From contig JAJYPK010000013.1 in assembly GCA_021795465.1 (NCBI GenBank), positions 1 to 39,637 of the forward strand: DNA of 39,637 bases, read 5' to 3'. The position numbers were made by a program, and so were the translations under genes. The DNA is from Bacillota bacterium. GTDB taxonomy: Bacteria; Bacillota; Sulfobacillia; Sulfobacillales; Sulfobacillaceae. The stretch's first letter is position 1. Each line of letters starts with the position of its first letter. Of the stretch, positions 1 to 39,637 are shown piece after piece. The notes beneath the pieces were generated by a model that worked only from the letters and a program-made list of their open reading frames with translations, was not told where the DNA came from and made no database searches.

Positions 1-6
1 CTAGGT

Positions 7-1047
7 CTATCGTGATTTACGCAAAAGGGCCAATTGAACCATGTGGTCCATGAGAGCCTCAAATGAAATCCCAGCGGCTCTTGCCGCTTTAGGCAAGAGA
101 GAATTTGGCGTCATTCCAGGGATCGTATTCACCTCGAGAACCACTGGCCCCTCATTCGTTAAAAACATATCCGTACGAGAAAATCCTTCACATCCCAAAA
201 CGCGGTGAGCCGCGACGGCGTAACGCTGAATGGATTCGGCCTCTTGCGGTTTAAGATCGGCTGGGCAGATTTCATCTGACCCACCATCCGCATACTTGGA
301 GGTGAAGTCAAAAAAACTCCCTGCGCGAGGCACGATCTCGATCACCGGAAGTGCCCTCAAAGCTCCGTCGAATTCTTCGAGAACCGCACACGTCACTTCG
401 CGACCAACCAATTTTGATTCCACCAACACGTCAAAACCTAATCCAGTCGCCGCTTGAAGTGCTTCTCGCAATTGTTCTCGATTTTCCACCAACGCAACAC
501 CCACGCTAGATCCCCCGGTGTTCGGTTTGACCACCACTGGATAGGACAATTGTTTTTGCACCTGGTCCACTGCATCATCGAGGTCGCGAGCCAGGACACG
601 TTTGGATAGCAGCACTTCCGGTGGCACCGGAATCCCATGGTACCGAAATAGTTCTTTGGCTTTCGCCTTATTCATGGCCAAGGCCGACGCCAAGGGCCCA
701 CTTCCGGTGTAAGGAACGCCCAAGGTCTCTAGGAGTCCTTGAAGGGTGCCATCCTCGCCAAACGCTCCATGAAAGGCGATGAATACCACGTGCGTGTTTT
801 CGAGTAACTGAAGGCCATTGATGCTCTCTTGCCGTGACATTGAAGAAATTTCCTGCGGCGATGGTTGCGGTTGAATCCGTCGTGGGTTAGATTCCATCGA
901 CCAACGTCCTTGACGGTTGATAACCAACGCGGTGACCCGATAGTTCGGATCGGTAGCCAAAGCATCATACACCATGCGCCCACTGGCCAAAGACACCTCG
1001 TGTTCCGTTGAGGGGCCGCCCATCATCACGATGACGTCTACTGCCAT
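7..1047 (-). CDS. ddl: D-alanine--D-alanine ligase
   Basis: Joins two D-alanines using ATP to make the D-Ala-D-Ala dipeptide for peptidoglycan; a cytoplasmic ATP-grasp enzyme. The 346-residue length is normal for Ddl. Near the N-terminus is the family signature GGPSTEHEVS; the middle has KPNTGGSSVGV (ATP-grasp binding loop) and the C-terminus has EVNTIPGMT (metal/substrate site). The start chosen is the ATG at 1047, giving MAVDVIVMMGG, because Ddl proteins begin right before this beta strand; a GGGAGG lies about 13 nt upstream, slightly far. An upstream in-frame ATG at 1104 would add 19 residues unlike the family. It is followed upstream by a small membrane protein gene on the same strand. 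Function is well supported. Confidence 0.95.
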   Translation of the reverse strand: MAVDVIVMMGGPSTEHEVSLASGRMVYDALATDPNYRVTALVINRQGRWSMESNPRRIQPQPSPQEISSMSRQESINGLQLLENTHVVFIAFHGAFGEDGTLQGLLETLGVPYTGSGPLASALAMNKAKAKELFRYHGIPVPPEVLLSKRVLARDLDDAVDQVQKQLSYPVVVKPNTGGSSVGVALVENREQLREALQAATGLGFDVLVESKLVGREVTCAVLEEFDGALRALPVIEIVPRAGSFFDFTSKYADGGSDEICPADLKPQEAESIQRYAVAAHRVLGCEGFSRTDMFLTNEGPVVLEVNTIPGMTPNSLLPKAARAAGISFEALMDHMVQLALLRKSR

Positions 1048-1121
1048 AAAATTTTTGGAGCCTCCCGAAGAAATGCCATAGTTGTCGCTTCCTATTGTAT
1101 CCATCTACTCCGTATTCTGCA

Positions 1122-1268
1122 CTAGGCATCATCACTTACGAGCACCAAGCTTGCAATTCCCACTATGGCCAACGCCGCCCCCAACCATAGGTGATGATGA
1201 TGGTCCGACAGGCCGGCAACCACTAACAAACCCACTGCAAGGAGTCCAACGATCGCACGACCAATCAT
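1122..1268 (-). CDS. Small two-segment membrane protein (48 aa)
   Basis: A 48-residue open frame with ATG start and an AGGGAGG ribosome site 11 nt upstream. It begins MIGRAIVGLLAVGLLVVAGL, a membrane segment, then SDHHHHLWLG, then a second hydrophobic stretch AALAIVGIASLVLV, and ends SDDA. The two hydrophobic segments joined by a short loop of four histidines make a helical hairpin likely. It lies 74 nt upstream of ddl on the same strand, so the two may be co-transcribed. I do not recognise a family. The clear ribosome site, hydrophobic pattern and absence of rare codons argue for a real gene rather than chance. Confidence 0.65.
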   Translation of the reverse strand: MIGRAIVGLLAVGLLVVAGLSDHHHHLWLGAALAIVGIASLVLVSDDA

Positions 1269-1463
1269 GTGTTCTGACGCCTCCCTATTACACCATGGTA
1301 CGGAGAGAACCAGGTGGGGGACATATAGCCCTGTGGCATCCTATTCGAGATCTTCACCAAATATGCGGACTTTTTTTAGGGAGCTAGAAAAAATGTTTGT
1401 GGCTCAACGCGTCCAGATGCCATGACCCTCGGTTCTCCGACCGCGCACTAACAGTCTAATAAT

Positions 1464-1940
1464 CTACGAACGGTGGCCATGCGCCATCCAGTCCTCAAGC
1501 ATAGTGACCGTCTTATGCCGTCCTAACATGCGATACGCAGCGCACTCGTATGCGAGAGTAAGTAGGGGTATTTCGATACCGTCGAAAGCAGTGTAGACAA
1601 TCCAGGAGGGTAAAATCGGTGGGTCATGCCACCGGCCGTCCTGATCTTTCTTTTCGATGTCCCCCATAATTTCCACCGTCACGCCACCGAGTTGAAAGAC
1701 TCCAAAGTGAGAGCGTATGCAACCCGCCTCAGAAAACCGGACTGGCCGAATCATGTCGACCGCCAGACGTCTTTCTATGGCATACGCACCGTCTCGGTCG
1801 GTCTGAATATCCACATCATGGACCACCACGTTCATTCCTCGTAGGTCAAAGGCAGCACTGCCAGTAACAGCCCACACGATGGGAGTGTCTTGGAGACGAT
1901 CATGAAGTGTATGAAGGACCTCAATTATCTGGGCTTACAC
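1464..1940 (-). pseudogene. Nucleotidyltransferase-like gene with early stop
   Basis: The product resembles small MNT-type nucleotidyltransferases. It has the pattern WAVTGS followed by HDVDIQTD, the GS...DxD metal-binding motif of the superfamily, and later AYECAAYRMLGR typical of this group. The open part covers 137 residues if read from a GTG at 1877, but family-like sequence (LHTLHDRLQDTPIV) continues upstream of that GTG in the same frame. The best start signal is GGGAGG at 1947-1952 followed six bases later by GTG at 1938-1940, but the next codon (1935-1937) is TAA. No ATG, GTG or TTG lies between that stop and 1877. Either codon 2 mutated to a stop, a rare ATA/ATT start is used, or a truncated protein is made. 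Substrate is unknown. Confidence 0.55.
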
Positions 1941-2000
1941 AGTATACCTCCCGCGACCAATGACGCCGTTGATTCTGCAAACGATCTCGTCCGGGATCAT

Positions 2001-2023
2001 AAAAAGCCCCGCCTAAGCGGGGC
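2001..2023 (-). terminator. Terminator of the rplA operon
   Basis: On the minus strand a perfect 7-bp stem GCCCCGC/GCGGGGC with a four-base loop is followed directly by TTTTT. It begins 11 nt after the rplA stop, and is a standard intrinsic terminator closing rpmG-secE-nusG-rplK-rplA. Confidence 0.93.
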
Positions 2024-2033
2024 CATTCACCTA

Positions 2034-2738
2034 CTAAGCAACGATGACTTTCTGAGCCGACGCCGGATTAACCCGGATGCCTGGTCCCATCGTCGTGGAT
2101 ACGGTCACGGTCTTCACGTAGGTACCCTTTTGTCCACTGGGCTTAGCTTTCACCAAGGCATCAACCAACACCGCGAGGTTTTCGGTCAAAGCTTCTGCTG
2201 TGAAGTTTACTTTCCCAATCGGTGCATGAATAATTCCCGCTTTTTCGGTGCGGAATTCAATCTTTCCGGCCTTAATTTCTTCTAAGGCATTTTTTACATC
2301 AAAGGTCACTGTTCCGGTCTTCGGGTTAGGCATGAGACCCCGCGGACCAAGAATTTTACCCAGTCGACCCACCAGAACCATCATGTCAGGTGTGGCGACG
2401 GCAACATCGAAATCCGTCCAACCTTGTTGAACACGCTCCGCAAGGTCGTCTCCTCCCACGAAATCAGCACCAGCCTCTTCAGCCTCTTTCGCCTTATCTC
2501 CCTTAGCAAACACCACTACTCGGGAAACTTTCCCGGTTCCATGGGGGAGTACCACTGCACCTCGCACGACTTGGTCCGAGTGCCGTGGATCAACCCCGAG
2601 GCGAATCGCAACTTCTACCGTTTCAACAAATTTGGCACGAGCCAGTTCTTTGGCAAGATTCACCGCGTCGAGAGGATCGTAAAGTTTCCCGACCTCTACC
2701 TTTTTGATCACATCACGATACGTTTTTCCCCGAAACAA
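2034..2738 (-). CDS. rplA: 50S ribosomal protein L1
   Basis: L1 binds 23S rRNA at the ribosome stalk and often represses its own operon. The 234-residue product has the family core [21 protein letters not shown] and the conserved [17 protein letters not shown]. The start is a TTG at 2736-2738: an AAGGAGG (2747-2753) sits eight bases upstream and the resulting protein has the same length as E. coli L1. Reading from a GTG further upstream would add 15 residues ([15 protein letters not shown]) encoded by the ribosome site itself, which is not credible. Last gene of the rpmG-secE-nusG-rplK-rplA group, followed by a strong terminator. Confidence 0.97.
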
Positions 2739-2786
2739 TCTAAAAACCTCCTTGTGGTTCTGTCGGCATAGGCCTCCCACCAAGCT

Positions 2787-3212
2787 TTATTCGGCGATCT
2801 CGACTCCCATGCTGCGTGCGGTGCCTTCGATCATTTTCATCGCTGCCTCAAGCGTCGTGGCATTGAGGTCAGGCATTTTAAGTTCGGCAATTTCGCGTAC
2901 TTTGTCTCGCGGCAACGTGCCTACTTTCTTGGTGTTCGGGGTAGGTGACGCCGTTTCCAAGCCAATCGCCTTCTTAATCAAAACGGCCGTGGGCGGCGTC
3001 TTGGTTACAAAGGTAAAGGACCGATCTTCAAACACAGTAATTTCTACCGGGATGATAAGTCCCACTTGGCTTGCCGTGCGCTCATTGTAATCTTTGACAA
3101 AGGCCATGATGTTCACACCATGCTGTCCTAGTGCAGGTCCCACCGGCGGTGCAGGGGTTGCCTTGCCTGCCGGTATCTGGAGTTTAATCACTCCGGTTAC
3201 TTTCTTCGGCAC
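2787..3212 (-). CDS. rplK: 50S ribosomal protein L11
   Basis: L11 forms the base of the ribosomal stalk and the GTPase-associated centre together with 23S rRNA. The 141-residue length is exactly typical. The N-terminus [20 protein letters not shown] and the proline-rich [10 protein letters not shown] are diagnostic. The start is GTG at 3210-3212 with GAGGG six bases upstream. It lies 41 nt after nusG and 48 nt before the TTG start of rplA, whose ribosome site lies in between. Confidence 0.97.
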
Positions 3213-3253
3213 TGTTTTCCCTCATTTCTTTCGCTCTCCGTCTGAAGTAAAAC

Positions 3254-3784
3254 TCACTCCATTTCGGTCACTTGCGCAAAATCAACTTCAAGCGGAGTTT
3301 CTCGACCAAACATCGAGACGGTCAATCGGACTTTGCCGCGATCATGAAGAATTTCCTCGATTTGTCCAGAAAATCCTTCAAACGGGCCCTCAGTGACGGT
3401 AACTTCCTGGCCCACAGTCAAATTGATTCGAGGTAACTCCGGCACCCCAGACAAGTCACTACCTAAGATCATCCGCACCTCGTGATCCAACAAAGGAATC
3501 GGTCGAGTCCCAGACCCCACGAATCCCGTGACACCCGGCGTATTACGCACCACGTACCACGAATCGTCGGTCATGATCATCTCCACCATCACATAGCCCG
3601 GAAAAACCTTCTTTTTCACAAGCTTCTTTTTGCCGTCTTTAACTTCAATCTCTTCTTCCATGGGCACCATTATGCGGAAAATCTTATCCTGCATGTCCAT
3701 GGATTCCACACGCCGCTCTAAATTCGCCTTAACCTTGTTCTCGTACCCAGAGTAGGTGTGGATCACAAACCATCCTGTCTCCAC
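3254..3784 (-). CDS. nusG: Transcription antitermination factor NusG
   Basis: NusG binds RNA polymerase through its NGN domain and Rho or ribosomal protein S10 through its KOW domain. The product starts VETGWFVIHTYSGYENKV, the NGN beta strand; FPGYVMVEM and NTPGVTGFVG complete that domain; the KOW part is EGPFEGFSGQIEEI. The GTG at 3782-3784 is chosen because the 176-residue length fits the family and a GGAAGGCGG lies upstream; in-frame codons further upstream would add an unrelated 19-residue tail. It follows secE by 57 nt. Confidence 0.96.
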   Translation of the reverse strand: METGWFVIHTYSGYENKVKANLERRVESMDMQDKIFRIMVPMEEEIEVKDGKKKLVKKKVFPGYVMVEMIMTDDSWYVVRNTPGVTGFVGSGTRPIPLLDHEVRMILGSDLSGVPELPRINLTVGQEVTVTEGPFEGFSGQIEEILHDRGKVRLTVSMFGRETPLEVDFAQVTEME

Positions 3785-3841
3785 TCTTAAAGCCGCCTTC
3801 CCACATAAAAATGCGCCAAGCCAGGGGTCGAGGCGCTCCAA

Positions 3842-4069
3842 TCAGCGGATAAAATGGTTCAGCCCGAGGTTGAATATTGCGTCGAGACCAGCGATGAGTA
3901 GCGCTATCAGCAAAGAGAACCCCACCACAAACCCGGTGTATGACAGGGTTTGCTTCGGAGTCGGCCACACGACTTTTTTCAGTTCAGTCCGGACCTCTCG
4001 GAAATACTTCCGAGACCTTGCCCCACTGGATAGTGTGGTGTTACCCTTGGCTTCCATCAGTTTCCCCAT
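3842..4069 (-). CDS. secE: Preprotein translocase subunit SecE
   Basis: SecE is the small essential clamp of the SecYEG channel in the cytoplasmic membrane. The 75 residues contain the family signature YFREVRTELKKVVWPTPKQT followed by one membrane segment (VVGFSLLIALLIAGLDAIF). Bacterial SecE with a single membrane span is usually 60-75 residues, as here. The ATG at 4069 has a weak upstream AAGCGG; an ATG four codons later is possible. It is 29 nt downstream of rpmG and upstream of nusG, the usual order. Confidence 0.95.
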   Translation of the reverse strand: MGKLMEAKGNTTLSSGARSRKYFREVRTELKKVVWPTPKQTLSYTGFVVGFSLLIALLIAGLDAIFNLGLNHFIR

Positions 4070-4098
4070 TTCCGCTTGCCGCCGCCAGTTCTATGCCA

Positions 4099-4248
4099 TT
4101 ATCGCGTTTCGCGATGCGCCGTATGGGTTCGGCACCATCGGCAGTACTTCCGACGCTCTAATCGGTTCGGATCGTTTTTCTTGTTTTTTGTGGTTGTGTA
4201 ATTGCGACGTTTGCAATCTCCACAGGCCAACGTAATAATCGTCCGCAT
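4099..4248 (-). CDS. rpmG: 50S ribosomal protein L33
   Basis: A 49-residue protein beginning [20 protein letters not shown] and ending THTAHRETR. This is L33 of the zinc-binding (C+) type: cysteine pairs CGDC and CRWC are both kept. The ATG at 4246-4248 has GGGAGG ten bases upstream. The gene heads the secE-nusG-rplK-rplA group, as in many Firmicutes, and has a near-consensus promoter just in front. Its small size makes it easy to overlook. Confidence 0.95.
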
Positions 4249-4277
4249 GTGTCGCTAACCTCCCGTCATGCGCAAGG

Positions 4278-4306
4278 ATTTTAGCATGTTGCCAACTAGA
4301 TGTCAA
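4278..4306 (-). promoter_or_regulatory. Vegetative promoter for rpmG-secE-nusG operon
   Basis: On the minus strand TTGACA (4301-4306) and TAAAAT (4278-4283) are separated by exactly 17 bases, close to the sigma-A consensus. The likely transcription start is about 20 nt before the rpmG ribosome site. Just upstream (about 4310-4335) is a short tandem pair of GAGCGCAAC repeats of unknown meaning. Confidence 0.88.
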
Positions 4307-4369
4307 TGAGCGTTGCGCTCGTTGCGCTCCTTGCAAGATTCTTAACCCATACGAATTTCTGCTAGGATT

Positions 4370-5248
4370 TTAGACTGGTGAGGGGTGAAAGACCCGGCTC
4401 GCACGGATATCCTCCGGCTCGATCGTCATCAGAGCTTCGCGGGTCACCTGGCCTCCTTGTGCAAAAAGTCGAGCAGCTTGTCGCAGTCGGGCACGGTCTA
4501 ATGCATTCCGAATGCTACGCGCATTTGCGAAATCAGGTTGGAGAACTCGACGGTCGATATATTGTTCCATGGCCACCCTGGCCTCTTCACTGAGAACATA
4601 GTGTTGTTGGGCTAACATTAAATGCCCAATCTTCAAAAGCTCTTGAGGCTCATAATCTGGAAAATCTACATGATGGGCGACCCGTGAGCGAAAACCAGGA
4701 TTGGACTGGAAAAATTTTTGCATGCGATCCTTGTATCCTGCGAGAATTACCACCAAATCGTCCCGCTGATTTTCCATCACCTGCAACAGAATTTCGATGG
4801 TCTCTTGTCCGTAATCTCGCTCGTTTTCTTCTCGAAACAAATAGTAGGCCTCATCAATAAAGAGCACGCCTCCCATAGCCCGTTTGAGTACTTCTTTGGT
4901 CTTAGGTGCCGTGTGTCCAATATATTGTCCCACCAAATCATCTCGCGTTACCGCCACCATATGGCCCTTACGGCAATAGCCTAAGCGATGAAGAATTTCA
5001 GCCATCCGCAGTGCTACCGTCGTTTTCCCGGTTCCCGGGTTGCCCGTAAATGACATATGCAACGAAGGAGGGGGGGCCGCCAACCCAAGATTGCGACGCA
5101 ATTTATCCACCAATAGCAATGCGGCTATTTCTCGGATCCGTCCCTTCACGGGTTCCAGCCCAATAAGTTCTTGATCCAATTGGGCGATAACATCCATCAC
5201 ATGAGTTTCTTCTAAAACCTCATTAAAATCTACGCTATCTCCCGGCAT
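4370..5248 (-). CDS. cbbX: Red-type RuBisCO activase CbbX
   Basis: CbbX is an AAA+ ATPase that removes inhibitory sugar phosphates from red-type (form IC/ID) RuBisCO by pulling on its large subunit. Visible parts: Walker A GNPGTGKT at about residues 69-76, the pore-loop segment YIGHTAPKT at about 109-117, Walker B LFIDEA at about 129-134, and the downstream run ILAGYKDRM followed by NPGFRSR, a sensor/arginine-finger region characteristic of CbbX and SpoVK-like AAA proteins. The 292-residue length fits. The neighbours rpe and prk, 27 nt and further upstream on the same strand, make CbbX far more likely than a SpoVK paralogue. RuBisCO genes themselves are not in this window. The start ATG at 5248 has only a GGGGG-type ribosome site. 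Confidence 0.9.
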
Positions 5249-5275
5249 GTGCCATCAGACCCCCTTTTTCGGTTA

Positions 5276-5962
5276 TCACGGACGAAGTGTTTGGCGTTCG
5301 AGTATTGCGGAGCGAATGCCGTGTATCTTCGCTGCACGATCTGACCCACTAAAAATGGCACTCCCTGCCACAAAAATATTGGCTCCCGCTTCACTCATAA
5401 GGGCCCCTGTCTCTGGATTGATTCCCCCATCCACTTCAATCAACACGTCACCATGCCCCGTTTGATCGAGCCACTGACGCAGTTTTCGTACTTTAGACAC
5501 CGTTGCCGGTATAAACGTCTGACCACCAAATCCCGGATTGACGGTCATAATCAGAACAAAGTCCAGGTCATCGAGCACATATTCCAAAACATCAAGAGGC
5601 GTCGAAGGATTGAGTGCCACGCCTGCCCTGACTTTGGCTTGACGTATCAGTTGCAACGTGCGATGGATGTGTGGCGTCGCTTCGGCATGAAACGAGATAC
5701 TGGCGGCCCCTGCCTGGATAAAATCAGGGATATATGTTTCTGGAGACACAATCATCAGATGACAATCTAGCGGAGCTCTTGCCATCGGATGGAGCCATTG
5801 TACGACCAGAGGTCCCATCGTAATATTGGGAACAAACTGACCATCCATGACGTCGACATGGACCCAATCGGCGCCTTGATTCACCACCTCGCGAACCTCT
5901 TGGCCCAACTGGGTAAAGTCTGCTGACAAAATCGATGGAGCGATGAGTCGTGGCTGCGACAT
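5276..5962 (-). CDS. rpe: Ribulose-phosphate 3-epimerase
   Basis: Interconverts ribulose 5-phosphate and xylulose 5-phosphate in the Calvin cycle and the pentose phosphate pathway. The 228-residue TIM-barrel protein shows IAPSILSADF at the N-terminus, HVDVMDGQFVPNIT (metal-binding His/Asp), CHLMI, VNPGFGGQ and VDGGI. The ATG at 5960-5962 follows AAGGAGGG by five bases and gives the family N-terminus. It lies 16 nt after prk and 27 nt before cbbX, so the three form one carbon-fixation operon. Confidence 0.96.
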   Translation of the reverse strand: MSQPRLIAPSILSADFTQLGQEVREVVNQGADWVHVDVMDGQFVPNITMGPLVVQWLHPMARAPLDCHLMIVSPETYIPDFIQAGAASISFHAEATPHIHRTLQLIRQAKVRAGVALNPSTPLDVLEYVLDDLDFVLIMTVNPGFGGQTFIPATVSKVRKLRQWLDQTGHGDVLIEVDGGINPETGALMSEAGANIFVAGSAIFSGSDRAAKIHGIRSAILERQTLRP

Positions 5963-5978
5963 CCAAACCCTCCTTAAC

Positions 5979-6932
5979 TTAGGGCTGGCCGACCGCCAGC
6001 TCTTGCTGCTTGAAGTTTCGATCCAAAAACGCAATCATGCTTGCCACTAGTATACGCGACACACTGACTGGATCGAAGTGGCCCGCTTCTAGGTGTCGAC
6101 TGACATGCTCCCCTAATAAGTGCCGATCGGCGACCATTTCCACCAGGGAATGAAGCGCCGCTTGCTGAGTGGAGCCAGAGATGGTCGCCAACTCCATTTC
6201 TTCCCCGACAATGGTCCCTCGGCTATGGTCCGCACGGACCAGACCGAGCTCGCCACCCAATGCCAACCATTTGACCAACCGCCTCTTGTTGCCGCGCAAG
6301 AGTTCGGCAAACAGGACCTGGACTGGTTCGGGATTTTCCACGCTAGGCATCGTCGTGTCATCGGGCATGTAGTGCACGACAAGGTCAGCGTAAGCCTTTT
6401 GGGGCTCGATAAAGCGTTCCACATCCGGGCGCCGGCGCTCGATCTCTTGAAGCACCTCGTTAGGGGTATAACCGCGCACTCCTGAATCTCGACGAACCTT
6501 CCACTGAACCCTAAGGTCATCGTGGGTATCAAAATAAATTCCTAAATCTAAGGCGTCACGTAAGCGAGATAAGTATAGACTATGGAGTCCTTCGAGGATA
6601 ATAAAATCCCTCGGCACCACTTCTTCAGGGGGTCCAAACATCCCTGTCGCATGGTCGTATGTCGGCTTGACGATGGCATGACCATGCCGCAACGCCCACA
6701 CATGGTCTACCAGAAGGCCGAGATTATTGGCTTTCCAGGGATTCAAGGCCGTTACCCCAATGAGGTTGCGCTCCTTGCGATCCAAGGAGTGATAGTCATC
6801 CAGGGCAATAATTGTCACGCGTTCAGGACCTAAAATGTCTCGCAGGGCCGCTGCATAAGTCGACTTCCCGGCTCCGCTATCCCCAGAAATTCCGACCATT
6901 GTGACACGGTGTTTGATTACCATCCCATTCAC
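5979..6932 (-). CDS. prk: Phosphoribulokinase
   Basis: Phosphorylates ribulose 5-phosphate to ribulose 1,5-bisphosphate, the RuBisCO substrate. The P-loop GISGDSGAGKS is at about residues 14-24; DDYHSLDRKER and LNPWKANN follow, then KPTYDHATG and the Walker-B-like FIILEGLHSLY. The order and spelling (YHSLDRK, EGLH) resemble the class II (cyanobacterial/plant-like) enzymes rather than the proteobacterial octamer. Length 317. The start is a GTG at 6932 with GAGGAAG upstream; an ATG three codons later is also possible. First gene of the prk-rpe-cbbX operon. The 178 nt upstream contain an inverted repeat ACACC-N5-GGTGT that could be a regulator site. Confidence 0.94.
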   Translation of the reverse strand: MNGMVIKHRVTMVGISGDSGAGKSTYAAALRDILGPERVTIIALDDYHSLDRKERNLIGVTALNPWKANNLGLLVDHVWALRHGHAIVKPTYDHATGMFGPPEEVVPRDFIILEGLHSLYLSRLRDALDLGIYFDTHDDLRVQWKVRRDSGVRGYTPNEVLQEIERRRPDVERFIEPQKAYADLVVHYMPDDTTMPSVENPEPVQVLFAELLRGNKRRLVKWLALGGELGLVRADHSRGTIVGEEMELATISGSTQQAALHSLVEMVADRHLLGEHVSRHLEAGHFDPVSVSRILVASMIAFLDRNFKQQELAVGQP

Positions 6933-7110
6933 CCTCTCTTCCTCGATCCGTTCATGTCCAAAGTCCTCCCCACCCCTGGTCGTCGTCCCGGGTTTCCCTT
7001 ATTGTACGAATTGCGCATTTCAATACACCCGAATGGTGTTCAATAGCCAAAAGTATCGGGCGAATGGTAGATTATGCCGTGTCAACGCAAGGTGACGTGA
7101 GTCATGTTCG

Positions 7111-7482
7111 TTACTCGTCCGGATGAGAAACCCGAGGACTTTGGAGGAACCGCGCTAGAACTAAATCGCCCAAGCCGACTACAATCCCCACCGCGACGGC
7201 ACTCCACACATAGCCAAAATAGTGAGTCGACGGATAGAAGAAACGCGTAAAAGCGATGCTAGTCACCGCAGTGGCCACCACCAGCCCCACCAAGGATCGG
7301 CCATAGACAGAGAGGTACCCTCCAAACATTTCGTCTGCTAAGTAACCCAAAATCCCAATCGCCACTGCCATGATCGCGATCCCCGTTAACGACACGGGTG
7401 GAAATGTATGAAACATCACTTTTAAGATCCAAATCGCTAAAAATGCCACGATGGTGCGCGTAATCGCTCCCGTCCAATTCAT
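7111..7482 (-). CDS. Integral membrane protein, unknown function (123 aa)
   Basis: The product has four hydrophobic segments (about residues 8-24, 31-47, 62-80 and 90-110) with short loops and a charged tail ending SHPDE. The layout of four spans in about 120 residues recalls the small YndM-like (DUF2512) membrane proteins of Firmicutes, but I cannot align it convincingly, so no family is assigned. The ATG at 7482 follows GGGAGGAG by eleven bases. The gene lies upstream of the Calvin operon on the same strand with 178 nt between, so co-transcription is uncertain. Confidence 0.75.
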   Translation of the reverse strand: MNWTGAITRTIVAFLAIWILKVMFHTFPPVSLTGIAIMAVAIGILGYLADEMFGGYLSVYGRSLVGLVVATAVTSIAFTRFFYPSTHYFGYVWSAVAVGIVVGLGDLVLARFLQSPRVSHPDE

Positions 7483-7621
7483 GCGAACATCAACTCCTCC
7501 CGCACTCTCTGTGGCTAATATGGATTGTCCCCATCCAAACTATTCACATGCCCGTTCTTCCTCTGTATAGAGCTCTCCTTCTAGGGCATGCTAGACCCAC
7601 CATTTGTTGGAGGGATCCGTT

Positions 7622-8080
7622 GTGAAAGCACGTTCTACCAGCATGATCTTAGCACTTGCGATCTTCGGGACCGGATGTGGTGCCATGGCCGCTCCCACTC
7701 CTCATCGTCAAGGTCATGCCAGTAAGCCTCTGGAATCTGTAAACAACACAAAAAATCATGCGTTGACGGGGAAATCCAACCGAGCTAAGGTCAAGAAAGT
7801 GACCAGCACGACGAAGACGGGCTCATCGCCAGCCGCCATTAGGCGGGGTGCAGCCTTATTCAAAGCCGATTGTGCGGTCTGCCATGGCCCCAACGGCATC
7901 GGCACCCACGACGCACCGCGGCTCGCGTCACCTACCGATGTAGGAAACACGTTTAAGACCCAATCCAGCTTGGTTGCGTTTATCTCATCTCAGATGCCAG
8001 CCGACCATCCCGGATCTCTCACGCATCAAGAAGCACGTGACGTAGGGGCATATGTCTGGCACATTTCCGAAATTAAGTAA
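7622..8080 (+). CDS. Secreted c-type cytochrome
   Basis: A single-heme cytochrome c of 152 residues. The heme-binding CAVCHG motif follows GAALFKADC, and methionine in SSQMPADHPG is the likely sixth ligand; the fold matches small class I cytochromes. The N-terminus is a signal sequence (MILALAIFGTGC) ending in a cysteine that could be lipid-modified, although GTGC is a poor lipobox. A lysine/threonine-rich linker of about 60 residues separates it from the heme domain. The GTG at 7622 is chosen because GGAGG lies eight bases upstream. It stands alone on the plus strand between the Calvin and oxidase blocks. A role as electron carrier to the nearby terminal oxidase is an inference. Confidence 0.85.
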   Translation: MKARSTSMILALAIFGTGCGAMAAPTPHRQGHASKPLESVNNTKNHALTGKSNRAKVKKVTSTTKTGSSPAAIRRGAALFKADCAVCHGPNGIGTHDAPRLASPTDVGNTFKTQSSLVAFISSQMPADHPGSLTHQEARDVGAYVWHISEIK

Positions 8081-9060
8081 GGCGAACTCCCGCCCCAAGA
8101 TTGAACGGTTGATACGGGTGTCGATGAACGTTCCTCAGTGCAGAGCTATTAACCAATGGCAGGAAACCCGTCACCGTGCGTTCCGCACGGGTGTTGCCGG
8201 GGTATTTTGAATCCTTCCTTACCGCCACTAGTTGATCCTGGGATTCTTACGCTCCCCCTTCAGATACTTTTCACCCGATTACTCCAGGGCATCGCACCTG
8301 CCTGATGCTGTCCCACCGGTTACCGTTGTTGTTGTGACTGATGTTTAGGATCGCAGACTTGGAGAGGTCGCGGATATCGAGAACTTGAGGTATGAACATT
8401 CACGACGGATGATGACGGACAAAAAATGAAGCGGCTCTATTACAAGACCTTTCAAGTTGTAGGGGTCGACTATACCCACATAGTTTGCATGAACTTCTAT
8501 GGATTTGCGGCCGTTTGCCATCGACCTCATACCTGGGTTCACTCCACAATGAGTGGTAGACTGACGATCGGAACGATCCAAACTAATGGGCAGGATTTGC
8601 TATATACGTCGCCAATAAGTCAGGCAGGTGATGCAATATTACAGCTACCGCTCACGTTGATATATATACCAGCCTGATCCTACGAACATGCCAAGGGCAG
8701 AAGGATTCGTGATCGAACGAAAACTGATCCGTGGTGGATCGAGGATCCAAGATCAAAGATCCCGCCACGTATCACGACTATGAATGGAATGCCCAAGGAC
8801 GGCTTCCTCTCTTCGGCCAAACTTTTTACAGGCTTGCACACCACCTCAGGCAGGACACCAACCATCCACAATCCATCGACATGCGCACGCCGAGTCCCAC
8901 TCCCAACCAACTCCCATTCCCTTAATGGGCGTGCAGGAGATCTTTGCCCAAGCTTTGCGACCGAGCATGAGGGCGATTGCGGCGGGAGACCTCGTGAGCG
9001 ACGGAACTACTTGGGCCCTGCAGCATGCGTGATGTCAGCCATGGTGCTTACAACGGTTCG
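8081..9060 (+). other. Non-coding or decayed region, no gene recognised
   Basis: Nearly 1 kb without a convincing gene. Short open frames exist but lack ribosome sites and family features. A hairpin at about 8169-8193 (ACCGTGCG/CGCACGGGT) is followed by GGGGTATTTTGAA, loosely reminiscent of the right end of IS200/IS605-type elements, but no transposase remains. A short open stretch ending at 9032 (IFAQALRPSMRAIAAGDL) reads protein-like but is not recognised. The following methyltransferase is a pseudogene, so this whole stretch looks like decaying DNA. Confidence 0.5.
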
Positions 9061-9551
9061 ATGGATCGAGAGTGGCGTCAAAAACTGCTTTTAGATGCGA
9101 CCCGGAATACACTCGAAATCGCGGTCGGTGCTGGAGGAAACTTTCAATTCTATAAACCGGATGTAAAAGTCACAGCCCTGGATTTTAGCCCGATGATGAT
9201 CGAAAAGGCGCAGCGTGCCGCAAAAGAATATCGAATTTCTTCGGTGTTTCATATTTATTGGGGATATCGAACATGTCAAGCTACCGGAAAAATCGTTTGA
9301 TACTGTAGTCTCCACATTATCATTGTGTGCTTACTCCGATCCGTTACAAGTCCTATATCAAATGAGCAACTGGTGCAAAAATGATGGATACATTTTATTA
9401 TGTGAGCATGGCAAGAGCACACTTCCCCCACCGTTAAGAATCGAGCAAATAGAAAGCCATTTTTTGGGCATGATCTGTTTGATTTGGGCGAAACCTAGTT
9501 GAACCCTTCGAAATCATCAAAGGGCGATTGGCATTGACATGGATCGGTTAA
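9061..9551 (+). pseudogene. Class I SAM-dependent methyltransferase, frameshifted
   Basis: Three consecutive pieces in three different frames together make one methyltransferase of the UbiE/phospholipid N-methyltransferase type. Piece one has LEIAVGAGGNFQFY and ALDFSPMMIEKA (SAM-binding motif I and the acidic loop). Piece two has GDIEHVKLPEKSFDTVVSTL and YILLCEHGKS (motifs II and III). Piece three has FGRNLVEPFEIIKGRLALTW and ends TAA at 9549-9551. Frame changes fall near 9255-9270 and between about 9455 and 9485; each shifts by +1. No single frame could make an active enzyme. It is downstream of a kilobase without genes. Confidence 0.85.
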
Positions 9552-9593
9552 TGTTCAACGCCGCGGAGGTCGCTTTATTGGCCTTTTTGCCCC

Positions 9594-9794
9594 CTACTTC
9601 TGAGATTTCTTAACGCGCGGTTGGATTTCTTGTTTGGCGTTATCCTCGTCGACACTCATGGCTATCTTACGAAAGGTCAGTAACAGAACCGCCATCACGA
9701 TAATCTGAAAGGCCCACCAAAATGGATCCCACCAATGCTGAATACCCGGGCTATAAGGAATACGTACCGGTAGGCTAGGAAAAAATCCTCCCAT
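9594..9794 (-). CDS. Small membrane protein of the oxidase operon (66 aa)
   Basis: A 66-residue protein with one hydrophobic segment (PFWWAFQIIVMAVLLLTF) after an aromatic-rich N-terminus and with a charged tail. The ATG at 9794 has a strong GAGGAGG seven to ten bases upstream. It is the last gene of the cupredoxin-oxidase operon, 43 nt after subunit III. By position it is probably an accessory oxidase subunit comparable in role to subunit IV, but there is no sequence evidence for that. Confidence 0.75.
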   Translation of the reverse strand: MGGFFPSLPVRIPYSPGIQHWWDPFWWAFQIIVMAVLLLTFRKIAMSVDEDNAKQEIQPRVKKSQK

Positions 9795-9837
9795 AAATTC
9801 TACCTCCTCCTCGACTTATGTTGTTTCGAGCGCACGC

Positions 9838-10395
9838 CTAAATCCAATACAGAAACAGGTAGGTGACAACATTAGTTAAGAGACTGAAGGTGACAAAATA
9901 CATGGCTGCTTCAGCATCCCAACAATTCTCCGACGTAAACCGCAAACGTCCTGCTCGAATCGAAATCGCTAAGACGACAAAGAGGCCGACCAGTGTGTAG
10001 AACCCAGTGACTCCACTAACGGTGTAGAAGATCTCACCGTAGCGCGTTCCCGGTGGGACAAATCTTGTTCCCCACTGATATCCTAAAACCACAAGATTTG
10101 CCAGACCCAAGACGAGACTTTGGCGAAAACCGCTAATCAAGCCGGAAAGATTGTTGTGGCGCATGGCGGCAAGTCCGCTGCGCCCTGTAGTCCACGCCAG
10201 AATCATCAAAAGCACTTCTACCGCCCCCAACCACTGATTCGTAGCGGGACTGATATAAAAAGCATCAAAGTAATATTCAACCGCGTAAAGCACCACGAAC
10301 GGCACCGCCTGAGTGAACAGAAACAACACCAGCCCAAAACGATACCCGCGTAACTCGCGGGGATTGATCGGTACGGCCTCCACTCCCATGAACAT
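9838..10395 (-). CDS. Heme-copper oxidase subunit III
   Basis: A 185-residue integral membrane protein with five hydrophobic segments, consistent with the short (five-helix) form of cytochrome oxidase subunit III. Family-like features are SENCWDAEAAMYF, where a conserved glutamate and tryptophan pair occurs near the C-terminus, and GVTGFYTLVGLFVVLA, which resembles the subunit III 'tGfH' helix with the usual histidine replaced by tyrosine. It begins seven bases after the stop of subunit I. Two possible starts exist: ATG at 10395, and ATG two codons later with GGGGGG eight bases upstream. Subunit III does not bind redox metals and stabilises subunit I. Confidence 0.85.
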   Translation of the reverse strand: MFMGVEAVPINPRELRGYRFGLVLFLFTQAVPFVVLYAVEYYFDAFYISPATNQWLGAVEVLLMILAWTTGRSGLAAMRHNNLSGLISGFRQSLVLGLANLVVLGYQWGTRFVPPGTRYGEIFYTVSGVTGFYTLVGLFVVLAISIRAGRLRFTSENCWDAEAAMYFVTFSLLTNVVTYLFLYWI

Positions 10396-10402
10396 TGCCC
10401 CC

Positions 10403-12253
10403 CTATTCCGGCGGGTGCAAAACGGCCGCCGGCTTATCGATATCGTACCGATAAAAACTCCCCGTCACCAAAACCTCTCCATTGAAGTTCTCCGGTGGCG
10501 GCGGAGATGTGGTCAGCCACTCTAAAGTTCTTCCATTCCACGGGTTATCCGGCGTCACCGGTCCTTTGACCCAGGTCCACCAAAGGTGAATGCCGTGACC
10601 GATAAAGCCCGCACCCAATAAAAATGCAAAGAGTGACACTTCGTAGTTCATCGGCTTCAGATAGGGGGGATACGCCGGGACCCAGCGATTCATCCCGTGC
10701 AACCCGAGCAAAAACATCTGACTAAAGGCTCCATTAAATCCGATGAATATGACAATCGCGAGTAGTTTCCCCCAAAACTCGTTGTACATACGGCCCGACA
10801 ATTTAGGGATCCAGTAATACATTGCCGCCACCCAGGTGAAGACCATGCCTCCGATTATGGTGTAGTGAAAATGAGCCACCACAAAGAACGTATTGTGTAC
10901 TTCGAGGTTTACCGGAGGATCGGCTAAAAATACCCCGGTGAGCCCTCCTACGAGAAAGTTAAACATGGACATGATCACCAAAAGCCCCGGGGTGAACAGG
11001 CGATACCGGGATTTCCATAATGTCCCAATCGCTGCTAAGAACGAAAACCCGGTAGGAATAGAAATCATTTCGGTAAAGAAAGAGAACGGGAACATTTCGC
11101 TATTGCGCATGTTGGTAAACATGTGATGCGCCCAGACTAGTCCGCTCAACATCATCACGAAAATCAACCCAATGACCGCCCAGGATCTACCAAATAGGGA
11201 TTTTTGGGCCATCACCGGGATGATTTCATTCCACAACGCAAGGGCTGGCACCACCACGATGTACACTTCAGGGTGGCCGAAGAGCCAAAAAAGGCTCAGG
11301 TAGTTCAAAGGACTCCCTATGGCGTCAAAGAAATTAAACGGGACGAGCCGGTCTAGTAACCCCAAAACAAAAGTCATTTGAATTTCTGGGAGCCAAATCA
11401 AATTTAAGAGTGAGACGGTCAGAATCCCCCAGACAAAGAGCGGTAAGCGAGCCCAAGTTACCCCGTTACTGCGATGAAAAACGATGGTTGCAGCCAAATT
11501 TACCGCAACGCACGTCGACGACAGCGTTAACGCAGCAACACCCAAGTAATAGTAGATGATTCCACTCGGATCTTGACTGGCGAGGGGTTCATACCCCCGC
11601 CAACCGGTGGTCCAATAACCGAAGAGTGGGCTAAAGATCACGGTGAGAACCCCCGCTGGTACCAGCCAGTGCCCAATTCCAGAAAGACGCGGGAATACGG
11701 TGCCTTTGGCTCCGATCATGAGAGGGACCATATAGTTTCCAAGTCCTCCGACCAAGGCGACCGTTCCCACCGCAAACATCATCAGGGTTCCGTGCACCCC
11801 GACCGCAGTCAAGTATTGATCCGGGTATGTAAAAAAGTGCAGGGACGGTTGCATCAGCTCATAGCGAATGCCCATGGCCAGGAGCCCTGCAATCCCGAAC
11901 GTTCCCGTAGACGAAATGAGATATTGGATACCAATCACCTTATGCTCCGTGCTCAACTCCAAGTATTTTCGCCATCCTGGGGCCGCGACCCAAGGATTCG
12001 GCACACCGAACAGGGGGAGCACAACCCCCTCCCATCCCCCAACCCCTAAGAGCCATCCGATGACCCCCCCTACCCAACCGATGACCGCAGAAATTTCCGT
12101 GATGAAGGGGTGGCCTCGAAACGGATCGACCGCAATCGTGGCCATGTTCAAAACCAAAAACCCAATAGCTGCCCATAAGAATCCTCGCAGCACGGGGGGC
12201 ATTGTGGGACGGGTCCGATAAGGTGTTGCTTCCGTGACGATATTTTGAGCCAT
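10403..12253 (-). CDS. Heme-copper oxidase subunit I (A-type, unusual channels)
   Basis: Catalytic subunit of a terminal oxidase that reduces oxygen to water in the cytoplasmic membrane; 616 residues, about 13-14 spans, with an N-terminal extension of about 100 residues. Metal ligands are all present: His154 (GVHGTLMMF) and His463 for the low-spin heme, His327 and Tyr331 (GHPEVY) with His376-His377 (WAHHMF) for copper B, and His461 for the active-site heme (AHFHY). Glu329 marks it as A-type. Two canonical proton-channel residues look replaced: the Asp expected in GA-x-D is Gly184 (GAKGTVFP), and the Lys expected after IPTG is Ser404 (IPTGFS). The ATG at 12253 follows GAGGGGA. Similar oxidases serve iron oxidation in acidophiles; that role is inferred. 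Confidence 0.95.
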   Translation of the reverse strand: MAQNIVTEATPYRTRPTMPPVLRGFLWAAIGFLVLNMATIAVDPFRGHPFITEISAVIGWVGGVIGWLLGVGGWEGVVLPLFGVPNPWVAAPGWRKYLELSTEHKVIGIQYLISSTGTFGIAGLLAMGIRYELMQPSLHFFTYPDQYLTAVGVHGTLMMFAVGTVALVGGLGNYMVPLMIGAKGTVFPRLSGIGHWLVPAGVLTVIFSPLFGYWTTGWRGYEPLASQDPSGIIYYYLGVAALTLSSTCVAVNLAATIVFHRSNGVTWARLPLFVWGILTVSLLNLIWLPEIQMTFVLGLLDRLVPFNFFDAIGSPLNYLSLFWLFGHPEVYIVVVPALALWNEIIPVMAQKSLFGRSWAVIGLIFVMMLSGLVWAHHMFTNMRNSEMFPFSFFTEMISIPTGFSFLAAIGTLWKSRYRLFTPGLLVIMSMFNFLVGGLTGVFLADPPVNLEVHNTFFVVAHFHYTIIGGMVFTWVAAMYYWIPKLSGRMYNEFWGKLLAIVIFIGFNGAFSQMFLLGLHGMNRWVPAYPPYLKPMNYEVSLFAFLLGAGFIGHGIHLWWTWVKGPVTPDNPWNGRTLEWLTTSPPPPENFNGEVLVTGSFYRYDIDKPAAVLHPPE

Positions 12254-12316
12254 ATGTGAATCCCCTCTTCATCCATATTTTTCCTCAGCATCTGCCCTTA
12301 GTCCGGATCCCAATTG

Positions 12317-13132
12317 CTAGCCGCCCGCATGGGCCTCTAAAGTTTGTTGATGTTTAATCCACTTGGAAAAGTGGCTTGGTGTCACGATACTCACCGGAGC
12401 CTCCATCCACGGATGTCCGGGTCCGCACACCTCAGCGCATTGGACCCGCACCATCGGGTTGGTTTTGTACGAAGCCAATACGGTTGGTCGGATGTATTCG
12501 TAACGAGTTATGCCGGGAATCACGTCTTCTTTGGTACCAAAAGCTGGAATCCAAAAATCATGGATGACTCCGGCATAGACATCATAGGTGTGAAAGGGAT
12601 CGTAACTGCGCATCACAAACTCCACTTTTCTTCCGACTGGCAATTCGAGCTCATCTTCCCCTAAATGATTCACCGCCTGGGTTACCTTATATTGTGGGTA
12701 ACTGAATATCCACTCCCATTGACGAGCCGTCACATCCACGATGAGGTCCCCATGGTTCCGACTCGGCATATCACTGGCAAACATCTGCTCAAGGTCGGCA
12801 CTGGTGGGATGTAACCAAAAGAGGATGTTCACAAAGAAGCTAAAACCGACCCAAAACGCCACAAACCCCTTGTTGCGGATAAATTGAGACCGACTCCGTT
12901 CAGGTTTCCCATTTGGAGCATGGAATCGAATCAAGACATAAATCAGGTAGACCACCACAAACACGAACACTGGTGTTAGCCACGTCGCGAGGAAGTTGAA
13001 GGCTCTTTCCGCTAAGAATCCTTGAGACGCGATCACGTCGTACAAAGTGTGTGCTTTAACGGCACTTAATCCCCACTCCGCCAGCAACGACAGGATAATC
13101 CACACCACCACAAACCCCACTACCTCACCCAT
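12317..13132 (-). CDS. Heme-copper oxidase subunit II (CuA)
   Basis: Electron-entry subunit of the oxidase. Its 271 residues contain two or three N-terminal hydrophobic segments and a C-terminal cupredoxin domain outside the membrane. The CuA ligands are complete: His191 (IHDFWIP), then Cys232, Glu234, Cys236, His240 and Met243 in CAEVCGPGHPWM. The aromatic patch ARQWEWIF at about residues 136-143, which receives electrons from the donor, is also kept. The ATG at 13132 lies after AAGGAGG with a spacing of eleven. It sits between the cupredoxin gene (61 nt upstream) and subunit I (63 nt downstream). Confidence 0.95.
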   Translation of the reverse strand: MGEVVGFVVVWIILSLLAEWGLSAVKAHTLYDVIASQGFLAERAFNFLATWLTPVFVFVVVYLIYVLIRFHAPNGKPERSRSQFIRNKGFVAFWVGFSFFVNILFWLHPTSADLEQMFASDMPSRNHGDLIVDVTARQWEWIFSYPQYKVTQAVNHLGEDELELPVGRKVEFVMRSYDPFHTYDVYAGVIHDFWIPAFGTKEDVIPGITRYEYIRPTVLASYKTNPMVRVQCAEVCGPGHPWMEAPVSIVTPSHFSKWIKHQQTLEAHAGG

Positions 13133-13193
13133 CGTACATCGTGCCTCCTTACTCAGACCCCGATTGATGTCTTAGGTCCCACCTGACGACTTG

Positions 13194-13823
13194 TTATGCC
13201 TGGATAATATTGATCTGACCTCGCATCCCCGTCCGATAGTGTATGTACTCTTGCACAAAGCAACCAAAGTCCCAGACCCCTGGTTTATCGGGCACAGTGA
13301 AAGAAAGCTTAATACTCCCCCCGGGTTGAAGGGTCGGGCTAAAGTCTCCTCCCGATGCAATTTGATAGGGACCTTTGGATCCAACATAGGTGACGTGCGC
13401 ATTATGGGGAACGAAGTTATCCACCTTGACCGGGTCGCTTAAAGTCACAGGCACACCACTCCAAAAATCCTTTGCCCAGGCGTCGGCGGGTAACGCGCCG
13501 AACCCCTGAAACGGCAACGTATTCACATGACGCCCAATGGTCCATTCATGCCAATGGGTGCGACTCTGGTTTTGAAGCCACACCTCCACGTAATCACCGA
13601 CGCGCCAGGTCATATAGTTGGGAAGATAGTAATAGTCGAATTGATATAGGTTAATTTTTCCTGCACTCACCGGTGACCCAAATATCGCCCGGGCTGCGTC
13701 CACGGTGGCTTTTTTGCCAAACAATGCTACGAGCCCTGCAACCGTAAGCCCAGCGGCTCCCCATAAAAATTGTCGACGGCTCCAATTTTGGTGAGTTTCC
13801 CCAAATTCGTGTTCCGTATCCAT
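13194..13823 (-). CDS. Tat-exported blue copper protein (cupredoxin)
   Basis: A 209-residue exported cupredoxin. The N-terminus has a twin-arginine signal, SRRQFLWGAAGLTVAGL, so the protein is probably exported folded. The C-terminal copper site is Cys-x6-His-x4-Met (GCFVQEYIHYRTGM), with the first histidine probably in THWHEWTIG. The loop between Cys and His is longer than in plastocyanin, where it is four residues. The ATG at 13821-13823 is chosen because AGGAGG (13832-13837) lies eight bases upstream; a GTG nine bases earlier overlaps that site. First intact gene of the oxidase operon, so it probably carries electrons to subunit II, analogous to rusticyanin or sulfocyanin. That role is inference. 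Confidence 0.88.
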   Translation of the reverse strand: MDTEHEFGETHQNWSRRQFLWGAAGLTVAGLVALFGKKATVDAARAIFGSPVSAGKINLYQFDYYYLPNYMTWRVGDYVEVWLQNQSRTHWHEWTIGRHVNTLPFQGFGALPADAWAKDFWSGVPVTLSDPVKVDNFVPHNAHVTYVGSKGPYQIASGGDFSPTLQPGGSIKLSFTVPDKPGVWDFGCFVQEYIHYRTGMRGQINIIQA

Positions 13824-13835
13824 GATCGACACCTC

Positions 13836-14040
13836 CTATCGGTTTGCTTTGAGTTTGAGCAACGCCAGGTTCACCCGCACGCGATAGATTCCTTCGGGAA
13901 TCTTTACCGTGCTTCACCTGCTCTTGATGCCACAGGTCAATCGAGTACAGATGAGCGTCGGTGATAAGACACTGATAGTCGCCCCGCGCTCGACAGGATA
14001 AGAGGCTAATCCCGATAAAGGCCATACGACCTTGCGCCAC
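13836..14040 (-). pseudogene. Small gene with one frameshift, upstream of cupredoxin
   Basis: From a GTG at 14038-14040 (GGGAGAG ten bases upstream) one frame reads protein-like sequence including DYQCLITDAHLYSIDLWHQE and QVKHG. At about 13895 (GGTAAAGATTCCC) the coding character moves to another frame that continues KIPEGIYRVRVNLALLKL and KANR and stops at TAG 13836-13838, exactly where the cupredoxin ribosome site begins. Removing one A in GGTAAAG would join them into a 67-residue protein. Staying in the first frame runs on into the cupredoxin gene. No family is recognised. It could be a broken small operon gene, a sequencing error, or a programmed frameshift. Confidence 0.55.
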
Positions 14041-14100
14041 ATGTTTTCCACTCTCCCGAAACGGTGTTAGTGGTATTTACCGGATGAGGAGGACTTATGC

Positions 14101-14134
14101 AAAAGAGCCGTGGCTCGAAAGCCACGACTCTTTT
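14101..14134 (-). terminator. Terminator between DNA methyltransferase and oxidase operon
   Basis: A 15-bp stem (AAAAGAG followed by CGTGGCT, with one mismatch) around a four-base loop CGAA, starting 21 nt after the methyltransferase stop. On the minus strand it ends in TTTT. The symmetrical A/T ends mean it could also act on the other strand. Confidence 0.85.
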
Positions 14135-14155
14135 GTGTGTTCTGTGAGATATCGA

Positions 14156-15199
14156 TTAAGGGCAACCGCCTATACGCGCCTTGGTGATTCGGACCGCATC
14201 AGGATTCTGATCCCCTCCAAATCCATTGCGTTCCATTTGTGACGCCGCCATCAGGGTAGTACCCGACCCCATCATGGGATCCCACACCCAATCGCCCGAC
14301 TTGGTGCAGAGGCCAACCAGCCGTTTCAAGAGGGTCAGCGGTTTTTGTGTAGGATATCCCACCCGCTCTTTGGCTGATGTGTTGATAATAGGAATGTCCC
14401 AAACGGTATCGATGGCGCGCCCTCGAGCCACGGCTTCATCTAAATATATGCGATAAGCATGGGATTGACCGCGGCCTTGATGCCCCCAAATCCATTCGCG
14501 TCCATCTTCATCGCGATGAACCTCTTGCTTCTTCATACGCACATATTCGTCGCGGGTCCACGGCTCAAAGATGGGGTAAAACGTAGCGGCATCACTTTTG
14601 GCCCACACCAACAGTGTGTCGTGTTTCGCGTTTACCCTAATCCGAGCGGGTTGCCGTCGACCCGTGTAATGCCAAACAATCTCGTTACGAAAATTATCGT
14701 ATCCTAGGGCTTCATCGCCCAGCGCCTTAATGTAGTGTCCGGCATGCCAGTCGCAATGCACCACTAAGAACCCATCATCCGCCAACATCGAAGGCCACCG
14801 TCGCATATAACTCTCAATCCAGTGAAGGTAGGTCGCCAGATCTGGCCAGCTATCGGAAAATGACCCCGAATCGGATTCTTGTTGCTTTCCAGTAAAGAAC
14901 GGCGGATCCCAATATATGAGTTGAAAGGGCGCCGGGGTATAATTCTGAATCAAATGGTCATATTGCTCCTCAGCGGCTCCTTCGAAAATCTTGATGGATC
15001 CGTGGTGATCCGGGGAACACCTGGTGACGCGAGGGGAGGGATCCGCATCGGCAAGGGAGAGCCCGATCCGCGTACTCTTCTCGCTAATGAACGCACCTTC
15101 CTGTCCTGGATTCGAACCGGTGTCGCCTTGATGGCTTTTGGCTTCGTCGTCTCTAAATTTGATCTGTTTTTGCATATTCACACGCGACACCCATTTCAC
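14156..15199 (-). CDS. Site-specific DNA methyltransferase (N4/N6, beta class)
   Basis: Transfers a methyl group from SAM to an adenine or cytosine amino group in DNA. Catalytic motif IV is DPPF (YWDPPFFTGKQ, about residue 98 of the long form) and SAM-binding motif I is DPMMGSGTTLMAA near the C-terminus; motif IV before motif I defines the beta class. YPTQKPLTLLKRL precedes motif I as in this family. No restriction enzyme gene is nearby, so it may be a solitary methyltransferase. The true start is uncertain: the frame is open to an ATG at 15199 without a ribosome site, but that part overlaps the opposite-strand DUF202 gene by about 200 nt. The conserved domain begins near GSIKIFEG, about residue 67. 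Confidence 0.87.
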   Translation of the reverse strand: MKWVSRVNMQKQIKFRDDEAKSHQGDTGSNPGQEGAFISEKSTRIGLSLADADPSPRVTRCSPDHHGSIKIFEGAAEEQYDHLIQNYTPAPFQLIYWDPPFFTGKQQESDSGSFSDSWPDLATYLHWIESYMRRWPSMLADDGFLVVHCDWHAGHYIKALGDEALGYDNFRNEIVWHYTGRRQPARIRVNAKHDTLLVWAKSDAATFYPIFEPWTRDEYVRMKKQEVHRDEDGREWIWGHQGRGQSHAYRIYLDEAVARGRAIDTVWDIPIINTSAKERVGYPTQKPLTLLKRLVGLCTKSGDWVWDPMMGSGTTLMAASQMERNGFGGDQNPDAVRITKARIGGCP

Positions 15200-15394
15200 G
15201 AAGGAATCTTAGGTTTAGCCTTAGTCGCCGGTGGTGTTTTATTGATTGCTTTCGCCTCACTCCACTATCACCGCAACCGTCTACGCCTAGAAAAAAATCA
15301 ATCCCTGGCAAGATCCAAATTGCCCATGGTTATGGGCGTCACTTTGGTAATTGTCGGGATCACTGTGTTTATTTACTTGTTTCACGCTCGTTAA
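15002..15394 (+). CDS. DUF202 family membrane protein
   Basis: A small membrane protein with three spans. The family signature DPRTLLANERTFLSWIRTGV opens the domain, followed by VALMAFGFVVSKF, LGLALVAGGVLLIAF and MGVTLVIVGITVFIYLF. DUF202 proteins are about 100-130 residues and of unknown function; the fold is shared with the YidH group. The start is not clear: paired GTG codons at 15002 and 15005 are in frame but lack a good ribosome site, while a GGGGAGGG at about 15034-15041 sits just before ATC codons. It overlaps the 5' part of the DNA methyltransferase on the other strand, and ends three nt before the tRNA-Thr gene. Confidence 0.82.
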   Translation: MVIRGTPGDARGGIRIGKGEPDPRTLLANERTFLSWIRTGVALMAFGFVVSKFDLFLHIHTRHPFHEGILGLALVAGGVLLIAFASLHYHRNRLRLEKNQSLARSKLPMVMGVTLVIVGITVFIYLFHAR

Positions 15395-15397
15395 CGA

Positions 15398-15473
<76 letters not shown>

Positions 15474-15477
15474 ATAT

Positions 15478-15554
<77 letters not shown>

Positions 15555-15555
15555 A

Positions 15556-15641
15556 TGGTGGATGGGGTTGGATTCGAACCAACGTAGGCGCTAGCCAGCG
15601 GTTTTACAGACCGCCCCCTTTAGCCACTCGGGCACCCATCC
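15556..15641 (-). tRNA. tRNA-Tyr (GUA anticodon)
   Basis: An 86-nt type II tRNA: acceptor GGATGGG/CCCATCC, anticodon stem GCGGT/ACCGC with loop CTGTAAA (anticodon GTA), a long variable arm, T-arm with GTTGG-TTCGAAT-CCAAC, discriminator A and encoded CCA. It is separated from tRNA-fMet by one base. Confidence 0.97.
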
Positions 15642-15658
15642 AGTACTATGCAATTATT

Positions 15659-15685
15659 TGGAGCTCGAGACTAGAACTCGCAATT
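15659..15685 (-). pseudogene. Relic of a tRNA 3' end
   Basis: On the minus strand this reads AATTGCGAGTTCTAGTCTCG then AGCTCCA. It resembles the 3' half of tRNA-Thr(UGU) in this window: the T-arm TTGCGGGTTCGAGTCCC matches at most positions, and the end AGCTCCA is identical, with a few bases missing from the acceptor strand. There is no matching 5' half. It lies 17 nt from tRNA-Tyr, in the same orientation as the other tRNAs. Confidence 0.45.
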
Positions 15686-15975
15686 TCGTATATAGACGCC
15701 ATCGACGAATTGCTTGTTTTCACTCTCACTCGATAACGCTTAAGCAGTATACCACGCCGCTAACTGTCGATCAATACTTAATAGGCAACTTGAACACTTT
15801 GTCCCGCCCATTTTATCCCAGTCGCATCTTCTGGATATCCAGTTTCTCGACTCAACGAAAATTCTTCGGTCTCGTTAACAATGTAAATCCTTGCCCCGGA
15901 ATCGTGGGATGGGACAAAAGATGGCTATCCGCTAGTATCTCGCGAGGCGAGATTCGTCTATCGGACGCATGTTAT
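15686..15975. other. Intergenic stretch, nothing recognised
   Basis: Beyond the tRNA-like relic no gene, hairpin terminator or repeat is evident in the 290 nt before the esterase gene. The sequence is a little richer in A+T than its surroundings. Confidence 0.5.
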
Positions 15976-16869
15976 TCATCGTAGGTGTTGCGTTATGAAG
16001 AACGCGGCCCGGTCCAAGGCTTGATCGGCTTCATCGAGGACGCCGGCGAAGATTTGGAAAACGTGTGGGACCTCTGCGGTAACGTCGAGGATGACGTCCA
16101 CGCCTGCCGCCCGTGCTCGTTCTGCCATCTGCGTGGAATCGTCTAATAATATCTCATGGGTTCCAACTTGGAGCAGCAATGGCGGGAATCCGGTGAGGTC
16201 CCCAAGCATGGCGGGGCTCAAGAGTTCCTGATTCGGGTCCTGTCCAGCAAGGTACATCGCATCCGTGTAGCCTACGCTCTCACGGGTTAGGATGGGATCA
16301 ACTCCGGCTTTGCTATCCATACTCGCTCCCGACCGCGTCTTATCTAAGCCTGCCGAAAATGCCACCACCACTGCCGGCATCGGTAACCCAGCCCTCCGTA
16401 TCATGAGGCACGTGGACACAGCGATACCACCACCGGCAGAGTCCCCCGCGAACGCGATAGACTTCGCCGCGACACCGCCATCCAGAAGCGCACGATAAGC
16501 CGCGAGCGCATCATCCAGAGCCGCTGGGAACGGGTGTTCCGGAGCAAGACGATAGTCGAGTGAGGCAGCCCGGATACTGGTTCTGCTGACAAGGTTCGCG
16601 GTGAGGGACATGCTCGTTTGGGGAGAACCGAATACGTACGAACCCCCGTGAAAGTAGAGAATCGTTCCCGGATTAGCAGCCCCTTCGGGTTCAACGAGCA
16701 CGCCGGGTCGATCGCCCAGAGTCATCGGTGCGGTCCGCACACCATCAGGCACTCGCATCGTGGCCATCATGGCAGCAAAGCTTTCTCGTATCTCCTCGAC
16801 GGTTTGTGGATTGGAGGGTCGGGAGCGCCGCAGCATGGCATCCACTGCCTCACGCTGTTCTCTTGCCAT
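15976..16869 (-). CDS. Alpha/beta-hydrolase esterase of the HSL family
   Basis: A carboxylic ester hydrolase of the hormone-sensitive lipase family (family IV), 297 residues, cytoplasmic. The oxyanion-hole motif is FHGGSYVFGS (about residue 73); the nucleophile is Ser in GDSAGGG (about residue 144); the acid is probably the Asp in HEILLDD; and the catalytic His is in EVPHVFQ (about residue 272). The substrate cannot be read from sequence. The ATG at 16869 has a GGGGAGA ribosome site. It is alone between two tRNA blocks, has higher G+C and more G/C-ending codons than the neighbouring genes, and may have been acquired. Confidence 0.93.
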   Translation of the reverse strand: MAREQREAVDAMLRRSRPSNPQTVEEIRESFAAMMATMRVPDGVRTAPMTLGDRPGVLVEPEGAANPGTILYFHGGSYVFGSPQTSMSLTANLVSRTSIRAASLDYRLAPEHPFPAALDDALAAYRALLDGGVAAKSIAFAGDSAGGGIAVSTCLMIRRAGLPMPAVVVAFSAGLDKTRSGASMDSKAGVDPILTRESVGYTDAMYLAGQDPNQELLSPAMLGDLTGFPPLLLQVGTHEILLDDSTQMAERARAAGVDVILDVTAEVPHVFQIFAGVLDEADQALDRAAFFITQHLR

Positions 16870-17152
16870 ATCGTCTGTCTCCCCTTCTACATCGCTCTAT
16901 TATGTTGGAACAAGACATCGACATCAAAACACCATCCCACACCAAACCTGGGCTGTAGCGGAATTGGCGGGATGTTTTGACAACCCAAAAAAGCCTTATA
17001 ACGTTTGACAGCAATAGGCTTTTCTAGATTTGCGTCCTCTATTACGAAGCCGTTTACGTTATTATTGGCCAATCTGACAACACTCGGAATGTTTTGCAAA
17101 AAAAATTGCTTTCCGTCAATCCCGGACAGCGTTGCGGTGTATATATCTTTAG
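16870..17152. other. Intergenic stretch between esterase and tRNA-Thr
   Basis: No recognised gene. A minus-strand open frame (about 16887-17099) reads partly protein-like but has no ribosome site and no family match I can name; it may be debris from whatever carried the esterase. Confidence 0.4.
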
Positions 17153-17228
17153 TGGAGCTGGCGATGGGACTCGAACCCGCAACCTACTGATTACAAATCA
17201 GTTGCTCTACCAATTGAGCTACGCCAGC
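17153..17228 (-). tRNA. tRNA-Thr (UGU anticodon)
   Basis: A 76-nt cloverleaf: acceptor GCTGGCG/CGCCAGC, D-stem GCTC/GAGC, anticodon stem ACTGA/TCAGT with loop TTTGTAA (anticodon TGT), T-arm GCGGG-TTCGAGT-CCCAT, discriminator T and encoded CCA. In related genomes tRNA-Thr and tRNA-Tyr lie close together in front of the secE region; here they are 1.5 kb apart. Confidence 0.97.
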
Positions 17229-17408
17229 AGGTGACGTAAAAACTGTTGTCCTGACCGCTGAAGTATATTACCATAAACAAACACCGTAATTCAAGGCCTC
17301 TTGAGCGTTTTCTGCGAGTTAAATGATGGCATCCCATCCCTGTAACCTTGTCTCCTGGGGAAACGTTTGTAATGAGGAATGCGTTACCGTGAGAGGAGCA
17401 ACTGGATC

Positions 17409-18404
17409 ATGCTGAAATCGGAAGCATCGCGAACGATTGCCAATGAATTTGATATTATGCAACCCACCCTATCCCTGGTTATGGAAAACATCGAAAAAGT
17501 CATCGTCGGCAAACGACAAGTGATTAAACTCCTATTAACCGCAATGTTGGCCGAAGGCCACATATTGCTAGATGACGTCCCTGGTGTCGGTAAGACCACA
17601 CTCGCTAAAGCGCTCGCGGCGAGTTTGGATTTATCCTATAGTCGCATTCAATTTACGCCTGACTTATTGCCCACCGACATCACCGGTGTCAGCATCTACA
17701 ATCCGGCACAAGCTCAGTTTGTGTTTCAACCGGGACCGGTTTTTGCCCACTTGATTTTAGCCGACGAAATTAACCGCACGTCACCGCGTACGCAGAGTGC
17801 GTTGCTCGAGGTGATGGAAGAATGTCAAGTCACGGTCGATGGGCAGCGACAACTTTTGGCACGACCCTTCGTGGTGGTGGCAACGGAGAACCCCATTGAG
17901 TATGAAGGGACGTTTCCTCTCCCGGAGAGCCAATTGGACCGGTTTCTCTTTCGAATCCAACTGGGGTATCCTACCCCCGAAGAGGAAACCGAAATGTTGC
18001 AACGGCTGGAATCGTCCCATCCCTTGAGTAATCTTAAGCCGGTCGTGGGACTCGCTGACCTCCTCGCACTCATCGATCAGGTCCCAAAGATCCACGTGTC
18101 CGCATCCATCCGGCGCTACATCGCCCAACTCGCGCAACGCACCCGCGAACATAATAAAATTTACCTGGGTATGAGTCCGCGCGCCACGATCGCCCTACAG
18201 CGCAGTGCGCAAGCTTGGGCCGTTTTGCATGGAAGAACCTTCGTGGTCCCCGAAGATGTCCGTTTCTTGGCTCCCCTCGTGTTGAGTCATCGCTTGATTC
18301 CTCGTGGGGGCTCACGCCATGACACGCGGCTTCTCGTCCAAGAAGTCCTCGACGACATCCTCATGCACCTTCCGTTGGGAGAGAGTGACGGGCGATCGCG
18401 GTGA
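17409..18404 (+). CDS. MoxR family AAA+ ATPase
   Basis: MoxR ATPases act as chaperones that help mature or insert metal cofactors in partner proteins, usually encoded next to a DUF58 protein. Of its 331 residues, VGKRQVIKLLLTAMLAEGH precedes Walker A DVPGVGKTTLAKAL; Walker B is LILADEINR; ENPIEYEGTFPLPESQLDRF carries the sensor 1 Asn and the arginine-finger region. The ATG at 17409 with GAGAGGAG about ten bases upstream is preferred over an ATG 30 nt earlier. Its stop overlaps the start of the DUF58 gene by four bases, implying translational coupling. A weak promoter (TTGTCT-N16-TAATGA) lies just upstream. Confidence 0.94.
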   Translation: MLKSEASRTIANEFDIMQPTLSLVMENIEKVIVGKRQVIKLLLTAMLAEGHILLDDVPGVGKTTLAKALAASLDLSYSRIQFTPDLLPTDITGVSIYNPAQAQFVFQPGPVFAHLILADEINRTSPRTQSALLEVMEECQVTVDGQRQLLARPFVVVATENPIEYEGTFPLPESQLDRFLFRIQLGYPTPEEETEMLQRLESSHPLSNLKPVVGLADLLALIDQVPKIHVSASIRRYIAQLAQRTREHNKIYLGMSPRATIALQRSAQAWAVLHGRTFVVPEDVRFLAPLVLSHRLIPRGGSRHDTRLLVQEVLDDILMHLPLGESDGRSR

Positions 18405-19507
18405 AGTGTTTGGGACGACATCGCTTAATCTGGGCTCTCCTTATCGGACTCATCATCTGGAGTTATGCCTATGTCCAGGGGGGCTATCTGGCCTGGCATT
18501 TATGGGGTTTTACGGTCGCGGTTGGGGCCGTGATAGCGCTTGGCCTTCTAGCCCCGTTAGGACGAGTCCGGGTCACGCGGCTGCTGGATTCCGGCCCGTT
18601 TCGTAGCGGAGACCCCATTACCGTAAGAATTCGCTTGGAATATCCCCGGTGGTGGCCCTGGGCATGGATTTCCGTAGAAGATATACTCCCACCTGAACTT
18701 GCTACCCACACGTCGGCAACGTTCACCGTCTCACCGTGGCTCTATAAACGACTAACCCTCGAATATCGCATCCAGACCACCCCCCGTGGGATTTATCGAC
18801 TCCATACGCTTCAGCTTCGCACGGGAGACGTTTTTGGACTGCTCTCACGAGAGATCCAGGTGGATGCTCCAGCCATCATTACCGTGTGGCCCCAATCCGT
18901 AAAACTCCATACCCTGGGGCTGAATCACTATAACTGGCAGGGAGAGGCGGAGCGGCACCGGGGTACGGCAGAAGAATCGAGTAATCTACGAGGGATCCGA
19001 GATTACATCCCCGGCGATCGGTTATCCCAGATTCATTGGCGCACTTCAGCGCGTACTGGAGCTTTTAAGGTGAAGCAATTTGAGCCGTTTACCCAACCCC
19101 AACTCCATATTACCTTGGACTATGCTGGGGGATTCGACGCCGTCCATTGGGAGCTCGCAATTAATTCGGCGGCATCTCTCATCGAATACGCGCACTACCG
19201 AGGACAAGCCATTGGACTCTTGGTTCTAGATAGTCCAGAAGACCACATCGCCCCTGGTTTGGGCCACGATCATTTGGTCAAACTCCTCGATTATTTGGCC
19301 TCTATGCCCAAGCGGGCTCAGATCACCACACGGATTCCACCGGTGGTCCGAGAGCTTCCCGCGTTTTGGATTACCGCCCGCAATCCCGAAGAATTTCGCG
19401 GATTGCCGGCCGTCGGAATCATCACCATTGGGAGCGCGTCGGATACCCATAAGCGACTGGGGACCTTAAATCAACTACCGGATTATCTGGCCCGACAGAT
19501 TATTTAG
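18401..19507 (+). CDS. DUF58 domain membrane protein
   Basis: A 368-residue protein with two N-terminal membrane helices (LIWALLIGLIIWSYAYV and LWGFTVAVGAVIALGLLAP), then a beta-rich domain, then the DUF58 core whose signature is LRGIRDYIPGDRLSQIHW followed by RTGAFKVKQFEP. DUF58 resembles a von Willebrand A fold. The GTG start at 18401 overlaps the moxR stop (GTGA). In the standard MoxR/DUF58/transglutaminase module the three proteins are thought to work together at the membrane; the target is unknown here. Confidence 0.93.
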   Translation: MKCLGRHRLIWALLIGLIIWSYAYVQGGYLAWHLWGFTVAVGAVIALGLLAPLGRVRVTRLLDSGPFRSGDPITVRIRLEYPRWWPWAWISVEDILPPELATHTSATFTVSPWLYKRLTLEYRIQTTPRGIYRLHTLQLRTGDVFGLLSREIQVDAPAIITVWPQSVKLHTLGLNHYNWQGEAERHRGTAEESSNLRGIRDYIPGDRLSQIHWRTSARTGAFKVKQFEPFTQPQLHITLDYAGGFDAVHWELAINSAASLIEYAHYRGQAIGLLVLDSPEDHIAPGLGHDHLVKLLDYLASMPKRAQITTRIPPVVRELPAFWITARNPEEFRGLPAVGIITIGSASDTHKRLGTLNQLPDYLARQII

Positions 19508-19519
19508 GGGGAATACGGC

Positions 19520-21601
19520 ATGACTACAAGTCGGTTTCGTATCATCTTAGCAGGAATTTGGATGAGTGCATTATTTTGGCCATACGCCCATGCCGGCGGC
19601 TATTTGGCTCCGGACTTTTTAGGTCTGACCCCGTTTTTCTTATCGTTAGCAGAGCTCTGGCAAACCTGGCCCCTTAAATGGCTGATATGGATCGGCACGT
19701 TATTCGCCGAACTTTATGTGCAGTGGTCCACCCTACCCGGACCACGGCAATTCTTTCAGAGTGTCATCCGATCCATGGTTGCGCTTCATCGTATTGCCCC
19801 TTCCGAATGGAATCAGATTAGTGCGCATTTAGCCACCCCACTGATTCTATTTGGAGCAGCGCTTGGATGGATGGTGTATCGACAAACCACCACAAAAACC
19901 CGTACCTTGGCCCTTTTTGGAGTGGGTGTCACGGCGCTGGCGTTAAATCACGTCCTGTGGGGTCTCAATGCCGAAACGCCTCTTTTTGTGTACTTAGCTG
20001 TGGGCTTATTGCTCTTAGTGTGGTTTCAGGGTTTTTATCCAACTCGGGGCGACATGACGTTTCATCCTCATCGCCTGTGGTACCTATTGGCGACTTTTGC
20101 GGTCACGTTACCTTTAGCGGTAGGCTGGTCGACCACGCCGCACCGGAGTCATGGATATTTATCCATCGGCATTGGCCAACCCACGCGCCTCGGCGACGGA
20201 TCTTCAGGCAGTGCTAAGACAGGATTTTCTAGCGGGGTCAACCATATTGGGCATTCGCTGATCCCGAGCTATCGCCCAGTCATGCTCATTCACTCCCCCA
20301 CGCCCCATTACTGGCAAGCCGAAATCTATACCCAGTTTAACGGGAAGGTTTGGACCAACCCCACGAGTGCGGCCCCCTTTACCATCAATCAAAACTACAA
20401 CATGCCCCTATTTCCTTTGCCATTCTCGGGAAGGGTTTCGACGACGACACAAACCTTCCATGTCACGAGTTCAGGGCGGCCTCTCAACACATTGTTCTAT
20501 GCCGGGACTCCCACCGCCGTTAAAGCATCGCACCCTATTACGGTGTATCCTTCCCATGAAGAGCTTGTGGGGTCCAACGTGACATCGTATTCGATCACCG
20601 CCGTGGTTCCATCTTTCAATTTCAGCAAGATCGCGGCCGCACCCTATCCTACCGGGACCGCCATGCAACAAGATCTTCAAATTCCCAACAATCTATCTCC
20701 CAAAGTTAAGGCATTAGCCACAAAGATTACCCAACACACAACCACCCCCTGGCAGGCCGTCAAAGCCATCCAAACATATTTGGATCGGCATTATCGCTAT
20801 TCATACAAGGTGACTCCGACGCACACGAACGTCGTGAACCACTTCCTATTCAAAAACCGTCAAGGATACTGCGATCAGTTTTCCACAAGCTTCATCATGA
20901 TGTTGCGTACCCTGGGCATTCCCGCTCGATGGGTTGTAGGATTTGGCCCCGGGACGTTTAGTGCGACGAAGAACGCCTACGTGATCCGCGCTGTTGACGC
21001 CCACTCCTGGGCCGAGGTCTATGTGTCTCCTTATGGATGGATTCCGATCGACCCTACCCCAGGCTGGAGCATCCCAGACTTATCCTCCGGTTCAAACGCG
21101 AGCTCAACCCAGCCACAAGAACAAACCTCTCTGCCTAAAAACCCGAAAGTGCCGAATTCACCCAAACCTCAGGTGCACTTAAAAGGCCCAAGCCGTACCT
21201 CCATCACTGCACACCCCCATAAACACCCTAAGGTGAACGTTCTCACTGCATGGCACATGATATGGGCGGCGCTCATTCTACTCATTTTGCTCCTAATCAG
21301 CCTCGGATTCTCGAGGTTCCGTCACCGATCGAGTTCTATTCAGACTTGGGGTTCGATGCAACGATGGCTCTGGATCCATCAGCGGATTTCTCTGAAAACA
21401 ATAGAAACTCCCCGGCAGTTTGCCGCAATTTGGGTAACGCGGTATGCATCCGATCCTAAAGCGCTCTTCGAGATGATTCGTCTTGCCGAGCGGGCGCTTT
21501 ACGGTCACCAAGAGTTATCCCCATCTGAGATATTTCGCTGGCAGAGCCTCTGGCAGACGGTGCGAGAAACCCGGCATACCCAGTCACAGTTCACCGCGTG
21601 A
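19520..21601 (+). CDS. Transglutaminase-like membrane protein (TgpA type)
   Basis: A 693-residue protein with five or six N-terminal membrane segments (to about residue 210), a large outside region, a transglutaminase-core papain-like domain and one further membrane helix (WHMIWAALILLILLLISLGF), ending in a cytoplasmic tail with a DUF4129-like helical region. The catalytic triad is visible: Cys at about residue 451 (RQGYCDQFSTSF), His in VDAHSWAEVY, and Asp in PIDPTPGW. It begins 12 nt after DUF58. Family members are probably peptidases or cross-linkers on the cell surface; the substrate is unknown. Confidence 0.93.
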   Translation: MTTSRFRIILAGIWMSALFWPYAHAGGYLAPDFLGLTPFFLSLAELWQTWPLKWLIWIGTLFAELYVQWSTLPGPRQFFQSVIRSMVALHRIAPSEWNQISAHLATPLILFGAALGWMVYRQTTTKTRTLALFGVGVTALALNHVLWGLNAETPLFVYLAVGLLLLVWFQGFYPTRGDMTFHPHRLWYLLATFAVTLPLAVGWSTTPHRSHGYLSIGIGQPTRLGDGSSGSAKTGFSSGVNHIGHSLIPSYRPVMLIHSPTPHYWQAEIYTQFNGKVWTNPTSAAPFTINQNYNMPLFPLPFSGRVSTTTQTFHVTSSGRPLNTLFYAGTPTAVKASHPITVYPSHEELVGSNVTSYSITAVVPSFNFSKIAAAPYPTGTAMQQDLQIPNNLSPKVKALATKITQHTTTPWQAVKAIQTYLDRHYRYSYKVTPTHTNVVNHFLFKNRQGYCDQFSTSFIMMLRTLGIPARWVVGFGPGTFSATKNAYVIRAVDAHSWAEVYVSPYGWIPIDPTPGWSIPDLSSGSNASSTQPQEQTSLPKNPKVPNSPKPQVHLKGPSRTSITAHPHKHPKVNVLTAWHMIWAALILLILLLISLGFSRFRHRSSSIQTWGSMQRWLWIHQRISLKTIETPRQFAAIWVTRYASDPKALFEMIRLAERALYGHQELSPSEIFRWQSLWQTVRETRHTQSQFTA

Positions 21602-21681
21602 GGCATGGATGAAGACAGGACACAAAACTGTCGCATCCCGAATCCCGACGCCTGCGTTCAGACGTCAGGACTCTAATCACC

Positions 21682-21716
21682 AAAAGCCGCCCATATTCTC
21701 AAGAGAATTGGACGGC
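21682..21716 (-). terminator. Terminator after sigH
   Basis: On the minus strand an interrupted stem GCCGTCC.../...GGGCGGC around an inner AATTCTC/GAGAAT arm is followed by TTTT. It lies 28 nt past the sigH stop. On the plus strand there is no T-run, so it mainly serves sigH rather than the transglutaminase gene. Confidence 0.75.
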
Positions 21717-21744
21717 TAATACAAATATGGACGACTCGAAACCT

Positions 21745-22419
21745 CTATTCTGCACCGGGGGGCAATGCCATCATCATGCGGCCTTCCAGGTAGCGTTCCA
21801 GTTTACGTTTTACACGCTGCAACGCATTGTCGATCGATTTAACATGACGTCGCAGGTCCATCGCAATTTCCTGATACGACCGCCCATCTAAATAGGCCAT
21901 CAATACTTTCCATTCTAAGTCGCTCAGAATTTCCCCCATTTTTTCTTCGATATCACCAAATTCTTCTCGATTAATAATCATTTCTTCCGGATCGGAAACC
22001 CGCACCGTGGAAATGACATCCATTAAGGTTCGATCCGAATCTTCCTCGTAGATGGGTTTGTTTAACGAAATATATGAGTTCAACGGGATGTGCTTTTGCC
22101 GCGTCGCGGTCTTTATCGCCGTGATGATTTGTCGGGTAATGCAAAGTTCCGCGAATGCCCGAAATGACGCCAATTTATCGCTACGAAAGTCACGAATTGC
22201 CTTATAGAGACCAATCATGCCTTCTTGAATGATATCTTCTCGGTCGGCGCCGATCAAAAAGTAGGAGCGAGCTTTAGCTCGAACAAAGTTACGATACTTG
22301 TGGATAAGATACTCTAGCGCGTCATTCTGTCCATCACGGGCATCGCCTACGATGTCTTCATCCGCCATTTCATCGTACTGATGAATCGTCTCGTAAGAGG
22401 GACCTATGTGCACCCGCAT
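21745..22419 (-). CDS. sigH: RNA polymerase sporulation sigma factor SigH
   Basis: SigH (Spo0H) directs transcription at the start of sporulation and in competence. The 224-residue product is very typical: DREDIIQEGMIGLYKAIRDF and SFRAFAELCITRQIITAIKT form region 2, with RQKHIPLNSYISLNKPIYEE immediately after; the C-terminal EWKVLMAYLDGRSYQEIA is region 4. The ATG at 22419 has AAGGAGGG six bases upstream. It shows the organism belongs to a spore-forming lineage. In B. subtilis sigH is next to rpmG-secE-nusG; here 17 kb of accessory genes separates them. Confidence 0.97.
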   Translation of the reverse strand: MRVHIGPSYETIHQYDEMADEDIVGDARDGQNDALEYLIHKYRNFVRAKARSYFLIGADREDIIQEGMIGLYKAIRDFRSDKLASFRAFAELCITRQIITAIKTATRQKHIPLNSYISLNKPIYEEDSDRTLMDVISTVRVSDPEEMIINREEFGDIEEKMGEILSDLEWKVLMAYLDGRSYQEIAMDLRRHVKSIDNALQRVKRKLERYLEGRMMMALPPGAE

Positions 22420-22514
22420 CGCCCTCCTTTGAATGGAATTTCCCTGAGAATATATTCAAAATTCTTACTCTTTAAACGTACTAATCCCCATGCAACGTTA
22501 CATAATCATGGCTC

Positions 22515-22544
22515 ATTATAGCCAGGCTAGTTTTTCGGCGTCAA
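22515..22544 (-). promoter_or_regulatory. Vegetative promoter of sigH
   Basis: On the minus strand TTGACG (22539-22544) and a perfect TATAAT (22515-22520) are 18 bases apart. It lies about 95 nt before the sigH start codon, leaving an A/T-rich leader. A clear sigma-A promoter. Confidence 0.88.
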
Positions 22545-22583
22545 TCCCCATAACGTCGAAAAAAGCGAAAAATATTAGGTTTG

Positions 22584-23465
22584 TCAGGGTTTCTTGGGTA
22601 TTTGGCGTTGCCGAATGACCTCGAAGGCTAATACGGCGGTCGCGGTGGATGCATTGAGTGATGCCACCTGACCCAACATAGGTAACCTCACCAGTCCGTC
22701 GCACCGCTCCCGAACCAAGGGGCGAACTCCAGACCCTTCGGATCCAATGACAAATCCCATGGCTCCTCGGCAATTAACGTGATGATACAGCACGGAAGCT
22801 TCAGGATCCGCGGCGTAGATGAATAGCCCAAGCTCTTTCAGTCGAGAAACAGCCTGAGCCACATTGATGACCGATGCCACAGAAACATACTCGACGGCTC
22901 CCGCGGAAGCCTTAGCCACGGTCGGTGTGAGCCCTGCTGCCCCGCGAGCGGGAATAATGACGGCCGTAGCGGCGACCGCATTGGCCACCCGCAAGATAGC
23001 CCCCACATTATGAGGATCTTGAATCCCATCCAAAATGAACACGAGTGGCTCGGCCGACGCCCTTACCAACCCCTCCACGTCTTCCAACGTAAGCAGTGGA
23101 CGCACCGCAACGAACGCGACAATGCCTTGGTGGGGTAGGCGGCCAGCCACCTCATCGAGGCGCATGCGAGGAATACTGTGAACTGGTACCCCACGAGTAC
23201 GCGCCAATCCGGTGATTTCCCCGAGACTCCCTTCGGAGGCGCCTTCTTGGATCCATATCCGACTAATCGGGCGTTCTGCCCGTAAAGCTTCCCGGACCGG
23301 ATGACGCCCCACTAAAACATCGCTCGATATATCCCCATCATCATGGTCCTGCTCTTGATGACGCCCGGATAAAGCCTCCTCCTTGGGCGTCCGCGGGTAC
23401 CTTGAACCTCCCTGTCTTCGCGGCGCGTTGCGACGCGCCGCCCCCCCACGGCGGTCGTTAGTCAT
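22584..23465 (-). CDS. rlmB: 23S rRNA 2'-O-ribose methyltransferase RlmB (TrmH/SpoU family)
   Basis: Methylates a guanosine ribose of 23S rRNA using SAM. The SpoU signature is complete: LDGIQDPHNVGAILRVANA (motif 1), GFVIGSEGSGVRPLV (motif 2) and LPMLGQVASLNASTATAVLA (motif 3). An N-terminal L30e-like substrate-binding domain begins LVGRHPVREALRA after a basic, glycine-rich tail of about 50 residues. Length 293 with the ATG at 23463-23465, chosen because GAGGTG lies four bases upstream and a short overlap with cysS results (eight bases). An ATG four codons earlier is unlikely. Adjacent cysS-rlmB order is conserved in Firmicutes. Confidence 0.92.
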   Translation of the reverse strand: MTNDRRGGAARRNAPRRQGGSRYPRTPKEEALSGRHQEQDHDDGDISSDVLVGRHPVREALRAERPISRIWIQEGASEGSLGEITGLARTRGVPVHSIPRMRLDEVAGRLPHQGIVAFVAVRPLLTLEDVEGLVRASAEPLVFILDGIQDPHNVGAILRVANAVAATAVIIPARGAAGLTPTVAKASAGAVEYVSVASVINVAQAVSRLKELGLFIYAADPEASVLYHHVNCRGAMGFVIGSEGSGVRPLVRERCDGLVRLPMLGQVASLNASTATAVLAFEVIRQRQIPKKP

Positions 23466-24873
23466 CTTGCACCTCAACTCTCCGTGTGACCATATTCGAT
23501 CCGTCGGATCGATCTTCTACAACCCAACCGCTTTTTTCCAAGATAACTCTTATCTCATCTCCCAGGAGAAAATTTTTGTCTCGCCGGGCTTGCTCACGCC
23601 ATGTCAGTAAACGTGTGACCAAGGGGTCCATCTCCATCGAACGGTCCGACTCCACTGGTAATAGCCCTAAGACGTCGTGGGCCTTTTGAAGGTTGATACG
23701 CGCCCATCCCAGAGCGGTGCTCGTTTCTCCTTCGTTGACGCCGCGGTAGACGTCATGCACCAGATCAAAGACCTCGGCCAGAGCTCGCGCGGTATTGAAA
23801 TCATCGTCCAGACACGCCAGGAATCGTTCTTCGAAAGAAGCCAGCCGATTTTCCCATTTTGTTCCCAATTTTCGAGACGGCGACGCGACATTGCGCACTC
23901 TCTCCCAGAGCTGCCACACCCGCTCCATACCATGCGTCCAATCCGCCAACGCTTCTTCGGAAAAATCCAGAGGATTCCTGTACTGCACGCTCAAAAGATA
24001 GCTACGGAGTGCCATCGCCGGATATCGGTTGAGCAGATCTCCTAAGTTCGTACCGTTGCCTAATGATTTAGACATCTTTACATTACCCTGGGTAATCATG
24101 CCGTTGTGCACCCAGCACCCCGCGGGATCTGTGCCGAAATACGATTTCGATTGTGCCAATTCGTTTTCGTGATGAGGAAACATTAAGTCGATCCCACCCC
24201 CATGCAGATCGAAACGTTGGCCAAGATAGAGGCTTGACATGGCGGAACATTCAATATGCCAACCAGGCCGACCACGTCCCCACGGGCTAGTAAAATATTC
24301 TTCATGGGGGAGCGCCGCTTTCCACAAGGCAAAATCTAGAGGATTCTCCTTGTCGTCCGCGAGTTCAACGCGCACCCCCAAGCGCCCCGCATCGGAGGTC
24401 CTACCGGAGAGACGACCGTATTCTGCATATTTGTCTACGCGAAAATAGACATTGCCCAAGGTGGTCGCATACGCTTGGTTCTGGGCTATGAGGGCCTCAA
24501 TAAAATCAATGATCGACGACAAATTTTCTGTAACACGCGGCGTATAGTCTGGGGGCAGAACCCCCAACTGGTTCATCCACTGAACATATTCGTCTATGTG
24601 TAGGGACGCCAGCGAAGATACCGACGTCCCCAGGTCACGTGATCGTGCGACGAGTTTGTCGTCAATATCCGTAAAATTTTGCACATGACGCACCAAATAG
24701 CCCCGGCGCATCAAGTGCCGTTTAATAACATCCCACAAGATGGCGGGGCGCGCATGGCCTAAGTGGCTCTCCGCATAAGGCGTTACCCCACACACATAAA
24801 TCGACACCTCTGGAGGATTGATGGGCTCAAAAACCCGTTTAGTCCGCGTCAGAGAGTCGTAGATCATGATCAT
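23458..24873 (-). CDS. cysS: Cysteinyl-tRNA synthetase
   Basis: Charges tRNA-Cys with cysteine. Class I signatures: HLGHAR (HIGH motif) and KMSKSLGN. Zinc ligands are a cysteine in YVCGVTPY, the cysteine in WHIECSAMS, and the histidine/glutamate in FPHHENE. The C-terminal anticodon-binding domain includes RRDKNFLLGDEIR. With the ATG at 24871-24873 the protein has 471 residues, as usual; GAAGGAG lies 12 bases upstream, and an ATG two codons later is nearly as good. In-frame sequence further upstream does not resemble the family and overlaps the neighbour. Confidence 0.96.
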   Translation of the reverse strand: MIMIYDSLTRTKRVFEPINPPEVSIYVCGVTPYAESHLGHARPAILWDVIKRHLMRRGYLVRHVQNFTDIDDKLVARSRDLGTSVSSLASLHIDEYVQWMNQLGVLPPDYTPRVTENLSSIIDFIEALIAQNQAYATTLGNVYFRVDKYAEYGRLSGRTSDAGRLGVRVELADDKENPLDFALWKAALPHEEYFTSPWGRGRPGWHIECSAMSSLYLGQRFDLHGGGIDLMFPHHENELAQSKSYFGTDPAGCWVHNGMITQGNVKMSKSLGNGTNLGDLLNRYPAMALRSYLLSVQYRNPLDFSEEALADWTHGMERVWQLWERVRNVASPSRKLGTKWENRLASFEERFLACLDDDFNTARALAEVFDLVHDVYRGVNEGETSTALGWARINLQKAHDVLGLLPVESDRSMEMDPLVTRLLTWREQARRDKNFLLGDEIRVILEKSGWVVEDRSDGSNMVTRRVEVQDD

Positions 24874-24946
24874 CGTCTTGACTGGCTCCTTCTCGATATC
24901 CACTTTTTTGCACAGAGACATGTTCCTGGCACACTTTGGTTGGATT

Positions 24947-25828
24947 CTATGCAAAAAGATGGGTAAGGTCAATCCAAGAGACATGGATGAGGCCGAGAAT
25001 CTTATGCCATAGCATTTGGAGCCAGGTGGTAAATTGATTCCAGATAGGGCCAGCCGCTACGAGTTGACGTTCCACGCCCGATATCTGTTTGTCAACACTT
25101 TGATAGGTGAGAGATAGTGCACCGATCCTCACCATCAGATTGGTGATTTGGGTCACGTCCGTCGCACTCAGGTGGATATGTAACTGGGCGGCCATCTTAA
25201 GCACAATGGGTCGGATAGTCGCGGGATTTTGTAAGTGGTGTTTTAAAACCTCTCGCTTCACCAACAACATCAGTTGCGTAGCTTGGGTGGGATTATGGAT
25301 GGTGTTCCCGAGATGGGCAGTTGTCACCATCTCCTGTGCGGCGGTACGGGTATCCGAAAGAGAAAGATGGGTGCCCGTCGCCTTTTGATACGCTATAAGA
25401 ATACCCGCTAAGGCCGCCGTGCCCGAGACCCCAAAGGGTGCCGCTGCCACTACTTTGGCGTTCTTTACTCCCGCCGTGACCAACGCATTGGCATACATCG
25501 CTCCGGTGACCCAGGTTATGTGATGAGTCGCCACGCGAATGCCATATCCTCGAGACTCAGGCACCACATACGCGCACGAAATCGAGCGCGTTCCAATTTC
25601 AGCTGGCGAGGCAATTCCCGATAGCAATTGGTGCTCTTGACGATTATTCACATAAATTACCGGAATATTTTTCCCTATCACGCCAAAGTACGCCAGCATT
25701 TGCTGTCGCTGACCTGGCGCAAGATTTTGCCCCAAAGTCACGACACTGGTAGAAGCCGCTGCGCTGCCACCCCATAAAACCAACACCGCAAGCATTCCCG
25801 CCCACCCCACGATCACTCGACGCTCCAC
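24947..25828 (-). CDS. DUF1002 family secreted protein (YpuA-like)
   Basis: A 293-residue exported protein with a signal peptide (VGWAGMLAVLVLWGGSAAAS). Family features of DUF1002 are visible: VTLGQNLAPGQRQQML, then SISCAYVVPESRGYGIRV, HHITWVTGAMYANALVTAG and APFGVSGTAALAGILIAY. Function is unknown; B. subtilis YpuA is the best-known member. The GTG at 25826-25828 follows GGAGGAGG with good spacing. Earlier in-frame codons run antisense to the divergent 39-residue membrane protein gene and are rejected. It is upstream of cysS on the same strand, 73 nt apart. Confidence 0.88.
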   Translation of the reverse strand: MERRVIVGWAGMLAVLVLWGGSAAASTSVVTLGQNLAPGQRQQMLAYFGVIGKNIPVIYVNNRQEHQLLSGIASPAEIGTRSISCAYVVPESRGYGIRVATHHITWVTGAMYANALVTAGVKNAKVVAAAPFGVSGTAALAGILIAYQKATGTHLSLSDTRTAAQEMVTTAHLGNTIHNPTQATQLMLLVKREVLKHHLQNPATIRPIVLKMAAQLHIHLSATDVTQITNLMVRIGALSLTYQSVDKQISGVERQLVAAGPIWNQFTTWLQMLWHKILGLIHVSWIDLTHLFA

Positions 25829-25952
25829 CAGGCATCCTCCTCCGTGCAGGATAGTATGTCCGTTTCGCATCCAATTGTTGTACAATCCGCGTATAGAATC
25901 GCGCGACGCCAGGATCCCGTGGTACAATGAAACCCAAATGGAGGCGATTTTC

Positions 25953-26072
25953 ATGACACCGGACAAGCGAGACGCTTCGCATTCCGTAGTGACCGGCATT
26001 ATCGCAACATTAGGCCTAGCCATCCTCATGATATCGGTCATCCCGACATTGCTCCATGTGGTCCTCGTCTAA
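25953..26072 (+). CDS. Tiny membrane protein (39 aa)
   Basis: Thirty-nine residues beginning MTPDKRDASHSVVTG, then one membrane helix (IIATLGLAILMISVIPTLLH) ending VVLV. The ATG at 25953 has GGAGG eight bases upstream. Only two bases separate its stop from the ATG of the following lipoprotein gene, which has no ribosome site of its own, so translation of the lipoprotein may depend on this little frame. It could be a functional small membrane protein, a translational leader, or both. No family recognised. Confidence 0.65.
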   Translation: MTPDKRDASHSVVTGIIATLGLAILMISVIPTLLHVVLV

Positions 26073-26074
26073 CC

Positions 26075-27247
26075 ATGCGTTTGAAAATCGGATGGAGCCT
26101 CGCAGTAATACTATCGGTCTCCGGATGCGGTGTATCGGCTAAGCCGGTTCATAATCCCCAACCGATCGCGTATCACCTCACTCGGATAGAAGTGCCCACC
26201 GTGCGATGGTTTAGGGTGCCCATGGGAACAGAAGTCCAGTTGAACGAAGGAACTTCTGTGAGTTCTGTGGTAGCAGGCCCGCAGCAACGCATCTATTACG
26301 GCACGGGCAACCCATTGGCCGATGCCAATGCGATTGGTTGGATCAATCCCACCACCGGTAACCGCACATGGTCCGCGGTCCCCACCGTATCCCCGCCGTT
26401 TCCTTCGGGTTCCGAGCCAAACAATCTTTCCCAGAACCAGTCGGCTTACTGGGCTGAAGTGAGTCTCGTGGTAAGCGGTCAGCATACGGTCTGGTACCGC
26501 CACTGGGGTTATGTCGGCGGTTGGACCAAATCGGGAAGATTTGTCCCAGGCGCCTACGGCATTCCCGGTCCTACCGTTACCCAGGGAATCTGGACGGCAT
26601 CGGCTCATGCGACGTTTAACGGGACCGAAACCTTAAGGGTCATGGATGTGGCGAATAAGGCTATGACACGATATCCGTTGCCGTCCACGGAATCTCCGAT
26701 TGCGGTCGCCTTTAGCCCCCATCAGCATTGGCTTTGGGTCCTCACCGGGTCGGTACTATGGCAGCTCTCTCGGACTACGGGTCAGTGGAAATCTATTGCG
26801 ACCCCGTCTTCTGGAGACTTCTTCGTGGCCATGGGGCACGCCTCCTGGGGAGTCTGGGTCGTGGATGCCAATGGCAATATTTTCACGGTCAACCCCACGG
26901 GAGGCATGCGACGTATCGCGAGCTTACATCAAAACCCCCTGGCTGCCGTGTCGGCGGGGATCAATGGATTATGGATTGCAAGCCGCCGGCACCTGACGTT
27001 GTGGCGCCTTCATGGTGCCACCAAACAATGGGCCTGGCCCACAGCCATCTACCCTTCACCCGCTTCAGGATGGCCCACAACCGGCAGCCACGCTCCTCCT
27101 GATTGGCCACCATTACCGCATCTGGCCTCTTCGTCCCTCACTGGGGCGGCCGATATTGGGTACGGCACGTGGGTGGGTCAAGCAACGTTCCGTACCGTAG
27201 AAGTTCGCTCCAAAGTTCGTACTACACAGAAAGGATCGGCACAGTAG
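26075..27247 (+). CDS. Lipoprotein with predicted beta-propeller
   Basis: A 390-residue lipoprotein. The signal peptide ends in the lipobox VSGC (residues 15-18), so Cys18 is likely lipid-anchored to the outer face of the membrane. The rest is rich in tryptophan, glycine and short beta strands with repeated patterns of the kind 'GxxWVVDANGNIFTVNP' and 'INGLWIASRRHLTLWRL', consistent with a beta-propeller of the sort seen in sugar-lactone/virginiamycin-lyase-like proteins. No catalytic residues can be assigned. It has no clear ribosome site and is probably translated by coupling from the 39-residue frame. Its stop overlaps the start of the next gene by one base. Confidence 0.8.
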   Translation: MRLKIGWSLAVILSVSGCGVSAKPVHNPQPIAYHLTRIEVPTVRWFRVPMGTEVQLNEGTSVSSVVAGPQQRIYYGTGNPLADANAIGWINPTTGNRTWSAVPTVSPPFPSGSEPNNLSQNQSAYWAEVSLVVSGQHTVWYRHWGYVGGWTKSGRFVPGAYGIPGPTVTQGIWTASAHATFNGTETLRVMDVANKAMTRYPLPSTESPIAVAFSPHQHWLWVLTGSVLWQLSRTTGQWKSIATPSSGDFFVAMGHASWGVWVVDANGNIFTVNPTGGMRRIASLHQNPLAAVSAGINGLWIASRRHLTLWRLHGATKQWAWPTAIYPSPASGWPTTGSHAPPDWPPLPHLASSSLTGAADIGYGTWVGQATFRTVEVRSKVRTTQKGSAQ

Positions 27248-27516
27248 TGGAAGATAGGCTCATGGATCTCTACTATGAGGTCGCTGCAGAGGGTACAACC
27301 CTAGGCGACTTCTTTGATCGAGTTTTAAGAGGAAGCTATGGGCACTGGGATCGGACGACGATGTTACAGGGCCTTGACCGCATCCAGCAAATTGTCTTAA
27401 GCAATATCATCACCATGCAAGAGTCCCGCCCCCGATTGGAGCATGACGAAGACAACACCTTAGCCGAAGCGGAACACGCGTTTAATCAGGTTCGCACCAG
27501 AATCCTGAATAGCTAG
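27247..27516 (+). CDS. Hypothetical protein (89 aa)
   Basis: Eighty-nine residues, hydrophilic and mostly helical: VEDRLMDLYYEVAAEGTTLG, then DFFDRVLRGSYGHWDRTTML and a C-terminal acidic/glutamine-rich helix. No family recognised. The GTG at 27247 overlaps the last base of the lipoprotein stop; an ATG five codons later is an alternative. Being sandwiched between a lipoprotein and a cell-wall amidase suggests a link with the envelope or the spore, but nothing in the sequence proves it. Confidence 0.65.
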   Translation: MEDRLMDLYYEVAAEGTTLGDFFDRVLRGSYGHWDRTTMLQGLDRIQQIVLSNIITMQESRPRLEHDEDNTLAEAEHAFNQVRTRILNS

Positions 27517-27600
27517 GTCGCGAAGTTCTTGTCCTGTGTGACCGGGCATACCTTCTACCATGTAACCTCGTCGATCGTAGAAGGGAGCGAATCGTGCAGG

Positions 27601-28302
27601 ATGGTGGACCAGCTTCGCCGCTCAACAAGGTTGATGGAAGTTCTCGCAGCCATCGTGTTAGGCTTAGGCTTATGGTGGCTTCATTCTCTAAGTCCCTCCC
27701 TCACAGCGGTGCCTGTCGTCTCCCACCCAATCGTGGTACTAGACCCGGGACACGGAGGGCGCGACCCCGGAGCCCTCTCGCGTAGCGGGCTTATGGAAAA
27801 GCATGTGAATTTGGCCATTGCCCATGCCGTGGCACGGTTCTTACGTGCAAACGGGGTCACGGTCTACCTCACCCGAATGAAAGATCAAGGTCCGTCCTCA
27901 TTTCATCAGTACTCGGTGCAACAAGACCTCATAGCGCGAAGTCGCTTCGCGGAGAAGTTTAGCGCCACAGTGTTTGTCACTATCCATAGTAACTGGGAAC
28001 CATCGCATTCGGCGCGTGGCCCTATCGTGTATTATGATGCCGGATCGCCCAGTTCAGCTCAATTGGCAGCCGAAGTAGCCAAGGCGCTGGTCCCGCTCTT
28101 AGGTTACGACCGGCCCACCCGTCCAATCCGCCAACTGGTCCTCCAACAGGTCACCATGCCTGCGATTAACGTAGAAGTCGGATTTTTGAGTCATTCGCAC
28201 GATGCGGCCTTGCTGGCCACATCCCATTATCAAATCAACCTGGCGTCCGCTATCACTCACGGCATTCTCAGCTACTTAAGATCCCGAGGATGGCTTCACT
28301 AA
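27601..28302 (+). CDS. N-acetylmuramoyl-L-alanine amidase (CwlD-like)
   Basis: A zinc-dependent Amidase_3 enzyme that cuts the amide bond between muramic acid and the stem peptide. After an N-terminal membrane anchor (EVLAAIVLGLGLWWLHSL), the catalytic domain shows VLDPGHGGRDPGA (zinc His), EKHVNLAIAHAV (zinc Glu), VTIHSN (zinc His) and NVEVGFLSH (catalytic Glu). The single anchor plus compact domain without cell-wall repeats matches CwlD, which makes muramic-delta-lactam in the spore cortex. The ATG at 27601 is chosen as it lies after AGGGAG; 233 residues result. Its 3' end overlaps ispF on the opposite strand by 27 bases. Confidence 0.88.
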   Translation: MVDQLRRSTRLMEVLAAIVLGLGLWWLHSLSPSLTAVPVVSHPIVVLDPGHGGRDPGALSRSGLMEKHVNLAIAHAVARFLRANGVTVYLTRMKDQGPSSFHQYSVQQDLIARSRFAEKFSATVFVTIHSNWEPSHSARGPIVYYDAGSPSSAQLAAEVAKALVPLLGYDRPTRPIRQLVLQQVTMPAINVEVGFLSHSHDAALLATSHYQINLASAITHGILSYLRSRGWLH

Positions 28303-28770
28303 TAACACCACAGCGGTAGCCAAGATTCCTTCTCGGCGCCCCATCGCTCCGAGGTGGTCAGTCGTCGTGGCCTTGATGGACACTTGATCCGGCTGAATTC
28401 CCAATGTGTCGGCCAATTGCAAGGCCATCGTCGGCACGTGTGGTCGCAACTTTGGAGCTTCAGCCACAACGGTTGCATCGATATTGACAATTCGGTAGCC
28501 TCGAGACGCGATCATTGCATAGACCTCTGTCAATAACGTGACGGATCGGGCTCCCGCCACGGTGGGTTGGTCTTGAGAAAAATATGTCCCCAAATCCCCT
28601 AACGCCAGAGCGCCTAATAAGGCATCCATGATCGCATGGGTCAACACGTCTCCATCCGTGTCCCCATCCAGGCCGTAGCCATGGGGAATATGCACTCCAC
28701 CGAGTACCAAGGGACGACCTTCGACTAAAGGATGCACGTCGATGCCTTGTCCCACGCGATTAGATTCCAT
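28276..28770 (-). CDS. ispF: 2-C-methyl-D-erythritol 2,4-cyclodiphosphate synthase
   Basis: Cyclises CDP-ME phosphate in the MEP pathway of isoprenoid synthesis. The 164 residues include VGQGIDVHPL (zinc Asp and His), LDGDTDGDVLTHAIMDALLG and KATTTDHLGAMGRREGI, all diagnostic. It overlaps the end of ispD by eleven bases, so the two enzymes of the pathway are coupled. The 3' end overlaps the convergent cwlD-like gene by 27 bases. Confidence 0.97.
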   Translation of the reverse strand: MESNRVGQGIDVHPLVEGRPLVLGGVHIPHGYGLDGDTDGDVLTHAIMDALLGALALGDLGTYFSQDQPTVAGARSVTLLTEVYAMIASRGYRIVNIDATVVAEAPKLRPHVPTMALQLADTLGIQPDQVSIKATTTDHLGAMGRREGILATAVVLLVKPSSGS

Positions 28771-29458
28771 GTCTCTCTTTCACCTTCCATGTGAACCACG
28801 CCAAATCTTCTGGTGTCGTCAATTTACGATTATCGCTGTCCCCAGGAACCCAAGTAACAGGCCGCCCGGCCGCCTCTACCACTTGCCCGTCGTCGGTCGG
28901 AATCCCTGCCGACCAGGATTCGTACGCGGACGTTATCCAGTCGCTCCGAAATCCCTGGGGCGTCTGGGCCAGTGCTAGGTGGGACCGTTCCAACGTAGCC
29001 GCCACACGAAAATCATTACGGGTAATCTGCTTGACGGTATCTACGACCGGAACCACGGGGATCGCGGATCCCATCCTCTCAGCCGTCTCAGAAACTTCCC
29101 GGATCAAGAGCTCCCCCACCAACAACCGGGCCGCATCGTGGATCAGAACCACATCGTCGAGTGCCATCCCTCGCCCAGCCAGAGCAGACAATCCATGTTG
29201 CACGGATTCATGCCGGAAAGCCCCCCCATCGACGGTATTCCAAGCAGCATACCCCAGTTTTCGCAATAGCTGGTCGATGGCATCACGGTCTGACTCTCGA
29301 CACACAACCACGCCGCCATCCCAATCCTCTGCAGCGACAAAATGTAGAAGACTCCATTCCAGGGTCGACTTGCCGGCAATCCGGATCCAGATCTTCGATC
29401 CGTGGTCTCCCATGCGTCGGCTTTCACCTGCCGCCACCAAAATCCCCCACCGCTTCAT
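28760..29458 (-). CDS. ispD: 2-C-methyl-D-erythritol 4-phosphate cytidylyltransferase
   Basis: Attaches CMP to methylerythritol phosphate in the MEP isoprenoid pathway; a 232-residue homotrimeric or dimeric nucleotidyltransferase. The N-terminal loop is VAAGESRRMG with the usual lysine in GSKIWIRIAGKS; VLIHDAARLLV, VVDTVKQ and LAQTPQGFRSD are family motifs. The ATG at 29458 is preceded by GGGGG. A good sigma-A promoter lies about 34 nt before it, so ispD-ispF can be transcribed without PIN/TRAM. Confidence 0.95.
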   Translation of the reverse strand: MKRWGILVAAGESRRMGDHGSKIWIRIAGKSTLEWSLLHFVAAEDWDGGVVVCRESDRDAIDQLLRKLGYAAWNTVDGGAFRHESVQHGLSALAGRGMALDDVVLIHDAARLLVGELLIREVSETAERMGSAIPVVPVVDTVKQITRNDFRVAATLERSHLALAQTPQGFRSDWITSAYESWSAGIPTDDGQVVEAAGRPVTWVPGDSDNRKLTTPEDLAWFTWKVKERHGI

Positions 29459-29491
29459 CCAAAACCCCCATCCTACTCGCGCACTGCTTCG

Positions 29492-29520
29492 AAGATACCC
29501 GGATCGGCGACGGTGGTCAA
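29492..29520 (-). promoter_or_regulatory. Promoter for ispD-ispF
   Basis: On the minus strand TTGACC (29515-29520) and TATCTT (29492-29497) are exactly 17 bases apart, between the terminator of the PIN/TRAM gene and the ispD start. Confidence 0.7.
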
Positions 29521-29590
29521 CCTAGTGCGGTCTATAATCCGCAGGGGGCCATCGAAAGGTCCCCAGGACCCCCACTGCTTTTGGCCTAGC

Positions 29591-29624
29591 AAAAAAAGAA
29601 CCTGGCCAATAAGGCGCCAGGTTC
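29591..29624 (-). terminator. Terminator of the PIN/TRAM gene
   Basis: Nine-pair stem GAACCTGGC/GCCAGGTTC followed by seven T on the minus strand, about 20 nt after the gene's stop. Strong intrinsic terminator. Confidence 0.93.
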
Positions 29625-29642
29625 CTCTTCACGCTTGGTGGT

Positions 29643-30743
29643 TCAAGCCTCGCTAGCTTCAACCCCCGCCAGATGAGCCTTAAGCTTGGCAAATATCATT
29701 CGGCCTGCCGCAGTCTGCAACACAGAGGTGACAATCACGGACACCGTTTGCCCAATGAACTTGCGTCCACCATCTACCACGATCATCGTGCCATCGTCTA
29801 GATATCCGATGCCTTGTCCCGACTCCTTACCATCTTTGATGACATGGACCGCCATCTCTTCTCCGGGTAAGACAACCGGTTTCACGGCATTGGCCAATTC
29901 GTTAATGTTTAGCACGGGCACTCCTTGAAGCTCGGCCACCTTATTCAGGTTGAAATCGTTGGTGACCACTTTGCCATCCATTATCTGCGCCAATTTGAGA
30001 AGTTTAGAATCGACTTCTAAGGTCGGGTCGACCTCGCGTTCATAAATTTGAACACTTGTCTTTAACTCTTTTTGGATGTGGTTCAAGATGTCGAGACCGC
30101 GTCGACCGCGATTGCGTTTCAACACATCCGCCGAATCCGCGATATGGCGCAGCTCCTCCAACACAAACGCCGGAATCACCAAAGGCCCTTCAAGAAACCC
30201 GCTCTGGCAGATATCGGCAATACGCCCATCAATGATCACCGATGTGTCCAAAATTTTTGGCTTAGCGGCATCACTCGTGGGTGGTCGATGCTTACGGGGT
30301 AGCCAGTTTTGGGGCCGCATAATGTCTTCCTTTTTCCGCAAGGAGACTTTTAACCCCACATAGCCCGCAGCCACGGTTATTGCAATCCGCAAGATATCCA
30401 TGTAGAACCCAAATGCCGTGAGTTCTGCGGTTAACAGATACGCGATCAAGAGTCCTAATATCAACCCGACAGCCCCAGATAGCAGGTCCTGGGTTGGAGT
30501 GCGCTGCAGTCGATCCTCTCCCCACAGAATAGCTCGGCTCGACCAGTCCATCAGCCACGGCCCAATAATGTACCCCACAAGACCCCCACCTAGCAATCCT
30601 AACGCCAACCAGATCTCATTGCGCGTTGTTCCCCAGCTCTGCAGGTATCGCATAGCATCAAGTGTGCGGAGGTTGTGAAATACAATGCCAAGGCCTAATA
30701 AGCCGCCAACCACAGTAAGAACCTGTCTCATGATTCTCGTCAT
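29643..30743 (-). CDS. PIN/TRAM domain membrane protein (YacL family)
   Basis: A 366-residue protein with four N-terminal membrane segments (to about residue 130), a cytoplasmic PIN nuclease-like domain ([20 protein letters not shown], with acidic residues later in [13 protein letters not shown]), and a C-terminal TRAM RNA-binding domain ([20 protein letters not shown]). In Firmicutes this gene regularly sits between disA and ispD, as here. Its RNA target is unknown. The ATG at 30743 follows GGGGAGG by seven bases. Confidence 0.95.
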
Positions 30744-31037
30744 TCCTACACCTCCCCAATTTTCTCAGCGACGTGAGGTGCTTCCAAACGTCCCATTATT
30801 TAGTGTCCCCGGAGGCGTAGCGAACAATACTTAGGAATTAAGAGTGCTAACACAACATTTTTACGCCTCCTACGTGGATCATATCATACCACCGACTCGA
30901 CTCGAACAACGCAGGAATTTGCCGACACACTTCGCCTCCCTTGGAACACAGCAACGCGGCTGCTTTAATGGGCACCATGACCACAAAGCGCACTAGAATT
31001 AGGCGAACCACCGCCCCAAATTGTCGAGAATCCTCGT
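30744..31037. other. Intergenic region upstream of the PIN/TRAM gene
   Basis: A divergent control region without a firmly supported gene. On the minus strand there are a TATGAT-type -10 element (doubled, near 30888) and a short ribosome-site-like AGGAGG followed by ATG-TTG-TGT-TAG (about 30847-30858), which could be a three-codon leader. A 54-codon open frame (30847-31011, minus) reads partly protein-like but has no good start. A half of the CIRCE operator (GAGTGCTAA, 30841-30849) has no matching partner. Confidence 0.4.
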
Positions 31038-31067
31038 TTGACACGCATCTTATCCCCCTCCTACAAT
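31038..31067 (+). promoter_or_regulatory. Promoter for the DUF1573-like gene
   Basis: TTGACA (31038-31043) and TACAAT (31062-31067) with an 18-base spacer. Both boxes are close to consensus, and the downstream gene starts 26 nt later with its own ribosome site. Confidence 0.83.
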
Positions 31068-31092
31068 AGAACAACAAAGGGGGTCCGGAACG

Positions 31093-31509
31093 ATGATAGG
31101 GGATAGTGCCATGCATAAGGAAGCTCTCGTGGATCGATTTCAATCCTTGGTCGACGAGGTCTTAATCCGCCATCACAGTGTGGTGGATGTATTAAGCAAG
31201 TTGTCGGAATCGGAAAGTCGCGTGCATCGAGCGGTGGCTAAGTCGGTAACCGGGTGCGGCTGCATCAAGATCGAAGCATCGCGTCAGACTTTTCCTGAAA
31301 ATTCCTCGTGGGAAGGTATCCACGAACAAGCGCTTTCGCATGTGTCCGGAAATCTTTGCCCTCGTGACCGGCAGACGGTCGAACAGGAGATCGGCCAATT
31401 GCTCTTTTACCTCACCGCCTTGGCCAACGTCCTCGACATCAGTCTCTATGATGTATTGGTGGGGAAATATAACGAGGCGAGCACTTTAGGTCGGTTTTAC
31501 CTAGGTTAA
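31093..31509 (+). CDS. DUF1573-like cytosolic protein
   Basis: A 138-residue protein whose pattern RHHSVVDVLSKLSESESRVH, KSVTGCGCIKI, a single-cysteine LCPRDR where relatives have a CxxC-like pair, EIGQLLFYLTALANVLDISL and TLGRFYL closely matches a clostridial family annotated as DUF1573-containing; I have that label from memory. The CGC motif and the LC motif suggest possible metal or redox use. The ATG at 31093 is preceded by AAGGGGGT; an ATG five codons on is an alternative. Its stop overlaps the disA stop, with the genes converging. Function unknown. Confidence 0.8.
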   Translation: MIGDSAMHKEALVDRFQSLVDEVLIRHHSVVDVLSKLSESESRVHRAVAKSVTGCGCIKIEASRQTFPENSSWEGIHEQALSHVSGNLCPRDRQTVEQEIGQLLFYLTALANVLDISLYDVLVGKYNEASTLGRFYLG

Positions 31510-32510
31510 TTAAAAGGTTCGACAAACAGCTGATAAATAGCCTTCGCTCTTTGTATGCCTACATCCGGCAATTCGTCCAAGTCCTGCAAAGACGCTTGTG
31601 CGATCCGCTGTAAGTTGCCAAATCTCTTAATCACTTCCACAATCACCGCTTCCGGTAGACGAGGCACGGTATGTAAGAGGCGAAATCCCCGTGCTTGCAC
31701 CATGACTGGAGAACGCCGGTACCCAAAAGCCCTTGCCCATTGATCGGACCCCCACTGAGCCGCCCCGTCTATGTCGACCGGATCTAAAGGAGCGATTCCC
31801 TCGTGAGCACGGTAGTCGGCGAAAATCCACTCCCACTCGCGTTGGAGATCTGGATACTCCTCCAACTGCAGGTCTACCAACCGTCCGTCACGTCCCATTT
31901 CTACAATATGCCGATGGATTTCGTTCCGAATTTGGATAGCGATAATAGCCCGCCGCAGCACTTCCACCACGTCAGGCCAGGCTGACTCCCCCCGCACTTC
32001 ACTTTCTGACAGCCGACGCGCAGCACTTCGATAAAGACGATCGTACCGCGATAGCGATGTCAGTGCACCAGTGGCTTTGGTCAAAATAAAGCTTAAATCA
32101 CGTAACACGTAACGCGTCTCTCCCCAATAAATGCTCACCACACTACGGCGTTGTGAGACGGCAATCACAATGGCATCTCGAGTCCGCGCGATCCGCTCGG
32201 CTACTCGATGCCGCATACCGGTTTCCGTGGAAATCGCGGGGATCTTGGGAAGCAACTCAACATTGGCACGTCGGATCCGGGTAATCTCTCGATTCAGGAC
32301 AATCGCCCCATCCATCTTGGCCAATTCATACACCAACGCATGCCGAAATGGCACATCCAGGGTAACCCCTCCCTCACAATCTTCATCGATCCCGGGCTCG
32401 CCTCCAATGACAATAAGCGCACCAGTTCGCGCTTTGATGATATTGTCAATCGCTTCCCGAAGTTCCGTCCCCGGTGAAATCTTTGCCAAAACCTCTAAGA
32501 TGTGGTCCAT
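31506..32510 (-). CDS. disA: DNA integrity scanning protein DisA (diadenylate cyclase)
   Basis: DisA makes cyclic di-AMP from two ATP and scans DNA for branched structures. The cyclase motifs are present: TGALIVIGGE, the DGA motif in LAKMDGAIVLN, and GMRHRVAERIAR (RHR motif). The C-terminal helix-hairpin-helix region (RLPEAVIVEVIKRFGNLQRI) binds DNA. With the ATG at 32508-32510 the protein has 334 residues; GGGGGTAGGA lies just five bases upstream, better than a more distal start at 32537. It follows the C-terminal piece of radA, as in other Firmicutes. Confidence 0.96.
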   Translation of the reverse strand: MDHILEVLAKISPGTELREAIDNIIKARTGALIVIGGEPGIDEDCEGGVTLDVPFRHALVYELAKMDGAIVLNREITRIRRANVELLPKIPAISTETGMRHRVAERIARTRDAIVIAVSQRRSVVSIYWGETRYVLRDLSFILTKATGALTSLSRYDRLYRSAARRLSESEVRGESAWPDVVEVLRRAIIAIQIRNEIHRHIVEMGRDGRLVDLQLEEYPDLQREWEWIFADYRAHEGIAPLDPVDIDGAAQWGSDQWARAFGYRRSPVMVQARGFRLLHTVPRLPEAVIVEVIKRFGNLQRIAQASLQDLDELPDVGIQRAKAIYQLFVEPFN

Positions 32511-32560
32511 AAGAATCCTACCCCCATCGCGATCCACTGACGGCGGATGAGGAGCTCCCG

Positions 32561-33271
32561 TTAGGGAGCTCCTTCGCCAACCAATCCCAATCGCTCTGCC
32601 GCTTGGATTACCCGACTAACCCCCACGACCGCGATTCCCGGATAAATTTCCCTTCCGCTACCCGGTACCATACCGCGCCGAAATCCTAAATTGTGAGCTT
32701 CTTTAAGCCGGTCACCAATTCGCGTGACGCGCCTCAATTCTCCGGTGAGACCGACTTCACCTGCGACCACCCATTCGGGGGCTACCGCAACGCTACCAAG
32801 GCTGGATAAGGCCGCACATAAAATGCCCAAATCCAATCCGGGATCGTCTAAGGATACGCCGCCAGTCAATTTAAAATACGCGTCCATTTCCGATACGCGG
32901 ATACCTAGATGACGTTCGATTACCGCGAGCACTATTGCGACTCGATGCGGATCGAGCCCCGATACCACGCGACGCGGGTTGCCATAGGATCGCACCAGCA
33001 ACGCTTGTACTTCCACCAAAAGCGGCCGGGTACCTTCGATCGCGGCTACCACCGCGGACCCGGAAGCGTCAACAGGGCGTTCCGCCAAAAGACTTCGGGA
33101 TGGATCTTCTACGGCCACCAGGCCTTCGCCTTCCATTGCGAAAAGACCCAGTTCGTTGGTCGCTCCAAACCGATTCTTAATGCCTCGCAAGGTCCGAAAC
33201 GGGTGCTGACGATCCCCTTCAAACATTAAAACCACATCCACCAAGTGTTCGACCACCCGTGGACCTGCTAG
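32561..33271 (-). pseudogene. radA: radA, C-terminal portion
   Basis: The rest of RadA: LAGPRVVEHLVDVVLMFEGD completes the RecA-like core, GIKNRFGATNELG is the RadA-specific KNRFG motif, and the last 150 residues (from RPLLVEVQALLV) form the Lon-protease-like domain. In the same frame a TAG (33275-33277) separates it from the inserted open frame, so it is not translated from the N-terminal part. A GTG at 33254-33256 (MVEHLVD) could start a 231-residue fragment but has only a weak ribosome site. Without the insert removed, this piece has no ATP-binding P-loop. Confidence 0.85.
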
Positions 33272-34073
33272 CGCCTAGTGGACAATGTCTTCATCCTGAC
33301 CATGGACGGAAGGCCATTCATACCGCTGTCCATCCCGTGTCTGCACGATCTTCACCCAAGGATACCGTGTGGGTTCTTCGAGAACCACTTTTTGTGGGTG
33401 TCCCTGATGCCTCCAAAGTCGGGCCAGGGCTTCCAGGTCCTCCAAGGTCCACCACGCCGGTCGGCGACGGTTTTTAGCCAGCATCGTGAGGATATTCAGG
33501 GCCTCCTCAACGGCCTCCCATGTCATGCTCCCGGTGATTCCCGAGAAGTGCTCCTGGTGCGCTAAAACGCCCCACTGTGCACGACCCAAGCGAGCGGCAC
33601 AGGCCATGGAGACCGTGAACTCCCTCGCATTCCACGCCAAAGCCTCTGGCCCTCGGTCAATCGTTACTATTTGTTTAAAAATTTCCCGCCACGGGACGGC
33701 GTCAGACACCACGGCACACCACGTCTCTGCGTTGGCTCCAAGACCGGAAACCAATATTACCGGATTCGGTGCAGGAAACAGACGTGCGACTAAGCCTTTT
33801 TCCTCCAATTTCCGAGCCAGGTTCCACCATGGCTCGAACTCTCCCCATGGTGCATAGTCGAGTGGTCGATAGTGCTGCCAGCGTCGAAAGGCCTTGTTAC
33901 CTTGTGCCCATACTGCCAGGAGCTGGGCGTGTTGTCTCTGAGGATCCAAAGCTCTACCGCCTCGTTTCCTGCACATTCGGTTGCCGTGAAGGGCTCTCGC
34001 GCTTCCCGCATTCAACCATTCATGCATATAGCCCAGTTCCTTAGCTCGAGTTACCTCAAGCTACGGGCCGCAA
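33272..34073 (-). mobile_element. 802-nt insertion inside radA
   Basis: The two flanks join exactly as RadA codons: upstream ends GHVTKEGS(L), downstream begins (L)AGPRVVEH. Removing 802 nt restores KEGSLAGPR in frame; the exact edges can slide by a few bases, because several cuts give the same peptide. Features: no clear target-site duplication, no terminal inverted repeat, no recognisable intron core, an open frame filling almost all of it, and stops in all frames at the left edge. 802 is not a multiple of three, so an in-frame intein is excluded in the present state. One possible cut leaves U at the 5' exon and G at the insert end, as for group I introns. Confidence 0.75.
33275..34027 (-). 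CDS. Unknown 250-aa protein within the radA insertion
   Basis: The open frame runs from an ATG at 34027 (AAGGA ten bases upstream) to a TAG only a few bases from the right edge of the insertion. The product is tryptophan- and arginine-rich, without signal peptide or membrane segment: it opens MHEWLNAGSARALHGNRMCR, has FPAPNPVILVSGLGANAETW and KQIVTIDRGPEALAWN in the middle, and ends YEWPSVHGQDEDIVH. The VILVSGLGANAETW stretch sits where a P-loop could be but lacks GK[ST]. I do not recognise homing endonuclease, Hint, integrase or reverse transcriptase motifs. It is in the same frame as the radA C-terminal part; reading through the TAG would fuse the two. Confidence 0.55.
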   Translation of the reverse strand: MHEWLNAGSARALHGNRMCRKRGGRALDPQRQHAQLLAVWAQGNKAFRRWQHYRPLDYAPWGEFEPWWNLARKLEEKGLVARLFPAPNPVILVSGLGANAETWCAVVSDAVPWREIFKQIVTIDRGPEALAWNAREFTVSMACAARLGRAQWGVLAHQEHFSGITGSMTWEAVEEALNILTMLAKNRRRPAWWTLEDLEALARLWRHQGHPQKVVLEEPTRYPWVKIVQTRDGQRYEWPSVHGQDEDIVH

Positions 34074-34739
34074 TGACCCTTCTTTCGTAACGTGTCCGAC
34101 AAGAAAGATCGGACACGCCTGCTCGGGTTGTCTCTTAGCCACCCGCATTAATCGTGCCGCTACATCCCGAACTTGACCCACACTACCTGGCGCCGATTCT
34201 AATTCGGGATTGAACACCGTCTGTAGTGAGTCTACAACCGCCAAACGCCAGACACGTGAGGTCAGGGCGGCAATAATCTGGTGAATATCGCCTTCGGCTA
34301 ACACGAATAAGTTATCCCCAACGGTCTGGAGTCGAGACGCCCGCAACCGAGTCTGAGCCTGGGACTCTTCGGCGGTGACATAGAGCACCGGACCCTCGCG
34401 ACTCGCGAACGCAGCGATTTGTAATAGAAGGGTCGACTTCCCAATGCCGGGATCGCCACCGAGCAAGACGAAACTCCCTGGCACCACTCCCCCACCCAGC
34501 ACACGGTCCACCTCAGGTAAGCCCGATTCGAAGCGGGAAATGGTCTCGGCCTCAATTCGATTGAGCGGTACCGGTAGACTCGGTTTTCCCGACGACGGTG
34601 AGGGACTCGGGCTCTTTGAGACCACTTCTTCCTGCATGGTGCTGTAGCCGCCACAGCCAGGGCAACGTCCAAGCCAACGTACGCTGGCGGTGGCACAAAC
34701 TTGGCACACATAGCGCTTTTGATCGCGGATATCCTTCAC
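34056..34739 (-). pseudogene. radA: radA, N-terminal portion (truncated by insertion)
   Basis: RadA (Sms) is a RecA-like helicase that processes branched DNA during recombination. This part holds the four-cysteine zinc finger (VCQVC and RCPGC), Walker A GGDPGIGKST at about residues 94-103, Walker B RLAVVDSLQT, and stops soon after GHVTKEGSL with the non-family tail RPVA. Only 227 of about 458 residues are present. The GTG at 34737-34739 is close to an AAGGGA sequence, eight bases after the clpC stop. As it stands the product lacks KNRFG and the Lon-like domain and is unlikely to be fully active. Confidence 0.88.
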
Positions 34740-34747
34740 TCCCTTAT

Positions 34748-37192
34748 TTAGGTTGCTGGTTCCTCCACACGAGCAAACGTCATTTGACCATCTAAACTAT
34801 CGACGAGGACCTTGGTTCCTTCGGGAAATCGTCCGGCCAAAATTTCTTCGGCCAGTTGATCTTCGACGAGTCGCTGAATGGCACGCCGTAGGGGCCTCGC
34901 CCCGAATACCGGATCAAACCCCTCACGTGCGATAAGTTCTTTGGCTCCCTCGGTCACGTCCAAGTGATAGCCGTTGCGGCCAATCCGGTCCTCCACCTCT
35001 TGAAGCATGATGCCGACAATGTGGGCCAACTGGGCTTGTGAGAGTTCGTGGAAGACGATGATATCGTCGACCCGGTTCAAAAACTCCGGGCGAAAAGTCC
35101 GTTTCACCTCATCCATTAATCGGTCTTTCATCTCCCGATAGTTGCCGTCTTCACTGTCGCGCCGAAAGCCAATGGTCGCTTGCCGCTTAATCACGTCGGC
35201 TCCCACGTTTGATGTCATGATAATCACCGTGTTACGGAAGTCGACCGTTCTACCTTTCGACTCCGTGAGCCTTCCTTCCTCCAACACCTGCAACAAAATG
35301 TTAAAGACCTCTGGATGCGCCTTCTCTATCTCATCCAGCAAGACAACGGAATAGGGGTGGCGTCGCACCGCTTCGGTCAATTGCCCGCCTTCCTCATACC
35401 CCACATAGCCCGGTGGTGCCCCAACCAGCCGCGAAACGGCATGGCGCTCCATGTACTCCGACATGTCGATGGTCACCATGGCGTCTTCATCACCAAACAA
35501 GGATGATGCCAAGGCCTTCGCCAGTTCGGACTTTCCTACCCCGGTCGGTCCTAAAAACAGAAACGAACCAATGGGGCGCCGCGGGTTTTTTAGTCCCGCC
35601 CGGGCACGACGAATCGCCCGGCTCACAGCTTGAACCGCCTCGTGTTGTCCCACCACTCGCTGATGTAATTCATCCTCCAGTTTCAAGAGCCGTTCAGACT
35701 CCTCTGCGGCGAGCTTTTCCGTGGGAATCCCCGTCCACGAAGAGACAATATGCGCGATATCATCCGGCATCACGTTAATCGCTTCCTTACCTTGCCGGGT
35801 ATGCCATTCCTGGGTCTGGCGGTCAAGATCTTCACGCAACTTTTGCTCTTCGTCACGCATTTGCGCCGCTTTTTCAAATTCTTGTGACTGCACCGCCGCC
35901 TCTTTTTCCTTGCGTAGCTCCTCAAGTTTCCCCGCGAGATCTTTAAGGTCCGGCGGCGCCACATAACTCTTTAAGCGAACCCGTGACGCGGCTTCGTCAA
36001 TTAAATCGATGGCCTTATCGGGTAGGAACCGATCGGGCACGTACCGATCCGACAATCGCACCGCGGCTTCGATAGACGGATCCGTAATGTTTACCCGGTG
36101 GTGTGCCTCATAGCGGTCACGTAGGCCGTGCAGAATTTGAATGGCTTCGTCGGCTGAAGGTTCTTCGACCATAATCGGCTGAAACCGCCGTTCTAGCGCA
36201 GGATCTCGCTCGATATATTTTCTGTATTCATCTAAGGTCGTTGCCCCAATGGCTTGAAGTTCACCACGGGCCAAGGCGGGTTTCAAAATGTTCGCCGCGT
36301 CAATAGCTCCTTCGGCCGCCCCTGCCCCGACGATGGTGTGCATCTCATCGATAAATAAAATAACATTTTTTGCCTCGCGAATTTCGTTCATAGCACGCTT
36401 CAAGCGGTCCTCAAATTCACCTCGATACTTGGATCCGGCAAGCATGGCACCCAAATCCAACGCCACCACACGCCGATCTTTCAATGTCTCAGGCACCTTG
36501 TTGTCGACAATTCGCTCAGCTAACCCTTCGACCACGGCAGTCTTGCCAACACCCGGTTCACCAATTAATACGGGGTTATTCTTGGTTCTTCGACTAAGAA
36601 TCTGGATCACCCGTTCCGCCTCTTTGTCCCGTCCAATCACTGGATCTAACTTATTATCGCGGGCCATCTGAGTCAGATCGCGACCATAAAGGTCCAAGGT
36701 TGGGGTGTTCACTGGACTCGGGGATTCTACGCCGGCACCTGGGGTTCCCGCCTGATTCCCGTTGCTATGGACTAACTGATGTCTTACTTTACTGAGATCG
36801 GCTCCCGCCGCCAACAGCACTTGAGCCGCCACGCCTTCCCCTTCACGGATGAGCCCTAGTAGGAGATGCTCCGGACCAATATAATTTTGGTTTAACGTTC
36901 GCGCTTCTTGCCCGGCCAGCTCCAACACCACTTTTTTGGCGCGGGGCGTAAAAGTAACCTCATCGTTTGGCCCAATCGCTGGGCCTCGGCCCGTAGCCTT
37001 TAAGACTTCGGCTCGCACCGTGTCCAAGTCCAACCCAATCGATTGTAAAACTTTAGCAGGTAGGGAATTGCTTTCCCGGATTAATCCCAGCAACAAGTGC
37101 TCCGTCCCGACAAAATTGTGACCCATGCGCCGCGCCTCATCCTGCGCGTGAATGACTACACGCCGTGCCTTTTCTGTAAACTGTCCAAACAT
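34748..37192 (-). CDS. clpC: ATP-dependent Clp protease ATP-binding subunit ClpC
   Basis: ClpC is a Hsp100 unfoldase that feeds proteins, including arginine-phosphorylated ones, to ClpP. In 814 residues the order is typical: two ClpN repeats ([13 protein letters not shown], and [12 protein letters not shown]), first AAA+ module (Walker A GEPGVGKT, Walker [10 protein letters not shown]), a coiled-coil middle domain with a UVR-like stretch ([17 protein letters not shown]), and the second AAA+ module ([17 protein letters not shown]). The ATG at 37190-37192 with AGGGGGAT upstream starts MFGQF; an in-frame TTG at 37216 is rejected. Last but two of the ctsR-mcsA-mcsB-clpC-radA group. Confidence 0.97.
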
Positions 37193-37271
37193 CTTTGCAT
37201 CCCCCTCGCATGGCAAACGCCGATTACGTCCCGGTTTCTCACACCGATTCCCTCATCTGTCATCATTTTCT

Positions 37272-38312
37272 TTATTGTTCCCCTAACAAGTGGCGCAAGT
37301 TGTCCGCTCGTAATTCATCCCGCTCGGCCGCGTTCAGCTCCCGCCCCGCACTCATTTGGAGAAACCCCGGTCGGGTGGCCACCGTGAGTTGTGCGTAGGT
37401 GGCCGAGTGAGACGTTTCTATGAGACCCAGATCCGCCCCAATTTTGACCTCAGACAGGAGGCGGAGCGCTTCTTCCGACGACATAATTCGCGCATGGGTT
37501 AGAATCCCCCAGGCGCGGCCCACGCGATCCGCCATCGCCGTCCCCGCGTTTTGCAATAAATGTTGCCGTGCGTGGCGCTCGCGCCCCACAATTTGTTGCG
37601 TAACAATAGTCAAGTTATGAATAAATTCCTCCTCACTGAGGCCCAAGGAGACTTGGTTAGAAACCTGAAAGATATTGCCCAGAGCTTCTGAACCTTCCCC
37701 ATAGAGGCCTCGGACCACCATCCCCAGTTGCGCCAACGTTGTAAAAACTTGGGGTGCTTGGTGGGTGAGCACCAGAGCGGGCAGATGCATCATCACCGAC
37801 GCTCGCATAGCGGTTCCAATATTGGTAGGACAGGCTGCAATATACCCTGACCGCGGATCAAATGCGTAATCGACGTGTTGTTCGAGGGCATCATCCATGC
37901 GGTTCGCCACATCCCAGCATTCGGCCAATTGCAGTCCCGGCAAAACCACCTGGATCCGTAAATGGTCCTCCTCATTAACCATGACGCTCACGCTCTCCCG
38001 ATCATCGATCGCGACCGCTTCAAATCGCACCGGTTCTTGAACGAGCATCGGACTGACGAGATGTTTTTCCACCAGGACCTGACGTTCAATCGGTGTAAGA
38101 TTCGCCAACCGTAAGAATTTTAGATGCCATCCGGCTTCTACCCGATGGACGGCTTCTTCCACCCGTGCCAACATGGTCTGCGCTTGGCTCTCATCCATGC
38201 GATGAGGAAAAGGGGTGGCCAACAAGTTACGCGCCAAACGCACCCGACACGACAACACGATGTCCGCATCTGGCCCGGCGCCATCCATCCATTGACTATA
38301 TTTGATGGTCAT
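37272..38312 (-). CDS. mcsB: Protein arginine kinase McsB
   Basis: McsB phosphorylates arginines on damaged proteins (and on CtsR), tagging them for ClpCP. It is a phosphagen-kinase-like enzyme of 346 residues. CRVRLARN is the ATP-binding arginine motif, ACPTNIGTAMRASV carries the active-site cysteine loop, and the N-terminus SQWMDGAGPDADIVLS is typical. The ATG at 38310-38312 follows GGGGAGG by six bases and overlaps the end of mcsA by 17 bases; a start five codons earlier is not supported. It needs McsA for activity. Confidence 0.96.
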   Translation of the reverse strand: MTIKYSQWMDGAGPDADIVLSCRVRLARNLLATPFPHRMDESQAQTMLARVEEAVHRVEAGWHLKFLRLANLTPIERQVLVEKHLVSPMLVQEPVRFEAVAIDDRESVSVMVNEEDHLRIQVVLPGLQLAECWDVANRMDDALEQHVDYAFDPRSGYIAACPTNIGTAMRASVMMHLPALVLTHQAPQVFTTLAQLGMVVRGLYGEGSEALGNIFQVSNQVSLGLSEEEFIHNLTIVTQQIVGRERHARQHLLQNAGTAMADRVGRAWGILTHARIMSSEEALRLLSEVKIGADLGLIETSHSATYAQLTVATRPGFLQMSAGRELNAAERDELRADNLRHLLGEQ

Positions 38313-38868
38313 CGCGGTCCTCCCCATGCGACGCTAGGCTCGTCTCAATGCGTCGAATTTCGTCGCGAATTTCCGCCGCTCGTTCAAAATCCTCCTGCTC
38401 AATCGCCTGTTTCATGTGGCCTTTTAGGGTTATTAGGGTCTGCTGTTGAATGAGCTGGCGCCCTCCCCGAGCAGGTACTTTGCCGTGATGCTCGACACTT
38501 CCATGGAGCCGTCTCACCAAGGGTTCTAACTCGGTTGCAAAGGTTTGGTAGCAGCGGTCGCACCCTAAGCGGCCGGATTCCCCAAATCTTTGATACGTAT
38601 AGCCGCAGAAGGGACAACGTTTAGTGGAGGTCTCCGTACGCGCGGGATCCATGGATACCTGGCCTATTAAGCCCCCGAGTACGTGTTGCACGGTAAATTG
38701 AGGGCCTAACATAAAGTGATAAGCCCCTTCTTCCGTGGCACAGGCCTCACAAAGATAGCGGTCGGTTTTCTCCCCATTCATCACCTTGCTAAAGTGTACC
38801 GACGCAGGTCTCTGGTTGCATCGTTGGCACAATAGATTCTTGGTATTGTCGCCCATGTCCTCAGGCAT
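38296..38868 (-). CDS. mcsA: McsA, zinc-binding activator of McsB
   Basis: McsA stimulates the McsB kinase and senses redox stress through zinc-binding cysteines. The 190 residues hold four Cys pairs (LCQRC, LCEAC, RCPFC and GCDRC) and a C-terminal UVR domain (EQEDFERAAEIRDEI) that may contact ClpC or McsB. The ATG at 38868 follows AAAGGAG by nine bases, directly after ctsR. The overlap with mcsB (17 bases) suggests coupled synthesis. Confidence 0.95.
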   Translation of the reverse strand: MPEDMGDNTKNLLCQRCNQRPASVHFSKVMNGEKTDRYLCEACATEEGAYHFMLGPQFTVQHVLGGLIGQVSMDPARTETSTKRCPFCGYTYQRFGESGRLGCDRCYQTFATELEPLVRRLHGSVEHHGKVPARGGRQLIQQQTLITLKGHMKQAIEQEDFERAAEIRDEIRRIETSLASHGEDRDDHQI

Positions 38869-38869
38869 A

Positions 38870-39334
38870 TTAATAGGCTCCTTTGGGTTTCAATATGGCC
38901 GTCACCATCGCCTTGAGCAGACGGGCGCGTACGGCGTCGCGATACGGTAGTTCCAGTTTCAGAGTCTCCCGATCGAGAGCTGAATTCATCAAGGACGCCT
39001 CGCGATCGGTAATCAAATGGGCTTGAAAGAGGCGCATCACGATGTCCATGGCCCGAACTTGGTCAATCTGATCCACCTGGGTGATGATTTCTAGGAGCTC
39101 GACGGGTACCGCGTTTAGTTGGTGGATACGAATACCGCCACCCCCGCCGCGTCTACCTTCCACCAAGTACCCACGATCCGGAGTGAATCGAGTCATCAGT
39201 ACATAGGTAACCTGGGAAGGAACGCAATCGAAGCGAAGGGCCACTTCAGCTCTTTGCAGATCGACGGTGCCATTTCCGGATTGATCTAACAACCTTCGGA
39301 TATACGTTTCAATCTCATCAATAATTCGTGCCAC
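38870..39334 (-). CDS. ctsR: Heat-shock repressor CtsR
   Basis: CtsR represses class III heat-shock genes, including its own operon, and is released when McsB or heat inactivates it. The 154-residue protein has the N-terminal winged helix (IETYIRRLLDQSGNGTVDLQ, RFDCVPSQVTYVL) and the glycine-rich wing (VEGRRGGGGGIRI) that reads the DNA heptads. The GTG at 39332-39334 follows GAGAAGGTG. First gene of the clp operon. Confidence 0.96.
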   Translation of the reverse strand: MARIIDEIETYIRRLLDQSGNGTVDLQRAEVALRFDCVPSQVTYVLMTRFTPDRGYLVEGRRGGGGGIRIHQLNAVPVELLEIITQVDQIDQVRAMDIVMRLFQAHLITDREASLMNSALDRETLKLELPYRDAVRARLLKAMVTAILKPKGAY

Positions 39335-39371
39335 AGTTCACCTTCTCCTGACTTTGACTGTTCTTGCTTTT

Positions 39372-39380
39372 ATTGTACCA
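39372..39380 (-). promoter_or_regulatory. Extended -10 promoter of the ctsR operon
   Basis: TGGTACAAT on the minus strand is an extended -10 element; a matching -35 box is not obvious. A single CtsR-like heptad (AGTCAAA, about 39349-39355) lies between promoter and ctsR, but the usual second copy three bases on is not clear. Confidence 0.6.
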
Positions 39381-39519
39381 TACTCACGATACACATGTGA
39401 TGGACCTACAAACTTTCCAAAAGGAGATTCTTTTTTCTTTTCTTAAGAATGGTTTGATGGCCTCATTGTATCTCGCTAGACAAGAGGTTATACGGATTTC
39501 ATTATGGCAAGAATGGGAC

Positions 39520-39547
39520 AAAAAAGCCCCCTCCAACGGAGGGGGGC
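39520..39547 (-). terminator. Terminator of the rRNA operon
   Basis: A nine- to ten-pair G+C stem (GCCCCCTCC with GGAGGGGGGC) followed by six T on the minus strand, 14 nt after the 5S rRNA 3' end. Confidence 0.95.
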
Positions 39548-39560
39548 AGTACAAAAGAGC

Positions 39561-39637
39561 TGTCGGCACGGCCTGCGTCTCCCGGCTCCCGACGGAGCCA
39601 GTAGCGGCAGCGTACCGGAGGGGGACGACCGTGTTCG
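39561..39637 (-). rRNA. rrf: 5S ribosomal RNA, 3' part (cut by window end)
   Basis: On the minus strand the window begins CGAACACGGTCGTCC, the conserved 5S core (loop C to loop B side), runs through GCCGCTACTGG (loop E region) and ends GCCGTGCCGACA, which would pair with the 5' terminus (GTCGGC...) lying outside. About 77 nt of the expected 117 are present. It is followed by a strong terminator, so a rRNA operon extends beyond the right edge, transcribed leftward into the ctsR group. Confidence 0.85.

Follow-up and report, generated by a model that had tools for sequence, protein, structure and literature searches.

Group I introns splice by a reaction that guanosine initiates, and they are uncommon in the protein genes of bacteria. 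The bacterial protein genes named as hosts are those for flagellin in thermophilic Bacillus, recA and nrdE in Bacillus, and nrdE in cyanobacteria (PMC3984707); the word radA does not occur in the text of that paper. The insert described here, which very probably is a group I intron that splices from the radA message, shares with those introns a group I core, the 5′ U·G pair, a conserved protein gene as host and an early in-frame stop. It differs from them in that its host is radA, that it is present in every radA found across a whole family, that the Rfam model RF00028 does not see it, and that its protein gene lies in the P8 loop and shares codons with the core. As a group I intron it is of an ordinary sort, in a host gene not reported before; the protein and the fixation are the unusual part. 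A full-text literature search, with most subscription journals and preprints outside its coverage, returned no paper recognisable by title and abstract as a report of group I introns in radA or cheY or in Sulfobacillus.

The window analysed is a stretch of 39,637 nt from a member of the Sulfobacillaceae, in which the DNA-repair gene radA lies on the minus strand, flanked by clpC and disA. Based on the ORF list and the match to the RadA family, the 5′ exon (34076–34739, minus strand) encodes residues 1–221 plus the first base of codon 222 and ends with AAA GAA GGG T. The 3′ exon (32561–33273, minus strand), which joins the first in frame, begins CG CTA GCA GGT and runs to the stop codon. Together the exons make 458 residues, and the gap between them is exactly 802 nt, as a first-pass annotation of this DNA had reported. 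Two cuts that lie 2 bases apart (GGG TCA/CTA or GGG T/CG CTA) give the identical RadA protein. The annotation had also named a cut with U before the insert and G at its end; this cut follows group I rules and is retained, and it moves the insert from the positions first given (33272–34073) to 33274–34075 on the minus strand. The remark that one open frame almost fills the insert, whose length is not a multiple of three, holds as well. Either half of radA alone scores below the RadA family cut-off, and the 3.58-Mb genome yielded no other complete copy of the gene.

We joined the flanks of 31 introns of the class in silico, and the motif GHV[TN]K[ED]GS[LI]AGP[RK] was restored in all 31, with cuts after GGGU and before CGCU (CGAU in genome G057). 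These 31 introns are 678–817 nt long, and two introns of another class measure 866 and 911 nt. Modulo 3, the 33 lengths leave 0 in 7 introns, 1 in 14 and 2 in 12; removal must accordingly take place at the level of RNA or DNA, not of protein. In all 33 introns, translation continued past the 5′ exon would run into a stop codon after 6, 11 or 21 codons, most often (27/33) after 6. An intein or other in-frame protein insert, for which the agreement of the two halves modulo 3 in some genomes could speak, was rejected because of these early stops and because all frame classes are represented. The same agreement of frame would also suit a plain dead radA, the fallback of the first-pass annotation, but both exons are conserved in all intron carriers, and the ribozyme core and the encoded protein are likewise conserved or under purifying selection. 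Intein and dead gene together are left with hardly any chance of being correct.

The intron (33274–34075, minus strand, as are all its parts) begins with the C that follows GGGU and finishes with the G that precedes CGCU, with ends and core that are conserved in 28–33 introns and that covary. In P1 (34065–34079), the exon sequence GGGU (34079–34076) pairs with the guide GCCC (34068–34065), with U·G at the cut, in 28/28 sequences. In P10, the guide GCG (34071–34069) pairs with the exon CGC (33273–33271), and guide and exon covary in family f103, where the guide is UCG and the matching 3′ exon CGA. Overall, GGGUCGC pairs with GCGGCCC. Both the U that ends the 5′ exon in the P1 U·G pair and the G that ends the intron occur in 28/28 sequences. 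The P2 hairpin (34042–34063) has a GNRA loop and includes the in-frame stop that terminates reading from the 5′ exon, and 7 of its 9 pairs change on both sides. The core segment P3-P4-P5-P6-R element-P3′ (33918–34037), in which P3 is formed by 34036–34031 with 33928–33923, scores 122.2 bits with R1, a covariance model that we built of the radA intron core from P3 to P3′. The 5′ strand of P7, GACA (33933–33936), lies within the R element GGATCCTCAGAGACAA and pairs in 28/28 sequences. At the intron 3′ end (33274–33298), the P8 3′ strand CAGG (33298–33295), J8/7 AUGAAGAC, the P7 3′ strand UGUC (33284–33281) and the last G (33274) are conserved as nucleotides, independent of reading frame. No P9 was seen in the intron structure.

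Across the 28 sequences, P1, P10, P2–P8 and the P7 pseudoknot all form, and 96.9% of cells pair, compared with 28–43% after sliding the partners; the structure was drawn by hand on one of the 28, so the percentage is biased towards that sequence. Changes on both sides, which do not depend on the sequence chosen for drawing, were found in 26 of 54 pairs, and in one distant member (G057) P7 swaps GACA/UGUC for GGCC/GGCC. The nucleotide alignment has two conserved blocks, one at each intron end, regardless of frame, and the energy fold alone gives P1–P6 for the 5′ part of the window's own intron (z −4.5). The first-pass annotation had seen no intron core; one is present, comprising P3–P8 and a P7 pseudoknot with covariation, and the "unusual intron" that it had offered among other readings is now supported and made precise as a probable group I intron at the very cut it had named. 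Its second reading, a DNA element excised in some cells like skin in sigK, would explain why removing the insert restores radA exactly. There is no recombinase in the insert, however, both ends are kept as base-paired RNA helices that covary, and no assembled genome of the family has an empty site, which leaves excision from DNA very improbable. The scar of a site-specific element, its third, finds no support either, with a ribozyme core, exons and encoded protein that are all conserved or under purifying selection.

Covariance-model searches for group I and group II introns, the check proposed in the first pass, gave a divided result: RF00028 reported no match for the radA intron, and the core model R1 matches it. 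Group II introns and other Rfam families were rejected; Rfam gave no group II match and Pfam revealed no reverse transcriptase. The silence of RF00028 can be gauged from a control, a group I intron in an apparent tRNA gene on Elusimicrobia MAG contig JAGHAK010000090.1 (locus L092, 4139–4322), which was located by the same core motifs. RF00028 aligns to it end to end with 40.7 bits (E 3.9e-9 in 401 bases), and the gathering score is 50. Thus, a clear group I intron also falls under the threshold, and absence from Rfam says little. R1, from whose building the Elusimicrobia intron was left out, retrieves it at 66.9 bits. The R and S elements of the radA introns match those of this tRNA intron and are near-identical to them, the likeness includes the J6/7 region, and the same core model finds both; the Elusimicrobia intron differs in being short, in lacking a protein gene and in its host gene. 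As judged from these shared elements, the core of the radA intron is that of accepted group I introns. ARAGORN overlooked the tRNA gene around the L092 intron.

A RadA family search over 61 genomes found radA split likewise (family positions 226/227) both in the family of the window and elsewhere in parts of the order, and the intron-encoded protein was located at the same radA site in these relatives. R1 detects one copy per genome, in radA, in 27 of the 34 genomes of the family (a further match in G004, with E 0.65, was left out of this count). The first-pass annotation had looked to related radA genes for the empty site, and none was found: the 34 family genomes yielded no uninterrupted radA, and the seven that lack the intron have no radA match either, two of them being 63 and 71% complete. 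Five genomes of the family (G009, G015, G017, G030 and G031) and one of the same order (G041) are without radA and show only weak, partial matches to disA; radA and its neighbour may have been lost jointly in these six. Beyond the family, a profile of the protein matched 33 of 154 genomes of the class, in single copy each, in families f1, f2, f3 and f19. Two f2 genomes have an uninterrupted radA. Among 398 genomes sampled from the phylum, f103, a family of another class, also has the intron, at the same codon, in two of three genomes, where both radA exons can be seen. The carriers therefore comprise the window's family, three other families of its class and one family of another class.

Among the named carriers are Sulfobacillus thermotolerans Kr1, whose genome is complete, and S. 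harzensis DSM 109850, an isolate. Given the presence of the insert in this complete genome and this isolate, and at the same codon in 27/34 family genomes and in other families, it is not the assembly error that had initially been considered. Within the family, distances between RadA proteins and between intron proteins agree (Spearman 0.81, reached in 0 of 999 permutations), which indicates vertical descent there. Across families, losses or lateral homing may account for the history of the intron; the RadA tree shows long branches. The family comprises at least ten genera, and every radA detected in it carries the intron.

The intron-encoded protein (33275–33949, minus strand) comprises 224 codons in the window, from TTG at 33949 to TAG at 33277–33275, and is supported by start conservation, dN/dS and structure models. 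In general it has about 215 residues, with its start inside the ribozyme core and its end close to the 3′ splice site; its frame lies mostly in the P8 loop and overlaps R, P7, P3′ and P8 at both ends. The start codon, TTG or GTG, stands immediately 5′ of the R element (TTG GAT CCT CAG AGA) in 30 of 32 genomes, and AAGGAGG or GAGG is often present a little upstream. The first codons, DPQRQ(Y/H)AQLL, therefore double as ribozyme core. In f103 the start is ATG, preceded in one genome by AAGGAGGAG. An upstream ATG at 34027, which would open a 250-residue frame in the window, was rejected as the start since it is not conserved, unlike TTG 33949. In many genomes the frame continues through P8 and P7 up to the 3′ splice site. 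As it overlaps R, P7 and the splice site, translation and folding may compete.

Where computable, dN/dS is 0.09–0.41 in the protein frame and at least 0.94 in either of the alternative frames, and by this measure the protein is under purifying selection. A profile run over genomes of the class, phages, plasmids and viral contigs never found it outside the radA intron. Pfam, PDB sequences, phages, plasmids and viral contigs provided no usable match; a Pfam rve match of a single member (E 0.04–0.05) was taken as noise.

Two confident AlphaFold2 models of the protein were obtained (pLDDT 89 and 91). In comparison with solved structures, the protein is similar to PD-(D/E)XK proteins over its first two thirds and to winged helices in its C-terminal part. 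The f103 model matched Hjc with Z 7.6 (87 residues, rmsd 2.9), the nuclease part of McrBC with 7.2, VRR_NUC and Tk-TIP26 with 7.0 each, HindIII with 6.1, FokI with 6.0 and I-Ssp6803I with 5.4; the best Z for the other model was 6.6. Most top matches belong to the PD-(D/E)XK superfamily, but all Z scores are below 8 and the lower rows include a few unrelated folds (response regulators), making the likeness a strong hint rather than proof that the protein combines a PD-(D/E)XK-like domain with a winged helix. Foldseek searches with the window's protein against PDB and BFVD gave no match with E < 0.001. For the catalytic D and (D/E)xK, no conserved acidic column was found in the strands among 32 sequences. 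The invariant residues past the core-coded start are instead basic (K19, R22, R23 and R180). The f103 protein keeps one D and, as judged by eye, has R/Q/K-L-W at the position expected for E-x-K.

The selection on the protein, the loss of catalytic residues and the invariant basic residues point to a maturase that descends from a homing endonuclease and has a PD-(D/E)XK-like fold without a conserved active site; we give this role about an even chance. Its retention throughout the family without nuclease residues, where no empty site was seen for it to invade, also suggests, less firmly than splicing itself is supported, that it serves splicing. Endonuclease-related maturases are known among intron proteins, an example being I-AniI (PMC3943268). 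Like the LAGLIDADG maturases and the bifunctional I-AniI, the radA intron protein is an endonuclease-related intron protein under selection and may aid the folding of its own intron; it differs from them in fold, and in that its maturase role is still putative. We found no description in the literature of a maturase with a PD-(D/E)XK-like fold.

Where a group I intron encodes a protein, it is typically a homing endonuclease (PMC3943268), and the radA protein may be one that is still active, with an unusual active site and with repeated homing behind its family-wide presence. Such activity would fit the purifying selection, the occupation of the same radA site in distant classes and the PD-(D/E)XK-like fold, whose matches include the homing endonuclease I-Ssp6803I. 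The latter likewise comes from a bacterial group I intron, and its fold match covers 91 residues (Z 5.4, rmsd 4.1), but no sequence match to it was found, and the radA intron protein lacks conserved catalytic residues and has the extra winged-helix-like part. We regard continuing endonuclease activity as unlikely, considering the strands without a conserved acidic residue or (D/E)xK, the replacement of E-x-K in f103, the joint descent of the protein with RadA, and a family that offers no uninterrupted radA to invade. A slightly smaller chance goes to the protein being neither maturase nor endonuclease, and acting as a DNA-binding regulator or in another host function. The winged-helix-like C-terminal part could bind DNA in this way, and the intron endonuclease I-TevI also represses transcription (PMC3943268), but a protein that is never found outside the radA intron appears tied to the intron.

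If the insert splices in the cell, as we infer from its conserved ends and core, the transcribed RNA would fold and use guanosine to cut after GGGU, and ligation of GGGU to CGCU would yield an uninterrupted radA message. The early in-frame stop past the 5′ splice site would hold ribosomes off the ribozyme, an argument already made for other bacterial introns, in which ribosomes are thereby kept from unfolding it (PMC3984707). The gene for the protein of about 215 residues sits in the P8 loop, and its first codons belong to the ribozyme core. In the fullest form of this explanation, RadA is made only by way of a ribozyme fixed in its gene and with the aid of a new kind of maturase, a former PD-(D/E)XK homing endonuclease that lost its active site and was kept for splicing; we hold it tentatively, with a chance somewhat short of even. 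The passage from selfish endonuclease to splicing factor could be tested directly on such a protein, which is under purifying selection but has no conserved nuclease residues.

With an intron fixed in it in at least ten genera, the recombination gene radA looks broken. As the standard RNA library is blind to this intron, similar ones may hide in other "split" genes. The core model R1 already reveals a second such intron, in cheY, in the other class: two f103 genomes contain group I introns of 174 nt (L116 1463–1636, G214) and 162 nt (L117 1476–1637, G252) with the same core as the radA intron and without an ORF, and joining the flanks restores DDAAFMRMMIKDI. An in-frame TAA (GEA*DGVQ) occurs in the cheY 3′ exon of G214 (L116), outside the intron, and reflects an assembly error or a broken gene. 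R1 also scored 39.9 bits with an AT-rich, group I intron-like core at L094 3566–3719 (minus strand) on contig PBYI01000011.1, which is labelled Nocardioides and looks organellar rather than actinobacterial. Elsewhere in the window, we noted four tRNA genes on the minus strand at 15401–17228, three of which are clustered at 15401–15641.
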